A stretch of DNA of 59,686 nucleotides, from contig DATNNM010000001.1 in the NCBI GenBank assembly GCA_035601835.1, forward strand, positions 1 through 59,686, written 5' to 3'. The DNA is from Candidatus Tumulicola sp. Lineage in GTDB: Bacteria; Vulcanimicrobiota; Vulcanimicrobiia; Eremiobacterales; Eremiobacteraceae. The notes below the pieces were generated by a model, which saw nothing but the letters and a program-made list of their open reading frames with translations, had not been told where the DNA came from and ran no database searches. Made by a program: the position numbers and the translations under genes. Below are positions 1 through 59,686 of the stretch, piece after piece. Position 1 is the stretch's first letter; every line of letters starts with the position of its first letter.

Positions 1-1
1 C

Positions 2-91
2 GGGCACGGCGGCGGTGAGGGCGGCGGTGGTGGTGGCGGCTGCGGCGGCTACAGCGGCGGTTGTAGCGGTGGCGTTTGTGGGGGTGGCTAA
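2..91 (+). CDS. 3' end of a Gly/Cys-rich protein (partial)
   Basis: An open frame enters from the left edge and encodes 29 residues, mostly glycine with three cysteines and one tyrosine, before a TAA at 89-91. Gly-rich tails dotted with Cys are common at the C-terminus of several bacterial membrane or secreted protein families, but nothing diagnostic remains. The low-complexity composition could also arise by chance in GC-rich DNA. The stop lies inside the longest possible frame of the next gene, so the two would overlap by 16 bases if that gene starts at 76. Confidence 0.35.
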   Translation, partial: GHGGGEGGGGGGGCGGYSGGCSGGVCGGG

Positions 92-2505
92 AGGCGTTGC
101 CTGCAGCGCGTAGAGCCTGTGCCGCTCTGGTCGTCGCGCTCGCGCTTGCCGCGTGCGCCAAGCAGCAGCAGGCGGTGCAGGCGACATCAAGCGCGACGCC
201 TACTGCGGCTGCGGCCCCAACCATGACGCCTGCAGCTGCGCAAACGGCGTCGCCGCAAGCCGTCGGAAGCGAGACACCTTCGCCGACGCCGACCCCAAGC
301 CCGAATATGCTCACGTTCGAGCAGGGCGCGATCATGCGCGCGTGGCCGCCCACCGAAAAGGATAACGCTCCCGCGGGATTCCTCGCCGGGCAGGGTTGGG
401 AGTGGAAATCGCGCGCCGGCGCATCTGGACCGTTCACCTTCGTGTTCGAGTTTCCGGTGCCGACGAGCATCGAGCGCATCGAGTTGACCCGGCGATCGGG
501 AACGCCGCCCCCAAGCCCTCAAGAGCCCAACACCGAATCGCTGCACCTCGAGGGATCGAGCACCGCAGGAGACTCCGGCTACAGCGACCTCGGCACGTTC
601 CAAATCAAAGCCGATAGCCAGCCGGAGGCGCAGTCGATCGCGCCGGGAGCCAAAGCCCGCTGGCTGCGCGCGACCATCCAGCCGCCGAGCGGCGAACAGG
701 CAGCAGACCTCTCAGAACTCGCGGTGTACGGCACGCCGGACGCAAACCTGGCGAACAAGCCGCTTGCCGGCACGTGGTTGCTGTTCTGGAATCCGGAGAG
801 CACCGACGATCCCATGTTTGCCTCCGGCAAGCTCACGGACTCACCCGATTGGAAAAAGAACAACGCTCAGCACTACTTGTGGAAGATCATCCAAAAGGGT
901 TCGGAGCTTCGCGGTATCGAGTGTGACGAAAGGGGCGGTTTCTACGAGGAGATCGGCGCCACGCAGGACGGGCCACACATCACGTGGGTGCCGATCGGCG
1001 TCCGCACCGAGCGGAATCCCGGCATTCTCTATCCTGAAGGCAACGTGCTCGTCGGCGGCGGCCGCAGCAACTATATCGCCATGCGCATCAGCGACGCCAA
1101 CAACTGCAATCCGCCCAGCAAGCCGTACGGACACGGCAAGAAAGTGCTCGTGCTGACGCCCAACGCCGACGCCGGGCAATACTTGCCTTATGAGTTCGCG
1201 TCGCGCGACGATCCGCTCTACAACGGCTTTCGCTACATCCCCGGATACGCCGCGCTCTTCCAAGCCTCGGAACTGGCCGGCATCGATACCGTCGCCCTGA
1301 TCGACGTGTGCGGTGCCGAGAGCGAATTTGCGAAGTGGCAATCGGCCTCGTTCAACGATTTTATCGCGGCAGGGCATAAGCTCATCATCCAAGACTCGGA
1401 CGCGTGCACGAAGACCGGCTACTCGTTCTTGCCGTATCCGTTTACGACCTCAAACCCGGGCGCGCGCGGAGAGCACGGCAAGAATCTGATCCTCGTCGAG
1501 TCGAGCACCCTGGGCAGCGACAAGACCGATCCGGCCCACTTCATCGACGCGACCGCGTATGCGAAAAGCTTGTACAATCAACTCGGCGACGCCAACACCG
1601 TGACGTCGCAGGATCCGCATTGGTGCGGACACTTCTTCGGAACGAACGCGCTCAACGTCAATGGATTCATGCACATGTTCGCGACGTATGGGCGCGGAAT
1701 GATCATCTACGACGGATTCGATCGCGACGACAACTCAGTCCCGGAGTACCAAAAATTGGTGCGCCTCGAGCTGCAGCAGAAAGTTCCATACGACTTCAAA
1801 TGCACGCAGCTGGTCACCAGCGGATTTCTCGTGTCGCCGTCTGTCGAGCAAAAGCTCATGCCCGGCGCTGCCAAGACGCTGAAGTTCCCGCTCGAGGTTC
1901 TGGCCAACCAGGGCTATGCGGGTACGGTGACGCTGGCGGCGGCAGCCCCGCCGGATGCGCCGTGGCACACCGCGCTTTCAAAGACTGAGGTCGAGCTCAA
2001 GGGCGATACCAAGCCGTTTGTGTTGTCGCTCGACGTTCCGGCGAAGGTCAAAGCCGGCCGTTACATGTTCACCGTCACCGGCACGGATGCGAAGAATCAA
2101 GCCGCGCACGCGACCATCGTGCTGCTCGTCAGCAAGCCGGCGCTCGAGAGCGCTTTGACCAAGAGCAAGCGCATCCGCATCTACGGCATCCACTTCGACT
2201 TCAACAGCGCCACGGTCCGACCGGAGTCCGGACCGGTGATCCACGAGATCGCTGACGCGCTAACGCATCACCCGGAATGGAAGCTCACGATCGAGGGTCA
2301 TACCGACAACGTCGGCGGCAACGCCTACAATCTCGACCTGTCGAAACGGCGCGCCGCCGCGGTCAAGGCGATACTGGTGGCGCAGTATCGTATTCCAACG
2401 GCGCGGCTTGCCACTGCGGGATACGGCGCGACACGCCCGGTCGCGACGAACAATACAGACGCCGGCCGCGCGCTGAACCGCCGCGTCGAACTCGTGCGGC
2501 AATAA
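76..2505 (+). CDS. OmpA-domain lipoprotein with discoidin-like domain, paralog 1
   Basis: The 809-residue protein is probably an envelope lipoprotein anchored to peptidoglycan. The N-terminus carries an Arg-Arg n-region, a hydrophobic stretch and a lipobox ending LAAC, giving a lipidated Cys near residue 27. A Pro/Thr/Ser-rich linker follows to about residue 77. Residues 85-225 resemble a galactose-binding (discoidin, F5/8C-like) beta-sandwich, 230-590 are an unassigned domain, and 600-690 look Ig-like. From about 700 there is an OmpA domain with the conserved HFDFNSA and EGHTDNVGG motifs and a final NRRVELVR. The start is uncertain: TTG 76 gives the longest frame, while TTG 97 gives a shorter signal like that of the paralog at 2610. 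Domain calls other than OmpA and the lipobox are inference. Confidence 0.85.
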   Translation: MWGWLKALPAARRACAALVVALALAACAKQQQAVQATSSATPTAAAAPTMTPAAAQTASPQAVGSETPSPTPTPSPNMLTFEQGAIMRAWPPTEKDNAPAGFLAGQGWEWKSRAGASGPFTFVFEFPVPTSIERIELTRRSGTPPPSPQEPNTESLHLEGSSTAGDSGYSDLGTFQIKADSQPEAQSIAPGAKARWLRATIQPPSGEQAADLSELAVYGTPDANLANKPLAGTWLLFWNPESTDDPMFASGKLTDSPDWKKNNAQHYLWKIIQKGSELRGIECDERGGFYEEIGATQDGPHITWVPIGVRTERNPGILYPEGNVLVGGGRSNYIAMRISDANNCNPPSKPYGHGKKVLVLTPNADAGQYLPYEFASRDDPLYNGFRYIPGYAALFQASELAGIDTVALIDVCGAESEFAKWQSASFNDFIAAGHKLIIQDSDACTKTGYSFLPYPFTTSNPGARGEHGKNLILVESSTLGSDKTDPAHFIDATAYAKSLYNQLGDANTVTSQDPHWCGHFFGTNALNVNGFMHMFATYGRGMIIYDGFDRDDNSVPEYQKLVRLELQQKVPYDFKCTQLVTSGFLVSPSVEQKLMPGAAKTLKFPLEVLANQGYAGTVTLAAAAPPDAPWHTALSKTEVELKGDTKPFVLSLDVPAKVKAGRYMFTVTGTDAKNQAAHATIVLLVSKPALESALTKSKRIRIYGIHFDFNSATVRPESGPVIHEIADALTHHPEWKLTIEGHTDNVGGNAYNLDLSKRRAAAVKAILVAQYRIPTARLATAGYGATRPVATNNTDAGRALNRRVELVRQ

Positions 2506-2515
2506 CCACGCTGGC

Positions 2516-2600
2516 ATGTAGGGTTCCGATCGAAGCTCGGATGTAGTTATGTAGCGTTCCGAGCGAAGCTCGGATGTAGTGCCGGGGCTTTAGCCCCGGA
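2516..2600 (+). repeat. Cluster of three palindromic repeats (B, B, A)
   Basis: Three copies of short palindromic repeats sit head to tail between the two OmpA paralogs. Two are type B (ATGTAG, then GTTCCGA, then a TCGGA arm) at 2516-2541 and 2549-2574. The third is type A (TGTAGTGCCGGGGC, loop TTTA, then GCCCCGGA) at 2575-2600. Type A can form a near-perfect stem. The last copy ends nine bases before the ATG of the next gene, so its 3' arm runs into the AAGGA ribosome-binding site. No coding function is seen. Confidence 0.85.
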
Positions 2601-2609
2601 AAGGATTCG

Positions 2610-4982
2610 ATGCAAAAGGCGCTTCTGGTGGTATTTGCGGCGATTCTAATCGTCGGCTGCGCGAAGCAGCAGGCAGCAGTGCAAGCGACGCCGAGCGCCA
2701 CAGTCGCGGCGACCACCACGCCGGGAGAAGGCGCCAGCGAGTCGCCGCAGCCGGCTGAAAGCGTGACGCCTTCGCCGACCCCAACTCCGACGCCCGTGCC
2801 CAACCTGCTCGCGCAGAGCGCGATCGTGCGCGCATGGCCTCCAACAGCCGCCGACAACTCGCCCGCAGCGCTGCTCAACGACGAGCAATGGCAGTCGGCA
2901 CCGGGCGCGACCGGCACTCTGATCTTTGTCTTCGAGCTGGCGGCGCCGGCGAGCGTCGGACAATTCGTCCTTTCGCCTTCCAGCACACCGGCGACCGACC
3001 CGCAGAAGGTGAGGGTCGAAGGTTCGTTGAGCGGCGCCGATACGGGCTACAGCGACATCGGCACGTTCACGATCGATTCCACGGGCAACGTCACGACCTT
3101 CCCAGTCGAGCCGCCGGCGCACGCGCGTTGGCTGCGAGTCTCGTTTGAGCAGCGCGGCACAACAGGCACGACGCTCCACCAATTCGAGGCGCATGGCGTG
3201 CTCGACGCGATCGCGCCGGCGAAGCCGATGGCTGGTACATGGCTGCTCGATCAGTGGACGAAGATGCCGAAGGCGACCGATGCGATGTGGAAACTGCCGG
3301 GCAGGCTGCCGCAAAGCTTCGATTGGAAGGCCTTTAAAGACTCGCACTCGCTGCTCAAGGTCATCGCGCTCGGGAACGAGTTCCGGGCGCTCGAGTGCAT
3401 CGACCTTGGCACAAGCGGGATCGGCTACTCGGGCACGCAAGCCCTCACCCAGGACGGCGCAACTGTGCTTTGGCAATCCATCGGCGAGCGCATGACCTTC
3501 GGACCCGGAACGCTGAACGTCGAAGGCAACGTGCTCGCAGGGAGCGGATACATGGCGCTGCGCCTCAGCGACGCCGTGAAGTGCAACCCGCCAGCGCCTC
3601 CCAAAGGCCACGGCAAGCCGGTGCTGGTGCTGGCTCCGGGCGGCGATCCGACCACGTTTTCGCCCTACGATGATCCCGAGACGTACCCTGGCTTTCGTTT
3701 CATTCCGCAATATGTAGGACTCTTCGAGCCATCGCAACTAGCGGGGATGGACAGCGTCATCCTGCTCAACGTGTGCGACGGGAGCACGATCTTCGCGAAA
3801 GCCCAAGCATCCGCGCTGCTCGAGTTCGTCGCCTCCGGGCACAAACTCATCATCCGCGACGCCGACAGCTGTACGCAATCGGGCTACGCTTTCATGCCGT
3901 ACCCGTTCACGACGAACAACCCCGGGGCAAAAGGCAACCACGGCAATAACCTCGTCCTCGTGGAATCGAGCGAACTCGGCAGCGGCGACCGCGGCGACCG
4001 TGCGCATTTCATCGACGCGAGCGCCTATGCGAAACATCAATGGAATCAGCTGGGCGACGCGAATACCGTCATTTCGCAGGATTCCCACTGGTGCGGACAT
4101 CTATTCGGCACGAACTCGAACGGCGTGAACGGCTTCATGGAGATGTTCGCTCCGTACGGTCGCGGCCTTCTCATCTACAATGGATTCGACGTCGACGACT
4201 GGCGCGTTCCCGACTACCGGAAGCTCGTCAAATTGGAGCTCTCGCACCCCGTGCCTTACAACCCGCCCTGCACGCAGCCGGTTTCGAGCAGTTTCTTGGT
4301 CTCGCCATCGACGAACAGGCAGCTCGCGTCGGGCACAGCGTCTCGGCAGAAATTCGATCTCATGGTGCTCGCCAATCAGGGCTACGCCGGCTCGGTCAGT
4401 CTCGTCGCCAAAGCGCCGGCCGAGGCGCCGTGGGTCACAACGCTTTCGAAAAGCCAGGTCGAGCTCAAGGGGGACACCAAGCCGCTGACATTCTCGATCG
4501 ACGTTCCGGCGGACGCGCGACCGGGCTCGTACTCTTTTTTGGTCAAGGGCATCGACGCGAAGGGGCAGTCGGCGCAAGCGACCATCACGCTGACCGTGGC
4601 CAACCCACCGCCCAAAAAGATCGAGCGCGCGCTCGAGAAGAGCAAGCGTATCGCCATCTACGGCATCCATTTCGATTTCAACAGCGCGACGGTGCGCAAA
4701 GAATCGCAGCCGGTCATCCGCGACATCGCCGACATACTCAAACAGCATGCGGATTGGAAGCTGACGATCGAGGGTCACACCGACAACGTCGGCGGCGCCG
4801 CCTACAATCTCGATCTTTCGAAGCGGCGCGCCGAAGCGGTGAGGAGTATCTTGGTGACACGCTATGCCATAGCGGCGGCTCGGCTGTCCTCGGCGGGTTA
4901 CGGCTTCACCCACCCAAAGGCGTCTAACGCCACCGAAGCGGGTCGCGCCGAAAACCGCCGCGTGGAGCTGGTCCGCCGCTAA
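2610..4982 (+). CDS. OmpA-domain lipoprotein with discoidin-like domain, paralog 2
   Basis: The 790-residue protein is a tandem paralog of the gene just upstream, with the same domain order. It has a lipoprotein signal ending IVGC (Cys near residue 17), a Thr/Pro linker, a discoidin-like domain, a long unassigned central domain, an Ig-like domain, and a C-terminal OmpA domain from about residue 683 with the HFDFNSATVR and EGHTDNVGG motifs. The central domains of the pair share blocks such as GHKLII, DSDACT/DADSCT, PYPFTT, DPHWCGH/DSHWCGH and YGRG. ATG 2610 is supported by AAGGA six bases upstream. The stop overlaps the stop of the convergent gene by two bases. The central domain could be a degenerate glutamine-amidotransferase-like fold, but that is a guess. 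Confidence 0.88.
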   Translation: MQKALLVVFAAILIVGCAKQQAAVQATPSATVAATTTPGEGASESPQPAESVTPSPTPTPTPVPNLLAQSAIVRAWPPTAADNSPAALLNDEQWQSAPGATGTLIFVFELAAPASVGQFVLSPSSTPATDPQKVRVEGSLSGADTGYSDIGTFTIDSTGNVTTFPVEPPAHARWLRVSFEQRGTTGTTLHQFEAHGVLDAIAPAKPMAGTWLLDQWTKMPKATDAMWKLPGRLPQSFDWKAFKDSHSLLKVIALGNEFRALECIDLGTSGIGYSGTQALTQDGATVLWQSIGERMTFGPGTLNVEGNVLAGSGYMALRLSDAVKCNPPAPPKGHGKPVLVLAPGGDPTTFSPYDDPETYPGFRFIPQYVGLFEPSQLAGMDSVILLNVCDGSTIFAKAQASALLEFVASGHKLIIRDADSCTQSGYAFMPYPFTTNNPGAKGNHGNNLVLVESSELGSGDRGDRAHFIDASAYAKHQWNQLGDANTVISQDSHWCGHLFGTNSNGVNGFMEMFAPYGRGLLIYNGFDVDDWRVPDYRKLVKLELSHPVPYNPPCTQPVSSSFLVSPSTNRQLASGTASRQKFDLMVLANQGYAGSVSLVAKAPAEAPWVTTLSKSQVELKGDTKPLTFSIDVPADARPGSYSFLVKGIDAKGQSAQATITLTVANPPPKKIERALEKSKRIAIYGIHFDFNSATVRKESQPVIRDIADILKQHADWKLTIEGHTDNVGGAAYNLDLSKRRAEAVRSILVTRYAIAAARLSSAGYGFTHPKASNATEAGRAENRRVELVRR

Positions 4983-5704
4983 GCCTGCAGCGCCGCCACG
5001 AATTCGCGAACGGCCGAGGCATCAGCCGTGCCATTCGCGCCGTCAATCGTGACGAAACCGCGGGCTCCGGCCGGCGCCCGCGGCGGCGTGCCGTTGAGAT
5101 AAGCGACGAGCAGGACGGTTTCGGTCAGGAGCGGCGCCCACTCACCGGGCGAGGCGGCGAGCGCGCCCAGCGGCAATGCGCAGCGCAACCACGCTGAATC
5201 GCATTCTTTGAGCGCGCGCTTGCAGTCTTCCGGCGTCGCGACGAGCATGCCGCCGGTCGGCTCGAGCGCGAGCGTGACATTGCGCAGTTTTGCGTGGCCG
5301 CTCGCGTGCTTCAAACCGCGGATGAGCTCGCGCCACGCGATGCCGGGAGACCCGGAAGCAGCGCCGCATGAAAAGCGGACCAGCGGTGCGCCGATGGCGA
5401 GTGCGACGTCGAGCGCTTCTTTGATTTGCTCGACGTCGGAGTCGACGTTCGCCCCGAACGCGACTTCGGACTGGGCACCGGCGACCGTCAGAGCGCGGTC
5501 CACGCAGAGCTTTTTGATCTGAGCGAGATATTCGACGTCAGTGCGAGGGAAGTGGGAAACGCACGGCTCGATCCCGTCCAGTGGCAGATCGCCGGCGCAC
5601 AGGTCGATCCACTCGAGCTGCGTCATGGAGCCGTCGCGAAAGGCTTGAGCGAATGGACGCGAACTGCACGAAACCTGCATGACCTGCCCGGCGTTCTGCG
5701 GCAT
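4979..5704 (-). CDS. Sugar isomerase / xylose-isomerase-like TIM-barrel protein
   Basis: The frame encodes about 241 residues resembling the AP-endonuclease-2/xylose-isomerase-like TIM-barrel family. Visible features are an N-terminal beta strand ending in SCSS, a WIDLCAGDLP segment, a GAPLVRFSCG strand, and an ALEPTGG strand placing a Glu where the family usually binds metal. Members interconvert sugars or act in inositol metabolism; the substrate here cannot be told. ATG 5704 is used, but ATG 5680 (starting MQVSCSS) matches family N-termini well and may be the true start. It is divergent from the phosphatase gene, 39 bases away, and convergent with the OmpA paralog. Confidence 0.72.
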   Translation of the reverse strand: MPQNAGQVMQVSCSSRPFAQAFRDGSMTQLEWIDLCAGDLPLDGIEPCVSHFPRTDVEYLAQIKKLCVDRALTVAGAQSEVAFGANVDSDVEQIKEALDVALAIGAPLVRFSCGAASGSPGIAWRELIRGLKHASGHAKLRNVTLALEPTGGMLVATPEDCKRALKECDSAWLRCALPLGALAASPGEWAPLLTETVLLVAYLNGTPPRAPAGARGFVTIDGANGTADASAVREFVAALQA

Positions 5705-5743
5705 GTAGGTGCACGCCCTTCGAGCGGGCGAAATGAGCCCCTC

Positions 5744-6235
5744 ATGGCAAAGACCGAAAGACCGCTCGTGCTCTTCGTGTGCCAAGGCAACATTTGCCGA
5801 AGCCCGATCGCCACGGCGCTGGCCGCCGACGCAGCGCAACGCGTTGGACTCGATATCGAAGTGGCGAGCGCGGGGACGTCCGCACTCATCGGCGATCCAG
5901 CCGAACCTGGCGCGCTCGCGTGCATCGCGGAGCTGGGTTTGGACATCGGCGCCCACCGCGCGCGCCAAGTCACGCCTGAAATGATCGAGGGCGCGATCTT
6001 CGTGGTCGCGGCGACCGCAGCGCAACGCGACTGGCTGCAGCGCTTGGTTCCGGAACGGCGGGATCGCATCGCCTCCTTTGGAGACATCACGTCGCTCGGC
6101 GACATCCCGGACCCGTGGGGGCGAAATTCCAGCGAGTACCGGCGCGTGCGCGCGCTCATCGAAGAGGGCATGCCGGCGCTGATGGCCGCCGTGCGCGAGC
6201 GCCACAGCGCGGCAAAGGGCGCGCCCTCGCGTTAG
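5744..6235 (+). CDS. Low-molecular-weight protein tyrosine phosphatase family protein
   Basis: The 163-residue cytosolic protein has the P-loop CQGNICRS at residues 13-20, i.e. the CX5R signature of low-molecular-weight phosphatases, near the N-terminus as expected. A downstream IPDPWG motif around residue 121 supplies the general-acid Asp. Bacterial members act as protein arginine or tyrosine phosphatases or within cell-wall and capsule operons. Here the next gene is rpiB, an arrangement also known from Firmicutes, where YwlE-type phosphatases sit beside rpiB and glyA. Specificity (pTyr versus pArg) is not resolved. ATG 5744 is chosen because the conserved domain begins directly after it; the longer frame upstream is antisense to the isomerase gene. 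Confidence 0.9.
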   Translation: MAKTERPLVLFVCQGNICRSPIATALAADAAQRVGLDIEVASAGTSALIGDPAEPGALACIAELGLDIGAHRARQVTPEMIEGAIFVVAATAAQRDWLQRLVPERRDRIASFGDITSLGDIPDPWGRNSSEYRRVRALIEEGMPALMAAVRERHSAAKGAPSR

Positions 6236-6258
6236 CGGAACGGACGCAACGTAGGATC

Positions 6259-6729
6259 ATGTCCAAAAAAGTCTTTCGCATCGCCGTGGGCTGCGATCAC
6301 GCCGGCTTCCTTTACAAGACCAAAATAGCGGAGCGTCTGCGCGCTTTAGGTCACGAAGTCGTTGATTTCGGCACCTACTCAACGGACCCGGTCGACTATC
6401 CGCTCGTCGGTTTCAAGGTAGGCGAAGCCGTCGCCGGCGGCGAGTTCGAGCGCGGCGTCTTGGTGTGCGGTTCGAGTTTGGGCATCGCCATCGCCGCCAA
6501 CAAGGTCAAGGGCGTGCGCGCCGTGCCGATCAGCGAGCCGTATTCAGCGCGCCTTTCGCGCCAGCACAACGACGCGAACATCATCTGCTTCGGCGAACGG
6601 CTGACCGGCTGGGAGATGGTCGAAGAATGCCTCGACGTCTGGCTGCACGCGGAAGCGGAAGGCGGGCGGCACGCGCGCCGCGTCGGCGAGATCAACGACT
6701 ACGAACCGGCGGGCAAGGAGCGGGTATAG
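6259..6729 (+). CDS. rpiB: Ribose-5-phosphate isomerase B
   Basis: The enzyme interconverts ribose 5-phosphate and ribulose 5-phosphate in the non-oxidative pentose phosphate pathway. The 156-residue product is normal for the RpiB/LacAB family. It begins with the GCDHAGF motif (residues 11-17) and has the catalytic Cys in VCGSSLG near residue 70, followed by [26 protein letters not shown] is the conserved phosphate-binding stretch. ATG 6259 is preceded by TAGGAT; longer upstream frames only overlap the phosphatase. glyA follows after one base, so the two are almost certainly co-transcribed. Confidence 0.95.
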
Positions 6730-6730
6730 C

Positions 6731-7980
<1,250 letters not shown>

Positions 7981-7984
<4 letters not shown>

Positions 7985-8688
7985 CGCATGCTGAGGCCGG
8001 ACTGAAATCCGGCACACCACATGCTTTTGCGAACCTCACGCTCGTCGAGCACCCGCTCGTACAGGATAAGCTAGGCCGGCTGCGCGACGCTGCGACTCCC
8101 GACAAAGAATTCCGGGAGCTCTGCACCGAGCTCGCCACGCTCGTGGCGTTTCCGGCGACCGCCGACCTCGAGACGACCGAGACGACGGTGGCCACGCCGC
8201 TGGACTGGTGCCCTGCCCAAAAATTGACGCGCGTCCCCCTGCTCGTGCCGATCCTGCGCGCCGGTCTCGGACTCGTGCCGGGGTTCCATGCGCTGATGCC
8301 ACAAGCGCACGTCGCCCATATCGGCGTGTATCGAGATCCCGATACGCTGGAGGCCGTGCCGTACTATTTGAACCTGCCTGACGATCTTCGCGGGCGCCGC
8401 GCTTTCGTGCTCGACCCCATGCTCGCGACCGGTGCGTCGGCGGTGGCGGCCGTCAACCTGCTGGTCGAACGCGGTGCAGCGATCGAGGACCTGCGTCTCA
8501 TCGCATTGATCGCAGCGCCCGAAGGCGTGTCACGCGTCTGTGCGGCGCACCCGAGCCTCAAGATGTTCTCGTGCGCCCTGGACAAGCATCTGAACAGCCA
8601 CGGGTACATCATTCCGGGTTTGGGCGACGCCGGCGATCGCCTTTTCGGCCGCGGCGCCGGACGAGTTCCGCAGACGCGCGCGCGATGA
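7981..8688 (+). CDS. upp: Uracil phosphoribosyltransferase
   Basis: This salvage enzyme makes UMP from uracil and PRPP. The frame encodes 235 residues, about 25 longer than the usual 208-210. The core shows the PRPP-binding motif [10 protein letters not shown] and the uracil-binding C-terminal [19 protein letters not shown] 7981 overlaps the glyA stop (GTGA); no later start in frame leaves the conserved [14 protein letters not shown] block intact. Codons 6-13 are made by a palindrome (7996-8013) related to the type A repeats, so the N-terminal extension looks repeat-derived. The stop overlaps the next ATG (ATGA). Confidence 0.93.
7996..8013 (-). repeat. Type A-like palindrome inside the 5' end of upp
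   Basis: GCCGGA and TCCGGC arms of six bases flank a six-base loop. Read on the minus strand, with flanking GTG and TGCCGG, it resembles the type A repeat but with a shorter inner stem. It lies within the upp reading frame and encodes the peptide AGLKSGTP, comparable to the PGLKPRHY that type A encodes when read in the same direction at 54701. Homology is inferred from pattern, not from an alignment score. Confidence 0.55.
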
Positions 8689-9158
8689 AAGAAGTTTTGG
8701 CCCAAAAGCCCGGGTCCGCGGACGCCGATCGGCCTTCATGGGACGAATACTTCATCGCCATCACCCGCGCAGTCGCCACGCGCGCGACCTGCTCGCGCCG
8801 CTCCGTCGGCGCGGTCATCGTCAAAGACAAACGCATTCTGGCGACCGGCTACAACGGCGCGCCGGTCGGCATGCGCCACTGCGACCACTCCGACGGCGGC
8901 GACATGCGCAACGGCCATTGCACCCGCTCCACTCATGCCGAGCAAAACGCGATCGTCCAGGCCGCACGCTACGGCATCCCGATCGCCGGCGGCTCGATGT
9001 ATTGCACCGATAGCCCCTGTCTGACGTGCGCGAAACTCGCCATCAATGCAGGGCTCGTGCGTATCGTGTATGAGGACGCCTATCCGGACGAACTCGCCGC
9101 TCAGATGTTGTTCGAGGCCGGGGTGAAAGTCGAGCGCATGGGCGGGAGCACGGCGTGA
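8685..9158 (+). CDS. Deoxycytidylate deaminase (ComEB-type)
   Basis: The 157-residue zinc enzyme probably deaminates dCMP to dUMP, the substrate for thymidylate synthase. The deaminase signature is complete: HAEQNAI with the His zinc ligand and catalytic Glu, then PCLTCAK with the two Cys ligands. An extra CDHSDGG/HC segment between SVGAVIV and HAEQ is typical of the dCMP deaminase/ComEB group rather than cytidine deaminases. ATG 8685 overlaps the upp stop in ATGA form, and the stop overlaps the GTG of the next gene. Flanking glyA and upp fit a nucleotide-metabolism operon. Confidence 0.92.
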   Translation: MKEVLAQKPGSADADRPSWDEYFIAITRAVATRATCSRRSVGAVIVKDKRILATGYNGAPVGMRHCDHSDGGDMRNGHCTRSTHAEQNAIVQAARYGIPIAGGSMYCTDSPCLTCAKLAINAGLVRIVYEDAYPDELAAQMLFEAGVKVERMGGSTA

Positions 9159-10183
9159 TCCAGTTCGCGCACTTCGACTTCAATATCTACGTCATGTGCG
9201 GCGCGACGTTTGCCGTGGCGCTCATCGTCTGCCTGCTGTTCACGCCGCTCGTGCGTCGCATGGCCTTCAAGGTCGGCGCCTTCGATCAGCCCGACGGCGA
9301 CCGGCGCGTCCATGTCGAACCCACGCCGCGCCTCGGCGGCATCGCCATCTACCTGAGTTTCATGTTGTCGCTGTTCGTCATCCTCAATATCGCGCTGAAC
9401 AACAACCTCGTGATCGTGCGTTTCTTGAGCGACCGCGACCTCGCGCACATCATCGGCTTGCTCTTCGGCGGAACGCTCATGATGGGAGTCGGGTTGTGGG
9501 ATGACATCATGCATATGAGCCCGCAACGCAAATTCGCAGCGCAGTTCGTCGTGGCGCTCATCGCAACCGTGCTGTACGGCTTCACGATCTATCATTTGAA
9601 GATCCCGTTCATCGGTCCAGTCGATCTCGCGTGGTTCGGCATCCCCTTCTCGTTGTTCTGGTACCTCGGCATGGTCAACGCCATAAACTTCCTGGACGGG
9701 CTGGACGGCCTCGTGGCAGGTTACGCCGCGATCGCCTGCGTCAGCCTCGCGATCGTATCGATCATGCACGGACAGTATCTGGTGGCGATCATCGCCTCGA
9801 CGCTGGCCGGGTCCGCGCTCGGCTTCTTACCTTATAACTACAATCCGGCGCGCATCTTCATGGGCGACAGCGGCGCGCTCTTCATCGGCTTCGTGCTGGC
9901 CAGCATCGGGGTGATGGGCACCGAGAAGGAAGCGGTCGCCATTTCGCTGGCCGTGCCGCTGCTCGTGCTGGCCCTGCCGATCCTCGACACCGCAAGCGTC
10001 ATCGTTCGCCGGATCCGCAACCGCACGCCCGTGTTCGCCGCGGACCGCGAGCACATGCATCACCGCTTGCTCGATCTCGGGCTGTCGCAACGTCAGGCGG
10101 TCATGCTGTTCTACGCCGTCGGCGGCCTGCTCGGCGCCGCGGCCATCGCGCTCTCGCGGTTTGGGGGATCGCGCACCTTTTGA
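9155..10183 (+). CDS. wecA: WecA-like undecaprenyl-phosphate sugar-1-phosphate transferase
   Basis: This polytopic membrane protein of 342 residues belongs to the MraY/WecA/TagO polyprenyl-phosphate hexose-1-phosphate transferase family, which loads the first sugar on undecaprenyl phosphate. About ten hydrophobic segments are visible. Cytoplasmic signature loops are present: PTPRLGG near the N-terminus, NFLDGLDGL with the catalytic Asp pair, FMGDSGALFIGF, and HMHHRLLDLG near the C-terminus, which favours the WecA/TagO group over MraY. GTG 9155 overlaps the deaminase stop. The next gene makes UDP-ManNAc from UDP-GlcNAc, so the pair points to a polysaccharide or wall-polymer linkage unit. The exact sugar is inferred. 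Confidence 0.9.
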   Translation: MIQFAHFDFNIYVMCGATFAVALIVCLLFTPLVRRMAFKVGAFDQPDGDRRVHVEPTPRLGGIAIYLSFMLSLFVILNIALNNNLVIVRFLSDRDLAHIIGLLFGGTLMMGVGLWDDIMHMSPQRKFAAQFVVALIATVLYGFTIYHLKIPFIGPVDLAWFGIPFSLFWYLGMVNAINFLDGLDGLVAGYAAIACVSLAIVSIMHGQYLVAIIASTLAGSALGFLPYNYNPARIFMGDSGALFIGFVLASIGVMGTEKEAVAISLAVPLLVLALPILDTASVIVRRIRNRTPVFAADREHMHHRLLDLGLSQRQAVMLFYAVGGLLGAAAIALSRFGGSRTF

Positions 10184-11349
10184 TGTGCCCCCTGCGCGTC
10201 GCCGTCGTGTTCGGCACGCGGCCCGACGCCGTCAAGATGGCGCCGGTCGTGCACGCGCTCTCCGCCGACTCGCGTTTCACGTGCGTGACGGTCGCCTCGG
10301 CGCAGCACCGCGAGATGCTCGACGAAGTGCTTGGGCTCTTCGGCATCAGGCCCGAACACGATCTGGAGGTGATGAGCGAGGGCCAATCGCTCACCGATGT
10401 GACGACCCGCGTCTTGGAGCGCCTCGATGCGGTGCTCGCAGACGTCCGTCCCGACGAGGTGCTCGTGCACGGGGACACGACGACCTCGACCGCCGCGGCC
10501 CTCGCCGCATATTATAGGAAGATCCCGGTCGGCCACGTCGAGGCAGGCCTGCGCACCGACACCATCTACGAGCCCTTTCCCGAGGAGATGAACCGGCGCC
10601 TGACCGGCGTGATCGCGACGCACCACTTCGCGCCCACGCCCACCGCGCGCGCCAACCTGCTCCGCGAGGGCAAGGCTCCCAACAGCATCGTGGTCACCGG
10701 CAACACGGTGATCGACGCCTTTTTGTGGGTGCACGAACGCATCGGGCCGGACGACGTGCCTGAGGTCGCTACCAAGCGGCTGTTGTTCGTGGAGGCGCAC
10801 CGCCGCGAGAACTTCGGCGAACCGCTCGAAGCCGTCTGCCGCGCGCTCGGCTCGGTCGTGGAGCGGCACGGGGATCTCTCGCTCATTTGGCCGGTGCATC
10901 CCAACCCTGCGGTGGTCGAGACCGCGCGCCGCCTGCTGCAAAACCGGCCTCGCGTGCACTTGGTGGCACCGCTCAGCTATCGAAAACTCGTCGGCGCGAT
11001 CAGCCGCGCGACGCTTGTCGCCACCGATTCAGGCGGATTGCAAGAAGAGGCGCCGTGTCTAGGCAAGCCCGTGATCGTGCTGCGCCGCGTCACCGAGCGG
11101 CCTGAGGGATTGGCGGCGGGGACCCTTCGCTTGGTCGGCACCGATGAGAAGGTCATCGCCGACGCGCTCAACGAGTTGCTCGACGACCCGGCAGCGTACG
11201 AGCGCATGGCGCGCGCTTCAAATCCGTACGGCGATGGTCAAGCCGCACGCCGCGTCGCAGACGCGTTGTGGGCGTTCCATCGCAACGCTCCGATGCCCGA
11301 CGAATTCGATCCGTCAAGGCCCCCGACGCTGCCGAAAGCGGTGCGATGA
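10183..11349 (+). CDS. wecB: UDP-N-acetylglucosamine 2-epimerase (non-hydrolysing)
   Basis: The 388-residue cytosolic enzyme interconverts UDP-GlcNAc and UDP-ManNAc. It starts with the VVFGTRPDAVKMAP block, then has VHGDTTT, HVEAGLRT, PFPEEMNRR and, in the C-terminal half, DSGGLQEEAPCLGKPVIVLR with the conserved active-site residues. This is the GT-B fold of the non-hydrolysing family, of normal length. ATG 10183 shares bases with the upstream stop (TGATG); a TTG three bases earlier would add one residue. Coupling to the WecA-like gene suggests both feed one surface-polymer pathway. Confidence 0.93.
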   Translation: MCPLRVAVVFGTRPDAVKMAPVVHALSADSRFTCVTVASAQHREMLDEVLGLFGIRPEHDLEVMSEGQSLTDVTTRVLERLDAVLADVRPDEVLVHGDTTTSTAAALAAYYRKIPVGHVEAGLRTDTIYEPFPEEMNRRLTGVIATHHFAPTPTARANLLREGKAPNSIVVTGNTVIDAFLWVHERIGPDDVPEVATKRLLFVEAHRRENFGEPLEAVCRALGSVVERHGDLSLIWPVHPNPAVVETARRLLQNRPRVHLVAPLSYRKLVGAISRATLVATDSGGLQEEAPCLGKPVIVLRRVTERPEGLAAGTLRLVGTDEKVIADALNELLDDPAAYERMARASNPYGDGQAARRVADALWAFHRNAPMPDEFDPSRPPTLPKAVR

Positions 11350-11540
11350 AACCGAGCGAGCCGCTCGCGTTGTCGCGTCTGAGCGGCGCGGGGTTCACCG
11401 TGGTCGGCACGATCATCGTCGGTTTCGCGCTTGGGTTGCTGGCGAACAAGTTCTTGCACGCGCCGTGGGCCGTGCCGGTCGGCATCGTGGCCGGCTTCGT
11501 CGCGGGCATGGTCTCGATGTTCCGCCAACTCGCCCGCTAG
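11346..11540 (+). CDS. AtpZ/AtpI-like small membrane protein
   Basis: The 64-residue protein has two predicted membrane segments (about residues 15-36 and 42-60) separated by a short charged turn, with a GLLANKF-like bend and a basic C-terminus. This matches the small AtpZ/F0F1-ATPase assembly family found before atp operons, thought to help Mg2+ transport or c-ring assembly with AtpI. The start overlaps the wecB stop (ATGA), so it ends the previous operon while belonging by function to the ATP synthase genes after the repeat. Family assignment rests on size, topology and context. Confidence 0.7.
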   Translation: MKPSEPLALSRLSGAGFTVVGTIIVGFALGLLANKFLHAPWAVPVGIVAGFVAGMVSMFRQLAR

Positions 11541-11544
11541 GTAA

Positions 11545-11570
11545 TGTAGTGCCGGGGCTTTAGCCCCGGA
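11545..11570 (+). repeat. Type A palindromic repeat
   Basis: This is an intact copy of TGTAGTGCCGGGGC, loop TTTA, GCCCCGGA, with a stem of about eight pairs. It sits five bases after the AtpZ-like stop and about 50 bases before the AtpI-like start, separating the wec operon from the ATP synthase operon. It could act as a transcript end or stability element, but no U-tract follows. Confidence 0.85.
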
Positions 11571-11621
11571 GTTCCTCAAGACAGGACGCTCCTTCCGCGC
11601 GCGCGAAAAGCCGTCGTTCCT

Positions 11622-12032
11622 ATGGAAGGCTTCCGCCAATTTTGGGCAGCGGTGGCAATACGCAGCCTCATTTTGACGGCTGGCGGCCTCGCCGTGCTGT
11701 TCGTGGTTCGAGAATGGGTAGCGGCCCTAGCCCTGCTGGCCGGCTGCCTTATCGGCTTGGCCTATCTTTTCCACATCGCTGGAAGCTTCAACCGGCTGAT
11801 GAAAGGCGGCAAATTCTATCTGCCGTTCCTCACGATCGAGTCGCTGGTCCGCGTGCTGCTTGCGGGCGCGGCGCCTTTCTTCATCGTCGGGCGGCATGGC
11901 TGGCTCGGCTATTTCACGTACCTTGCCGGATTTGTCGCACCGCTCGCCATGAGTCTTCTGACCTATAGCCAACAAATCAATGCGGACTGCGCGAAAACGG
12001 GCAAACGCCCGCGCGAAGTTCCGCTAGGATAA
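11622..12032 (+). CDS. atpI: AtpI-like ATP synthase assembly protein
   Basis: The 136-residue integral membrane protein has four hydrophobic segments (about 10-30, 34-52, 68-88 and 95-115) and a basic, hydrophilic tail. Size, topology and position directly before atpB fit the ATP synthase I (AtpI) family, which aids assembly of the c-ring. Sequence conservation in this family is poor, so the call depends strongly on context. ATG 11622 is weakly preceded by a ribosome-binding site. atpB follows seven bases after the stop. Confidence 0.72.
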   Translation: MEGFRQFWAAVAIRSLILTAGGLAVLFVVREWVAALALLAGCLIGLAYLFHIAGSFNRLMKGGKFYLPFLTIESLVRVLLAGAAPFFIVGRHGWLGYFTYLAGFVAPLAMSLLTYSQQINADCAKTGKRPREVPLG

Positions 12033-12039
12033 AGAAAGC

Positions 12040-12771
12040 ATGCAGCAAGGCGTCGGCGAGCACCCTCTGTGGCACGTGCCGTTTCTGCCTGCGCCGTTCA
12101 ACACGGTGCATGCCGACACGGTCGTGATCACATGGCTCGTCATGGCGATCGCGCTCGTCGCCGTCGGCGCTCTTGCCGCTGCGCATCCCATCACCGTCGT
12201 TTCCAAGCGCTACAGCGTTATGGAGTTGATCGTCAGCTTCGCCAGCGACCTGGCGACCGGCATCCTGGGCAAAAACGGCGCGCCCTACGTCCCGTTCGTC
12301 ATATCGCTGTTCATCTTCATCCTGTTGATGAACGAGATCGGCTTGTTCCCCTTCATCGGCAAGTCTCCGACCGCCGACTTGAACACCACGGCCGCGCTGG
12401 CCGTCACCACGATCCTGCTCATCCAGCTCATCGGCATCCGCAATCATGGGCTCGGCTACTACAAGCATCTGATCATCAAACCGTGGGTTCTCGGCGTCTT
12501 GATGCTGCCGATCAACATCATCGACGAACTCGCGAGACCTGTGACGCTCGCCATGCGGCTGTTCGGCAACATCTTCGCGGGCGAGGTGTTGCTGCTCGTC
12601 ATCGCCGTGGTCATCGGCGCGCATCTCGGTCTCATCTCGGCGGTCGCCAACGGCCTGCCGGTAGTCGTCTACATCTTCAACTTGCTGGTCGGCCTCATCC
12701 AGGCGGTGGTCTTCTCACTCTTGACCATCGCGTACCTCATCACTCCGACACAAGAGTCAACGGAACACTAA
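12040..12771 (+). CDS. atpB: F1Fo ATP synthase subunit a
   Basis: This is the membrane subunit that forms the ion half-channels facing the c-ring. The 243-residue protein has five to six membrane segments. The conserved penultimate helix reads LARPVTLAMRLFGN and contains the essential arginine, followed by IFAGE. The final helices hold the usual FNLLVGLIQAVVFSLLT. ATG 12040 is preceded by AGGATAAAGAA. atpE begins 17 bases after the stop. Confidence 0.96.
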   Translation: MQQGVGEHPLWHVPFLPAPFNTVHADTVVITWLVMAIALVAVGALAAAHPITVVSKRYSVMELIVSFASDLATGILGKNGAPYVPFVISLFIFILLMNEIGLFPFIGKSPTADLNTTAALAVTTILLIQLIGIRNHGLGYYKHLIIKPWVLGVLMLPINIIDELARPVTLAMRLFGNIFAGEVLLLVIAVVIGAHLGLISAVANGLPVVVYIFNLLVGLIQAVVFSLLTIAYLITPTQESTEH

Positions 12772-12788
12772 GAAGGGAGCACACGGAC

Positions 12789-13073
12789 GTGGAAAACGCA
12801 ATCCTCACCGCTTCGGTCATTTTGAGCTTCGCCCTCATGGTGGGCTTCGCTGCTTTCGGCTCGGCTATCGGCGACGGCATCATCGGGAGCAAAGCCGTCG
12901 AGTCCATCGCGCGCCAGCCGGAAGCCCGGCCGAACATCTTTTTCTTCTACTTCCTCGGCTTCGGCATCCTTGAGTCGTTCCCGATCATCGCGATCGCTCT
13001 CGCGTTCTTCTTGCTCATCGGCGGCGGCGGTCTTGGGATCATGAAGGCTCTCAAACCCCTTCTCGGACCGTGA
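12789..13073 (+). CDS. atpE: F1Fo ATP synthase subunit c
   Basis: The 94-residue hairpin proteolipid forms the rotor ring. The polar loop ARQPEA (about 41-46) separates two helices, and the ion-binding carboxylate is Glu62 in the second helix (GILESFP). The first helix carries Asp29 in GDG, at the place where sodium-type rings have Gln and many proton-type rings have Gly or Asn. Ser63 follows Glu62, as in sodium-binding rings, but the next position is Phe rather than Thr, so ion specificity is unclear. GTG 12789 follows an AAGGGAG ribosome-binding site. Confidence 0.95.
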   Translation: MENAILTASVILSFALMVGFAAFGSAIGDGIIGSKAVESIARQPEARPNIFFFYFLGFGILESFPIIAIALAFFLLIGGGGLGIMKALKPLLGP

Positions 13074-13080
13074 CGGCGCG

Positions 13081-13512
13081 ATGCTGCTGAGCCTCGACGG
13101 CACCTTCCTCCTTCAAATCCTGAACTTCCTCGTGTTCTGGACGCTGTTGAATTTCTTGTTCATCGGTCCGACACAGCGTGCCATCGCGGGGCGGCAGCGC
13201 CATATCGCGGAGCTCTACGCCAAAGGCGACGAATACCTGGCGCAAGCCGGCGCGCTGCAAGCGGAAGCGGAAGCGATCTACGCAGAAGGGCGACGCGCGA
13301 CCGACGAGATCATGCGCGGCGCCTCATCGCAAGCTTCCACGGAGGTCAGGGCGATCGAGAACAAGGCCGTCGAAGAAGGCAGCGCCATCGTCCAACTCGC
13401 ACACGCGACGGTCGCGAGCGAGCGCGCCACGGCTGTGGCCGCGCAAGGGCCCTTCGTTCAAGAATTGGCGAGAAGCATGGTGGCGAAGGCCGTGAACGGA
13501 GACGCGGCGTGA
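13081..13512 (+). CDS. atpF: F1Fo ATP synthase subunit b
   Basis: The 143-residue stator subunit has one N-terminal membrane helix (about 8-30) and then a long Ala/Glu/Arg-rich coiled coil. It is shorter than the usual 156-170 residues. A second b-type gene follows with a four-base overlap, so the stator is probably a b/b' heterodimer as in cyanobacteria and some other phyla. ATG 13081 lies seven bases after atpE. Confidence 0.87.
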   Translation: MLLSLDGTFLLQILNFLVFWTLLNFLFIGPTQRAIAGRQRHIAELYAKGDEYLAQAGALQAEAEAIYAEGRRATDEIMRGASSQASTEVRAIENKAVEEGSAIVQLAHATVASERATAVAAQGPFVQELARSMVAKAVNGDAA

Positions 13513-14018
13513 ACGGGGTATTCGAGTTCAGCGGCTTCGATCCGATCTTCGTGGCCAAGCTCATCGATTTCGTGATCTTTGTCGCGGGCCTCGTCTACGT
13601 CTACAACCGCTGGATCAAGGGAGCGCTCGTCGCGCATCAGGAAGCGCAGAATCGCGCGGTTGAGGAAGCGCTGATCTATCGCGACCGCGCCGAGAAAAGC
13701 GTGGAAGACGCCAAACAAGCGGTGGAAAAGGCCAAGCTGGATTGCGTGCGCATGCTCGAGCTCGCGCGCGCCCAAGCGCAGCGCCTCCTCGTGGACGAAC
13801 GCACGGGCGCCGAAGAATATGCGGCGCGCATCGTCGCACACGCCCAAGGCGAGCTCGACCGCGAGCGCTACCGTGTGCGCCGCGAGCTGCTCGAAGAAAC
13901 GGTGCAACGCGCGCACGCTGCGGCGCACGACATCGCCAAGAACGAATTGTCCGACGCGCAGCAGCGTGCGCTGATCGAGCGCTTCACGAACGAGTTGGAG
14001 AGCGCGCGCCGTGCTTAA
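13509..14018 (+). CDS. Second ATP synthase b-type subunit (b')
   Basis: The 169-residue protein has an N-terminal hydrophobic helix (about 12-32, FVAKLIDFVIFVAGLVYVY) and an extended charged coiled coil rich in Ala, Glu and Arg, as expected for an ATP synthase stator b subunit. It is not closely similar to the upstream b protein, which suggests an old duplication with specialised roles. The GTG start overlaps the stop of the first b gene, and the end overlaps atpH by eight bases. Confidence 0.85.
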   Translation: MNGVFEFSGFDPIFVAKLIDFVIFVAGLVYVYNRWIKGALVAHQEAQNRAVEEALIYRDRAEKSVEDAKQAVEKAKLDCVRMLELARAQAQRLLVDERTGAEEYAARIVAHAQGELDRERYRVRRELLEETVQRAHAAAHDIAKNELSDAQQRALIERFTNELESARRA

Positions 14019-14589
14019 AGAAAGCATCGCCGCACGCTACTCGGCAGCGCTTTTCTCGCTCGCCAACGAGCAAGGCGAATTGACCGAGACGGTGGAGCAG
14101 CTCGACGCGGTGGTGGCGGCGATCCACAAGGACGCCGCACTCGCATCGTTCTTCGCCTCGCCCGTCGTGGACCGGGAAGTGAAGCAAGGCATCCTCCGTC
14201 GCACGCTCGAGCGCAAGGTGAGCGAACTGGCGCTGAACTTCGTCCTGCTGCTGGTCAGGAAACGCCGCGAGACTTTGCTCGACATCATCGCGCGCCAGAT
14301 GCAGGAGCTGCGCGAACGCGAAGCGGGCCGCCAAGCGGCGGATATCGCGACCGCCAAACCGCTGTCGAAGCGAGAGCTCGACTTGCTGGCCAAGCGGCTT
14401 TCCCAGATCCACGGGCGCACGATCATCCCGCAGCCCAAGGTCGTGCCCGAGCTCTTGGGCGGCGCGGTCGTGAAAGTCGGCGACCGCTACACCGACGCGA
14501 GCGTTTCGGGCAAGCTCGAAGAATTGCGCCGCCACCTGCTGGCGGTCGAAGACCTCCAGGCGCCGCTGTCGCCCAACGGAAAGGCATAG
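14011..14589 (+). CDS. atpH: F1Fo ATP synthase subunit delta
   Basis: The 192-residue soluble stator subunit links the b dimer to the top of the alpha3beta3 head. The N-terminus [15 protein letters not shown] and the C-terminal region with [19 protein letters not shown], shortly before the end, follow the OSCP/delta pattern (LLGGxxxxxGD). GTG 14011 overlaps the preceding b' gene by eight bases, indicating translational coupling. atpA begins seven bases after the stop. Confidence 0.93.
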
Positions 14590-14596
14590 ACTAGGC

Positions 14597-16123
14597 ATGA
14601 TCAACGCCGACGAAATCGCCGGAATACTCAAGCAGCAGATCAAGGCTGCGCACACCGAGACGCGCGAGGACGAGGTCGGCACCGTCATCGAGGTCGGCGA
14701 CTCCGTGGCGCGCGTCTATGGGCTGAGCGCCGTCGGCCTGAACGAGCTGGTGCAGTTCCCCAATGGGCTTTACGGCATCGCCTTCAACCTCGAGGAAGAC
14801 AACGTCGGCGTCATCATCTTGGGATCCGACGTGGAGATCAAGGAAGGCGCCACCGTGCGCCGCACGCGCAAGATCGTCTCGGTGCCCGTCGGCGACGCGA
14901 TCGTCGGGCGTCTGCTCGATCCGCTGGGCCAGCCGCTCGATGACAAAGGTCCGGTCAACGCCGCAAAAACGCGCCCGATCGAAACGCAGGCGCCGGGCGT
15001 CGTGCAGCGCCAGCCGGTGCACCAGCCGCTGCAAACGGGCATCAAATCGATCGACGGGCTCATCCCCATCGGGCGCGGCCAGCGCGAGCTCATCATCGGC
15101 GACCGCCAAACCGGCAAAACCGCGATCGCGCTCGACACGATCCTCAATCAAAAAGGCCAAAACGTCATCTGCATCTACGTCGCCATCGGGCAAAAGGCGT
15201 CGACGGTCGCGCAGATCCACAAGCTTCTCACCGACAACGGCGCCATGGAGTACACGACCATCGTCGCCGCCAACGCCTCGGATCCGGCGAGCATGCGCTA
15301 CATCGCCCCGTACTCAGGCTGCGCCATGGGCCAGGAGCTGATGTACGCGGGCAAAGACGTGCTCATCATCTACGACGATCTTTCCAAGCACGCGCAAGCG
15401 TATCGCGAGATCTCGCTGGTGTTGCGCCGGCCACCGGGCCGCGAGGCGTATCCGGGCGACATCTTCTACCTCCACTCGCGCCTGCTGGAGCGCGCGGCCA
15501 AACTCTCGGACGAACTCGGCGCCGGCTCGCTCACCGCGCTGCCGGTGATCGAGACGCAGCAAGGCGACGTCTCGGCCTACATCCCGACCAACCTGATCTC
15601 CATCACGGACGGGCAGATCTATCTGGAGACCGGACTGTTCTTCAACGGCATACGCCCGGCGGTCGACGTGGGACTGTCCGTGTCACGCGTGGGCGGCAAC
15701 GCGCAGACCAAAGCCATGAAGGCGGTCGCGGGTCAGTTGCGCCTCGAGCTGTCGCAGTATCGCGATCTTGCGGCCTTCTCCAAATTCGCGTCCGATCTCG
15801 ACAAGGCGACCCAAGCGCAGTTGACGCGCGGCGAGAAGATCACGGAAACGCTCAAGCAGCCGCAGTTCGAACCGCTGCCGCTCGAAAAACAGGTCATCCA
15901 GATCTACATCGCGGTGCGCGACTTCTTGGCAGACGTGCCCACCGAACGCCTCAGCCAGTTCCATCGCGAGTTCTTCGAGTTCTTGCAGACCGCGCATCCG
16001 GAGGTCGCCAAGACGATCGCCGAGAGCAAAGAGCTGGGCGACGACGTGAAAGCGACGATCGACAAAGCGATGCCCGAGTTCAAGCAACGCTTCGCAAAAT
16101 CAGCGGTCGTAGCCGCGAAGTAA
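14597..16123 (+). CDS. atpA: F1Fo ATP synthase subunit alpha
   Basis: The 508-residue non-catalytic nucleotide-binding subunit has all three domains. The P-loop is GDRQTGKT (residues about 170-177), and the alpha-specific block [23 protein letters not shown] is present, as is the C-terminal [23 protein letters not shown]. The N-terminal beta-barrel begins after a short helix ([14 protein letters not shown]). Length is normal. atpG starts one base after the stop. Confidence 0.98.
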
Positions 16124-16124
16124 G

Positions 16125-16988
16125 ATGCCGACACTCCGTCAGATCCGCGACCGCGTCAAGTCGCTGAAGAGCACGCAGCAGATCACGCGCGCCATGAAGA
16201 TGGTGGCCGGCGCGCGCATCCGCCGCGCCGAACTCGCCATGCGCAGCGCGCGACCGTACGCGGACGCGATGGGCCGCATGCTCGGCGAGCTTGCGCGGGC
16301 CGGCGCGGGCCGCGACCATCCGCTGCTGCTGCCTCGCGACGTTTCGATTCGCGGCGTGGTGCTCCTGACCGCCGACAAGGGCTTGTGCGGTGCGTTCAAT
16401 TCGAATCTGGTGCGGGCTGCGCTCGCGGAGGCGCAAGCAGCGCAAACGCGCCTGTACCTTGTCGGCACCAAGGGCGAAGTGCAGCTGCGGCGCCAGCCGC
16501 AACCCAAGGCGGCGTTCTGGCCGCTGCAAAGCAAGCCGTTTCCCGAACTCGCGCGCGAACTGGCCGCCAAGATCTCCGACGACTTCCTCGCGGGCGAGGT
16601 GGATCTCGTGACCCTCGTGTCGAGCCGCTTCGTATCGACGATGGTGCAGCGGCCTACCTCCCTGCAGTTGTTGCCCATCGCACCGCCTGCTGCCGACGAC
16701 ACGGCGGCGGAACAGCAGGGGCCGCGCAACGCGTTCGAGTTCGAACCCGATCCGAAGCACGTGCTGGCAGCGCTCCTGCCGAAGTACCTCGAGTTCACGC
16801 TCTACCAGGCGCTGCTGGAGACGCAAGCGTCCGAGTTCGCCGCGCGATTGATCGCCATGACCAACGCCACCGACAACGCCGGCAAGATTATCGACGAGCT
16901 GACGCTCGTCATGAACAACACGCGCCAAGCGGCGATCACCAAAGAGATATTGGAGATCGTCGGCGGCGCCGAGGCTCTGAAAGGCTAA
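16125..16988 (+). CDS. atpG: F1Fo ATP synthase subunit gamma
   Basis: The 287-residue central stalk subunit begins with the invariant helix RQIRDRVKSLKSTQQITRAMKMVA and ends with MTNATDNAGKIIDELTLVMNNTRQAAIT, the two coiled-coil arms of the rotor shaft. DKGLCGAFN marks the Rossmann-like centre. Length is typical and no redox-regulatory Cys insert is seen. atpD starts six bases after the stop. Confidence 0.97.
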   Translation: MPTLRQIRDRVKSLKSTQQITRAMKMVAGARIRRAELAMRSARPYADAMGRMLGELARAGAGRDHPLLLPRDVSIRGVVLLTADKGLCGAFNSNLVRAALAEAQAAQTRLYLVGTKGEVQLRRQPQPKAAFWPLQSKPFPELARELAAKISDDFLAGEVDLVTLVSSRFVSTMVQRPTSLQLLPIAPPAADDTAAEQQGPRNAFEFEPDPKHVLAALLPKYLEFTLYQALLETQASEFAARLIAMTNATDNAGKIIDELTLVMNNTRQAAITKEILEIVGGAEALKG

Positions 16989-18410
<1,422 letters not shown>

Positions 18411-18414
18411 GCCG

Positions 18415-18828
18415 ATGCCGGCTCTGACCCATCTCTCGCTCGTCACGCCCGCCTCGATCAAATTCGACGGCGACGTCGAGATCGTCATCGCGCCGGGCGC
18501 GGCCGGCGACCTGGGCGTGCTGGCCAACCACGCGCCATTGCTGACCTCGCTGCGCGCCGGCGTCGTCAAAGCCAACGCCGTCGAAGCGGGGCGCATCGAG
18601 TTCGCGGTCGACGGCGGCTTCATGCAGGTCGTGAAGGATCGCGTGATCGTGCTCACCGAGACCGCGCTGACCGCCCAAGAGGTGGATGTCGAAGCCGCGC
18701 GCTCGGACCTCAAGCGCGCCGAGGAGGCGCTGGCTTTGAAAAAAGGCGGCGACGAAACGGACGAGCGCCAAGCCAAAGCCTGGGCGCAGGCCCGTCTCGA
18801 CGTCACGCATCGACCCGTCAGCGCGTAA
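18415..18828 (+). CDS. atpC: F1Fo ATP synthase subunit epsilon
   Basis: The 137-residue subunit has the N-terminal beta-sandwich with GDLGVLANHAPLLTSLRAG, the family hallmark, and a C-terminal helical hairpin from about residue 88 that can inhibit ATP hydrolysis. It closes the ATP synthase operon. A type B repeat about 50 bases downstream separates it from murA. Confidence 0.95.
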   Translation: MPALTHLSLVTPASIKFDGDVEIVIAPGAAGDLGVLANHAPLLTSLRAGVVKANAVEAGRIEFAVDGGFMQVVKDRVIVLTETALTAQEVDVEAARSDLKRAEEALALKKGGDETDERQAKAWAQARLDVTHRPVSA

Positions 18829-18877
18829 GCGGGCGGACAGGTCGCAGGCGCAGAAGACTCGTCTGAGTGGAAGAACG

Positions 18878-18911
18878 TCCGAGCTCGCTACGCTCGCTCG
18901 GAACACTACAT
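18878..18911 (-). repeat. Type B palindromic repeat (extended)
   Basis: Reading the minus strand gives ATGTAGTGTTCCGAGCGAGC followed by GTAGCGAGCTCGGA. This is the longer type B form, in which CGAGCGAGC pairs with a GCTCG arm. It lies between atpC and murA; the same extended form is seen at 44115 in the opposite orientation. Confidence 0.8.
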
Positions 18912-18940
18912 TGGCCGCGCGGAGCCGATAATAGGGGTAG

Positions 18941-20302
18941 ATGTTAGATCCTTTTGAGGGCCTGCACACCAGGCTGATCATCGAAGGCGGCAGACGTCTC
19001 GAGGGCGTTCTCGACGCGCCCGGCGCGAAGAACGCTGCGCTGCCGATCATGGCCGCTTCCGTCCTCGCCGAAGGCGAGGTCGTGCTGCATCACGTGCCGC
19101 GCATCACCGACGTGGACGTCATGGCCGCCATCCTCGAAAGTCTCGGCGCGCGCGTACGCGAACAACCGGGCGGCACGCTCGTCATCGACACGTCATCGGT
19201 CAACTCGCACGCGGCGCCGTACGCGCTGGTGAGCCGGCTCAACGCATCGTTCGACATCACCGGCGCGCTGCTCGCGCGTTTCGGGCGCGCCGAAGTGCCG
19301 CAGCCCGGCGGCTGCATTCTCGGTCCCCGCACCGTCGATCTGCACTTGAAGGGTTTCGAAGCGCTCGGCGCGGCCATCAATCTCGAGCACGGCTCCATCG
19401 TCGCGGTCGCCGAGCAACTCAGCGGCGCGAACATCGCGCTGGCGAAATCCAGCGTCGGCGCGACGAAGAACATCATGCTCGCGGCGAGCAAAGCTCGCGG
19501 CACGACGACGATCGAAAACGCGGCCCAAGAGCCCGAGGTCGTCGATCTCGCCGACTTCCTCAACCTCATGGGTGCGCGCGTGCGCGGTCAGGGAACGTCC
19601 ACCATCCAGGTCGAGGGCGTGCGCCGGCTGCATGGCGCCGAGCACACCGTGATCCCAGACCGCATCGTAGCCGGCACCTATCTGATGGCCGGGGCGATCA
19701 CCGGCGGCGACGTCACCGTGCGCGGCATCGACCCGGTCATGCTGGCCGGACTGACCGACAAGCTCGAAGCGACCGGCTGCCGCATCACGCCCGAAGGCGT
19801 CAGCGTGCGGGTCCAAGGGCAGCCGAAGTGGGCTCCGGTCGATGTGATGACCGCCCCATACCCGGGTTTTCCGACCGATTTGCAGGCCCCGTTCGTCGCA
19901 TATTTAAGTCTTGCGGTCGGCACCTCGCTGGTGGAGGAGACGATCTTCGATGCGCGCTTCGTGTACGTGAGCGAACTCGCGCGCATGGGAGCGGATATCA
20001 AGGTGTCGGGGCGCAGCGCGGTGGTCCGAGGCGTCGACAAACTCAAGGATGCCGTGGTCGAGGCGCCGGACATCCGAGCAGGCGGGGCCCTGGCGCTCGC
20101 GGCTCTGGCGGCGGAGGGGACGAGCGAGATCGGCGGGCTCGAGTTCATCGACCGGGGCTATGAGTTCTTCGAGGAGCGCCTTGCGTCGCTGGGCGCGTCT
20201 GCGGCGCGGCGCAGCGGAGTCGCGCCCATCATGCCGAAAGCCGATATCACTATCACCGAAAAACTACCGCGCGTGGTCACGCCCTTCCGGGCGCGTTCGT
20301 AA
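18941..20302 (+). CDS. murA: UDP-N-acetylglucosamine 1-carboxyvinyltransferase
   Basis: The enzyme catalyses the first committed step of peptidoglycan synthesis, transferring enolpyruvate from PEP to UDP-GlcNAc. The 453-residue protein is slightly longer than the usual 420 because of short N- and C-terminal additions. GAKNAALPIMAA near the start, the active-site loop PQPGGCILGPR with catalytic Cys at about 125 (the fosfomycin target), and FPTDLQAPF are all present. ATG 18941 follows AGGGGTAG. mreB is next after 12 bases, so wall precursor synthesis is linked to the shape cytoskeleton. Confidence 0.96.
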   Translation: MLDPFEGLHTRLIIEGGRRLEGVLDAPGAKNAALPIMAASVLAEGEVVLHHVPRITDVDVMAAILESLGARVREQPGGTLVIDTSSVNSHAAPYALVSRLNASFDITGALLARFGRAEVPQPGGCILGPRTVDLHLKGFEALGAAINLEHGSIVAVAEQLSGANIALAKSSVGATKNIMLAASKARGTTTIENAAQEPEVVDLADFLNLMGARVRGQGTSTIQVEGVRRLHGAEHTVIPDRIVAGTYLMAGAITGGDVTVRGIDPVMLAGLTDKLEATGCRITPEGVSVRVQGQPKWAPVDVMTAPYPGFPTDLQAPFVAYLSLAVGTSLVEETIFDARFVYVSELARMGADIKVSGRSAVVRGVDKLKDAVVEAPDIRAGGALALAALAAEGTSEIGGLEFIDRGYEFFEERLASLGASAARRSGVAPIMPKADITITEKLPRVVTPFRARS

Positions 20303-21292
<990 letters not shown>

Positions 21293-21293
21293 C

Positions 21294-23585
21294 GTGAGAT
21301 CCCTCGCGGCGGAGCCGGTCTACGCCGCGGACGACGGCGAGCCTGGCTACCGTTACCCTATCGACAGACTTCTCAACGGCACGAGCCTCGGCAACCCCGA
21401 AACGTTTCTCAAACTGACCCCGCAAAGCGACGTGGCGGGGTTGTGGAGCGCGCTCGACGATCAGGAGTATTGCGGGCGCTGGGTCACGCACGTCTACGTC
21501 GGCGGTGAACGGTCGCGGGCCATCGAGACGACCTTCCGCCCCGCCTTCCAAGAGACGGCATATAGCTGCGGCGCGCTGTCCGTTCGCAAGCGCACCTTTT
21601 TGCCCATGCTCGGCGAGCACTTGCAAGTGGTCTACCAAGTCGTCGAGGTCGAGAATCCGACCAACGAGCCGTATGACGCGGCCATCATGTGCGACGTGCA
21701 CTACCCGGCGTTCGTGTGGCCGGGCATGTACAAGGTGCCCGACGAGGTGCAGCGGGCCAAGCGCATGGAGAACCGCGAGCAGAACCACGTCATCGTGTCG
21801 ACGACCATCGGCCGCGAGCACGAAGTGCGCGTGTTCGGAGCCGACGCCGAAGTCGTCGCAACCTATGCGGGCGATCGTGGGTTCTCGCGTACCTTCCGCG
21901 CGCACGTGCCGCCGCGCGCGAGCGCGCGCGTGTCCGTGACGATGGTGATCAGCGACAAAGGCGATCGCGCGGCGCTCGCGTCGAACCGCAAAGCGCCGCG
22001 CGCTGACGTCGCGCTCGCGCAGACCGAAGCGTTCTACCGCGACCTGGCGCGCACCGCGGACGTCAAGACGCCGGATCCGCTGATCAATCGCGCGTTTGAT
22101 TGGGCGAAGATCAACACCGTGCGCGTGCAGCACCGCTTTCCCGCCGGCTGGGGATTCACCAATGATCCCTCACAAGACATCGTGGTGGTGCGCGATGCGG
22201 CGTGGTACGCGATGGGATCCGACTATGTCACGCCGCAATTCACGCGCGGAATGATGGATCTGGTGGCCGAGCACGGCATCGAAGACGGCGGCAAGATCAC
22301 CGAATATATCCTCGCGTGCGCCGATCCGCCGGTCAGCGCCGATTACGATCTCAACATCAATGATGACACGCCGCTCATGGTCGGCGCGGTGTATCACCAC
22401 TATGCGGTCACGGGCGATCAGGACGTGCTGGCGCGCTACTGGCCGATGGTGCGCGGGGCGTGCGATTGGATCCTCGCGCAGATCGTGGACGGGCTCGTCT
22501 ATTCGCATTCGCAGGAAGCCAACGTGTGGGGCATCGCGGGCTGGCGCAATATCATCCCGCAAAGCCAGATCAGCGGCACGGTGACGGAGATCAACTGCGA
22601 GTGCTCGTACGCGCTGCGGCTCGCCGCTCGGCTCGCACAGGACGCGGGCGACGGCGCGCGCGCGGAGAGGTACCTGCTCGCCTCCGAGCGCCTTCGCGAT
22701 GAGATCAACCGCCGGCTGATCAGCGACAAACACGGCTTTTACCTCCTCAACATCGACCCCGAAGGCGTGCCGCACCACGACCTCACGGGCGATCAGATCT
22801 TTCCGGTGATTTTCGGCGTCGCCGACCAGACGCGCAAGCGAGCGATTTTGGACCTGCTCTACACCTCGAACTTTTGGACCCCGTTCGGCGTGCGCACGGT
22901 GGCGCGCGGCCAGGAAGAGTACGATCCCGACTACGGTCTGCAGCTCATGGGCGGCGTATGGCCAAATCTGACCGCCTGGGTGGCGTACAGCTCAAAGACA
23001 TATTCGCCGCGCAAACTCACCGCGGGCATGCGCAACATCTGGAAGATCAGCGAAGTCGAGAACCCGCGCGCGTATCAGAACGTCGTGCCGGGGCTGTTCC
23101 CCGAACGGCTGTCGGGCGAGTCATACAAGAGCCGCGGCATGGCGATGAGTCCGTGGATGCCGCCGACGTACGTGTGGCTCACCTTCGAAGGACTGCTGGG
23201 CTTCGAGCCGACCGTCGACGGACTGCGCATCAATCCCCATCTGCCCTCCGACTGGAAATGGGCCGGCGTGCGCAACGTGACGGTGCGCGGCGAGACGATG
23301 TCCTGTTTTTATTACCGGCGCGTGTTGTACACGACGCGGCCGGTGGCATCGCGCAGCAAATGCGTCGTCTTGGACCAGGACGTCAGCGAGCACGTGGAAA
23401 GCGATGCGCCGTTCACGCTGGCGCTTCGCAACGCGGAGCGGACGCTCGTCTTCATCGGGACCGACGAGCCCGGCACGTACCGCGTGACCGTCAAACCGCC
23501 GCTTACGGGCGAGGTCGAACGGCATGAAGTCGTGCTGCGCGCCGGGGACGCGCGCATGCTCGAACTCCGCAAAAAAAGAAAATAA
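21294..23585 (+). CDS. Six-hairpin glycosidase (glycogen-debranching / GH94-like)
   Basis: The 763-residue protein has no signal peptide. The N-terminal ~270 residues look like a beta-sandwich, the middle (about 290-650) an (alpha/alpha)6 barrel, and the C-terminal ~100 a beta domain. Barrel blocks include NDDTPLMVGAVYHHYAVTGD, HSQEANVWGIAGWRN, EINCECSYALRLAARLA and GLQLMGGVWPNLTAWVAYSS, recalling amylo-alpha-1,6-glucosidase and GH94 phosphorylase C-termini. The substrate is unknown; alpha-glucan or envelope glycan are both possible. GTG 21294 directly follows mreB and suggests co-transcription. The family call is at superfamily level only. Confidence 0.72.
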   Translation: MRSLAAEPVYAADDGEPGYRYPIDRLLNGTSLGNPETFLKLTPQSDVAGLWSALDDQEYCGRWVTHVYVGGERSRAIETTFRPAFQETAYSCGALSVRKRTFLPMLGEHLQVVYQVVEVENPTNEPYDAAIMCDVHYPAFVWPGMYKVPDEVQRAKRMENREQNHVIVSTTIGREHEVRVFGADAEVVATYAGDRGFSRTFRAHVPPRASARVSVTMVISDKGDRAALASNRKAPRADVALAQTEAFYRDLARTADVKTPDPLINRAFDWAKINTVRVQHRFPAGWGFTNDPSQDIVVVRDAAWYAMGSDYVTPQFTRGMMDLVAEHGIEDGGKITEYILACADPPVSADYDLNINDDTPLMVGAVYHHYAVTGDQDVLARYWPMVRGACDWILAQIVDGLVYSHSQEANVWGIAGWRNIIPQSQISGTVTEINCECSYALRLAARLAQDAGDGARAERYLLASERLRDEINRRLISDKHGFYLLNIDPEGVPHHDLTGDQIFPVIFGVADQTRKRAILDLLYTSNFWTPFGVRTVARGQEEYDPDYGLQLMGGVWPNLTAWVAYSSKTYSPRKLTAGMRNIWKISEVENPRAYQNVVPGLFPERLSGESYKSRGMAMSPWMPPTYVWLTFEGLLGFEPTVDGLRINPHLPSDWKWAGVRNVTVRGETMSCFYYRRVLYTTRPVASRSKCVVLDQDVSEHVESDAPFTLALRNAERTLVFIGTDEPGTYRVTVKPPLTGEVERHEVVLRAGDARMLELRKKRK

Positions 23586-23593
23586 ATCCTTGG

Positions 23594-23619
23594 TGTAGTG
23601 CCGGAGCTTTAGCTCCGGA
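23594..23619 (+). repeat. Type A palindromic repeat with compensatory change
   Basis: The copy reads TGTAGTGCCGGAGC, loop TTTA, GCTCCGGA. Compared with the common form, one G in the left arm is A and the paired C in the right arm is T, so the stem is preserved. It lies eight bases after the glycosidase stop and before the stop of a convergent small gene. Confidence 0.85.
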
Positions 23620-23629
23620 GCCCCGGAAG

Positions 23630-23815
23630 TCAGCCCCTGATCAGCTTGACGATGTGCGCGCTGACCTTGAGCAGGCGATAGCGCGCGTTTTGCACGCGGG
23701 TGCGTGCGCGGCTGTGGAGCTCGCGGCCGATGGCCAGCGGTATGAGCGCGGCAGAGGTGGCCGCAAAGATAAGAGCGAGACCGGCGTAGAAGAGTTGCTC
23801 TCGGATGCGACCCAT
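23630..23815 (-). CDS. Small single-span membrane protein, unknown
   Basis: The frame encodes 61 residues starting MGRIREQ, with one hydrophobic span (about residues 10-28, FYAGLALIFAATSAALIPLAI) followed by a strongly basic segment rich in Arg. Its function is not recognised. ATG 23815 is chosen because the longer frame (to 23881) would overlap the divergent Sua5 gene. A weak GAGTGAG precedes the start. It may be a real small inner-membrane protein, but coding evidence is limited to the clear hydrophobic helix in a properly started frame. Confidence 0.45.
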   Translation of the reverse strand: MGRIREQLFYAGLALIFAATSAALIPLAIGRELHSRARTRVQNARYRLLKVSAHIVKLIRG

Positions 23816-23862
23816 GCTCACTCGATTGGCCGCGACCGCACAAGCGGCCTTCACCGGATGAA

Positions 23863-24519
23863 ATGCCCGCTCGGCGCACACTGCGCGTAAACGGCCTGCC
23901 CGATGCGGGCGCGCTTCGCGACGCGGCGGCGTGCGTGGCCGGCGGCGGCATTCTCATTTTTCCCACCGATACCGTGTACGGCATCGGTTGCGATCCCGAC
24001 GACTTCCAAGCGGTCGCCGCGATTTTCTCCGCCAAGCGCAGAGCGGCGCATAAGCCGCTTGCCGTACATGTCGCCGAGCCGGACGAGGCGCGATTGTTCG
24101 CGCGCGTGCTGACCGTGGCCGCTGAGAGGCTCATGCACACGCTGTGGCCCGGTCCGCTGGCGATCGTCGTCGAGCGAGCGCCCGGTCGTGCCGCAGCCGC
24201 TGCATGCGATGGAGCGACGCTTTCGCTGCGCTGCCCTGACGACGCCGCATGCGCGAGCATTTTGCGTGCGACCGGTCCGCTTGCTGCGACGTCCGCGAAC
24301 TTTTCGGGGAAAGCAGCGTTTACAGGAAAGAGTGAAGATGAGAGCATGCTGCCCGACGCCGACCTCGCGATCATCACAGGTCCGACTCGCGGCGGCCGAG
24401 AAAGCACCGTCCTCGATTGCACGAGCAATGCCGTCCGGGTGCTCCGCCACGGAGCACTTGAAGAAGCGCAGATTTCACGCGCCCTCGCAGGCTGCGAGGG
24501 CGTTTCGTTGGTGACGTAG
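23863..24519 (+). CDS. Sua5/YciO/YrdC threonylcarbamoyl-AMP synthase
   Basis: The 218-residue protein makes L-threonylcarbamoyl-AMP from threonine, bicarbonate and ATP for the t6A37 tRNA modification. The YrdC domain fills the whole length. It has FPTDTVYGIGC (about 32-42), the KRRAAHKPLAVHV ATP/threonine-binding strip and PLAATSANFSGK near residue 145. There is no C-terminal Sua5 domain, so the TsaC/YrdC form fits best. ATG 23863 lies 47 bases from the divergent small membrane protein. Confidence 0.9.
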   Translation: MPARRTLRVNGLPDAGALRDAAACVAGGGILIFPTDTVYGIGCDPDDFQAVAAIFSAKRRAAHKPLAVHVAEPDEARLFARVLTVAAERLMHTLWPGPLAIVVERAPGRAAAAACDGATLSLRCPDDAACASILRATGPLAATSANFSGKAAFTGKSEDESMLPDADLAIITGPTRGGRESTVLDCTSNAVRVLRHGALEEAQISRALAGCEGVSLVT

Positions 24520-24559
24520 ACTGATTTTCAAAAAGATCCACTACCGGTTCGCTTCCGCA

Positions 24560-26305
24560 GTGTTGCTCGCGCTGACGGTCGTTGCGGCGCCTGCGGTCGC
24601 CGATATCGGCAGCGTTCGCATCGGCCGTTTCACGGTGGAGTTCAGCAGCGCGAACCTCAACCTCAAGAGCGGCGATTTCACCATCACCGGCGGACTCAAA
24701 GGCCACAGCAGCGACGGCGACTTCAGCGCCGACCGCGCCTTCGGGAATCGCGAGCGCAAGCAGATAACGTTGGTGGGTCACGTCGTCGCGCACCGGCACG
24801 GCGCGGGTTTTGGATCCCAACCCGTCGTCCTGACGAGCGATACGGCGGAAATCGATGAGAACCTGCGCCGCTACAGCGCGTCGGGAAACGTTCTAGCGGT
24901 CGAGGGCGCTCGCTCGATGAGCGCCGCGCGCATCACCATGGACGACGCCTCTCACCTCGTCACCTTGAGCGGCGGAGTGCACGTGTCTCAGCCGCCGGGA
25001 AACACGGTCGACACCGACACGATCGTGTATCATGACGACACCGGCGACATCATCATCCCGGGTCCGCTGCGCGGCTCGTCATCAGATGCCGACTTCCGCG
25101 CTGACCGCGCGCTCGGGAATCTCTCGCGCGACGAGCTGACGCTCATCGGGAACGTGGTCGCGCATACCAGCGGCGGCGGCAAGCCCGGCGAGGAGACGCA
25201 GCCGCTCACGGTACAAGCCGACCAAGTGCGCATGGAATCGGCCGTCAAACGATTCAGCGCCATCGGGCACGTGCGCGTCACCCAAGAGGGAAAGCCGGCG
25301 CCCGGCGCCACCACGACCGGTGCGCGAACGCTTGAGACCGAGAACGTCACGTACAATACCGACAGTGGCGACATCAAGGCTCCGGGCGAAGTGCGCGGTG
25401 AAGTCGACCAAGGCGCCTTTCGCGCCGATTCGGTCAGCGGCAACACGCGAACCCAGGAGTTCGATCTCGTCGGTCACGTCAAGGTGACGCGTACGCGCGC
25501 GACGGCCAAGAAGGCCTCGGCCTCAAAGCCCGTGACGTTGACGGCCGATCGCCTGCACGTCGCGCAGCGCAAGAAGCTCTACCTCGCGACCGGCAACGTC
25601 AAACTGATCCAAACCGATCGAACTATCGGCGCGCCGAGGATGACGCTCAATGACGTCAGCCACGTGGCGACCCTGACCGGTGGAGTCCACGCCGCGCAGG
25701 CGCCTGATCGCGTCGCCGACACCTCCCAGGTGAGCTATCACACCGATTCAGGCGATTTCGTGGTGCCGACCGAAATCACCGGGCACTCGAAGACCGACAC
25801 GTTTCGCGCGGACCGCGCTTTCGGCAACGCCGCCAAGAACGTCTACACCCTGGAGGGCCATGTCAAACTCCAGCGCAGCGGCGGATTCGGCCAGGCTGAC
25901 AGCTCGAGGCAGGCGACCGCGCTCGAGTGCGAGCGCTTTCGCATCGACGCCGCGGCCAAGATCTATACGGCCACCGGAAGCCCGAAGCTGACGCAGGGCC
26001 AACGCACGCTCAGCGGGCAGATCATCACGCTCGATGACAATACGCATCTGGTCCACGTCACGGGCGGAGCACATGCCGAACAGCCGCCCAACAGAAAATT
26101 CGATGCGCCGGAACTTGTCTACGACACCCAGACCGACAACTTCAAAGCGGTCGGAGGCGTGACCGTCACGTTCCCGGTGCAGCGCGCAACGCCGACGCCC
26201 ACGCCCACTCCGGCGCCCAAGGGAAAGAAGGGCGCCACGCCGGCATCGTCTGCGACGCCCGCGCCGTCGCCGACGGCAGCCGCTACTTCGTCACCCTCTC
26301 GATAG
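24560..26305 (+). CDS. Multi-repeat LptA/OstA-like periplasmic protein
   Basis: The protein of at least 581 residues is a chain of OstA/LptA-like beta modules. Four full units and one partial unit share the pattern TxSGDxxxPGxxxG, then a DFRADRA-type block with GN, then an LxGxV strand, with spacing of about 120 residues. LptA proteins form a beta-jellyroll slide that carries lipopolysaccharide across the periplasm, so this may be a covalent version of such a bridge; that is inference. The C-terminus is a Pro/Thr/Ala-rich tail. GTG 24560 is the first standard start, but the upstream codons from ATT 24524 (FKKIHYR...) would complete a textbook signal peptide cut at AVA-D, so translation may begin there or at CTG 24521. 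Confidence 0.78.
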   Translation: MLLALTVVAAPAVADIGSVRIGRFTVEFSSANLNLKSGDFTITGGLKGHSSDGDFSADRAFGNRERKQITLVGHVVAHRHGAGFGSQPVVLTSDTAEIDENLRRYSASGNVLAVEGARSMSAARITMDDASHLVTLSGGVHVSQPPGNTVDTDTIVYHDDTGDIIIPGPLRGSSSDADFRADRALGNLSRDELTLIGNVVAHTSGGGKPGEETQPLTVQADQVRMESAVKRFSAIGHVRVTQEGKPAPGATTTGARTLETENVTYNTDSGDIKAPGEVRGEVDQGAFRADSVSGNTRTQEFDLVGHVKVTRTRATAKKASASKPVTLTADRLHVAQRKKLYLATGNVKLIQTDRTIGAPRMTLNDVSHVATLTGGVHAAQAPDRVADTSQVSYHTDSGDFVVPTEITGHSKTDTFRADRAFGNAAKNVYTLEGHVKLQRSGGFGQADSSRQATALECERFRIDAAAKIYTATGSPKLTQGQRTLSGQIITLDDNTHLVHVTGGAHAEQPPNRKFDAPELVYDTQTDNFKAVGGVTVTFPVQRATPTPTPTPAPKGKKGATPASSATPAPSPTAAATSSPSR

Positions 26306-26699
26306 CGGTGAGGTCGCGCACATCTTGCGGCTGCGGGGCCCCGTTGTGAAACGAGAAGTTGCCGACGAACGGCCTTTGCACTTTCATCCAGGATCGCGAC
26401 TTTGAGATGTCGGCAGCGCCGTCGAGCATGAAGAACGCCATCTTGACGCGCTGCGCTCCGACCGCGCCGGTTCCGGGCATTTTGTACGCCGAGTAGCGCG
26501 CCTTGTAGAAGGCGACGACCTGTTCGAACGAATCGGTGCTCGTCCAGACCCCTACGTGCGTACCCGGCGCCAGCTTCTCCGCCTGTTTGGCCGAGGCCAC
26601 ATCGGGTTTGGAATGAGGATAGGGGACGAAGCTTTTGGCGGCTGCCAACGCAGCGGCCGGCAAGAGCGCGCATAGAACCAAAGCGGCAAGTAAACGCAT
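26283..26699 (-). CDS. Secreted hypothetical protein
   Basis: The 138-residue protein has a clear Sec signal (MRLLAALVLCALLPAAALA, cut near 19). The mature part is a small domain with SFVPYPHSKP, a VVAFYKARY helix and a KMAFFMLDG strand. No family is recognised with confidence; the FYKARY segment resembles small periplasmic domains found beside lipid or envelope genes. It overlaps the LptA-like gene tail to tail by 23 bases and is followed by rarA further left on the complementary strand map, 18 bases apart. The start is supported by GAGGAGG on the minus strand just upstream. Confidence 0.75.
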   Translation of the reverse strand: MRLLAALVLCALLPAAALAAAKSFVPYPHSKPDVASAKQAEKLAPGTHVGVWTSTDSFEQVVAFYKARYSAYKMPGTGAVGAQRVKMAFFMLDGAADISKSRSWMKVQRPFVGNFSFHNGAPQPQDVRDLTAIERVTK

Positions 26700-26717
26700 G
26701 ACGTCCTCCTCGGATGG

Positions 26718-27998
26718 TTATGGTTCGAAAATAGTCCGGTCTTTCAATGCATCGGGCAGATGCTGCTGTTCGACGACGGCGCCTTCGAAATCATGCGCGT
26801 ATTTGTAATCTTTGCCGTAGCCGAGCTTCTTCATGAGATTCGTGGCGGCATTGCGAAGGTGCAGCGGCACGGGCAACGTGCCCGTTTCTTCGATAGCCTC
26901 GACCGCCTTGGCGTACGCGCGAAGGCCCGAGTTGCTCTTGGGCGCGAGCGCGAGATAGAGCGTCGCCTCGACCAGCGGCAGCATCGCCTCAGGCATGCCG
27001 ATCGCGTGCGTGGCGTAGTGCGCTCCAGTCGCGACCTGCAAGGCCTGCGGATCCGCTAAGCCGACGTCTTCGGCGGCGAGAATCACGATGCGGCGAGCGA
27101 GGAACATCGGGTCCTCGCCCGCCTCGAGCATCCGCGCGAGCCAATACACGGCTGCGTGCGGGTCGCTGCCGCGAACCGACTTGATGAACGCCGAGATGAG
27201 ATCGTAATGCTCGTCGCCCGCCCGATCGTAGCGCAGCGCGCGGCGCTGCATGGCCTCTTCGACGTCGTGGGCGTTCAGCAGCGTGGCGCCGCGACCGGCG
27301 GCGATCTCGACGGCGAGCTCCAACGCGTTCAAGCCCGAGCGCGCATCGCCGTCCGCCAACGCGATCAAACGCGCGCGCGCGTCGGGATCGAGCGTGACTA
27401 GGCCGGCCAGCCCACGGACTGGATCGGCGATCGCGCGATCCACGATCGTGCCGATCTCTTGATCCGTCAGCGCTTTCAAGACGAACACGCGGCTGCGCGA
27501 CAGTAGCGCGTTGATGACCTCGAACGACGGATTCTCCGTCGTGGCGCCGATGAGCGTGATGTCGCCCCGCTCGACGTGCGGCAGCACCGCGTCCTGCTGC
27601 GCTTTGTTGAAGCGGTGGATCTCGTCGATGAACGCGATGGTCTGCCCGCGGCCGGCCGAGCGCGCACGCTTCGCATCGGCCACGATGCGCCGCAGATCGG
27701 CGACGCCTGCGGTGACCGCGGACAAACCGACGAAACGGGAGCGCACCGCCGCGGCGATCACGCGCGCGAGCGTCGTCTTGCCGCTGCCGGGCGGTCCCCA
27801 CAGGATCATCGAGGGGATCTTTCCTTGCGCGACGGCTGCGCGCAACGCCGTGCCTTGCCCTACGATGTGCTCTTGGCCGACGAATTCTTCGAGCGTACGC
27901 GGGCGCATGCGCGCGGCGAGCGGCGCGCCCGGCGGGAGCGGCTCATCGCGCTCGCCGAACGGCGCGTCGATCGGAAACAGCGCAGGTTCATCGGACAT
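26718..27998 (-). CDS. rarA: Replication-associated recombination protein A (AAA ATPase)
   Basis: The 426-residue cytosolic AAA+ ATPase belongs to the RarA/MgsA/WRNIP1 clamp-loader-like family that acts at stalled replication forks. It has the family entry motif MRPRTLEEFVGQEH, Walker A GPPGSGKT (about 69-76), Walker B IAFIDEIHRF, sensor-1 GATTENPSFEV and the C-terminal tetramerisation domain with DPHAAVYWLARML. Length is typical. It is divergent from the cysteine desulfurase gene, with 73 bases between their starts. Confidence 0.95.
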   Translation of the reverse strand: MSDEPALFPIDAPFGERDEPLPPGAPLAARMRPRTLEEFVGQEHIVGQGTALRAAVAQGKIPSMILWGPPGSGKTTLARVIAAAVRSRFVGLSAVTAGVADLRRIVADAKRARSAGRGQTIAFIDEIHRFNKAQQDAVLPHVERGDITLIGATTENPSFEVINALLSRSRVFVLKALTDQEIGTIVDRAIADPVRGLAGLVTLDPDARARLIALADGDARSGLNALELAVEIAAGRGATLLNAHDVEEAMQRRALRYDRAGDEHYDLISAFIKSVRGSDPHAAVYWLARMLEAGEDPMFLARRIVILAAEDVGLADPQALQVATGAHYATHAIGMPEAMLPLVEATLYLALAPKSNSGLRAYAKAVEAIEETGTLPVPLHLRNAATNLMKKLGYGKDYKYAHDFEGAVVEQQHLPDALKDRTIFEP

Positions 27999-28071
27999 CG
28001 TCAGCAGGGCTTCGCGCGCAGGCGCTCCAGACCCCGCGGCGAAGCGTGGTCAAGCGACCCGGAGACTAAGC

Positions 28072-29241
28072 TTGAAGACGGTTTATCTGGACAACGCAGC
28101 CACTACCGCCGTGCGCCCGGAAGCGCTCGAGTCGATGCTGCCGTTGCTGCGCGGCGATTTCGCCAACCCCTCGAGCGCGCACGCGAGCGGACAGCGCGCG
28201 CGCAACGCTCTCGATCAAGCGCGCCTAAAAACCGCTCGCGCGCTAGGCGCCGCCCCCAAAGAGATCGTGTTCACCGGCGGCGGCTCCGAAGCGGTTTGCT
28301 TGGCGCTTTTCGGCATCGTCGAAGCGCATGGGGTTCAGCGTCTCATCACGAGCGCGATCGAGCACCATGCCGTGCTGCACGCGGCGGATGCGTTGCGCGA
28401 GCGAGGCGTGATCGTCAGCGTGTTGCCGGTGAATCGCGATGGGTTTGTCGAGGTGGGAACGCTGGAGCAAGCGCTCGATGAGGGCACGTCTCCACCAACG
28501 CTCGTCAGCATCATGCACGCCAACAATGAGATCGGTACCATTCAAGACGTGAACGCGCTCGCGAAGCTGGCGCACGCGCGCGGAGCGTTTTTCCATACCG
28601 ATGCCGTTCAAAGCGTGGGCCATATCGAATTGGACGTCCGTGCGCTCGGCGTCGATGCGCTTTCGCTCAGCGCGCACAAATTCGAGGGGCCGAAAGGCGT
28701 CGGCGCTCTTTACGTGCGCGAGGGCATGCGCGTCACGCCGCGTGTCTATGGCGGCGGCCAAGAGAGCGGCATGCGCGCGGGCACCGAAAATGTCGCCGGC
28801 ATCGCCGGCCTTGCGGTCGCGCTTGACCTCGCGGTTCAAGAGCTCGCGAGCGAGCGGCCGCGCATCGAGGCGCTGCGCGATCGGCTCATCGACGGAGTGC
28901 TCAAGAGCATTCCCGGCGCGGCTCTCAACGGATCCCGCGAGCGGCGCCTTCCGAACAACGCGAATCTTCGCTTCGATCGCATCGAAGCCCACACGCTGGT
29001 ACTGGGTCTCGACGTCGCGGGTTTCGAAGCTTCGACCGGAAGCGCGTGCACGTCCGGGTCGCTTGACCCCTCGCACGTGTTGACCGCGATCGGCACCTCG
29101 GGTCCGGCGGCGCGGGGCGCGCTTCGCTTTTCGCTCGGTCGCCAAACACAACCCCAAGACATCGACCGTTTACTCGACGTCCTGCCGGGTATCATAAGTA
29201 AGTTGCGTGCGCTCTCTCCGGTCCTCACCGTCGCCGGTTAG
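28072..29241 (+). CDS. Cysteine desulfurase (NifS/IscS family)
   Basis: The 389-residue PLP enzyme mobilises sulfur from cysteine for Fe-S clusters or tRNA thiolation. The PLP lysine lies in SLSAHKFEGPKG (Lys about 203), the substrate-sensing HHA block is at SAIEHHAVLH, and the active Cys is in GSACTSGSLDPSHVL (Cys about 326). The sequence thus fits the class I IscS/NifS type. TTG 28072 is supported by GGAG a few bases upstream and puts YLDNAATT near the start, as in homologs. No iscU or mnmA is adjacent, so the acceptor is unknown. A Sec-containing enzyme later in the window makes selenium delivery another possible use. Confidence 0.93.
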   Translation: MKTVYLDNAATTAVRPEALESMLPLLRGDFANPSSAHASGQRARNALDQARLKTARALGAAPKEIVFTGGGSEAVCLALFGIVEAHGVQRLITSAIEHHAVLHAADALRERGVIVSVLPVNRDGFVEVGTLEQALDEGTSPPTLVSIMHANNEIGTIQDVNALAKLAHARGAFFHTDAVQSVGHIELDVRALGVDALSLSAHKFEGPKGVGALYVREGMRVTPRVYGGGQESGMRAGTENVAGIAGLAVALDLAVQELASERPRIEALRDRLIDGVLKSIPGAALNGSRERRLPNNANLRFDRIEAHTLVLGLDVAGFEASTGSACTSGSLDPSHVLTAIGTSGPAARGALRFSLGRQTQPQDIDRLLDVLPGIISKLRALSPVLTVAG

Positions 29242-29245
29242 CCGT

Positions 29246-29267
29246 GGGGCAGGCAGGTAGCCGCCCC
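29246..29267 (+). terminator. Possible hairpin after the cysteine desulfurase
   Basis: GGGGC-A-GGC pairs with GCC-GCCCC around a five-base AGGTA loop, giving eight pairs with one bulged A. It starts five bases after the stop codon. No run of T follows, so if it ends transcription it is not a classic intrinsic terminator. Confidence 0.4.
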
Positions 29268-29308
29268 TCCAAGAATCAGTCAAGCCCTCGGAGGCCTGAA
29301 CCGACGTC

Positions 29309-29758
29309 GTGACCTCACAAGACTTCATGTGGCTTGCCATCGGGCTAGCCAGCCTCATCATCGCGGGAGCGCTTGCTTTCGCGTTGGTCCGCTTCGCAGC
29401 GGTGCTCGGTCGTGCCGACGAAGCGCTCGGCAAAGCCGAGGAGAAGCTGGACAAACTCGAACCGCAGCTGACGCAAGCCCTCGGGCATGTCAGCGGCATC
29501 GCGGCCAACGTGGACACGATGGTCGGACGCGTGAACAAGATCACCGAGGTCGCAGAAAAAACCGTCGGCGTCGTCGCGAAGACCGCCGACGCCGCGCAAC
29601 AAACCATCACGCCCGCGGTCGTCCGCTTCGTCGGGGTTCTGGCCGGGGTAAGCGAAGGTGCGCGGGCATTTTTCAGCTCGCGACAGAAAAACGGACCGAC
29701 GAGCAAGCCCGGCCCAACGAAATCGCCGGGCGCTTCACGGACGGATTCAGGAGAATAG
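29309..29758 (+). CDS. DUF948-like membrane-anchored coiled-coil protein
   Basis: The 149-residue protein has one N-terminal membrane helix (about 7-30) and then an amphipathic coiled coil (GRADEALGKAEEKLDKLEPQ and following heptads), ending in a Ser/Pro/Lys-rich tail. This matches the DUF948 group of small envelope proteins that commonly precede YtxH-domain genes. The function is not known. GTG 29309 is 16 bases after GGAGG, which is a long spacing, so the exact start is uncertain. The next gene begins four bases after the stop. Confidence 0.75.
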   Translation: MTSQDFMWLAIGLASLIIAGALAFALVRFAAVLGRADEALGKAEEKLDKLEPQLTQALGHVSGIAANVDTMVGRVNKITEVAEKTVGVVAKTADAAQQTITPAVVRFVGVLAGVSEGARAFFSSRQKNGPTSKPGPTKSPGASRTDSGE

Positions 29759-29762
29759 GACA

Positions 29763-30107
29763 ATGGATAACGATCGCACAAGCTCCGGCATCGGCTTTCT
29801 TTCCGGGTTGGTGCTCGGCGCGTTCGCCGGCGCGATTCTCGCAATCGTGCTGACGCCGCAGAGCGGTCAGGAAACTCGTGATTTGATCATGGGGAAGGCG
29901 CAGGAAGCGAAGGGCAAGGCTCTCGATATGGCGTCCGACCTCAAGGATCTCGCCAACGATCTGGCCGAGGATCTACGCAAACAAGCCGATGATCTGGCCA
30001 AAAAGACCCGCGACACGTACGAAACGGCGCGCACGCGCGTGAACGACGCGCTGCAGACCGGCAAGAACGCCGCCAAGTCGAAAATCGACGATCTGAAGAA
30101 TGGCTAA
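29763..30107 (+). CDS. YtxH-domain protein
   Basis: The 114-residue protein has a glycine-rich N-terminal membrane helix (about 9-30, GFLSGLVLGAFAGAILAIVLTP) followed by the short QSGQETR motif typical of YtxH, and then a Lys/Asp/Ala-rich amphipathic helix. YtxH genes in Bacillus belong to the general stress regulon, and here an RsbV/RsbW/sigma set follows directly. ATG 29763 has AGGAGAATAGGA upstream. The end overlaps the antagonist gene by eight bases. Confidence 0.85.
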   Translation: MDNDRTSSGIGFLSGLVLGAFAGAILAIVLTPQSGQETRDLIMGKAQEAKGKALDMASDLKDLANDLAEDLRKQADDLAKKTRDTYETARTRVNDALQTGKNAAKSKIDDLKNG

Positions 30108-30459
30108 TCACGTGGACATCGCCGTCAACGTCCGCTCGGTGCCGGGCAAAGACGACGTGCGCGTCGTCGATCTCAACGGCGAGATCGACGTGTACACGTC
30201 GCCGAAGGTCAAGGAGACCATCACCGAGCTCATCGACCAGGGTCACTACGCGCTCGTGATCAACCTCGAGAACGTCCGGTATATCGACTCGACCGGCCTC
30301 GGCGTGCTCATCGGCGGGCTCAAGCGCGTGCGCGAGCACAGCGGAACGGTGAACCTGGTCTGCACCAATCCGCAGATCAAGAAGATATTCGACATCACGG
30401 GATTGGTGAAGATCTTCGGCATCTACGATTCCGAGGCAGCCGCCACCGAGGCGTCATGA
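30100..30459 (+). CDS. Anti-sigma factor antagonist (STAS domain, RsbV-like)
   Basis: The 119-residue STAS protein binds the anti-sigma kinase when unphosphorylated and frees the sigma factor. The phosphorylatable serine is in the conserved YIDSTGLGVL (Ser about 64), and strands DVRVVDLNGEIDVYT and VNLVCTNP fit the fold. Order with the next two genes is the classic antagonist-kinase-sigma module. The start overlaps the YtxH gene and the stop overlaps the kinase start (ATGA). No RsbU-type phosphatase is in the window, so the activating input lies elsewhere. Confidence 0.93.
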   Translation: MANHVDIAVNVRSVPGKDDVRVVDLNGEIDVYTSPKVKETITELIDQGHYALVINLENVRYIDSTGLGVLIGGLKRVREHSGTVNLVCTNPQIKKIFDITGLVKIFGIYDSEAAATEAS

Positions 30460-30881
30460 TCTCACCCGAAATCCAAGGCGAATCGCCGAGCGTCATCGAG
30501 CTCCGGATGCCGAGCAAAGCGGAGTGGGTACGAGTCGCGCGGCTTGCGATCGCAGGCATCGCGAGCCGACTGAATTTCACGATCGAAGAAGTCGAGGACC
30601 TCAAGCTGGCGGTCGCCGAGGCATACACGAATTGCATCCAGCACGCGGCAGAAAGCGATGATGTTCGCATCCTGTGCGAGGTGCTGCCTGACCGTTTGAC
30701 CATCACGGTCGAGGACCACGGCAAAGGATTCGACGGGCGGCCGGCAGCCGCCGCGGTCGAAGAGCCGAAGGTCGGCGGGCTCGGCGTTTTTCTCATCCGC
30801 AGCTTGATGGATGAGGTGAGCTACGCGGTTGATCCCGCGGCCGGCACGAGGCTCACCATGGTCAAACACCTGCGGAAATAA
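30456..30881 (+). CDS. Anti-sigma factor serine kinase (RsbW-like)
   Basis: The 141-residue HATPase_c_2 protein both binds the sigma factor and phosphorylates the antagonist. The N box VAEAYTNCIQHA holds the Mg-binding Asn and the catalytic Glu, the G1 box is VEDHGKGFD, and G2 is GGLGVFLIRSLMDEV. Length is normal for RsbW/SpoIIAB. ATG 30456 overlaps the antagonist stop; the sigma gene starts six bases downstream. Confidence 0.92.
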   Translation: MISPEIQGESPSVIELRMPSKAEWVRVARLAIAGIASRLNFTIEEVEDLKLAVAEAYTNCIQHAAESDDVRILCEVLPDRLTITVEDHGKGFDGRPAAAAVEEPKVGGLGVFLIRSLMDEVSYAVDPAAGTRLTMVKHLRK

Positions 30882-30887
30882 GGAGCG

Positions 30888-31667
30888 ATGGACGCAACCT
30901 CGCGCACGGGTTACGACCAGCGCTTTGACCGGGAACGCGTACGCGCGCTGTTCGCCGAGTACACGAAGAGTCGCCAGTCCGCCCCGCGCGACGAGCTCGT
31001 CGTGCTCCACCTCAACCTGGTGCGCTACCTCGCCTCTCGATTCGCCAACCGCGGCGAGGCGCTCGAGGATCTGATCCAAGTAGGGACGTTGGGCCTCATC
31101 AAGGCGATCGATCGCTTCGATACCGGTCGCGGCGTCGAGTTCACCACCTACGCGACGCCGACCGTCATCGGCGAGATCAAACGCTACTTCCGCGATAAAG
31201 GCTGGGCGGTGAAAGTGCCGCGCCGGCTGCAGGAATTGAACCTGGCGGTGAACCGGAAGCTCGACTCGCTTTCCACATCGCTCGGACGATCGCCGACGGT
31301 GAATGATCTCGCGACGGCGTTGGGCGCCACCGATGAAGAGATCATCGAGGCGCAGGAACTGGGGCAGGTCTACAACCTGCTGTCGCTCGATTCGGAGCTG
31401 GCGAGCGAGGGTGACAAGAAATCGGCCACCCTGCTGGACTATCTGGGCGCCGAAGATCCCGAGTTGGCGATGCTGGAAGACAAGGCGCTGCTCGAGCGGG
31501 CCTTCACCGTGCTCGACCGGCGCGAACGCATCATCCTCTATCTTCGATACTTCGAGAACGTGTCGCAATCGGAGATCGCTGCGCGGCTGAACGTCTCGCA
31601 GATGCATGTGTCGCGGCTGCAGCAGCGCGCGCTCGAGAAGATGAAGCGCTGGCTGCAAGACGCCTGA
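30888..31667 (+). CDS. SigB/SigF-family RNA polymerase sigma factor
   Basis: The 259-residue sigma-70 family protein has regions 2, 3 and 4. Region 2 is seen in LVRYLASRF and LEDLIQVGTLGLIKAIDRFD, with FTTYATPTVIGEIKRYFRDKGW matching the promoter-melting helix. The stretch VKVPRRLQEL is characteristic of the SigB/F/G group. Region 4 ends in a helix-turn-helix, SQSEIAARLNVSQMHVSRLQQRAL. Control by the adjacent kinase and antagonist is expected. ATG 30888 follows AAGGAG. Target promoters cannot be read from this window. Confidence 0.94.
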   Translation: MDATSRTGYDQRFDRERVRALFAEYTKSRQSAPRDELVVLHLNLVRYLASRFANRGEALEDLIQVGTLGLIKAIDRFDTGRGVEFTTYATPTVIGEIKRYFRDKGWAVKVPRRLQELNLAVNRKLDSLSTSLGRSPTVNDLATALGATDEEIIEAQELGQVYNLLSLDSELASEGDKKSATLLDYLGAEDPELAMLEDKALLERAFTVLDRRERIILYLRYFENVSQSEIAARLNVSQMHVSRLQQRALEKMKRWLQDA

Positions 31668-31716
31668 AGGCCTAGAAGAGTAGCCGCCCCGACGCTGAAA
31701 TCCCCACCGTAGCGAC

Positions 31717-34368
31717 ATGAAATCCCAGGACATACGGCGGTCCTTCGTCGACTTTTTCGAACGCAAGGACCACAAGCATGCGCCCGGCGCGACGCTCATC
31801 CCCGATGAGATGTCGACGACGTTGTTCACGATCGCCGGGATGGAACAATTCGTGCCCGCCTTCCTGGGCGACGTCTCCCCGCCCGCGCCCCGCGTCGTCA
31901 CCGTGCAGCGCTGCCTGCGCGTCGCCGGCGGCAAGAACGACATCGAAAACGTAGGACGCAGCGGGCGGCACGGCACGTTCCTCGAGATGCTCGGCAACTT
32001 CTCGTTCGGCGATTACTATAAGCGTGAAGCGATCGCGTGGGCGTGGGAGTACTTGACCGAAACACTGAGGCTGCCGGCCGAACGGATTCACGCCACGGTG
32101 TACGTGGATGACGATGAGGCCGCGGAGATCTGGCATCGCGACATCGGACTTCCGAACGAGCGCATCAAACGCTTCCGCGAAGACAATTTTTGGGATATGG
32201 GGCCGACCGGTCCGTGCGGACCGTGCTCCGAGATATTCTACGACCTAGGACCCGAGGCCGGTTGTGGCAAGCCGACGTGCGGTCCGGGATGCGAGCATTG
32301 CGATCGTCACGTCGAATTCTGGAACCTGGTCTTCCAGCAGTACGATCGCGACACCGCCGGCGCGCTGCATCCGCTGCCCAAGAAGTGCATCGACACCGGC
32401 ATGGGCTTCGAGCGCCTGTGCATGATCCTGGCCGGCAAGACCTCCATCTTCGATACGGATCTCTATCAGGGCATCATCGCAGCCCTGCCGCCGATTTCGG
32501 AGCGTCGCGCACCCGCTGCCGAACAAGACGTGCATCGGCGCATCATCGCTGACCACGCCCGGGCTGCGACGTTCCTGGTCGCGGACGGCGTCGCGCCGAG
32601 CAACACGGAGCGGGGCTACGTCCTGCGCTTCCTCACGCGCCGCGCGATACGAAGCGGCAGGCTGCTCGGCTTCGCGGACGGATTTCTGTCCGCGCTGGTG
32701 CCCGCCGTCATCAGCAGCTTGGTCGATGGGTACCCGGAATTGCGCGCCGAGGACGAGCGCATCATGCGCGTGCTGCAGGCCGAAGAGCATCAATTCGGCG
32801 CGACGCTGGCGCGCGGCTCCGCGCGCCTGCTCGAGCGGCTCGAGGAGCTCAAGAAGAAGAAGGCCGGCGAACTGCCGGGCGCCGACGCGTTCGAATTGTA
32901 CGACACGTTCGGCTTTCCGGTGGACCTCACGCGCGAGATCGCTGCCGAAAGCGGCATCAAGATCGACATGGCAGGTTACCGTGCCGCCATGGAAGCGCAG
33001 CGCGAGCGTGCCCGCCAGGACGCGCGGACCAAGCGCGCCGACTTGAACGTGAAGGGAGACCAGGCTGATCTGTCTGAGACGACGAGCTTCGTCGGCTACG
33101 AGAGTCTCGAAGCGAAATCGCCGATCGCGGCGCTGCTCGACAAACGGGGCGAGCCGATCGCGCGCTTGGAAAGCGGCCAGGAAGGCGTGGTCGTGCTCGC
33201 GCGCACGCCATTCTACGCCGAACGCGGCGGCCAGATGGGCGATCGCGGCGTCATCGCGCGGACGGGCGCCAGTTTCGACGTGCACGACGCCCAGTACCGC
33301 GACAAATCCCATGCGCACGTCTTGCACAAGGGCCGCGTCACGGCGGGCGAACTGTCGGTCGGCGACGAGGTCGACGCGATCGTCGATCCGCACTGGCGCC
33401 GCGAGATCCGAAGGCATCACACGGTCACGCACTTGCTCCAGCGCGCCTTGAAGGACGCAGTGGGCGACGCGGTCGCGCAGCGGGGCAGCGCGGTGTTTCC
33501 GGATCGCACGCGCTTCGATTTCGACTCGCCCGTCGGCGCGCTCTCGAAGCAGCAGCGCGCTGATGTGGCGTCGCGCGTCAACGACCTGATCCGACGCGAC
33601 TTCCACATCAACGAGACGACTCTGCCGTTCGCCGAGGCGATCGCGCGCGGCGCGATATATATGAAGGGCGAGCACTACGGCGACATGGTGCGCGTCGTGC
33701 AATTCGGACCCAGCGTGGAGCTGTGCGGGGGCACGCACGTCGGCTCCACTGGGGAGATCGGGCATTTCGTCCTGCTCGCGGAATCGGCCATCGGTGCCGG
33801 CATCCGGCGCGTCGAGGGCCTCGTGTCCGAAGCGGCTGACCGCTACGATAGCAAGCTGCGAGAGACGATCGAGGAGGTGGGCTCGACGTTGTCGACAACA
33901 CCGGAGCAACTTCCCGATGCCGTCGCCCGCTTGACGCAGCGCCAGCGCGACTTGGAACACAGACTTGCTGCGCTGAGCACGCGGTTGGCGGCCGGAAAAG
34001 CCGCAGAACATATCGCAGACGCAAAGGAAGCGGACGGCATCGCCTACCTCACGGTTCGCTCAAGCGGCGATGACGGCGTGGGTCCGCGCGAACTCGCAGA
34101 CTCGATCCGGGCCAGCTGGCCAAGCGGCGTGCTCGCCGTAGGCGGCGCCGCCGACAGCAACGCCTCGCTGATCGTCACGGTCAGCCCCGACCTCGTGAAA
34201 AAAGGCGTCTCGGCTAAGGTCCTGCTCGCGGCCATCATCGGCTTCGTCGACGGCAAGGGTGGCGGTTCACCGGCGATCGCGCAAGGCGCGGGCAAGAATC
34301 CGGCGGGTCTGGATGCCGCGCTAGCCGCACTGCCGGACGCGATCAGAAAGTCCCGTGGGAAGACCTAA
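31717..34368 (+). CDS. alaS: Alanyl-tRNA synthetase
   Basis: The 883-residue enzyme charges tRNA-Ala. The class II catalytic domain includes RSFVDFFERKDHKHAPGA at the N-terminus and GNFSFGDYYK. The editing domain has the HHTVTHLL zinc motif and the distal CGGTHVGSTGEIGHF, and the C-Ala domain follows the coiled coil near 720-760. Length is standard. A short Cys-rich insert (residues about 188-202, CGKPTCGPGCEHC) is the known bacterial zinc-binding feature of the catalytic domain in some lineages. ATG 31717 lies about 50 bases after the sigma factor gene. Confidence 0.97.
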   Translation: MKSQDIRRSFVDFFERKDHKHAPGATLIPDEMSTTLFTIAGMEQFVPAFLGDVSPPAPRVVTVQRCLRVAGGKNDIENVGRSGRHGTFLEMLGNFSFGDYYKREAIAWAWEYLTETLRLPAERIHATVYVDDDEAAEIWHRDIGLPNERIKRFREDNFWDMGPTGPCGPCSEIFYDLGPEAGCGKPTCGPGCEHCDRHVEFWNLVFQQYDRDTAGALHPLPKKCIDTGMGFERLCMILAGKTSIFDTDLYQGIIAALPPISERRAPAAEQDVHRRIIADHARAATFLVADGVAPSNTERGYVLRFLTRRAIRSGRLLGFADGFLSALVPAVISSLVDGYPELRAEDERIMRVLQAEEHQFGATLARGSARLLERLEELKKKKAGELPGADAFELYDTFGFPVDLTREIAAESGIKIDMAGYRAAMEAQRERARQDARTKRADLNVKGDQADLSETTSFVGYESLEAKSPIAALLDKRGEPIARLESGQEGVVVLARTPFYAERGGQMGDRGVIARTGASFDVHDAQYRDKSHAHVLHKGRVTAGELSVGDEVDAIVDPHWRREIRRHHTVTHLLQRALKDAVGDAVAQRGSAVFPDRTRFDFDSPVGALSKQQRADVASRVNDLIRRDFHINETTLPFAEAIARGAIYMKGEHYGDMVRVVQFGPSVELCGGTHVGSTGEIGHFVLLAESAIGAGIRRVEGLVSEAADRYDSKLRETIEEVGSTLSTTPEQLPDAVARLTQRQRDLEHRLAALSTRLAAGKAAEHIADAKEADGIAYLTVRSSGDDGVGPRELADSIRASWPSGVLAVGGAADSNASLIVTVSPDLVKKGVSAKVLLAAIIGFVDGKGGGSPAIAQGAGKNPAGLDAALAALPDAIRKSRGKT

Positions 34369-35056
34369 GCGGGACCTTATGGTCCTGCTGGTGCTGATGC
34401 TCTTACCGGCACTTGCCGCGGCAGCGCCCCTGACGCCGGCGCTCGCGCTCGCGAGCTATCAGGCCGCGATGTCGAACCTGCGAAAGCCCCAGAACGTGGT
34501 TTTCGAATACGTGCAAACGCGCAGCGGTCCGCATCGCATCATCACCGAGATCCATCGCGTATACCGCGATCAATCAGGCGACGAGCGCAACGAGACGATT
34601 TCGGTCAACGGCTCAAAGGTCGCTCCGCCGATAACGCACACCTATCATGCCCGGCCGTGGCCGTACGACGCCGACAAGTTCGCCGCCATGCCCGGCGAGT
34701 ACGATCTCACCCCCAACGGCAGGGGCCTCGTGTCGGGGAAATCCGTTTACGCATACATCGCAAAGCGGCGCGCGCCGGCGAGCTTCTCGATCGAAGCGCT
34801 GTATCTCGCGGTCGAGAGCGGTCTGCCCGTGCGCGCGCGCTTTGCGGTGAGGGGCCCGACCTGCAGCGGTCATGGGTCCATCGATTTCGGCGCATTCGGG
34901 TCGTACTGGCTGCCGGTGAGCGTGGCCGTCGGATGCGGCTCGCTTCAAGCCGCTGCGTTGACGGGGACGCCTGAGCCGACGCAATATCGCGAAACGCTCA
35001 AGTTCAGCAACTACAGTTTCCCAGCCCTGATGCCCCAAGAGATATTCAACCCGTGA
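34355..35056 (+). CDS. Secreted hypothetical protein
   Basis: The protein of 233 residues has a Sec signal (KRDLMVLLVLMLLPALAAAA, cut near 24). The mature part is a beta-rich domain starting ALASYQAAMSNLRKPQNVVFEY, with a GPHRIITEIHRVYRD strand pair reminiscent of LolA-like or DUF1571-type lipoprotein-binding folds; that similarity is only by eye. GTG 34355 overlaps the end of alaS by 14 bases; ATG 34379 is an alternative with a shorter signal. The stop overlaps the GTG of the following membrane protein. Confidence 0.75.
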   Translation: MGRPKRDLMVLLVLMLLPALAAAAPLTPALALASYQAAMSNLRKPQNVVFEYVQTRSGPHRIITEIHRVYRDQSGDERNETISVNGSKVAPPITHTYHARPWPYDADKFAAMPGEYDLTPNGRGLVSGKSVYAYIAKRRAPASFSIEALYLAVESGLPVRARFAVRGPTCSGHGSIDFGAFGSYWLPVSVAVGCGSLQAAALTGTPEPTQYRETLKFSNYSFPALMPQEIFNP

Positions 35057-36231
35057 ACCGCTGGACCGGGCTGATCTACGTCGCGGCGGTTTTTGTTTTC
35101 GCGCTTGCCGCATATCTGGCGTCGTCGGGCGGGGCGGACACGCTCTACAACAACTACGTGCGTCTCGCGGACGCGTGGCTGCACGGCCGCGTTTGGGTGA
35201 ACTACGCCGGGCCCGGCATCGATGCACTGCGCTACCAAGGTCATCTCTACATCATCGAAGCGCCGCTGCCCGCGCTTCTCGTGTTGCCGCTGGTCGCCAT
35301 ATTCGGACTCGGCGCAAACCAGGCGCTCGTGTGCGTGTTTTGCGGCGCGGCCGCGGTCGCCGCGGCGTACGTGATGCTCGGAAGGCTGGGCGTCTCGCAA
35401 TCCGTGCATGTCTGGGTGTTGGCGTTCTTCGCGTTCGGCACCGGCCTGTGGTGGTGCACCGCATTCGGCGCGGTGTGGATGTTCGCGCACGTCGCGGGCG
35501 TGATGTTCGCGATGTTCGGCCTGGTCGAGTGGTACGGAAAACGCAGAGCATGGCTGCTCGGGCTGCTGTTATCGTGCATGGCGCTGTGCCGTTTCCCCAT
35601 GGCGATCGCGGCCCTGCCGTTCCTGGCATGGCTGCTCCAGGAGACGCCGTCGCGCGAGCGCTTGCGCGTGCTGGCGGGAGCCGTAGCCGGTGCGCTGCCG
35701 CTCTTCGCGCTCTATGTGGTCTACAACGAACTGCGCTGGCACACCGCGTTCGACATCGGCTACACGAATTGGTACCATTTAGACCCAGCCGGACATCCGA
35801 CCGGGAGTCCGTTCGGCGTGCAGTACCTGCCGCTGAATCTGTATAGCTTCTTCTTGCTGGCGCCGGCGTACGCGCAACATTTCCCGTGGTTCGTCCCCAC
35901 CGGGATCGGCGTCGCGCTGACTTTCACGAGTCCAGGCATGGCTTTGGCCTTCTTCGCGCCGCTACGCAACCGCGAAGCCATCTGGTTGTGGGTCGCCGTG
36001 CTGCTCACGTGGCTACCCTCACTGCTTTACTACGTGAACGGCGCCGAACAATTCGGCATGCGCCACAGCCTGGATTTCCTGCCGTTTCTGCTGCCCCTGG
36101 TCGCGCGAGGCCTCGAACATCGGCCCTCCGTCTTCGCGTACTCCCTGATCGTGCTGTCGATCGCCGTCAATGCCTGGGGTCTGTGGTACTCGTGGGCGTT
36201 TCACGGTTTCACGGTGGTGCCGCGCCGGTGA
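35053..36231 (+). CDS. Polytopic membrane protein, GT-C-like, paralog 1
   Basis: The 392-residue protein has about ten hydrophobic segments. A luminal first loop holds YNNYVRLADAWLHGRVWV, the type of D-containing loop seen in GT-C/ArnT-like glycosyltransferases, then IIEAPLPALLVLPLVAIFG. A conserved NGAEQFGMRHSLDFLPFLLPL block sits near the C-terminus. A role as a polyprenyl-phosphate-sugar-dependent transferase is plausible but unproven. Start and stop overlap the neighbouring genes, giving a three-gene coupled run. The next gene is a clear paralog. Confidence 0.78.
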   Translation: MNRWTGLIYVAAVFVFALAAYLASSGGADTLYNNYVRLADAWLHGRVWVNYAGPGIDALRYQGHLYIIEAPLPALLVLPLVAIFGLGANQALVCVFCGAAAVAAAYVMLGRLGVSQSVHVWVLAFFAFGTGLWWCTAFGAVWMFAHVAGVMFAMFGLVEWYGKRRAWLLGLLLSCMALCRFPMAIAALPFLAWLLQETPSRERLRVLAGAVAGALPLFALYVVYNELRWHTAFDIGYTNWYHLDPAGHPTGSPFGVQYLPLNLYSFFLLAPAYAQHFPWFVPTGIGVALTFTSPGMALAFFAPLRNREAIWLWVAVLLTWLPSLLYYVNGAEQFGMRHSLDFLPFLLPLVARGLEHRPSVFAYSLIVLSIAVNAWGLWYSWAFHGFTVVPRR

Positions 36232-37433
36232 AAGAGCCGGCGTTCTCAACGCGCAGCGCCATCGTCTTCGCGGCGGCGTTCCTGGGATATTTCCTGCTAT
36301 CGCGCAACGATCACACCGCGTACAACAATTTCGTGCTGCTCGCCGATGCCTGGCTGCACGGGCACGTGTGGATCGCCAAACCGGAATCGTGGATCGATGC
36401 GCTGCCGTATAACGGGCACTGGTACATCATCAATGTGCCGATCCCGGCCGTGCTGCTGCTGCCGCTCGTCGCCGTCTACGGCGCGAACGCGAATCAGACG
36501 ATCGTCAGCGTGCTGTGCGGCGCCATCGCGGTGGCCGCGGCCGACGTGACGTTCGGGCGGATGGGAGTGAGCGCGTTCTGGCGCGGTCGCCTGACGCTGT
36601 TCTTCGCCTTGGGAACCGTGTTGTGGTGGTGCGCGGCGAACGGCGCCGTTTGGATGTACGCGCATGTGGTCGCCGTCATGTTCGCGATGCTGGCGCTCGC
36701 CGAATGGTACGGCCGGCGCAGGCCGTGGCTTCTCGGGATTCTGCTCGCATGCGCCGTCTACTCGCGTTTCCCGATGGTGCTTGCGGTGCCGCCGCTGCTC
36801 GTGTGGCTGTGGTTGTCCGCGCCGGCGGAGCGCCGCTGGCGCGACCTCGCCTCATTCGCCTACGGTTTCGTCCCGTTCGTGGCGGCGTCGCTGGGCTACA
36901 ATTATCTGCGCTACGGCTCGGTGATGGACGTCGGCTACACTCTGTTCTACCACATGGATGCGGTGGGCGGCGGCGGCAAGCAGTACTGCACGTCGTGCAC
37001 GTACACCGGGTCGCCGACCGGCAGTCCGTTCGCGCTGCAGTTCCTCGCGAAGAATCTCTACAGCTTTTTCATGCTGCCCCCGCAGCTCATCGATCAAGCC
37101 CCGTATTTCCAACTGACCGGCCAGGGCGTCGCGCTCACCTTCACGAGCCCTTTGCTCTTCCTGGCGCTGGCCGCGCCGGTGCGAAAGATCGAATCGATCG
37201 TGATGTGGGCCGCGGCGTTGCTGGTCGCGGTGCCCTCGCTCCTCTATTACTTGAACGGCTGCGAGCAATTCGGCATGCGTCACAGCCTGGACTTCACGCC
37301 GTTCTTGATGGTGCTGCTCGCCCGCGGCGTCGAGCGCGTGCCGCTGCTCCTCTCGCTCGTGCTGTTGGCATACTCGCTGGCTGCCAATCTGTTCGGCATG
37401 ATCCATCCGTTCACGCCGGTCCCCTGCGGCTAA
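36228..37433 (+). CDS. Polytopic membrane protein, GT-C-like, paralog 2
   Basis: The 401-residue protein matches the preceding gene along its length. Shared blocks are YNNFVLLADAWLHGHVWI, LLPLVAVYGANANQ, LWWCAANGAVWMYAHV, SPTGSPFALQFL, and EQFGMRHSLDFTPFLM. A loop near residue 250 has a CTSCTYTG insert absent from paralog 1. GTG 36228 overlaps the preceding stop (GTGA); the longer frame to the left is antisense-like shadow in another frame. Together the pair may act as a heterodimer or on different sugar donors. No catalytic function can be assigned with confidence. Confidence 0.78.
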   Translation: MKEPAFSTRSAIVFAAAFLGYFLLSRNDHTAYNNFVLLADAWLHGHVWIAKPESWIDALPYNGHWYIINVPIPAVLLLPLVAVYGANANQTIVSVLCGAIAVAAADVTFGRMGVSAFWRGRLTLFFALGTVLWWCAANGAVWMYAHVVAVMFAMLALAEWYGRRRPWLLGILLACAVYSRFPMVLAVPPLLVWLWLSAPAERRWRDLASFAYGFVPFVAASLGYNYLRYGSVMDVGYTLFYHMDAVGGGGKQYCTSCTYTGSPTGSPFALQFLAKNLYSFFMLPPQLIDQAPYFQLTGQGVALTFTSPLLFLALAAPVRKIESIVMWAAALLVAVPSLLYYLNGCEQFGMRHSLDFTPFLMVLLARGVERVPLLLSLVLLAYSLAANLFGMIHPFTPVPCG

Positions 37434-37435
37434 GG

Positions 37436-37451
37436 CTTAAGATTGTGTTAA
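37436..37451 (+). promoter_or_regulatory. Probable Pho box upstream of phoB
   Basis: CTTAA at 37436 and GTTAA at 37447 are exactly 11 bp apart, one helical turn, as in the stronger array before pstS. The pair also reads as an inverted repeat GCTTAA/TTAAGC. It lies about 54 bases before the phoB start, directly after the stop of the membrane protein gene, and suggests autoregulation of the response regulator. Two half-sites is the minimum for OmpR-family binding. Confidence 0.6.
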
Positions 37452-37504
37452 GCACGAGCGAACAGAGGGGGCGTGCGCCTGGTTCAGCGAACGCGTGCGA
37501 GTAG

Positions 37505-38212
37505 ATGACCGACCAGCGGGCCGCGCCATCGGCCAAGATCCTCGTCGTCGACGACGAGGCGACGATACTCCAGACGCTGCGCTTCAATCTCGAAAAAAAC
37601 GGCTATGCTGTGTGCACCGCCGGTGACGGGCGGAAGGCGTTGAGCGTTGCTGAATTGGAGAAGCCGGACCTGATCGTCTTGGACATCATGCTGCCGGAGC
37701 TTGACGGCATCGAGGTCTGCCGCGAGATCCGCAAACGCTCGAGCGCGCCCGTGCTCATGCTCACCGCCAAAGATCAAGAGATCGACAAGGTGCTCGCGCT
37801 CGAGATCGGCGCGGACGACTACATCACCAAGCCGTTTTCGATCTACGAGCTGTTGGCGCGCATCAAGGCGCATCTGCGCCGGATGCAAGCGACGCAGCAG
37901 CCTTCGGAGACCGCAGTGCTGCGCGGCGGCGAGGTCGAGCTCGACGCCGGCCGTCACCGCGTGACCAAACGCGGGCAAGCGGTCGAACTCGCTCCCAAAG
38001 AGTTCCGCCTGCTTCAAGTGCTGCTCGAGAACAAGGGCCGCGTCGTGACCCGGCAAGCGATGCTCGATCGCGTCTGGGGATTTGATTTCTACGGTGATCT
38101 GCAGACCGTCAACGTGCACATCCGCTGGCTGCGCGAAAAAATAGAGGACGACCCGAGCTCCCCGAAGCACATCCAAACCGTGCGCAGTCGCGGTTATCTC
38201 TTCAGGGAGTAG
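37505..38212 (+). CDS. phoB: PhoB/PhoP-family response regulator
   Basis: The 235-residue OmpR-family regulator has a receiver domain with acidic pair DD at about 17-18, phospho-acceptor Asp about 60 in VLDIMLPELDG, and Lys in DYITKPF. It then has a winged-helix output domain with APKEFRLLQVLLENKGRVVTRQ and TVRSRGYLFRE at the end. Position directly before a histidine kinase, phoU and pstSCAB identifies it as the phosphate-starvation regulator. Two half-sites of the CTTAA type precede it, so it probably controls its own transcription. phoR begins 20 bases downstream. Confidence 0.93.
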   Translation: MTDQRAAPSAKILVVDDEATILQTLRFNLEKNGYAVCTAGDGRKALSVAELEKPDLIVLDIMLPELDGIEVCREIRKRSSAPVLMLTAKDQEIDKVLALEIGADDYITKPFSIYELLARIKAHLRRMQATQQPSETAVLRGGEVELDAGRHRVTKRGQAVELAPKEFRLLQVLLENKGRVVTRQAMLDRVWGFDFYGDLQTVNVHIRWLREKIEDDPSSPKHIQTVRSRGYLFRE

Positions 38213-38232
38213 GCGCCGCTCTTACCGAGATC

Positions 38233-39351
38233 ATGTCATTCCTCTTTGATCCGTTTCGCCGGAGCCGAGCCGAACAAACGGCTTCGCCGGTGAACCCTCC
38301 CGCCTCCGAAGCCGAGTTACTTGCGAACGCGCTCGCCGATCGCTTCGACGCGCTGGTGGAGGCGCTTCCGGTGGGCGTCATCGTGGTCGGCGCCAAGGGG
38401 CAAGTGCGGGTCTTCAATCAGGCTGCCGCTGAGATTTTCGGCGTCGCCCGCGAGCGCGCGCTCGCGCGCTCGCTCATCGAGAGCGTGCGCAGCTTCGAAC
38501 TCGATCGCCGTTTGACGGCAGCTTTGCGCGACGGGACGGAACAGACCGCGGAACTCGAGTACGTGGCAGGCGTGGAACGTCGGATGGAGGTGACGACGCG
38601 CCCGCTGCGCAGCCCGAACGGACCGCGCGAGGCGGTCGCGGTCATCACCGACATCACCCGTGTCCGCGAACTGGAAGCGATCCGCCGAGATTTCGTGTCC
38701 AATGTCTCGCACGAGCTGCGCACTCCGCTGACCTCGGTGAAGATCATCGTCGAAACGCTGCAGGCCGGGGTCAACGCGGGTGTGCAGAAGGAATTTCTCG
38801 CGAACATCGCGCGCGAGACGGATCGCATGATCGCGCTGGTCGAGGATCTGCTGCGACTCGCCAAAATAGAAAGCGGCGCGATCGAGCGGCCTTTCGAGGC
38901 GGTGGACTTGGCCGAGCTGTGCCGCGAAGTCGTCGACATGCAAGCGCCGCGAGCTCTTGCTCTCAACGTCGACCTGCGCCTGATCGCGCCGCCGAATCCC
39001 GTCATCGTTTCGGGCGACCGAGACAAACTCGTCCAAGTCGTCGTCAACCTGCTCGACAACGCGTTGCGCATCGTGCCCAGCGGCGGCAAGATCGAGGTGG
39101 CGATCCACGGCGAGCCTCAATACGCGGAGCTCACCGTCGAAGACAATGGGCCCGGTATCCCGTCCGCGGCCCTGCCGCACATCTTCGAGCGGTTCTACGT
39201 CGTCGAGCGCTCGCGCTCGCGCGTCTCCGCGGGCACGGGTCTCGGCCTTGCGATCGTGAAACACATCATGGAGCAACATGGGGGCTCCGTCACAGCGGAG
39301 AGCGAGCTCGGAGTCGGCACGACCTTCCGCTGCCGCTTCAGGAAATCTTAA
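38233..39351 (+). CDS. phoR: PhoR-like sensor histidine kinase lacking membrane segments
   Basis: The 372-residue kinase has a PAS domain (about 35-135, VEALPVGVIVVGAKGQVRVFN), the HisKA dimerisation domain with His about 160 in NVSHELRTPLTS, and an HATPase domain with NLLDNAL (N box), DNGPGIP (G1) and GTGLGLAIVKH (G2). Unlike E. coli PhoR, the N-terminal 30 residues are polar (FRRSRAEQTASPVNPP) and contain no membrane helix, so the protein appears soluble. It probably reads phosphate status through PhoU and PstB. ATG 38233 follows the regulator closely. Its stop codon overlaps a single CTTAA half-site. Confidence 0.92.
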   Translation: MSFLFDPFRRSRAEQTASPVNPPASEAELLANALADRFDALVEALPVGVIVVGAKGQVRVFNQAAAEIFGVARERALARSLIESVRSFELDRRLTAALRDGTEQTAELEYVAGVERRMEVTTRPLRSPNGPREAVAVITDITRVRELEAIRRDFVSNVSHELRTPLTSVKIIVETLQAGVNAGVQKEFLANIARETDRMIALVEDLLRLAKIESGAIERPFEAVDLAELCREVVDMQAPRALALNVDLRLIAPPNPVIVSGDRDKLVQVVVNLLDNALRIVPSGGKIEVAIHGEPQYAELTVEDNGPGIPSAALPHIFERFYVVERSRSRVSAGTGLGLAIVKHIMEQHGGSVTAESELGVGTTFRCRFRKS

Positions 39352-39378
39352 CCGGTCGTAAGGCGTTGCCCAGAATGG

Positions 39379-39407
39379 TTTACAAACGGGCCGCACAGGC
39401 CTATAAT
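39379..39407 (+). promoter_or_regulatory. Sigma-70-type promoter for phoU
   Basis: TTTACA (39379-39384) and TATAAT (39402-39407) are separated by 17 bases, an almost perfect housekeeping promoter. Transcription would start near 39414, leaving a leader of about 70 bases that includes a type B repeat before the TTG of phoU. A CTTAA half-site at 39347 and a looser CGTAA ten bases on lie upstream of the -35. They may add weak phosphate control. Confidence 0.7.
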
Positions 39408-39434
39408 TGTAGCGTTGTGAGCCAGCCTCGGAGT

Positions 39435-39460
39435 ATGTAGCGTTCCGAGCGGAGCTCGGA
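39435..39460 (+). repeat. Type B palindromic repeat in the phoU leader
   Basis: ATGTAGCGTTCCGAGC, then GGAGCTCGGA; the TCCGAGC and GCTCGGA arms pair. It lies 22 bases before the phoU start, inside the transcript predicted from the promoter at 39379, so it would form a hairpin in the 5' untranslated region. Confidence 0.85.
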
Positions 39461-39481
39461 AGAAGAGAGGTACCTTTTTCA

Positions 39482-40222
39482 TTGGGTCGCGAAAGTTTTC
39501 ATAGGATCCTCGATGAGACGCAGCAAGACGTGCTGCGTCTGGGCAGCCTCGTCGAAGAGGCCATCGCCCGAGCCGTCGATGCGTTGACGCGTTCCGACGT
39601 CAAGCTGGCCGAAGAGATCATAGAGGCCGATGACATCATCGACGACCTCAACGTCCGCATCGAGACGAATTGCCTGAATCTGCTGGCGCTGCAGCAGCCC
39701 ATGGCCTCCGATCTGCGCACGATCGCGGCCATGCTCGACATCATCATCGATCTCGAGCGCATCGGCGATCACGCCTGCGACATCGCCAGGATCACGAAGA
39801 ACCTTGCGAACGAGCCGCAACTCAAACCGTTCATCGACATCCCGCGCATGGCGAGCAAAGCGCGCGAGATGCTGCGCGAATCGCTTGACGCGTTCGCCAA
39901 TCATGACGCCAGCATCGCGCACAAAGTGCCTGAGAAAGATGACGAGGTCGACCGGCTCTACCGCAACGTCTTCAAAGAGCTGATCGGGTTCATGGCCAAG
40001 GATCCCAAGGCCATCAACGTCGGCAGCAATCTCATTTTGGTCGCCCTGTATCTCGAGCGCATCGCAGACCACGCGACCAACGTCTGTGAGCGCGTCGTAT
40101 ATATGGTCGAGGGGGTTCCGAAGAACCTCAAGCGCTCCGTGGTCGAGATCAACGAGGCGATCGCCCGCAGCGACGCCATCCTGCAGGCCGGCAAGGCCGA
40201 GAGCGAAACCGCCGCCTCGTAG
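39482..40222 (+). CDS. phoU: Phosphate-transport regulator PhoU
   Basis: The 246-residue all-helical protein has the two PhoU repeats, each a three-helix bundle with metal-binding motifs: ADDIIDDLNVRIE in the first and EKDDEVDRLYRNVF in the second. LDIIIDLERIGDHACDIARI and ALYLERIADHATNVCERVVY are the paired signature helices. PhoU links the Pst transporter to PhoR and restrains the regulon when phosphate is plentiful. TTG 39482 is used; GAGAGG lies about 12 bases upstream. A strong promoter lies upstream, and the pstS Pho box begins eight bases after the stop. Confidence 0.96.
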   Translation: MGRESFHRILDETQQDVLRLGSLVEEAIARAVDALTRSDVKLAEEIIEADDIIDDLNVRIETNCLNLLALQQPMASDLRTIAAMLDIIIDLERIGDHACDIARITKNLANEPQLKPFIDIPRMASKAREMLRESLDAFANHDASIAHKVPEKDDEVDRLYRNVFKELIGFMAKDPKAINVGSNLILVALYLERIADHATNVCERVVYMVEGVPKNLKRSVVEINEAIARSDAILQAGKAESETAAS

Positions 40223-40229
40223 AAATCTC

Positions 40230-40267
40230 CTTAACCCGTTCTTAAGGCCGTCTTAACGTTGGGGTAA
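40230..40267 (+). promoter_or_regulatory. Pho box array upstream of pstS
   Basis: CTTAA occurs at 40230, 40241 and 40252, exactly 11 bp apart, and a weaker GGTAA follows at 40263 in the same register. Four direct half-sites on one helical face suit tandem PhoB dimers. The array lies 68 bases before the pstS GTG; a loose TACGGT at 40279-40284 could serve as the -10 element with PhoB replacing the -35. Confidence 0.8.
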
Positions 40268-40334
40268 GCCCACTGCGCTACGGTTGATTCAGGTCGCCGC
40301 GTCGCCACGCCCATCCCACAAGAGGAGCCCACTA

Positions 40335-41369
40335 GTGAAGCGCAAGACTTTCACGCGAAGCCTGGCCGCCGTCGCGGCGGTCAGCGTTCTCGCCCCCGTC
40401 GCCGCGTTGGCCGACATGCAATTCGTCGGCGCGGGCGCGACGTTTCCGACCCCGTTTTTCTCACGCGCGTTCTATGCGTACAGCCAAGACCACCCCGGCA
40501 TCACGGTCAACTACGCGAGCATCGGCTCGGGCGGCGGCATCGCTCAGCTCACTGCCAAGCTCGTCGACTTCGGCGCTTCCGACGTTCCGATGAACGCGAA
40601 GGAACTCGCCGCCGCCTGGGACGCCAACGGCAAGGTCATCCAACTGCCGGATACGCTCGGTGGGGAACCCATCGCCTATAATGCCCCGGGCCTTCCAAAA
40701 CACATCAGGCTGACCGAAAAAACGCTCGCCGACATCTTCCTCGGTCACGTGGCGAACTGGAACGACCCGTCGATCGCCGCCGTCAATCCTGGGGTCAAGT
40801 TCCCGAACCTGGCGATCCTCGTCGTACATCGCGCCGATGCGAGCGGTACCAGCTACCACTTCACGGACTACATGGCGAAGATCAGCTCTGAATGGAAGAC
40901 GAAGGTCGGCGTGGGCAAGACGGTCAACTGGCCGACCGGCGTCGGCGCCAAAGGCAACGAAGGCGTGGCCGGGCAGATCCAGAACTCGCCGGGCGCTGTC
41001 GGATACATCGAACTCGCCTACGCGCTGCAAAACGACATGGCGTACGTAGCGCTGCAGAACAAAGACGGCGCCTACGTCCTGCCGACGGTCGACACCATCA
41101 GAGCCGCTGCCGCGCAAAAGCCTAACGTCAATGCGGTTGATTTCTCGGTCACCGACATGGCGGGCAAGGACAGCTACGGGATATCGGGCTACTCGTGGAT
41201 CATGGTCTGGCAGAACCAAGCGGACCCGGCGAAGGGGCGGCAGCTTCAAGATCTCTTGAAGTGGCTCGTCACCTCGGGTCAACAATATGCGAAGAAGGTC
41301 CACTACGTCGCCCTCCCCGATAACGTCCAGCAGGAAGCGCTCAAGGCGATCGCCAGCATCCACACCTAA
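40335..41369 (+). CDS. pstS: Phosphate ABC transporter, substrate-binding protein PstS
   Basis: The 344-residue periplasmic protein captures phosphate for the PstCAB permease. It has a signal peptide (KRKTFTRSLAAVAAVSVLAPVAALA) and mature GAGATFPTPFFSRAF, YASIGSGGGIAQL and, in the second lobe, HRADASGTSYHFTDYM, which carry the phosphate-binding Ser, Asp, Arg and Thr residues of the family. GTG 40335 has AGAGGAG at ideal spacing; the longer frame from 40284 overlaps the Pho box region. No lipobox is seen. It is the first gene of the pst operon and lies under the Pho array. Confidence 0.96.
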   Translation: MKRKTFTRSLAAVAAVSVLAPVAALADMQFVGAGATFPTPFFSRAFYAYSQDHPGITVNYASIGSGGGIAQLTAKLVDFGASDVPMNAKELAAAWDANGKVIQLPDTLGGEPIAYNAPGLPKHIRLTEKTLADIFLGHVANWNDPSIAAVNPGVKFPNLAILVVHRADASGTSYHFTDYMAKISSEWKTKVGVGKTVNWPTGVGAKGNEGVAGQIQNSPGAVGYIELAYALQNDMAYVALQNKDGAYVLPTVDTIRAAAAQKPNVNAVDFSVTDMAGKDSYGISGYSWIMVWQNQADPAKGRQLQDLLKWLVTSGQQYAKKVHYVALPDNVQQEALKAIASIHT

Positions 41370-41396
41370 GCGTGCGCGGGACGCACGACGTCGAAG

Positions 41397-41437
41397 AGGC
41401 GGTGTTGGCCCAGGCGACAAACCTGGGCCCACCGCCT
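41397..41437 (+). promoter_or_regulatory. Long hairpin between pstS and pstC
   Basis: AGGCGGTG, TT, GGCCCAGG, a seven-base CGACAAA loop, then CCTGGGCC and CACCGCCT form 16 perfect pairs interrupted only by a two-base bulge. A smaller hairpin (CGTGCG with CGCACG) precedes it at 41371. No T-run follows. In many binding-protein operons such a hairpin protects the upstream mRNA or limits read-through, allowing far more binding protein than permease; that role is inferred here. Confidence 0.7.
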
Positions 41438-41458
41438 TACCTGACTTCAGCGGGGAGC

Positions 41459-42439
41459 ATGTCACAAGAAACCGTTGAACTCGCGAGCGCGACCGCCTCG
41501 AAAGTTCAGCGCACGCCGCATGTGCGGTCGTCCCCGTTGGGCGACCGGATATTCTCGATTCTCTTGTATGCGGCGGCGTGGATCGTGCTCGCGGTCGTCG
41601 TCGCGCTTTTCCTCGTGCTCCTCAAAGCCGCGATTCCCGCGATCCAGGCCACCGGCATCAAGCCATTGCTCAGTCAGGTCTGGAGTCCCAACGACGGACA
41701 GTTCGGCGTCCTGTCGTTCGTGTACGGCACGCTCGTCACGTCGATCATCGCGCTGGTGGTCGCCGGGCCTATCGGGATCGGCGCAGCGCTCTTCTTAGCG
41801 GAACTGGCCCCGCGTCGCTTAGCGACCCCAGTGGCCATGCTCGTCGAGTTGCTCGCCGCGGTGCCCAGTGTCGTGTACGGCGTGTGGGGGCTCTTCGCGC
41901 TCGCGCCGTTCATGCGCGTTTACATCGAGCCCGCGCTCGCCAAGACGTTCGGGTTCTTGCCGCTGTTCCAGGGGCCGATCTACGGCGTCGGCATGTTGAC
42001 CGGCGGCATCATCTTGGCCATCATGGTCGTTCCCACCGTCGCCGCGATCTCGCGTGACGTCTTCGAGGCAGTGCCCAACGAACAGCGCGAAGGCATGCTC
42101 GCGCTCGGCGCGACCAAGTGGGAGATGCTCACAAAGGCGGTGCTGCCATACGCGCGCTCCGGCGTCCTCGGCGCACTCGTGCTCGGCGTGGGACGCGCGC
42201 TCGGCGAAGCGATGGCCGTGGTCATGGTCATCGGCAACAAGCCCGCAATCGCGGCGTCGCTCTTCGCGCCCGGTTACACGATGGCAAGCGTGCTCGCCAA
42301 CGAATTCTCAGAAGCGACCGGCAAAGTCTACATCTCGATGCTGATCGAGATCGGACTGTTGCTCTTCGTCGTCAGCCTGATCGTCAACGTCGTCGCGCGG
42401 CTTTTGGTGTGGAGCGTCAGCCGGCGTGTGGGACGCTAG
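41459..42439 (+). CDS. pstC: Phosphate ABC transporter permease PstC
   Basis: The 326-residue inner-membrane permease has six to seven membrane segments. The coupling loop REGMLALGATKWEMLTKAVLP contacts PstB. GVGRALGEAMAV keeps the Arg and Glu known from E. coli PstC studies to matter for phosphate transport. FAPGYTMASVLANEF is another family block. ATG 41459 with GGGGAG is chosen; the frame extends to GTG 41372, but that would run through the intergenic hairpin. The pstA start follows after four bases. Confidence 0.95.
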   Translation: MSQETVELASATASKVQRTPHVRSSPLGDRIFSILLYAAAWIVLAVVVALFLVLLKAAIPAIQATGIKPLLSQVWSPNDGQFGVLSFVYGTLVTSIIALVVAGPIGIGAALFLAELAPRRLATPVAMLVELLAAVPSVVYGVWGLFALAPFMRVYIEPALAKTFGFLPLFQGPIYGVGMLTGGIILAIMVVPTVAAISRDVFEAVPNEQREGMLALGATKWEMLTKAVLPYARSGVLGALVLGVGRALGEAMAVVMVIGNKPAIAASLFAPGYTMASVLANEFSEATGKVYISMLIEIGLLLFVVSLIVNVVARLLVWSVSRRVGR

Positions 42440-42443
42440 CGCG

Positions 42444-43289
42444 ATGCTGAAATCGCTGCTCGTCCGCCGTTTCTGGAGCGCTTTCATGTCGGTCGTCGCG
42501 GCGTTGTGCGCCGGCCTTGCTGCCACCGTGCTCGCGCTCATCGTCGTGTTCGTCGTCACACGCGGAGCGAAGGCGCTCAATTGGGCGTTCTTCACGAAGT
42601 TGCCGATGCCGGTCGGCATGGAGGGCGGGGGCGTCGCCAACGCGATCGTGGGCAGCGGCGAGATCATCCTAATGGCGTCCCTGGCAGCGGTGCCCATCGG
42701 CGTGATCGCCGGCATCTACCTCGCGTTGTTCGGCCGGGGGCGCTTGGCCGCGTCGGTGCGCTTCTTCAGCGACGTGTTGACGGGCATGCCTTCCATCGCC
42801 ATCGGCGTGTTCGCGTATGCGCTGGTGGTGCTGCCCATCGGGAAATTCTCGGCGCTGTCCGCATCGGTCGCGTTGGCGGTGATCATGCTGCCGATCGTCG
42901 TGCGTACGACCGAGGAGGCCGTGCGCCTCGTCCCTTCGACGATCCGCGAAGGCGCGCTGGCTTTGGGATTGCCGGCTTGGAAAGCGACCATGATCGTCAC
43001 CGTGCCGAGCGCGCGCCCCGGCATCGTCACCGGCACCCTGCTCGCAGTCGCCCGCGTCGCGGGAGAGTCGGCGCCGCTGCTGTTCACGGCGTTCGGCAGC
43101 CAGTTCTGGGCCAAAACCGTGTTCGGGCCGACCGCCGCGCTGCCGCTGCTCATCTTCAACTACGCGATTTCACCCTACCCCGACTGGCAGCAGATCGCGT
43201 GGGGTTGCGCCTTCGTCCTCGTCGTGCTGGTGTTCGCGCTGAATCTCATCGCACGGCTTGCATTCTCGTCGCAGATCCACGCCCGCTAA
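42444..43289 (+). CDS. pstA: Phosphate ABC transporter permease PstA
   Basis: The 281-residue permease has six membrane segments and pairs with PstC. The coupling loop is IREGALALGLPAWKATMIVTVP, and ARVAGESAPLLFTAFGS retains the family Arg that is essential in E. coli PstA. FNYAISPYPDWQQIAWG closes the conserved C-terminal part. ATG 42444 is preferred over GTG 42426, which would overlap pstC. pstB begins 21 bases downstream. Confidence 0.95.
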   Translation: MLKSLLVRRFWSAFMSVVAALCAGLAATVLALIVVFVVTRGAKALNWAFFTKLPMPVGMEGGGVANAIVGSGEIILMASLAAVPIGVIAGIYLALFGRGRLAASVRFFSDVLTGMPSIAIGVFAYALVVLPIGKFSALSASVALAVIMLPIVVRTTEEAVRLVPSTIREGALALGLPAWKATMIVTVPSARPGIVTGTLLAVARVAGESAPLLFTAFGSQFWAKTVFGPTAALPLLIFNYAISPYPDWQQIAWGCAFVLVVLVFALNLIARLAFSSQIHAR

Positions 43290-43310
43290 GAAGTAAGGCA
43301 GGAACGCTCC

Positions 43311-44090
43311 GTGGCCACAACCGCAATCCAAACGAAATCCTTGAACGCCTACTACGGCCCGCATCTGGCGGTACGCGACGTCAATGTGGAGTTCCAGACG
43401 GGCGCCATCACCGCGCTCATCGGGCCGTCCGGTTGCGGCAAGACGACGCTGCTACGGTGCCTGAACCGCATGCACGAAGTCATCCCGAACGCGCGGGTCG
43501 AGGGCGAGGTGCTGCTCGACAACCAGAATCTCTATAGTCCGGGCGTCGACCCGACCGATACGCGCCGCCGTGTCGGCATGGTGTTCCAGCGAGCGAATCC
43601 GTTCCCGACGATGTCCATCTACGACAACGTGATAGCCGGCGTGAAACTGACCGGCAAGGTCCGCGGTCAAGCGGCGTTGCGGGAAGTGGCCGAGACCAGC
43701 TTGCAACGGGCGGCGCTATGGGACGAAGTGAAAGATAAACTGCAAGAGTCCGGATTGTCGCTATCCGGCGGTCAGCAGCAGCGTTTGTGCATCGCTCGCG
43801 CGCTCGCGGTCGAGCCGGAGGTGCTGCTCATGGACGAGCCGGCGTCTGCGCTGGATCCGATATCGACCACGAAGATCGAAGAGCTGATGCGCGAGCTCAA
43901 AGGCGCCTACACGATCATCATCGTCACCCATAACATGCAGCAAGCGGCGCGCGTGTCCGATTTCACCGGCTTCATGCTGGCCGGCGAGTCTGCGACCGGC
44001 GAACTCATCGAATTTGACGTCACGTCGAAGATGTTCACCACGCCGACAGACAAGCGTACGGAAGACTATATCACCGGCCGCTTCGGATAG
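43311..44090 (+). CDS. pstB: Phosphate ABC transporter ATPase PstB
   Basis: The 259-residue ATPase powers phosphate import. All catalytic motifs are intact: Walker [10 protein letters not shown]-loop [11 protein letters not shown] with its PstB-specific NPFP, signature [18 protein letters not shown], Walker [14 protein letters not shown] with catalytic Glu, and switch His in [13 protein letters not shown]. This makes it a useful reference for the degenerate copy at 45786. GTG 43311 puts the domain in normal register. A type B repeat follows 24 bases after the stop. Confidence 0.97.
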
Positions 44091-44114
44091 TTTAGGTCGC
44101 TCAGAAACTACGGA

Positions 44115-44148
44115 ATGTAGTGTTCCGAGCGAGCGAAGCGAGCTCGGA
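44115..44148 (+). repeat. Type B palindromic repeat (extended)
   Basis: ATGTAGTGTTCCGAGCGAGC followed by GAAGCGAGCTCGGA; CGAGC repeats pair with the GCTCG arm. This is the same long form as at 18878 but in the other orientation. It separates the canonical pstSCAB genes from the Pst-like paralog operon. Confidence 0.82.
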
Positions 44149-44194
44149 GAAGCCCCCGTAAGGAAATCCTAGGCACCTCGGCCAAGGCAAGCGC

Positions 44195-44986
44195 GTGGGT
44201 TTCTTCGAGCGCGCGTTTGTGTGGTTCGCACGATTGTGCGCATCGCTGGTGATCTGCATTCCCTGGCTGCTTGGCGCCGTGCTTGGCGCTGCGACGCTTG
44301 TCGCCATGGCGGGTTATTCGGCGCCCGAACGGTACACAGCGCTAGTACCTCTCGCGATCGCCACGATCGGCATCGGGCTCATCGCCACACTGATCGGCGC
44401 AACCGCGGGAACGGGCCTCGCCCTGCTGGCTCACGCGGTCGCGTCAGCGGGTACGCGCCGTCTGCTGCTCGTGATCGTCGGAATTCTTTCATCAACGCCG
44501 GCGATCGCAGTCGGTGTGGCCATGGTGGGGCTGCTCGCGTACTGGCACGGGGTCGCCGGAGCCGGACCGTTCGTTCCGGTGACGCTGGCGGTCGCGATCC
44601 TTGCGACGCCGCTCGCGAGCCGGCACGCGCTGCGGGAACTGGCGAAGTTACCGCCCGATCTGCGCCAAGCGGCCGCGGCAACCGGTGCTGATCCGGTGAG
44701 AATCGCCTTTAGCGCGATTTTTCCGGCGGCCCGACGCGGCATCGCGGCCGCATTCCTCGCGGCGTTCGCCGCCGCCATCGGCGAAGCAACAGCAGCGCAA
44801 GTCATCTTCGCCAACGTGCCTGACCCCAACGGCTCGGCCGGCCCCGCGACGCTCGCCGCTGTCGTGCTCGCCGGCGGCGCGGATGGGGTGGAGGCCGTAG
44901 CGCTCGCACCTGCGTGCCTGGTGCTCCTCGTCCTTGGGTTGATTCCGGTGATATTGAGCCGGGGCGTTGAGCGGAGCGCGTCGTGA
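44195..44986 (+). CDS. Degenerate PstC-like ABC permease
   Basis: The 263-residue protein has about six membrane segments and aligns by pattern with PstC from the second helix on. The coupling loop (LPPDLRQAAAATGADPVRIAFSAIFP) and the following AAAIGEATAAQVIF are recognisable. In the latter, the Arg of the PstC RALGE motif is Ala, while the Glu is kept. A PstC-type periplasmic region is much shorter (326 versus 263 residues). GTG 44195 is the likely start. The stop overlaps the next gene (GTGA). No substrate-binding protein gene precedes or follows. Transport of phosphate is doubtful; a regulatory role or another anion is possible. Confidence 0.75.
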   Translation: MGFFERAFVWFARLCASLVICIPWLLGAVLGAATLVAMAGYSAPERYTALVPLAIATIGIGLIATLIGATAGTGLALLAHAVASAGTRRLLLVIVGILSSTPAIAVGVAMVGLLAYWHGVAGAGPFVPVTLAVAILATPLASRHALRELAKLPPDLRQAAAATGADPVRIAFSAIFPAARRGIAAAFLAAFAAAIGEATAAQVIFANVPDPNGSAGPATLAAVVLAGGADGVEAVALAPACLVLLVLGLIPVILSRGVERSAS

Positions 44987-45789
44987 GCGCGAAAATGCCG
45001 CTCGCGGCTTTGTGGTCCTGCGCCGGGTTTTGCGTGGCGGCGCTGGCGCTCGTGGCCGCGGGCTTAGGCATCAACGGTTGGAATGACTTCCTTTGGGTGC
45101 TGCAGGCACCGGCCCCGGTGGGGATCTGGCTTGCGCTTGAAGCGTCGGCCGTCGTCTTGGCTATCGCACTGCCGGCGGTCGCGCTCCTGGGCTTCGCGGC
45201 CGCCGGCGCCGCGATCGATGCGAAGATCGGCGGATTCCTGGCCAAGTTCACGGAACCGGCGGCAGATTCGCGGATCGCCACGGCTTCGGTGGTGGTGGGC
45301 ACCGTCATCCTAATCGTGGTGGTCTCCGCCGGCTACCGGCCAGACATCCTCTCGGCGTCGCTCGCGCTGATCGTCGTCAATCTTCCGGCCATCACCGGCC
45401 GATTCGCGCGCGCCCTTCGCGCGGTATCGGTCGTCCGTCTCCAAGCCGCCGCCGCCACGGGCGCCGGTCCGGTCCACATCTTCTTTTTCGTGCTCGCGAG
45501 GGCAGCAGCCAAAGGCCTGGTCGCGGCGGTGCTCACCACGGCCGCCCAGATGCTCGGTGAAACCGCAGCGCTGGCCGTCGCTTCGCGCGCGGCGCTTGGA
45601 GGCTCGCATTTGAAAGCCAGCACGCTTGGGGCTTGGCCTCTCGCCGTCGATCTTTGGACGCGTGCGTCAGCTCACGCCGACTTGAGCGCTGTGTCAGCGG
45701 CGACGCTGATCCTCACCCTCATTATCTTGTTGTTGCGAAGCGTCGCGCATGCTCTGACCCCGCGCGCCGCGAATCCGAAACCAACATGA
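44983..45789 (+). CDS. Degenerate PstA-like ABC permease
   Basis: The 268-residue protein has six predicted membrane segments. The coupling loop SVVRLQAAAATGAGPVHIFFFVLAR and the next helix QMLGETAALAVASRA correspond to the PstA pattern, but the conserved Arg of ARVAGES is Gln and the SAPLLF stretch is changed. The frame also bears a 40-residue, less hydrophobic loop. GTG 44983 overlaps the first permease and the stop overlaps the ATPase start (ATGA), so the three are translated together. Identity as the PstA partner is inferred from order and motif position. Confidence 0.73.
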   Translation: MSAKMPLAALWSCAGFCVAALALVAAGLGINGWNDFLWVLQAPAPVGIWLALEASAVVLAIALPAVALLGFAAAGAAIDAKIGGFLAKFTEPAADSRIATASVVVGTVILIVVVSAGYRPDILSASLALIVVNLPAITGRFARALRAVSVVRLQAAAATGAGPVHIFFFVLARAAAKGLVAAVLTTAAQMLGETAALAVASRAALGGSHLKASTLGAWPLAVDLWTRASAHADLSAVSAATLILTLIILLLRSVAHALTPRAANPKPT

Positions 45790-46568
45790 AGGCGACGCTC
45801 GCCTGGACGGGCCCGAAAGTCGAACTGAGCGACGTGAGCGTGCGCTACGCTGAAGCCGTAGCCTTGAACAAAGCCTCTTTGAAAGTTCCGCACCGCACGA
45901 CCATCGCCCTGATCGGAGCGAGCGGCTGCGGCAAGACGACGCTGCTGCGGGCGATCAACCGCCTGCACGATCTCGACGAATCGGTTCGCATCAACGGCAG
46001 TGTGAAACTCGATGGGGTTGAGATGTTGGCGTCGGGCGTCGACGTGTATGCGTTGCGCCGTCGTGTCGGTATGATCTTCCCCCGCCCCACCGTCATGCCC
46101 GGCACGGTCGCTGACAACGCGGTGTTCGGCATGCGCGCGCAAGGCATTCGCGACCGACGGGAGCTCGAGGACGGCTGCGAGCGCGCGCTGCGCCGCACGC
46201 TCTTGTGGGAATATACTATCGCCAGCGGCTCGATGCTCAAGCCGGCGGACTCGCTGCCCATCGACCTCCAGCAGCGCTTGTGCATCGCGCGGGCGCTTGC
46301 GGTTGATCCCGAAGTGCTGTTGTTCGACGACCCGACTTTCGAATTAGACCCCATTGCGGCCGGTGGCATCGAAGACATCATCGCGCGCCTGCGGCGCGAT
46401 TGCACGGTGCTCTTGGCGACCAACGATCTGCAGCAAGCAGCGAGGCTCTCCGATGTCACGTGCTACATGGCGGGGGGCGAGATCATCGAGGCGGGGGACA
46501 CGCCGGTCCTTTTCAGCAGGCCCGCGAACGCGCGGACGGAAGACTTCCTCGCCGGTCGCGCATCGTAG
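45786..46568 (+). CDS. Degenerate PstB-like ABC ATPase
   Basis: The 260-residue protein is clearly related to PstB over its full length ([42 protein letters not shown]). Walker A GASGCGKT (44-51) is intact. Four other catalytic elements are altered: Q-loop Gln is Pro99 (IFPRPTVMPG), LSGGQ is LPIDL (157-161), the catalytic Glu after Walker B Asp181 is Asp182, and the switch His is Asn213 (LATNDLQQ). It may bind ATP but should hydrolyse it poorly. Such sites occur in one half of heterodimeric ABC proteins and in regulatory ABC proteins. The frame is undamaged, so this is not decay by frameshift. Confidence 0.85.
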   Translation: MKATLAWTGPKVELSDVSVRYAEAVALNKASLKVPHRTTIALIGASGCGKTTLLRAINRLHDLDESVRINGSVKLDGVEMLASGVDVYALRRRVGMIFPRPTVMPGTVADNAVFGMRAQGIRDRRELEDGCERALRRTLLWEYTIASGSMLKPADSLPIDLQQRLCIARALAVDPEVLLFDDPTFELDPIAAGGIEDIIARLRRDCTVLLATNDLQQAARLSDVTCYMAGGEIIEAGDTPVLFSRPANARTEDFLAGRAS

Positions 46569-46592
46569 TAGTGCCGAGGCTCATACCCCCGG
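46569..46592 (+). repeat. Degenerate type A repeat before the cbs gene
   Basis: TAGTGCCGAGGCTCATACCC and CCGGA follow the outline of type A but the stem is interrupted, with GAGGC opposite ACCCC. It begins at the base after the ATPase stop and ends eight bases before the ATG, so its last bases join the GGAAAAGGA ribosome-binding site. Confidence 0.6.
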
Positions 46593-46600
46593 AAAAGGAC

Positions 46601-48013
46601 ATGCCATTGAAGACCACGCTCGACGCCTCGACCATCCTCGGGCCGCTGCAGCCCGATGGCATGCATTACTACGATTCAGCGCTCGACGTCGTCGGGAACA
46701 CCCCGCTCGTGCGCCTCAAGCGCGTGATGGATGGCGCGAAGTGCACGGTGCTGGCCAAAATCGAGTTGGTGAATCCGGGCGGCTCGGTCAAAGATCGGCC
46801 CTCGCTCACGATGGTCGCCGATGCTGAAGAGCGCGGCTTGCTGCGCCCCGGCGGCACGATCGTCGAAGCGACCTCCGGCAACACCGGCACCGGGCTTGCC
46901 ATGGTGGCCGCCATCAAGGGCTACCGCTGCATCTTGGTCATGCCGGACAAAGTGAGTGAGGAAAAAATCAGACTGCTGCGCGCGTACGGCGCGGAGGTGG
47001 TGATCACGCCGACCAAAGTGCCCGCCAGCAGTCCGGAGTCGTATTACGGCGTCGCGGCCAAGCTGGCAAGTGAGATACCCGGCGCGTTTCAACCCAATCA
47101 ATTCGCGAACATGCTCAACCCGATGGCGCACGAGCGGACGACCGGTCCGGAGATCTGGCAGCAGACCGCGGGCAAGCTGACGCATTTCGTGAGCGGCATC
47201 GGCACCGGCGGGACCATCTCAGGAGTGGCGCACTACCTCAAGAAGCAAAACCCGCGCGTGCTGGTGGTGGGCGCTGACCCCGAAGGCTCTATTTATTCGG
47301 GCGACACGGCGAAATCGTATAAGGTCGAGGGCATCGGAGAAGACTTCTTGCCCGCGACCGTAGATCTGAAATCGATCGATCGCATCGAGCGGGTTTCCGA
47401 CAAAGAGTCGTTCCTTATGGCGCGGCGCATCTGCCGCGAAGAGGGTTTGCTGGTGGGCGGCTCCTCGGGAACCGCGGTGGTCGCCGCCGTGCGCGTCGCG
47501 CGCGAATTGCCGGCCGACGCGATCATGGTGGTGCTGCTTCCGGACAACGGTCGCGGGTATCTCTCGAAGATCTTCAACGACGAATGGATGCGCGCCAACG
47601 GTTTTCTCGGAGAGCACGGGCGCGCTGCGCGGGTGAGCGACGTGCTGGCCGCCAAGGGCGAGCTGCCCCCGATGATCACGCTATCACCCGAGGATCCGGT
47701 CAAGCGCGGCATCGAACTGATGCGGGAATTCCAGATCTCGCAGATCCCAATCGTCAATGCCGCCGGCGACATGGTCGGCAGCATCAACGAGGTCTCGGTC
47801 ATGCAGCTGATCTACGACCGCGCCGACGTCGCGCACGCCGCGGTCAAAGACGTCATGGCGCGTCCGTTTCCGGTGCTCGACGAGCTCGATGAGGTCGAAC
47901 GCGCTTTCAAGGAGCTTTCGCTCGGCCACGCGGCTGTGGTCGTCGCGCGCAAGGGGCACCCCATCGGCGTGCTCACCAAGATGGACATCATCTCGTACCT
48001 CTCGGCGAATTAG
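46601..48013 (+). CDS. Cystathionine beta-synthase with CBS domains
   Basis: The 470-residue PLP enzyme condenses homocysteine with serine (or another activated serine) to cystathionine. The PLP lysine is Lys64 in GGSVKDRPS, the phosphate loop is TSGNTGTG, and GIGTGGTISG is also seen. Residues about 345-470 form two CBS domains (VKRGIELMREFQISQIPIVN and VVVARKGHPIGVLTKMDI), as in eukaryotic CBS and some bacterial homologs; they may sense adenosyl compounds. ATG 46601 follows GGAAAAGGA. The next gene supplies the lyase, giving a complete reverse transsulfuration pair. Confidence 0.92.
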   Translation: MPLKTTLDASTILGPLQPDGMHYYDSALDVVGNTPLVRLKRVMDGAKCTVLAKIELVNPGGSVKDRPSLTMVADAEERGLLRPGGTIVEATSGNTGTGLAMVAAIKGYRCILVMPDKVSEEKIRLLRAYGAEVVITPTKVPASSPESYYGVAAKLASEIPGAFQPNQFANMLNPMAHERTTGPEIWQQTAGKLTHFVSGIGTGGTISGVAHYLKKQNPRVLVVGADPEGSIYSGDTAKSYKVEGIGEDFLPATVDLKSIDRIERVSDKESFLMARRICREEGLLVGGSSGTAVVAAVRVARELPADAIMVVLLPDNGRGYLSKIFNDEWMRANGFLGEHGRAARVSDVLAAKGELPPMITLSPEDPVKRGIELMREFQISQIPIVNAAGDMVGSINEVSVMQLIYDRADVAHAAVKDVMARPFPVLDELDEVERAFKELSLGHAAVVVARKGHPIGVLTKMDIISYLSAN

Positions 48014-48021
48014 AGGATCGC

Positions 48022-49182
48022 ATGGACTTTGCTACGCGGGCCATACATGTCGGGCAAGAATCCGATCCGACGACCGGCGCGACCATCGTGCCGATCTACC
48101 AGACGTCGACCTACACGCAATCCGCGCCGGGCGTCCACAAAGGCTTTGATTACTCCAGGACCGTGAATCCGACGCGCGTCGCGCTCGAGCGCTGCTTGGC
48201 GTCGCTCGAGAACGCGCAGTTCGGGCTGTGTTTCGCAAGCGGCATGGCCGCCACGGCGGCGGTGATGAACATCCTTTCGCAAGGCGATCACGTGATCGTC
48301 AGCGATGACTTGTACGGCGGCACGTTCCGGCTTTTCGACAAGGTGCTCGCGCGTTATGGTCTGACGTTCACCTATGTCGACGCGACCGACGTGCGCAACG
48401 TCGAGTCGGCGATGCGCGCTTCGACGCGCATGGTCTGGCTCGAAACGCCGACCAACCCGCTGCTGCGTCTGGCCGATATCGGCGCCATCGCGGCCGGCTG
48501 CCGCAAGCACGGCGTGCTGCTGGCGGTGGACAACACGTTCGCGACGCCGTATCTGCAGACGCCGCTGGATCTCGGGGCTGATCTCGTGGTCCATTCGACG
48601 ACCAAATATATCGGCGGCCATTCGGACGCAGTGGGGGGTTTCGTCGCCTCCAACAAAAAGGAGCTGCACGACATCGTCAAGTTCCATCAGAACGCGGTCG
48701 GCGGCGTGCCTGGCCCGTTCGATTGCTTCTTGGTGCTGCGCGGCGTCAAGACGCTCGAGATCCGCATGCGCGAGCACGAACGCAACGCGCGGGCGGTGGT
48801 GGCGTACTTGGACGGCCATGCCGACGTCGCGCGCGTGTATTATCCCGGTTTGCCGGCACATCCGCAGCACGAGCTCGCGCAGCGCCAGATGCGTGGTTTC
48901 GGGGGCATGGTGTCCGCCGTGCTCAAAGGCGGACCGGAACGGGCGCGCGCGTTCGCATCGCAGACGAAGCTCTTCGCGCTCGCCGAGAGCCTGGGCGGCG
49001 TCGAGTCGCTAGTCTGTCACCCCGCGTCGATGACGCATGGTTCGATTCCGAAGGAAGTGCGCGAAGCGCGCGGCGTGACCGAAGGGCTGTTGCGCTTCTC
49101 CGTTGGGATCGAGTCGGCGACCGATCTCGTCGCCGACATCGAGCATGCGCTCGCCGCGACCCGCTCCCTCGCCCCCGTCTAA
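48022..49182 (+). CDS. Cystathionine gamma-lyase / gamma-synthase
   Basis: The 386-residue PLP enzyme belongs to the Cys/Met metabolism family. The PLP lysine is about Lys195 in VHSTTKYIGGHSD, and the family blocks YSRTVNPTR, LCFASGMAAT and LETPTNPLLRL are present. After a CBS gene, gamma-lyase activity (cystathionine to cysteine, 2-oxobutyrate and ammonia) is the more likely role, but gamma-synthase cannot be excluded from sequence alone. It starts eight bases after the cbs stop, so the two are surely one operon. Confidence 0.93.
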   Translation: MDFATRAIHVGQESDPTTGATIVPIYQTSTYTQSAPGVHKGFDYSRTVNPTRVALERCLASLENAQFGLCFASGMAATAAVMNILSQGDHVIVSDDLYGGTFRLFDKVLARYGLTFTYVDATDVRNVESAMRASTRMVWLETPTNPLLRLADIGAIAAGCRKHGVLLAVDNTFATPYLQTPLDLGADLVVHSTTKYIGGHSDAVGGFVASNKKELHDIVKFHQNAVGGVPGPFDCFLVLRGVKTLEIRMREHERNARAVVAYLDGHADVARVYYPGLPAHPQHELAQRQMRGFGGMVSAVLKGGPERARAFASQTKLFALAESLGGVESLVCHPASMTHGSIPKEVREARGVTEGLLRFSVGIESATDLVADIEHALAATRSLAPV

Positions 49183-49194
49183 AACGCGCCCTGA

Positions 49195-49220
49195 TGTAGT
49201 GCCGGGGCTTTAGCCCCGGA
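49195..49220 (+). repeat. Type A palindromic repeat
   Basis: This is an intact type A copy (TGTAGTGCCGGGGC, TTTA, GCCCCGGA) twelve bases after the transsulfuration operon and twenty before the ATG of the propeller gene. The downstream gene has its own GAAAGGA ribosome-binding site. Confidence 0.85.
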
Positions 49221-49239
49221 AACCGTCGAAAGGATCGCA

Positions 49240-50280
49240 ATGCTACGAGGACTTGCCTTCACGCTCGCATGCGTTTGCCTGCTCGCCATTTCTGCCGTTG
49301 CCGCTCCCACCGCGCAATATGAATTGAAGCACACCTACGCCTTGGGCGGCGAGGGCGGTTGGGACTATCTGACCTTTGACCCCGTCGGCAAGCGGATGTT
49401 CATCCCGCGCTCGACTCGGGTCGACGTGGTCGACCCATACAAGGGCACGGTCATCGGGTCAATACCGAATACGCCCGGCGTGCATGGCGTAGCCCTGGCG
49501 CCGGAGTTCAACAAGGGTTTCACGAGCAACGGCCGCGAGAACACGGTGACGGTGTTCGACACGAGAACGCTCGCAGAAACCGGGCGCATCAAGATCGACG
49601 GTACCAACCCGACTCCTGATGCGATCGTCTACGATCCAGCTTCCAAGCGCGTCTTCAGCTTCAACGGCCGCGCCAATAGCGCGACGGTGATCGATGCGGC
49701 GACATCGACCGTGGTGGCCACCATCCCCTTGGACGGCAGGCCGGAGTTCGCCGCGCCGGACGGCAAGGGGATGCTCTTCGTCAACATCGAGGACAAGGGG
49801 GAACTGAGCGTCATCGACGCTCGCACAGCGACGGTGAAGAACACCTGGCTGCTGCCTGCGTGCAAGTCGCCTACGGGTCTTGGCATGGATCAGAAAAGCC
49901 GCAGGCTGTTCTCCGCGTGCGCCGACAGCAAGAACATGATGATCGTCGACGCCGACAGCGGCAATGTAATAGCGACGGTGCCGATCGGCGACTTCTGCGA
50001 CGCGGTGGCGTTCGACCCGGTCACGCGGCTGGTGTTCGCACCGGCTTTCGACGGCACGCTCACCATCATCCGCGAGGATACGGCGGACAAGTTCGACGTC
50101 GTGCAGACCACGAAGACGCAAGACTCCGCGCGCACGATGGCGCTCGACACGATCGACCACGACATATATCTAGCCGCGGCGAAATACGTCCCCGCGACGC
50201 CGGCTCCGGGCGACACGCAACCGCGCCGGAGCATGGTGCCGGGCTCGTTCGTGCTGCTGGTGATGTCGGCCCGGCCGTAA
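49240..50280 (+). CDS. Secreted YncE-like beta-propeller protein
   Basis: The 346-residue protein has a Sec signal (LRGLAFTLACVCLLAISAVAA) and about seven blades of the pattern VIDxxTxxVxxxI, e.g. TVTVFDTRTLAETGRIKIDG, ATVIDAATSTVVATIPLDG and MMIVDADSGNVIATVPIG. This is the YncE/surface-antigen type of beta-propeller found in periplasmic or exported proteins of many phyla. Binding partner and activity are unknown; the family includes DNA-binding and ligand-binding examples. ATG 49240 follows a type A repeat and an AAGGA site. Confidence 0.87.
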   Translation: MLRGLAFTLACVCLLAISAVAAPTAQYELKHTYALGGEGGWDYLTFDPVGKRMFIPRSTRVDVVDPYKGTVIGSIPNTPGVHGVALAPEFNKGFTSNGRENTVTVFDTRTLAETGRIKIDGTNPTPDAIVYDPASKRVFSFNGRANSATVIDAATSTVVATIPLDGRPEFAAPDGKGMLFVNIEDKGELSVIDARTATVKNTWLLPACKSPTGLGMDQKSRRLFSACADSKNMMIVDADSGNVIATVPIGDFCDAVAFDPVTRLVFAPAFDGTLTIIREDTADKFDVVQTTKTQDSARTMALDTIDHDIYLAAAKYVPATPAPGDTQPRRSMVPGSFVLLVMSARP

Positions 50281-50303
50281 GCCGTAAGCGCCGGTCCTCT
50301 AGG

Positions 50304-51140
50304 TCAGGCTTCTATTTGCGCGCCCATGAGGCGCGACATATCAGCCGCCTCGCGGCCCACCGCCCCGGCGATTTCCGTCAATTGCTCGCGATCGACGTGA
50401 CGCGAAAAACCGGCGACCCAAATGACGGCGACCAACTGTTTCGGCGGCCCGAAGATCGGCGCAGCGGCGGCGCGCATGCCGTCGACGTATTCATCCACGT
50501 CGATCGCCGCGCCGGCGGCAGCCGCTTCTTCGGCGGCTTGCCGCATCCGGTCCGGATCGGTGATCGTGTTCGCGGTGAATGGCCGCAGACGCGTGGAACT
50601 CAGAAACGCCTCGCGCTCTTGCGAATCCCACGCTCCCAGAACCGCTTTGCCGACGGCCCCCGCCATCAATGGGATGGAAGATCCAATGGGAGCCGAGATC
50701 GACATGGTGGGGCGGCCATGGACCAGGTCCAAAATGGTGACTTGGCCGTCTGAAGGGATGCCCAGGAAGCTGGTCTGTTCGGTCTGAGCAGCAAGCCTTT
50801 CCAAGCTCTGCCTGGCCAGCTCGCGCAAATCGTGCCGCCCGAGCGAGCGGGAGACCAGCGCATGCAAGCCGCGCCCCACTCGGTATCGTTTGAGGCCGTT
50901 CGGCGACTCGATCATGCCAAGCGCCTCGAGCGTGTTCAGCAGCCCATGGACCGTGCTCTTGCCGAGACTCAAGCGTCTCGCCAGCTGCGAAACCCCGAGC
51001 GGCTCCCCTGCGGTGCTCAGCGCCTCCAGAACTCGGAAAGCCTTTGCCACGGCGGGGACCAACGCGGGTGCCGCGCCGCTGACGCTCGAATCTTTTTCGC
51101 CGTTCGCCCGGTTGGCCTCACCGTTCTCTGGCGTGAACAT
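50304..51140 (-). CDS. IclR-family transcriptional regulator
   Basis: The 278-residue regulator has a 25-residue polar leader, then the winged helix-turn-helix (AVAKAFRVLEALSTAGEPLGVSQLARRLSLGKSTVHGLLNTLEALG), then the IclR effector domain (about 100-278) with PLMAGAVGKAVLG and AAAAPIFGPPKQLVAVIWVAG. The family senses small aromatic or carbohydrate acids. It faces the tldD gene, 67 bases away, and ends convergently with the propeller gene. Its target is not evident. Confidence 0.93.
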   Translation of the reverse strand: MFTPENGEANRANGEKDSSVSGAAPALVPAVAKAFRVLEALSTAGEPLGVSQLARRLSLGKSTVHGLLNTLEALGMIESPNGLKRYRVGRGLHALVSRSLGRHDLRELARQSLERLAAQTEQTSFLGIPSDGQVTILDLVHGRPTMSISAPIGSSIPLMAGAVGKAVLGAWDSQEREAFLSSTRLRPFTANTITDPDRMRQAAEEAAAAGAAIDVDEYVDGMRAAAAPIFGPPKQLVAVIWVAGFSRHVDREQLTEIAGAVGREAADMSRLMGAQIEA

Positions 51141-51207
51141 CCGTCAAATCTTTACAGGGGACGGCTGCTATGGCCTGCCTTCTACGAACCGCTAGGTAGG
51201 ACTGATC

Positions 51208-52659
51208 GTGCAATTTGAAAGCGAAGCGCAACGCGCCCTCGACACGGCCAGTGCGCGGGGCGCGGACTACGCCGACGTCCGCTTCGGCGTCGTCCGCGAC
51301 GAACACCTCGAAGTCCGCAACGGCGTCGTCGTCAGCTTGAGCGACGCCGACAGCAGCGGCTTTTCCGTGCGCGCTCTTTTCAACGGCGCATGGGGCTTCG
51401 CGTCGTCGGCCAACATCGAGGTTGCGGAGATCGACAGCGTCGCCGCGCGCGCGGTCGAAATCGCCAAAGCAAGCGCAAGCGTCAAGGCGCAGGGGCTGCA
51501 CCTGCTGCCGGCCGGCAAGTTCATCGACACGTACGCCACGCCATTCGAAATCGACCCGTCTTCCATTGCTCCGAGCGAACGCGTCAAATACTTGCTCGAT
51601 GTCGAGGCCGCGGTTCGCTCCGTCAAGGGCGTGACGGTCGCGCGCGCATGGATGGACATCTGGCGGACGAAGAAGATCTACGCGAGCACCGAGGGGAGCC
51701 GGATCGAGCAGGACCTTTGGCAGTGCGGCACGGCGCTTTCCGCGCTGGCCGTCAGCGGCTCGGATGTCCAGGACCGCACCTATCCGGGTACCAACGGACT
51801 TTATCAAACCGGCGGCTACGAGATCATCAAGAAGGCGCACCTGCTGGAAAACGCCCAACGCGTCGGCGAAGAGGCGGTCGCGCTGCTGAGCGCGGACCAG
51901 TGTCCCTCCGGAACGATGGACATCGTGCTGTCGAGCGACCAAGTGTCGCTGCAGATCCACGAATCCATAGGCCACGCCCTTGAGCTGGACCGCGTGCTCG
52001 GCTGGGAGGCTAATTTCTCAGGGACCTCGTTCGCAACGCTCGACAAACTCGGAACGTTTCGATATGCTAGTCCGCTGGTCACCGTCGTGTGCGACATGAC
52101 CTGCCCCTTGGGTTTCGCCACCCACGGCTACGACGACGAGGGCACGCGCGCCAAGTCCGTCGACCTCATACGGAACGGCACGCTGGTCGGGTACATGGCC
52201 GGCCGCGACACCGCGCAAACCGCGAACGTGGAGCTTGCCGGTTGCGTGCGCGCCGAATACTGGGGCCGGTTGCCGATGATCCGCATCGGCAACGTCAACC
52301 TGCAGCCGGGAACGACGCCCGAAGAAGCCCTGTACGACGGCATCAAGCAGGGCGTGTTCATGGAGAGCAACCGCTCGTGGTCGATCGACGACAAGCGGCT
52401 CAACTTCCAGTTCGGGTGTCAGATCGGCTACGAGATCAAAGACGGCAAGAAAGGGCGGCTGCTCAAGAATCCGACCTACGCCGGCATGACGCCGACATTC
52501 TGGCAATCGTGCGACGCCATCGGCGACAAGGCTTCGTGGACCGCGCACGGCACGCCAAACTGCGGCAAGGGCGAGCCGATGCAGACCGCGCGCTCGGCGC
52601 AGGGCGCATCGCCGACGCGCTTTCGCAACGTGAACGTGGGGGTCGGCTATGCCGGTTGA
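51208..52659 (+). CDS. tldD: TldD metalloprotease
   Basis: The 483-residue protease subunit matures ribosomally made peptides such as microcins or antagonises toxins in E. coli, as a heterodimer with TldE. The zinc motif HESIGHALELDRVLGWE has the HExxxH arrangement (His about 251 and 256) with a third ligand downstream. Family blocks YADVRFG, FATHGYDDEGTRAK and GCVRAEYWGRLPMIRIGN are intact. GTG 51208 follows TAGGACTGATC. The stop overlaps the tldE start by 11 bases, so the pair is translationally coupled. No peptide precursor gene was recognised near it. Confidence 0.94.
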   Translation: MQFESEAQRALDTASARGADYADVRFGVVRDEHLEVRNGVVVSLSDADSSGFSVRALFNGAWGFASSANIEVAEIDSVAARAVEIAKASASVKAQGLHLLPAGKFIDTYATPFEIDPSSIAPSERVKYLLDVEAAVRSVKGVTVARAWMDIWRTKKIYASTEGSRIEQDLWQCGTALSALAVSGSDVQDRTYPGTNGLYQTGGYEIIKKAHLLENAQRVGEEAVALLSADQCPSGTMDIVLSSDQVSLQIHESIGHALELDRVLGWEANFSGTSFATLDKLGTFRYASPLVTVVCDMTCPLGFATHGYDDEGTRAKSVDLIRNGTLVGYMAGRDTAQTANVELAGCVRAEYWGRLPMIRIGNVNLQPGTTPEEALYDGIKQGVFMESNRSWSIDDKRLNFQFGCQIGYEIKDGKKGRLLKNPTYAGMTPTFWQSCDAIGDKASWTAHGTPNCGKGEPMQTARSAQGASPTRFRNVNVGVGYAG

Positions 52660-53992
52660 TCTCGGAACCGATCGCGCGGCGCTGGATGAGGTGCTTCGCA
52701 GCGCGCTCGCCGTGTCGAAGGCCGACGAGACTGAAGTGCTCGTCTTCGGCAGCGACGCTTCTCTCACGCGCTTCACGCACAACTACATCCATGAAAACGT
52801 CGCCGAAAACGCTTGGCAATTGAGCATTCGCGCCGTGGTCGGCAAGCGCCAGGGCGTCGTCTCAACCACGCGACTCGACCCAGCCGGCGTGGCGGACGCC
52901 GCCGGGAGGGCTCTGGAGAACGCTCGCTTGTCTCCGGAGGATGAGCATTTCCCAGGCTTGCCATCGGACAACAGCCCGTTCGACGATATCCCCGCGCCAT
53001 ACGACGAGGCGACCGCGAGCTTGAGCGCGCAAGCGCGCGCGGACGCGGTGCGCGAAATCGCAGGCGTGATGAAGCCCCGCAATCTCCATGCCGCGGGTTA
53101 TGTATCCAGCCGGCGCGATACATTCGCCGTCGCGAACTCCAAAGGCGTGTCGCGCTTTTTCCAGGCGACCGACGCGGGCATGAACATCAAGGCGATGGGC
53201 GATGACTCGAGCGGCTATGCCGAGGGCTTCTCGCGGCGCTTCAGCGACCTCTCGCCGCGCAAGCAGGCCGAGCGCGCGGCGCAGAAGGCGGCCGCGGGCG
53301 CGAAACCACACGTGCTCGAGCCCGGCGAGTACACCGTGATCCTCGAAGCGCCGGCTTTTCGAGAATTCCTCATCTATCTATCGTGGATCGGCTTCGGCGC
53401 GCAGCCATTCGAGCAAGGCTCCTCGTTCATGAGCGGCAAGCTCGGTCAGCTTATCGTCGGCAGCAACGTCACCATCCGCGACGACTTCACCCACCCGCTG
53501 ACGAACGGCGTGCCGTTTGACGCCGAGGGCGCGCCGCGCTGGCCCGTGACGTTGATCGGCGACGGAATGGCCAAAGACGTGGTCTATGACTCGTACTACG
53601 CGGCGAAACTGAACCATGACAACACCGGGCACGCACTGCCTGCGCCCAACCCCGAAGGGCCGCTGCCCTTGAACGTCATCGTCGACCCGGGCGAGAGATC
53701 GGAGGCAGAATTGGTCGCAAGCGTGCAGCACGGCGTGCTCGTCTCGCGTACTTGGTACATCCGGATGGTCGACCAAAAGCAGACGATCATCACCGGGATG
53801 ACCCGAGACGGCCTATTCTTGATCGAGCACGGGCAGATCGCGCACGGCCTCAAGAACATGCGCTTCAACGAGTCCATCCTCGGCGCGCTCGGCCGCTGTG
53901 AACTCGGCCGCGAACAAGTGCGTTCGGATGCTCACGTCGTGCCGGCCGCGAAGATCGAAGGCTTCCACTTCTCCAGCGGCACCGAGTTCTAG
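52649..53992 (+). CDS. pmbA: TldE/PmbA metalloprotease-like subunit
   Basis: The 447-residue partner of TldD lacks the HExxxH zinc site, as is normal for TldE. Visible family features are the N-terminal EVLVFGSDASLTRFTHNYIHEN, GEYTVILEAPAFREFLIYLSWIGFGAQ, and the C-terminal NPEGPLPLNVIVDPGERSEAELVASVQHGVLVSR. It is thought to shape the substrate tunnel of TldD. ATG 52649 overlaps the upstream gene. The stop overlaps the convergent small secreted gene by four bases. Confidence 0.92.
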   Translation: MPVDLGTDRAALDEVLRSALAVSKADETEVLVFGSDASLTRFTHNYIHENVAENAWQLSIRAVVGKRQGVVSTTRLDPAGVADAAGRALENARLSPEDEHFPGLPSDNSPFDDIPAPYDEATASLSAQARADAVREIAGVMKPRNLHAAGYVSSRRDTFAVANSKGVSRFFQATDAGMNIKAMGDDSSGYAEGFSRRFSDLSPRKQAERAAQKAAAGAKPHVLEPGEYTVILEAPAFREFLIYLSWIGFGAQPFEQGSSFMSGKLGQLIVGSNVTIRDDFTHPLTNGVPFDAEGAPRWPVTLIGDGMAKDVVYDSYYAAKLNHDNTGHALPAPNPEGPLPLNVIVDPGERSEAELVASVQHGVLVSRTWYIRMVDQKQTIITGMTRDGLFLIEHGQIAHGLKNMRFNESILGALGRCELGREQVRSDAHVVPAAKIEGFHFSSGTEF

Positions 53993-54492
53993 CGAGAGGG
54001 TTCGGTCAGCGGGCGGCGCGGTTCGTTCGTCGGGAGCATGCGCTTTGCGTGCGTCTCGATCTTGAGTGCTTGCGCGATCGCTGAGACGTCGCTCGCGAGA
54101 GCCTTGCCCCGCGCGTCAGCCGCGCATTCGAGGTCGCCCGAGCGCTGCCCGCGCCACCAGACGAAGGTCGAGGTGCCGAACGATGCGCTCTTCATGCATT
54201 GCATGATGGGCATTTGCGAGAGGCGCGCACCAGCGCGCATGTCAGCGAAGAATTTGTTGGCCACAGCGGCCGACACGCGAGCCTTGGCTCGCGTATTGCC
54301 CGCCACGTATTCGGCGACTCCCGATGACTGCACGACGATGCGATATCCCAGCGCGTTCGTCGATCCGGTATTGAGGATGACCGCAGCGCCTTTAGGAACG
54401 GGCAAGTAGGGCACTGGGGCGGCGGCGAGGACAAGTGCAGGCACCAGCGCGGCAAGCGCGCTCAGGCAAAATAAGGCGACTGATTTCTTCAC
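53989..54492 (-). CDS. Secreted hypothetical protein
   Basis: The 167-residue protein has a clear Sec signal (MKKSVALFCLSALAALVPALVLA). The mature part contains SGVAEYVAGNTRAKARVSAA and two cysteines (MQCMK and LECAA) that could form a disulfide across a FVWWRGQRSG hairpin. A family is not recognised; a small immunoglobulin- or lipocalin-like periplasmic domain is possible but unsupported. It is convergent with tldE. The start is certain because of the complete signal peptide; the C-terminal 30 residues are polar and probably disordered. Confidence 0.75.
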   Translation of the reverse strand: MKKSVALFCLSALAALVPALVLAAAPVPYLPVPKGAAVILNTGSTNALGYRIVVQSSGVAEYVAGNTRAKARVSAAVANKFFADMRAGARLSQMPIMQCMKSASFGTSTFVWWRGQRSGDLECAADARGKALASDVSAIAQALKIETHAKRMLPTNEPRRPLTEPSR

Positions 54493-54526
54493 GTCAATAA
54501 AACGCCGAATGCGGCTGATTTAGTTC

Positions 54527-54550
54527 TCCGAGTTGCGCTCGGAACGCTAC
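54527..54550 (-). repeat. Type B palindromic repeat
   Basis: On the minus strand the copy reads GTAGCGTTCCGAGC followed by GCAACTCGGA, a slightly mispaired B form. It lies upstream of the tRNA-Leu gene. Confidence 0.75.
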
Positions 54551-54612
54551 TATGGCTTGGAAAAGCCGTCCCGGAGGGCGCCAGCGGCACGGTGGCCAAT
54601 CCTACACGTCCC

Positions 54613-54696
54613 GCCGAAGTGGCGAAACTGGCAGACGCGCAAGTTTCAGGTACTTGTGTCCGAAAGGACGTGCAGGTTCAAGTCCTGTCTTCGGCA
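54613..54696 (+). tRNA. tRNA-Leu (anticodon CAG)
   Basis: The 84-base gene folds into a class II tRNA. The acceptor stem pairs GCCGAAG (54613-54619) with CTTCGGC (54689-54695), with an A discriminator at 54696. The anticodon arm is CAAGT, loop TTCAGGT, ACTTG, with CAG at 54647-54649. A long variable arm GTCCGAAAGGAC and a T-arm with loop TTCAAGT follow, as expected for leucine. The CCA end is not encoded. A type A repeat lies four bases downstream. Confidence 0.96.
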
Positions 54697-54700
54697 CGCG

Positions 54701-54726
54701 TCCGGGGCTAAAGCCCCGGCACTACA
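54701..54726 (-). repeat. Type A palindromic repeat
   Basis: On the minus strand this is an intact TGTAGTGCCGGGGC, TTTA, GCCCCGGA copy. It lies between the tRNA-Leu gene and the glutamate dehydrogenase start, 24 bases before the ATG, and could mark the tRNA 3' end or fold in the dehydrogenase leader. Confidence 0.85.
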
Positions 54727-54749
54727 AGATCGATATTCCAGGGGGTTTT

Positions 54750-56027
<1,278 letters not shown>

Positions 56028-56078
56028 GCGGGAGCCGGAGCAAAGTCTGGCATAGGACATCGAGGGAGGGCGCGGACC

Positions 56079-57254
56079 ATGCGATCTCAACCCTTCGCGC
56101 GACGCGAATTCCTTGGACTCGTGGCAGCCGGAGGTGCCGCGGCTACCGGCGCCACCGTCTGGCCTTCCCTCGCATTAGGGAAAGGCTACATGCTCGAGGT
56201 CAATCACCAACCGGCCGATCTTGAAACCCCGCTGGAGCAGCTCAACGACGCGTGGCTGACGCGCAACGAATGGTTCTTCGTGCGCAGTCACATGGGTCCG
56301 CCGCGGGCGCCCATCGATGCAGCTGCGTGGCGGCTCGGCGTCTGGGGAACGGTGAACGCGCCACTGCAACTGAGCCTGCGCGATCTCAAGCATGGCTTCG
56401 AGCAGGTGAGCGTCAGCTGCGTGCTCCAGTGCGCGGGCAACGGGCGCTCCCTCTACACGCCGAAAGTCCCCGGTGCCCAATGGCGCTATGGCGCGGTCGG
56501 CAACGCCAAGTGGACCGGTGTGCGCCTCGCAGACGTTTTGAAGGAGGCGGATCTGGCGACCGACGCCAAGTTTCTCATCATCCGGGGTCACGACGAGCCG
56601 GTGCTCAAAGCGACGCCCAAGTTCGTGCGCGGATTTCCAATGGATAAAGCGATGGATCCCTACACGATCCTCGCCTACGAGATGAACGGCAAGCCGCTCC
56701 CGGAATTGCACGGCGCGCCGCTGCGCATGATCGTGCCCGGCTGGGCCGGCGATCATTGGATGAAATGGCTGCACACCATCGAGGTGCGCAACGTCGGCAC
56801 CGAGGACGATGCCGGCTTCTGGACCGCTTCGGCATATCGCTATCCGAACAACCCTGGAGCGCCCGGTGTCGCCGTGCCGCTCGATCAAACGCACCGGCTG
56901 TCCGCGATGAACGTCAAATCTATCATCACGAATCCGCTTGACGGCAGGCGACTGACTTCAGGCAGCCTCGCCGTCGAAGGCGTGGCGTTTTCCGGCTTAC
57001 CGACCATCAGGAGCGTGGAAGTGTCGGTCGACGATGGCGCGTGGATGTCCGCCCAGTTAGGCTCCGAGCAAGCGCCGTACTCGTGGCGACGCTTCTCGTA
57101 CAAAACCAACCTTACTCAAGGCCCGCACACGATCGCAGCGCGAGCGACGGACGAAACCGGGGCGGTCCAACCCGAAACAGCTGCATGGAATCCGTCCGGC
57201 TACATCAACAACGCGATCATGAAAGTCAACATCAATGTGGGGGCAGCATCATGA
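56079..57254 (+). CDS. SorA-like molybdopterin sulfite oxidase/dehydrogenase, Tat-exported
   Basis: The 391-residue protein has a Tat signal (RREFLGLVAAGGAAATG near residue 8). The sulfite-oxidase Moco domain follows, with the molybdenum ligand Cys about 118 in LQCAGNGRS, then GVRLADVL, HGAPLRMIVPGWAG and KWLHTIEVRN. The C-terminal Mo-co dimerisation domain (from about 285) begins at AMNVKSIITNP. In SorAB-type enzymes electrons pass to a cytochrome c; the next gene, overlapping by four bases, encodes one. The Arg that usually follows GN in the Moco loop is Gly here (GNGRS rather than GNRR). Sulfite as substrate is probable but unproven. Confidence 0.87.
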   Translation: MRSQPFARREFLGLVAAGGAAATGATVWPSLALGKGYMLEVNHQPADLETPLEQLNDAWLTRNEWFFVRSHMGPPRAPIDAAAWRLGVWGTVNAPLQLSLRDLKHGFEQVSVSCVLQCAGNGRSLYTPKVPGAQWRYGAVGNAKWTGVRLADVLKEADLATDAKFLIIRGHDEPVLKATPKFVRGFPMDKAMDPYTILAYEMNGKPLPELHGAPLRMIVPGWAGDHWMKWLHTIEVRNVGTEDDAGFWTASAYRYPNNPGAPGVAVPLDQTHRLSAMNVKSIITNPLDGRRLTSGSLAVEGVAFSGLPTIRSVEVSVDDGAWMSAQLGSEQAPYSWRRFSYKTNLTQGPHTIAARATDETGAVQPETAAWNPSGYINNAIMKVNINVGAAS

Positions 57255-57601
57255 GTGCGCATATGAGAGCGCCATCGCTGCTCGCTTTGGTGGTCATCGC
57301 CGCCGTAGCGTTCGCTTGGAGCGCGGGCGTATCGCCCGCCTACGATATTATGGGCACGGGCGCGCTCCCCGACGCACCGGCGCGCCAACTCGTGATCCAG
57401 AACTGCATGATTTGCCACAGCGCTCAGATCATCACGTCGCAGCGGCTCGCTCCCAAGACGTGGCTGGCTGAAGTCAACAAGATGATCAAGTACGGCGCGC
57501 CCGTCAAGGACGCTGACAAACAGGCGATCGCGGATTATCTCGCGGCTTCGTTCCCCGTGAGCAAGGCGCCATTTGAGCCCGAAGCCATCCCCGTCCCTTA
57601 G
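57251..57601 (+). CDS. SorB-like monohaem cytochrome c
   Basis: The 116-residue exported cytochrome has a signal or anchor helix (about 10-30) and one haem motif CMICH (Cys52, Cys55, His56). The distal methionine is likely in VNKMIKYGAPV about 25 residues later. ADYLAASFPV ends the domain. The start overlaps the SorA-like gene (ATGA), so the two proteins should form a heterodimeric or transient electron-transfer pair in the periplasm. The following dehydrogenase gene begins only 16 bases after the stop and may share the transcript. Confidence 0.88.
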   Translation: MSAHMRAPSLLALVVIAAVAFAWSAGVSPAYDIMGTGALPDAPARQLVIQNCMICHSAQIITSQRLAPKTWLAEVNKMIKYGAPVKDADKQAIADYLAASFPVSKAPFEPEAIPVP

Positions 57602-57617
57602 CGGCCACCAGAGCGGC

Positions 57618-59498
57618 ATGGCAGAGTTCGAACGCCTGACTGAGCCGATGGTGCGCGACGGCGAACGCCTGCGCACTGCGACATGGGATGAAGCGCTCGA
57701 GCGCGCGGCCGCCGGAATCGAGCGCGCAGTCGCCAACCGCGGCCCAAACGCCTTCGGCCTCTTCAGCTGCTCGAAGACGACCAACGAACTGAATTACCTC
57801 GCGCAGAAGTTCGCACGCGCCGTCATCGGCTGCAACAACGTCGATAGCTGCAACAGGACCTGACACGCTCCCAGCGTCGCCGGTCTGGCGGCGGTGTTCG
57901 GGGCCGGGGGCGGCACGAGTTCCTATCAGGAGATCGAAGAGACGGATCTGATCATCCTGTGGGGTTCGAATGCGCGCGAAACGCACCCCATCTTTTTCCA
58001 CCACGTCCTCAAGGGGCTGCGCAAAGGGGCGAAGCTCTATGTCGTGGATCCGCGCCGCACCGGCACCGCGCAATGGGCTGACGTGTGGCTCGGTCTCAAC
58101 GTCGGCACGGATATCGCGCTCTCCAACGCCATGGCGCACACGATCATCGAGCGCGGCTTGGAGAACCGCGAGTTCATCGCGCGGGCGACGTCGGGTTTTG
58201 AAGTGTATCGCGCGAGCGTCGCTCCGCACACGCCCGAACGTGCGGAGGCGATCACCGGCGTGCCGGCGGAGGTCATCCGCGAAGTCGCCGCCGCCTATGC
58301 GTCGGCCGCGCGTGCGGAGATCTGCTGGACGCTCGGCATCACCGAACACCATACCGCGGTGGACAACGTCTTCGCGCTCATCAACCTCGCACTGCTGACC
58401 GGCCACGTCGGACGCTACGGATCGGGTCTGAATCCCCTGCGCGGCCAGAACAACGTACAAGGCGGCGGCGACATGGGCGCGATCCCGGACCGGCTGCCGG
58501 GTTTCCAAAGCGTCACCGATGACGCTCTGCGCGCGAAGTTCGAGACAGCGTGGGGCGTGAAGATCCCGGCCACACGCGGCTGGCGCCTCAACGAGATGTT
58601 CGACGCCATGGAGCGCGGCGAACTCACGTCGCTGTACGTCATCGGCGAAAACCCGCTCGTTTCGGAGGCCGACCGTCAGCGCTCCGAGCACCTGCTCGAG
58701 GGACTCGATCATCTCGTCGTTCAGGACCTCACGCTGACCGAGACGGCGAAGATCGCCGACGTCGTCTTCCCCGCAGCTGCGGGATGGTGCGAATCCGAGG
58801 GCACGGTCACGAACAGCGAACGCCGCGTGCAGCGGGTGCGCAAAGCGGTGGAACCGCCCGGCACTGCGCGCGACGATATCGCGATCGTGTGCGACATGGC
58901 CAAAAGGCTTGGGCACGACATCGGTCAGCCAACCGCCAAGGATTTGTGGAACGAAGTCCGCGCCTTGAGTCCGATGCACGCCGGCATGAGCTACCGGCGC
59001 TTGGAGGAAAGCGGCGGACTGCGCTGGCCATGCTACGATGAGAAACACCCAGGCGAACAGTTCTTGCATGCGCGTCTTTGGGAGAACCCGGTGCGCGGCC
59101 CGTCGGCTCCGTTCCATGTCGTGGAGCACGAGCCTCCGGTCGACGAGATCACGGATGAGTATCCGATCATGTTGACCACCGGACGCCGGCTCGACTCGTT
59201 CAACACGGGCGCGCAGAGCGGCGCCTACTCGTCGCCGCTGCGCCGGGGCGAATCGATCGATCTTTCGCCGGTCGACGCGACGCGCTTCGGGGTAAGCGAG
59301 GGCGAAGACGTGCGCGTCGCCTCGCGGCGCGGTTCCATCGTCGCGCCCGTCCGCATCGCAGATGAACTGCGGCCGGGTCTCGCCTTCATGACGTTCCACT
59401 TCGACGTGCCGACGAACGTACTGACGATCGAAGCAAACGATCCCAAATCGGGCACCGCCGAGTTCAAGGCGTCGGCCGTCCGAATCGAAAAGATGTAG
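57618..59498 (+). CDS. Formate dehydrogenase-like alpha subunit, selenocysteine-containing
   Basis: Read through an in-frame TGA at 57861-57863, this frame gives 626 residues of the molybdopterin FDH family. NNVDSCNRT-Sec-HAPSVAGL (Sec about 82) matches the active site of E. coli FdhH. GQNNVQGGGDMGAIPD and DEYPIMLTTGRRLDSFNTGAQ are further family blocks. Homology runs across the TGA in one frame, so it is decoded, not a break. The N-terminal [4Fe-4S] domain with its Cys quartet and Lys, about 58 residues in FdhH, is absent: coding begins at EFERLTEPMVRDG. ATG 57618 is just 16 bases after the cytochrome gene; TTG 57573 would overlap it. A NuoE-like gene follows, suggesting an NAD-linked complex whose Fe-S relay sits on other subunits. 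Confidence 0.86.
57875..57893 (+). promoter_or_regulatory. SECIS-like hairpin for selenocysteine insertion
   Basis: CGTCGCC (57875-57881) pairs with GGCGGCG (57887-57893) around the five-base loop GGTCT, beginning 11 bases after the TGA. The E. coli fdhF SECIS has a GGUCU-containing apical loop at a similar distance, so SelB recognition is plausible. All pairs are Watson-Crick except one U-G. The hairpin lies inside the coding sequence, as bacterial SECIS elements do. Confidence 0.75.
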
Positions 59499-59501
59499 CA
59501 A

Positions 59502-59686
59502 TTGGATCTCCATTTCACTGACGCCGTCGCCACCGACGAAGAACGCGCTGCGGTCGACGAGTTGCTCGGCCGGCCCGAGCCGCGCGCCGGACATGTCGCG
59601 CGCAGCGGTCATGCGGCGCGCGGACGCCGGCACATGCTGCTGCCTGCGCTGCACGCGCTGTCGCGGCGCATCGGTTGGATCAGCCA
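59502..59686 (+). CDS. NuoE-like / FDH diaphorase subunit, 5' part
   Basis: The first 61 residues are visible and the gene runs off the right edge. TTG 59502 begins DLHFTDAVATDEERAAVDELLGRP, then HAARGRRHMLLPALHALSRRIGWIS. The LLPALHA and GWIS pattern is the start of the thioredoxin-like [2Fe-2S] NuoE/HoxE domain found in the diaphorase part of NAD-dependent formate dehydrogenases. Position three bases after the FDH stop supports that. A NuoF-like domain, fused or as the next gene, is expected beyond the window. Confidence 0.7.
   Translation, partial: MDLHFTDAVATDEERAAVDELLGRPEPRAGHVARSGHAARGRRHMLLPALHALSRRIGWIS

Follow-up and report, generated by a model that had tools for sequence, protein, structure and literature searches.

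The window, the whole stretch of 59,686 nucleotides that was analyzed, contains on one strand the gene order phoB-phoR-phoU-pstS-pstC-pstA-pstB, followed by three further genes which we designate X1, X2 and X3. The pstS-pstC-pstA-pstB genes (positions 40284–44090, + strand) encode a normal and complete importer, all products of which score above the main NCBIfam cut-offs. X1 (44195–44986, +) codes for a PstC-like permease of 263 amino acids, X2 (44983–45789, +) for a PstA-like permease of 268 amino acids, and X3 (45786–46568, +) for a PstB-like ATPase of 260 amino acids with degenerate catalytic motifs. The three genes overlap by 4 bp each, with GTGA at the X1/X2 and ATGA at the X2/X3 junction; the start codon of X3 is likely ATG 45786, and the TTG at 45633 given in the open reading frame listing is likely not the real start. 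Coordinates and family matches agree with a sequence-only reading of the locus, which had placed overlapping PstC-, PstA- and PstB-like genes directly downstream of pstSCAB.

X1 shows only weak matches to PstC/PstA models (TIGR02138, E 4e-11; Pfam BPD_transp_1, E 5e-11). A Pfam search with X2 returned no match, its family match being the PstA model TIGR00974 (E 2e-12), while X3 matches TIGR00972 with an E value of 7e-75. All three proteins remain below the respective NCBIfam cut-offs, scoring 42, 47 and 252 bits against thresholds of 196, 193 and 343 bits; the genuine PstB of the window reaches 372 bits against TIGR00972, above the cut-off of 343. Single-sequence AlphaFold models of X2 and X3 (mean pLDDT 48 and 32, respectively) were unusable.

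The genome from which the window derives (2.57 Mb, 97.9% complete) encodes no PstS or PBP_like_2 protein beyond the product of the normal pstS. The earlier statement that the trio has no binding protein thus holds for this genome, but not for three relatives (G002, G011 and G012), the only ones with a second PstS gene just upstream of the block. The PhoR protein (38233–39351) consists of PAS, HisKA and HATPase domains, and no transmembrane segment was seen in it, in line with its previous description as soluble. Downstream of X3, a cystathionine-beta-synthase-like and a cystathionine-gamma-lyase-like gene (46602–49182; names read from the sequence) form a pair related to sulphur metabolism, which is present behind X3 in every relative whose contig extends far enough.

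Catalytic motifs of X3 and conservation of the trio

The Walker A motif of X3, GASGCGKT (45915–45938, +), is intact. At the Q-loop, the conserved Gln is replaced by Pro (46080–46082, +), the LSGGQ signature by LPIDL (46254–46268, +), the catalytic Glu by Asp (46329–46331, +), and the switch His by Asn (46422–46424, +). All four replacements, as well as the intact Walker A motif, had been named in the sequence-only reading and are confirmed in the sequence. As to whether the altered residues are conserved among orthologs, a check which that reading had proposed, the answer differs between motifs. The Q-loop Gln occurs in 0/14 X3 proteins, compared with 61/61 PstB and PstB2 proteins, and both signature glycines are absent from all 14, with an acidic residue (Asp or Glu) in place of the second in 13. 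The catalytic position is occupied by Asp in 11 orthologs and by the original Glu in three, and the switch position by Asn in 12, Gly in one and His in one. Walker A retains its Lys in 12 of the 14 proteins, whereas the X3 proteins of G011 and G012 (L047, 9636–10370, and L048, 6289–7020) have exchanged even this residue for Arg. The Walker B Asp is kept in 14/14 and the D-loop Asp in 13/14 X3 proteins, and both are present in that of the window. The 61 ordinary PstB and PstB2 proteins used for comparison were drawn from the same order, from sister families and from another class of the phylum, and were invariant at the motif positions (61/61). Since none of these 61 proteins is changed, and all 14 X3 proteins lack the Q-loop Gln and both signature glycines, the motif loss in X3 is far beyond chance. 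Literature searches yielded no description of a degenerate PstB.

Judged from its residues, X3 has lost what hydrolysis and closure of the ATP sandwich require, while the parts for binding ATP and magnesium are mostly kept. In the known geometry of ABC dimers, the position of the second signature Gly faces the gamma-phosphate of ATP; the acidic residue found at this position of X3 would likewise face it.

The order was sampled through 14 genomes, comprising that of the window and 13 relatives, which represent nine genera of one family. X3 is present in 14/14 genomes, the proteins of the 13 relatives being 50–63% identical to that of the window, and in every case X1 and X2 are intact open frames upstream of X3, with the same two genes behind it. 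The three-gene set, for which the sequence-only reading had proposed a search of related genomes, is thus present throughout, and the gene order phoB-phoR-phoU-pstSCAB-(extra genes)-X1-X2-X3 is kept wherever contigs extend that far. Depending on the genome, the extra genes between pstSCAB and X1 encode a second PstS, an OprD-like porin, or else a PF04185 phosphoesterase, a TonB-dependent receptor or both of these; X1 directly follows pstB in the window and in G013.

The two most closely related pairs, G011/G012 and G003/G004, gave dN/dS values (NG86) of 0.036 and 0.069 for X3, 0.090 and 0.105 for X1, and 0.079 and 0.093 for X2, respectively, as compared with 0.033–0.121 for PstS, PstC, PstA and PstB in the same pairs. 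In the G011/G012 pair, in which Walker A carries Arg, X3 is the most constrained of the genes measured. Wider pairs gave 0.11–0.15 for X3 and 0.20–0.40 for X1 and X2, which in these comparisons evolve faster than pstSCAB and are among the fastest genes of the locus. The X1-X2-X3 operon is functional and under purifying selection; the values of 0.036–0.105 in the closest pairs put a measurement in place of what had been assumed before. The operon apparently does its work without hydrolysing ATP.

Kinship with the Pst2 lineage

A search of the phylum with an X3 profile led to a sister family in the same class: of its roughly 100 genomes, most returned matches of 280–319 bits, compared with about 245–275 bits for canonical PstB proteins. 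These top matches represent a second PstB (PstB2), whose catalytic motifs, unlike those of X3, are intact in all members examined, and which occurs behind phoB-phoR alone, in the arrangement phoB-phoR-pstC2-pstA2-pstB2-porin-pstS2, or in tandem behind pstSCAB. A maximum-likelihood tree comprising 75 proteins splits canonical PstB from X3 plus PstB2 with a support of 100/97 and shows X3 as a single clade (100/100); the tree is midpoint-rooted, and is compatible with X3 being either sister to PstB2 or nested within it. In each of the 14 genomes, X1, X2 and X3 obtain better scores with Pst2 models than with canonical models, by weak margins for some X2 proteins. The PstC2 and PstA2 models draw on a smaller and more varied set of sequences than their canonical counterparts, which may favor Pst2 scores somewhat. 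The tree is the firmer evidence of kinship. In addition, homologous porins are encoded at both loci, upstream of X1 in G002 and behind pstB2 in the sister family, the two being 29% identical (E 8e-30). Based on the tree, the scores and the shared porin, the trio is best read as a degenerate Pst2 system (PstC2-PstA2-PstB2), separate in origin from the neighboring pst operon. Tree and profile scores rule out a recent duplication of the neighboring pstB as the source of X3.

Outside the phylum, a pattern-based scan of contigs with X3 recovered only other ABC proteins with 24–38% identity. In a number of sister-family loci (L097, L108, L117–L121, L123, L125, L126, L133–L135), a lone intact PstB2 is encoded directly behind phoB-phoR, with no permease genes nearby. 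Some of these loci have their own PhoB-box-like site; an ATPase lacking a transporter beside a sensor kinase is an odd arrangement.

Regulatory sequences and permease residues

A PhoB-box-like triple CTTAA repeat with 11-bp spacing is located upstream of pstS (40230–40256, +). It is the sole such site in the window, the reversed sequence containing none, and lies 3.9 kb upstream of X1; directly upstream of X1, the window has no PhoB box. Within the 104 bp that separate pstB from X1, no promoter-like site was seen, so transcription of the trio in the window probably starts at the pst promoter. No terminator was recognized on the + strand of this gap, and a stable RNA hairpin was unsupported (z -0.95). 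In relatives, PhoB-box-like repeats occur upstream of pstS and upstream of the block which ends in X1-X2-X3 (G002, G006, G010), with no match in reversed sequences; in G001, the site is several kb upstream of X1, with genes of the opposite strand in between. Sister-family loci carry the CTTAA repeat upstream of pstC2, of the lone pstB2, of pstS and of the porin gene, amounting to 68 matches (overlaps counted) versus 0 in reversed sequence. CTTAA at 11-bp spacing is a clear PhoB-box-like form in this class (window; L041, L043, L045, L046, L097–L136).

The pstB-X1 gap also contains a palindrome, TTCCGAGC...GCTCGGA (44123–44148, +), which belongs to a small repeat family with five matches as against 0.02 expected. 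Its copies at 2557, 18878, 39443 and 44123 of the window are intergenic-looking, and two of them are located upstream of phoU and of X1. A near-consensus sigma-70 promoter, TTTACA-17-TATAAT, precedes phoU (39379–39407) and is kept in most relatives of the order, suggesting that phoU is probably expressed independently of pstSCAB.

Two arginines of the E. coli permeases were located in X1 and X2 through an alignment with PDB 9k3s and subsequent ortholog alignments. At the position of PstA Arg220, X2 of the window has Gln (45547–45549, +), as do eight of the 14 orthologs in total, with Gly in one and Arg in five. At the position of PstC Arg237, X1 of the window has Ala (44771–44773, +) and three relatives have Leu, Arg being kept in 10/14. 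In E. coli, the PstA R220Q and PstC R237Q exchanges block uptake and leave signalling unaffected, whereas the signature mutant PstB Q160K does not take up phosphate and gives a permanent phosphate-replete signal, the opposite of the signal of PstB E179Q (PMC5775613). The trio resembles the R220Q, R237Q and Q160K mutants in having Gln at position 220 of X2, in the absence of Arg237 from X1 of the window, and in the loss of the X3 signature. However, the signalling-only variants of E. coli are laboratory point mutants of the sole Pst system, while the trio would be a separate natural complex beside a working Pst. Both the transport-arginine loss in many orthologs and the PhoB-box-like sites in relatives appear to strengthen the tie of the trio to phosphate regulation.

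The EAA coupling loops of X1 and X2 are recognizable, and the segment of X3 which faces these loops is well conserved, suggesting that the three proteins likely form a docked complex. The trio shares with E. coli PstSCAB (PDB 9k3s/9k3x/9k3y) the permease-permease-ATPase order, homologous subunits, the Pho locus, the coupling loops and the PstB C-terminal motif. It differs in that no dedicated PstS is encoded in the genome of the window, in that the permease similarity is weak and below cut-offs, and in that X3 is devoid of the Q-loop Gln, LSGGQ, the catalytic Glu and the switch His. Similarity to PstC2-PstA2-PstB2 of the sister family is closer, extending to top profile scores, tree position, PhoB-box-like sites and an adjoining porin.

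Possible function of the trio

We tentatively favor the reading, for which we would claim something short of even confidence, that the trio is an order-wide descendant of Pst2 which has lost ATP-driven transport and is kept as a Pho-linked, non-hydrolysing regulatory complex. With Walker A and the Walker B Asp retained, X3 is probably able to bind ATP. Having no signature, it would not close on the opposite ATP, while its permease-docking surface is retained, and the complex might rest in or near the inward-facing state. In E. coli, the inward-facing state of Pst signals plentiful phosphate to PhoR. The complex of the trio could then act as a platform at which PhoU and the anchorless PhoR dock and a set point is defined, biasing or tuning both; a PhoR without a transmembrane segment would need a membrane partner in order to sense the state of a transporter. 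PhoU is known to bind both PstB and PhoR (PMC4423584). The stronger version of this reading, namely that transport has been abandoned and that the trio, purely through its conformation, informs PhoU and a soluble PhoR of the state of phosphate or ATP, is possible but rather doubtful. Out of line with a regulatory role are the retention of Arg220 in 5/14 and of Arg237 in 10/14 orthologs, the catalytic Glu kept in 3/14, and the adjacent second PstS in three genomes. The faster evolution of X1 and X2 relative to pstSCAB in wider comparisons and the lack of a PhoB box ahead of X1 in the window likewise count against it.

Pairing of X3 with the intact PstB, as had been suggested before, would generate an ATPase of mixed composition, seated on X1/X2 or PstC/PstA, and hence an asymmetric or throttled phosphate importer. 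The pstB gene is located directly upstream in the same direction, and the sister family has PstB and PstB2 in tandem behind pstSCA. The arrangement is also reminiscent of the tandem PstB1/PstB2 of Firmicutes such as E. faecalis, where two PstB paralogs of one pho locus probably have different roles; both of these tandem genes are in use, with unequal roles, and their products resemble verified PstB ATPases and serve one permease pair (PMC12096839). X3, however, is disarmed and has its own permease pair, which is kept in 14/14 genomes. Because X3 is devoid of signature and catalytic residues, residue logic predicts that a PstB:X3 dimer would have one site without a signature and another without catalytic residues, neither being canonical. 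The proposal is weakened thereby, and we regard it as unlikely. In heterodimeric ABC exporters such as TmrAB, TM287/288 and ABCC1, catalytic and signature residues have been lost from a nucleotide-binding domain as in X3, resulting in one degenerate and one working ATP site (PMC7756269); X3, in contrast, is of the importer type and, by the same logic, would have no canonical site either alone or with PstB.

It also seems improbable that the trio, together with PstS or a second PstS, does import phosphate or a phosphorus compound, if only slowly. The second PstS adjoining the block in G002, G011 and G012, the neighboring porin, TonB-dependent receptor and phosphoesterase genes of relatives, and the transport arginines retained in some orthologs would fit such a role; nevertheless, the Q-loop Gln and the signature, which couple ATP to transport, are uniformly lost, and the genome of the window has a single PstS. 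Even less can be said for a brake, in which X3 or the X1/X2 subunits enter the PstC/PstA/PstB complex and damp it while the Pho regulon is active: the subunits are homologous and share a locus and, in the window, probably a transcript, but conservation of the full permease pair suggests a separate complex, and the sequences are distant from PstC and PstA. Functionless, decaying gene copies were rejected as highly improbable, since the fast evolution of X1 and X2 in wider comparisons and the variation between genera in the set of lost catalytic residues are outweighed by frames intact in 14/14 genomes, dN/dS values of X1, X2 and X3 that are far smaller than 1, and the recurrence of specific replacements.

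Whether Pst signals by flux, by conformation or through PhoU docking is an old question, for which point mutants have so far been the main tool. An order in which a disarmed Pst has been kept next to a working one offers a natural case of separation of function. The trio also represents an unusual ABC system, being of the importer type with neither ATP site expected to be canonical, alone or paired with the neighboring PstB. If the trio reports by conformation alone, nature would here have separated two jobs which the Pst system of E. coli performs together.

Follow-up and report, generated by a model that had tools for sequence, protein, structure and literature searches.

A Pst-like complex whose ATPase subunit is disarmed, as judged from its motifs, occurs in all 14 genomes analysed of the bacterial family Eremiobacteraceae, and this is a real finding that reaches beyond the loss of arginines from its permeases. 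The complex is encoded by three genes, pstC2, pstA2 and pstB2 (hereafter the triplet), described here from a stretch of 59,686 nucleotides of Candidatus Tumulicola sp. (GenBank assembly GCA_035601835.1, contig DATNNM010000001.1, positions 1 to 59,686), which we call the window; the genome to which it belongs is designated G000, and other genomes of the family and the phylum are likewise numbered. The hallmark of the triplet is the disarming of PstB2 and not the arginine loss. We hypothesize that the triplet forms a pseudo-transporter that does not hydrolyse ATP and probably serves the Pho pathway as a receptor for phosphate or a platform for repression, signalling having been split from transport; we hold this reading with slightly less than even confidence. 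No report of a disarmed PstB or Pst paralog appears among the literature matches listed.

In the window, the whole series phoB-phoR-phoU-pstSCAB-pstC2A2B2, followed by a cystathionine beta-synthase (CBS) type gene and a Cys/Met PLP gene, lies on the + strand (Table 1), and overlaps of 4 bases join pstC2 to pstA2 and pstA2 to pstB2. All three products of the triplet fall below the curated cut-offs of the corresponding models: PstC2 scores 42.4 bits against TIGR02138 (PstC; cut-off 196.45), PstA2 46.7 bits against TIGR00974 (PstA; 193.45) and PstB2 251.6 bits against TIGR00972 (PstB; 343.2), while PstA2 matches no Pfam family at an E value of 0.001. The triplet has no substrate-binding protein of its own in the window genome, where TIGR00975 finds a single match.

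Table 1. Positions of the Pho, Pst and adjoining features in the window (contig DATNNM010000001.1).
Feature	Position	Strand	Remarks
PhoB-like response regulator and PhoR-like PAS/histidine kinase	37505..39351	+	PhoB-like regulator named by sequence
PhoU	39482..40222	+	
Pho-box-like element	40230..40256	+	3 CTTAA units at 11-base pitch, upstream of pstS
PstS	40284..41369	+	Sole TIGR00975 match of the genome
PstC, canonical	41372..42439	+	Arg present
PstA, canonical	42426..43289	+	Arg present
PstB, canonical	43311..44090	+	ATPase motifs intact
PstC2, PstC-like permease	44195..44986	+	263 aa; Ala at Arg237-equivalent, next Glu kept
PstA2, PstA-like permease	44983..45789	+	268 aa; Gln at Arg220-equivalent
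PstB2, PstB-like ATPase subunit	45786..46568	+	Walker A and PstB-type tail RTEDFLAGR kept
Cystathionine beta-synthase type enzyme (PALP and CBS domains)	46601..48013	+	32 bases past PstB2
Cys/Met metabolism PLP enzyme (cystathionine gamma-lyase/synthase type)	48022..49182	+	

The initial annotation had mentioned ATPase changes in the paralogous set, and these proved to be common to the whole family. PstB2 of the window, with a Walker A of GASGCGKT and a C-terminal tail of RTEDFLAGR, has lost the Q-loop Gln and the LSGGQ signature, and carries Asp in place of the catalytic Glu and Asn in place of the H-loop His. Across the 14 family genomes the Q-loop Gln is retained in none (Pro in 4, Ala in 4, Thr in 2, Gly in 2, Ser in 1 and Asn in 1), both signature glycines are gone in all (the second being Asp or Glu in 13), the catalytic Glu is kept in three and is Asp in the other 11, and the H-loop His survives once (Asn in 12, Gly in 1). 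The Walker B Asp is kept in all 14 and the Walker A Lys in 12, with Arg in G025 and G026. Canonical PstB of the same family has all of these sites intact (12/12), and in other families of the phylum all 24 aligned PstB, as well as all 20 of a second set that partly overlaps the first, retain the Glu and the His along with the Q-loop Gln and the signature glycines. Canonical PstB has 144 invariant columns that at least 10 PstB2 also fill; at the 7 catalytic ones the canonical residue is retained in 11% of PstB2 cells and at the other 137 in 55% (one-sided rank test, columns treated as independent, p 0.007). A common core is preserved nevertheless, as 34 columns (start Met counted) are identical between canonical PstB and PstB2 in every sequence; the tail keeps R-T-E and G-R around a new F-L-A, each invariant in 14/14, and the Gln matching E. 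coli PstB Q160 (by our own count the third Gln of LSGGQQQ) is also kept in every PstB2.

By motifs alone, PstB2 is predicted not to hydrolyse ATP, and every composite ATP site formed with it would be faulty. The arrangement of a heterodimer with one degenerate site was considered and appears unlikely, as by motifs no site containing PstB2 would be intact. One alternative is that the triplet acts as a brake, PstB2 (or PstC2/PstA2) joining the canonical Pst complex and lowering phosphate import in a dominant-negative manner. In a dimer of PstB with PstB2 both sites would be faulty, since PstB2 contributes neither signature nor catalytic residues. The columns shared with every canonical PstB and the single copy of PstS in the window genome would suit such mixing of subunits; however, PstC2 and PstA2 have been kept together with PstB2 in all 14 genomes, with gene ends mostly close or overlapping. 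This points to a pairing of PstB2 with the permeases of its own triplet and makes a brake unlikely.

Attention had initially been drawn to the permeases, both of which were said to have lost a conserved Arg, and the loss and its register were borne out in the window. Where the canonical proteins read GRALGEA (PstC) and ARVAGES (PstA), the paralogs read AAAIGEA (PstC2) and AAQMLGET (PstA2), with Ala and Gln replacing the Arg equivalent to E. coli PstC R237 (an equivalence counted in the alignment) and PstA R220. Three kinds of alignment concur in this register: MAFFT, profile-profile alignment (PstC2 against PstC, probability 99.4, E 1.3e-21; PstA2 against PstA, probability 96.7, E 4.2e-10) and family profiles against the E. 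coli chains of PDB 9k3s (PstC, E 1.6e-20; PstA, E 1.4e-12). Neither PstC2 nor PstA2 has an Arg or Lys within seven residues on either side of the lost Arg, a statement that concerns the same helix only, since the AlphaFold models (pLDDT 47.6 for PstA2 and 48.9 for PstC2) were too poor for use.

Across the family, the loss of Arg is far from uniform. PstC2 has Arg in 10 of 14 genomes (Leu in 3, Ala in 1), and PstA2 has Arg in 5 (Gln in 8 and Gly in 1). Four genomes, namely that of the window and three of genus g5 (G020, G021 and G022), have neither Arg, and five have the two together (G017, G018, G019, G025 and G026). Arg loss was accordingly rejected as the defining trait of the triplet, and the absence of Arg from all orthologs, which the initial annotation would have taken as support for a specialised function, was not found. 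The Glu that follows the Arg position is retained in 14/14 PstC2 and 8/14 PstA2. Among the canonical proteins of the family, Arg is present in 12/12 PstC and 12/12 PstA (counts to which G021, whose canonical pst locus was not found, and G027, whose PstA is cut by a contig end and whose PstC has the Arg, do not belong), and among aligned proteins of other families of the phylum in 14/14 PstC and 14/15 PstA. As these controls nearly all have Arg, its absence from PstC2 and PstA2 is not due to chance. In the family tree (midpoint-rooted, with G021 and G027 filling less than a quarter of the columns), one change suffices for each Arg loss, and the loss in PstC2 is nested in the set whose PstA2 lacks Arg; the parallel loss first described amounts to two separate changes in the four genomes that have neither residue.

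The one exception among the other families, PstA of G076, lacks the Arg in a locus that has a motif-intact PstB, and for this reason Arg loss alone is no proof of lost transport and is weak evidence. Of the Arg loss and the ATPase changes that the initial annotation cited against phosphate import, it is the disarmed PstB2 of all 14 genomes that speaks against import driven by ATP. The initial interpretation is partly supported. An importer that still works, on an unusual motor, or permeases powered by canonical PstB, would be compatible with the kept Walker A Lys and Walker B Asp and with the five genomes that have both Args, two of which (G025 and G026) encode a PstS2 directly upstream; yet these same two genomes have the Walker A Lys replaced by Arg, the signature glycines and Q-loop Gln are lost in all 14, and retention of PstB2 would hardly be expected were canonical PstB doing the work, so that we consider such an importer very unlikely. 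The ATPase changes are probably older than the Arg losses, because they are common to all 14 genomes while the Arg losses are not, and younger Arg losses are what one would expect once constraint on the phosphate path had been lifted.

PstB2 is found in all 14 family genomes, representing 9 genera, at 51-62% identity to PstB2 of the window, and in each of them PstC2 and PstA2 ORFs lie upstream of it, open and in the same order (with starts of PstC2 and PstA2 picked by script, and a stretch of N at the start of PstB2 in G027). When 149 genomes of the phylum were searched with a profile, the 14 of this family scored 384-447 bits and the next match 326 bits, with motifs read in part of the lower-scoring matches; in a contig collection that may omit the family, a PstB2 scan returned 7 distant relatives of the ABC type, all in other phyla. 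Evolution of PstC2 and PstA2 is fast, those of the other 13 genomes being 24-35% identical to the window proteins, as might be expected of a duplicate decaying into a pseudogene. Against such decay stand the open ORFs in constant order, the new residues fixed in PstB2, and the low dN/dS (NG86) of the closest pairs, G025/G026 and G017/G018, at 0.035-0.105 for the genes of the triplet and 0.033-0.084 for canonical genes; values for distant pairs are higher, with synonymous sites near saturation (up to 0.89 for PstA2 of G000 against G022). The triplet is under purifying selection in the close pairs, and pseudogene decay, for which we see hardly any likelihood, is rejected at the family level by the ORFs and these ratios.

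PstC2, PstA2 and PstB2 are each monophyletic (SH-aLRT 100). In the PstC tree, PstC2 is sister to the divergent PstC of G092 and G118 (SH-aLRT 89), genomes whose loci have a motif-intact PstB and permeases with Arg; this kinship is not seen in the PstA and PstB trees, and the trees have many long branches and some unsure joins. We infer that the ancestor of the triplet was probably a Pst system whose motifs were intact. The loci of G118 and G092 (L131 and L127, respectively), which belong to another family of the phylum, also represent a divergent type of Pst operon adjoining phoB-phoR, composed of pstS, pstC, a weakly matching pstA and a motif-intact pstB, with no phoU match within the 10-11 kb read.

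The surroundings of the triplet vary on one side and are constant on the other. The distance from pstB to pstC2 ranges from 104 bases in the window to 5698 (10 genomes measured), and the genes in between (identified by Pfam on one representative per kind and by eye for the rest) include PstS2 in three of the 14 genomes (G016, G025 and G026), a TonB receptor with a phosphoesterase-family protein in G020 and G022, a similar phosphoesterase alone in G017 and G018, and an SLH protein in G024; in G016 an incomplete ORF without a Pfam match lies between PstS2 and PstC2, and in G015 opposite-strand ORFs precede the triplet. On the downstream side, the CBS-type gene adjoins PstB2 in 14/14 genomes with a gap of -13 to +32 bases (its start extrapolated from tblastn), and the cystathionine gamma-lyase/synthase type (CGL) gene is present in all 13 loci that extend that far. 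The steadiest neighbour of the triplet is thus the cystathionine beta-synthase gene, not the pst operon, and its unvarying association with genes for sulfur amino acids is what weighs most against a role in the Pho pathway alone.

The same association could be taken to mean that the triplet serves cysteine metabolism or transsulfuration, in an operon with cystathionine beta-synthase and gamma-lyase/synthase, by handling or sensing a sulfur compound or other oxyanion. A weak likeness of PstC2 to molybdate permease models agrees with this, but its best profile matches are PstC/PstA models and its sister is a divergent PstC of the phylum; moreover, in four genomes gene runs headed by a Pho-box-like element end in the triplet, and import of any solute is left unexplained by a disarmed ATPase. 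We therefore regard a sulfur-related function as improbable. In a more elaborate version of the phosphate-receptor hypothesis, evolution has turned a whole ABC importer into a dedicated receptor for phosphate, its ATPase disarmed and an R220Q-like change fixed in the majority of members; it would be retained alongside the working pump for signalling or repression, and transcribed together with cysteine-synthesis genes so that phosphate and sulfur state are read jointly. We put this version forward tentatively, as plausible though on balance doubtful.

Possible Pho control is suggested by a repeat, found by a general repeat scan, of three CTTAA units at 11-base pitch, which precedes pstS in 11 of the 12 genomes whose pstS locus was covered, with a weaker copy in G023, and which we take to resemble the cyanobacterial Pho box. 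On the + strand of 16 loci the pattern has 25 matches (some overlapping), against 0-2 in six mononucleotide shuffles; in the window genome, four matches with up to two mismatches all fall on the site at 40230-40256 (itself, or shifted or reverse readings of it), and a reversed control pattern matches once in the whole genome. No Pho box of the E. coli type or the TTCACC type was matched in the 16 loci. The Pho-box-like element heads a same-strand gene run ending in the triplet in four of the 14 genomes (G016, G020, G022 and G024), and the remaining loci have no such site between pstB and the triplet. In the window, read-through from pstB into the triplet is predicted to be plausible, because the genes have the same direction and the sole terminator-like site in the interval is on the minus strand; this site comes from a sigma-70 and terminator scan of 39400-49300 whose matches were no commoner than in shuffles. 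The spacer between pstB and pstC2 shows no unusual fold (z -0.85). It contains a short element, CCGAGCGAGCGAAGCGAGC, at 44125-44143, which was rejected as a specific regulator since the genome holds 16 copies (9 exact, 7 with one mismatch).

Two further observations concern the phosphate genes of these genomes. The PhoR-like kinase of the window (38233-39351) has no clear transmembrane helix, and the PhoR of the window genome, G020 and G022, members of the clade with double Arg loss, lacks the hydrophobic N-terminal helix that is present in G015-G019, G023 and G024 (G025, G026 and G021 lie outside this comparison). The low-affinity transporter Pit (PF01384) has no match in the window genome (98% complete), G021 (72%) or G027 (92%). 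Another low-affinity route for phosphate would be useful to such a genome, and the triplet, whose permeases are retained, could have become an ATP-independent phosphate facilitator or gated channel, a pump conversion like that of CFTR; however, a Pit match co-occurs with the triplet in 11 of the 14 family genomes, and the Arg losses in the window genome do not favour a phosphate path, leaving a facilitator quite improbable.

For the favoured reading of the triplet as a phosphate receptor or repressor platform, we propose the following mechanism, of which the steps beyond the absence of hydrolysis, including the signalling role, go further than the motifs themselves. PstB2 lacks the residues to close on and hydrolyse ATP, while its conserved core and PstB-type tail stay. 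Unable to form an ATP sandwich, it should leave the complex resting open and inward-facing in the membrane. PstC2A2B2 may bind PstS-phosphate without importing phosphate (PstS2 is encoded alongside in three genomes), and, through PhoU/PhoR, would serve in phosphate reception or repression. The simplest prediction from an inward resting state is that there is no transport and that the sufficiency signal is favoured if PhoU/PhoR is contacted. In E. coli, according to PMC5775613 (citing Cox 1988/1989), replacement by Gln of PstA Arg220 or of PstC Arg237 and Glu240 blocks transport while signalling persists, which agrees with the initial statement that these Arg residues are needed for transport and not for all regulation; by the same source, sufficiency is the signal from a PstB variant whose predicted locked state is inward, and starvation the signal from one whose predicted locked state is outward. 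Of the 14 PstA2, 8 carry Gln at the R220 position, the same residue as in the E. coli mutant R220Q. How Pst reports plentiful phosphate to PhoU/PhoR, and whether transport is required for this, is a long-standing question addressed with a few E. coli mutants; if the proposal is true, a conserved natural non-hydrolysing Pst paralog with an Arg-to-Gln change would show signalling uncoupled from transport by evolution, and would lend itself readily to testing.

Several known systems share features with the triplet. Heterodimeric ABC transporters of the TM287/288 type have one degenerate nucleotide site and one intact, and SUR1 is a regulatory ABC protein; the triplet resembles them in having a degenerate site in an ABC protein and, possibly, in using such a protein as a regulator, but differs from the TM287/288 type in that, by motifs, every composite site formed by PstB2 would be faulty and none intact. 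The E. coli PstSCAB importer (PDB 9k3s, 9k3x) has a homologous permease pair and ATPase, adjoining pho genes, a PstB-type tail and the same register around R237 and R220; unlike it, the window triplet is without the ATPase motifs and without Arg in both permeases, has no second PstS in its genome, and scores far below the equivalog cut-offs for PstA, PstB and PstC. Enterococcus faecalis carries tandem pstB1-pstB2, its pst locus thus encoding an extra PstB that serves a distinct role, and according to PMC12096839 both proteins keep the four ATPase motifs; here, by contrast, there is an entire triplet with a disarmed ATPase. With the E. coli separation-of-function mutants PstA R220Q, PstC R237Q, PstB Q160K and PstB E179Q (PMC5775613), the triplet shares a natural Gln at the R220 position, a predicted loss of transport and possible signalling. 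The parallel with Q160K is inexact because the equivalent Gln is kept in PstB2, and, unlike any of these mutants, the triplet is an evolved paralog that stands beside an intact Pst system, with several catalytic residues changed together.
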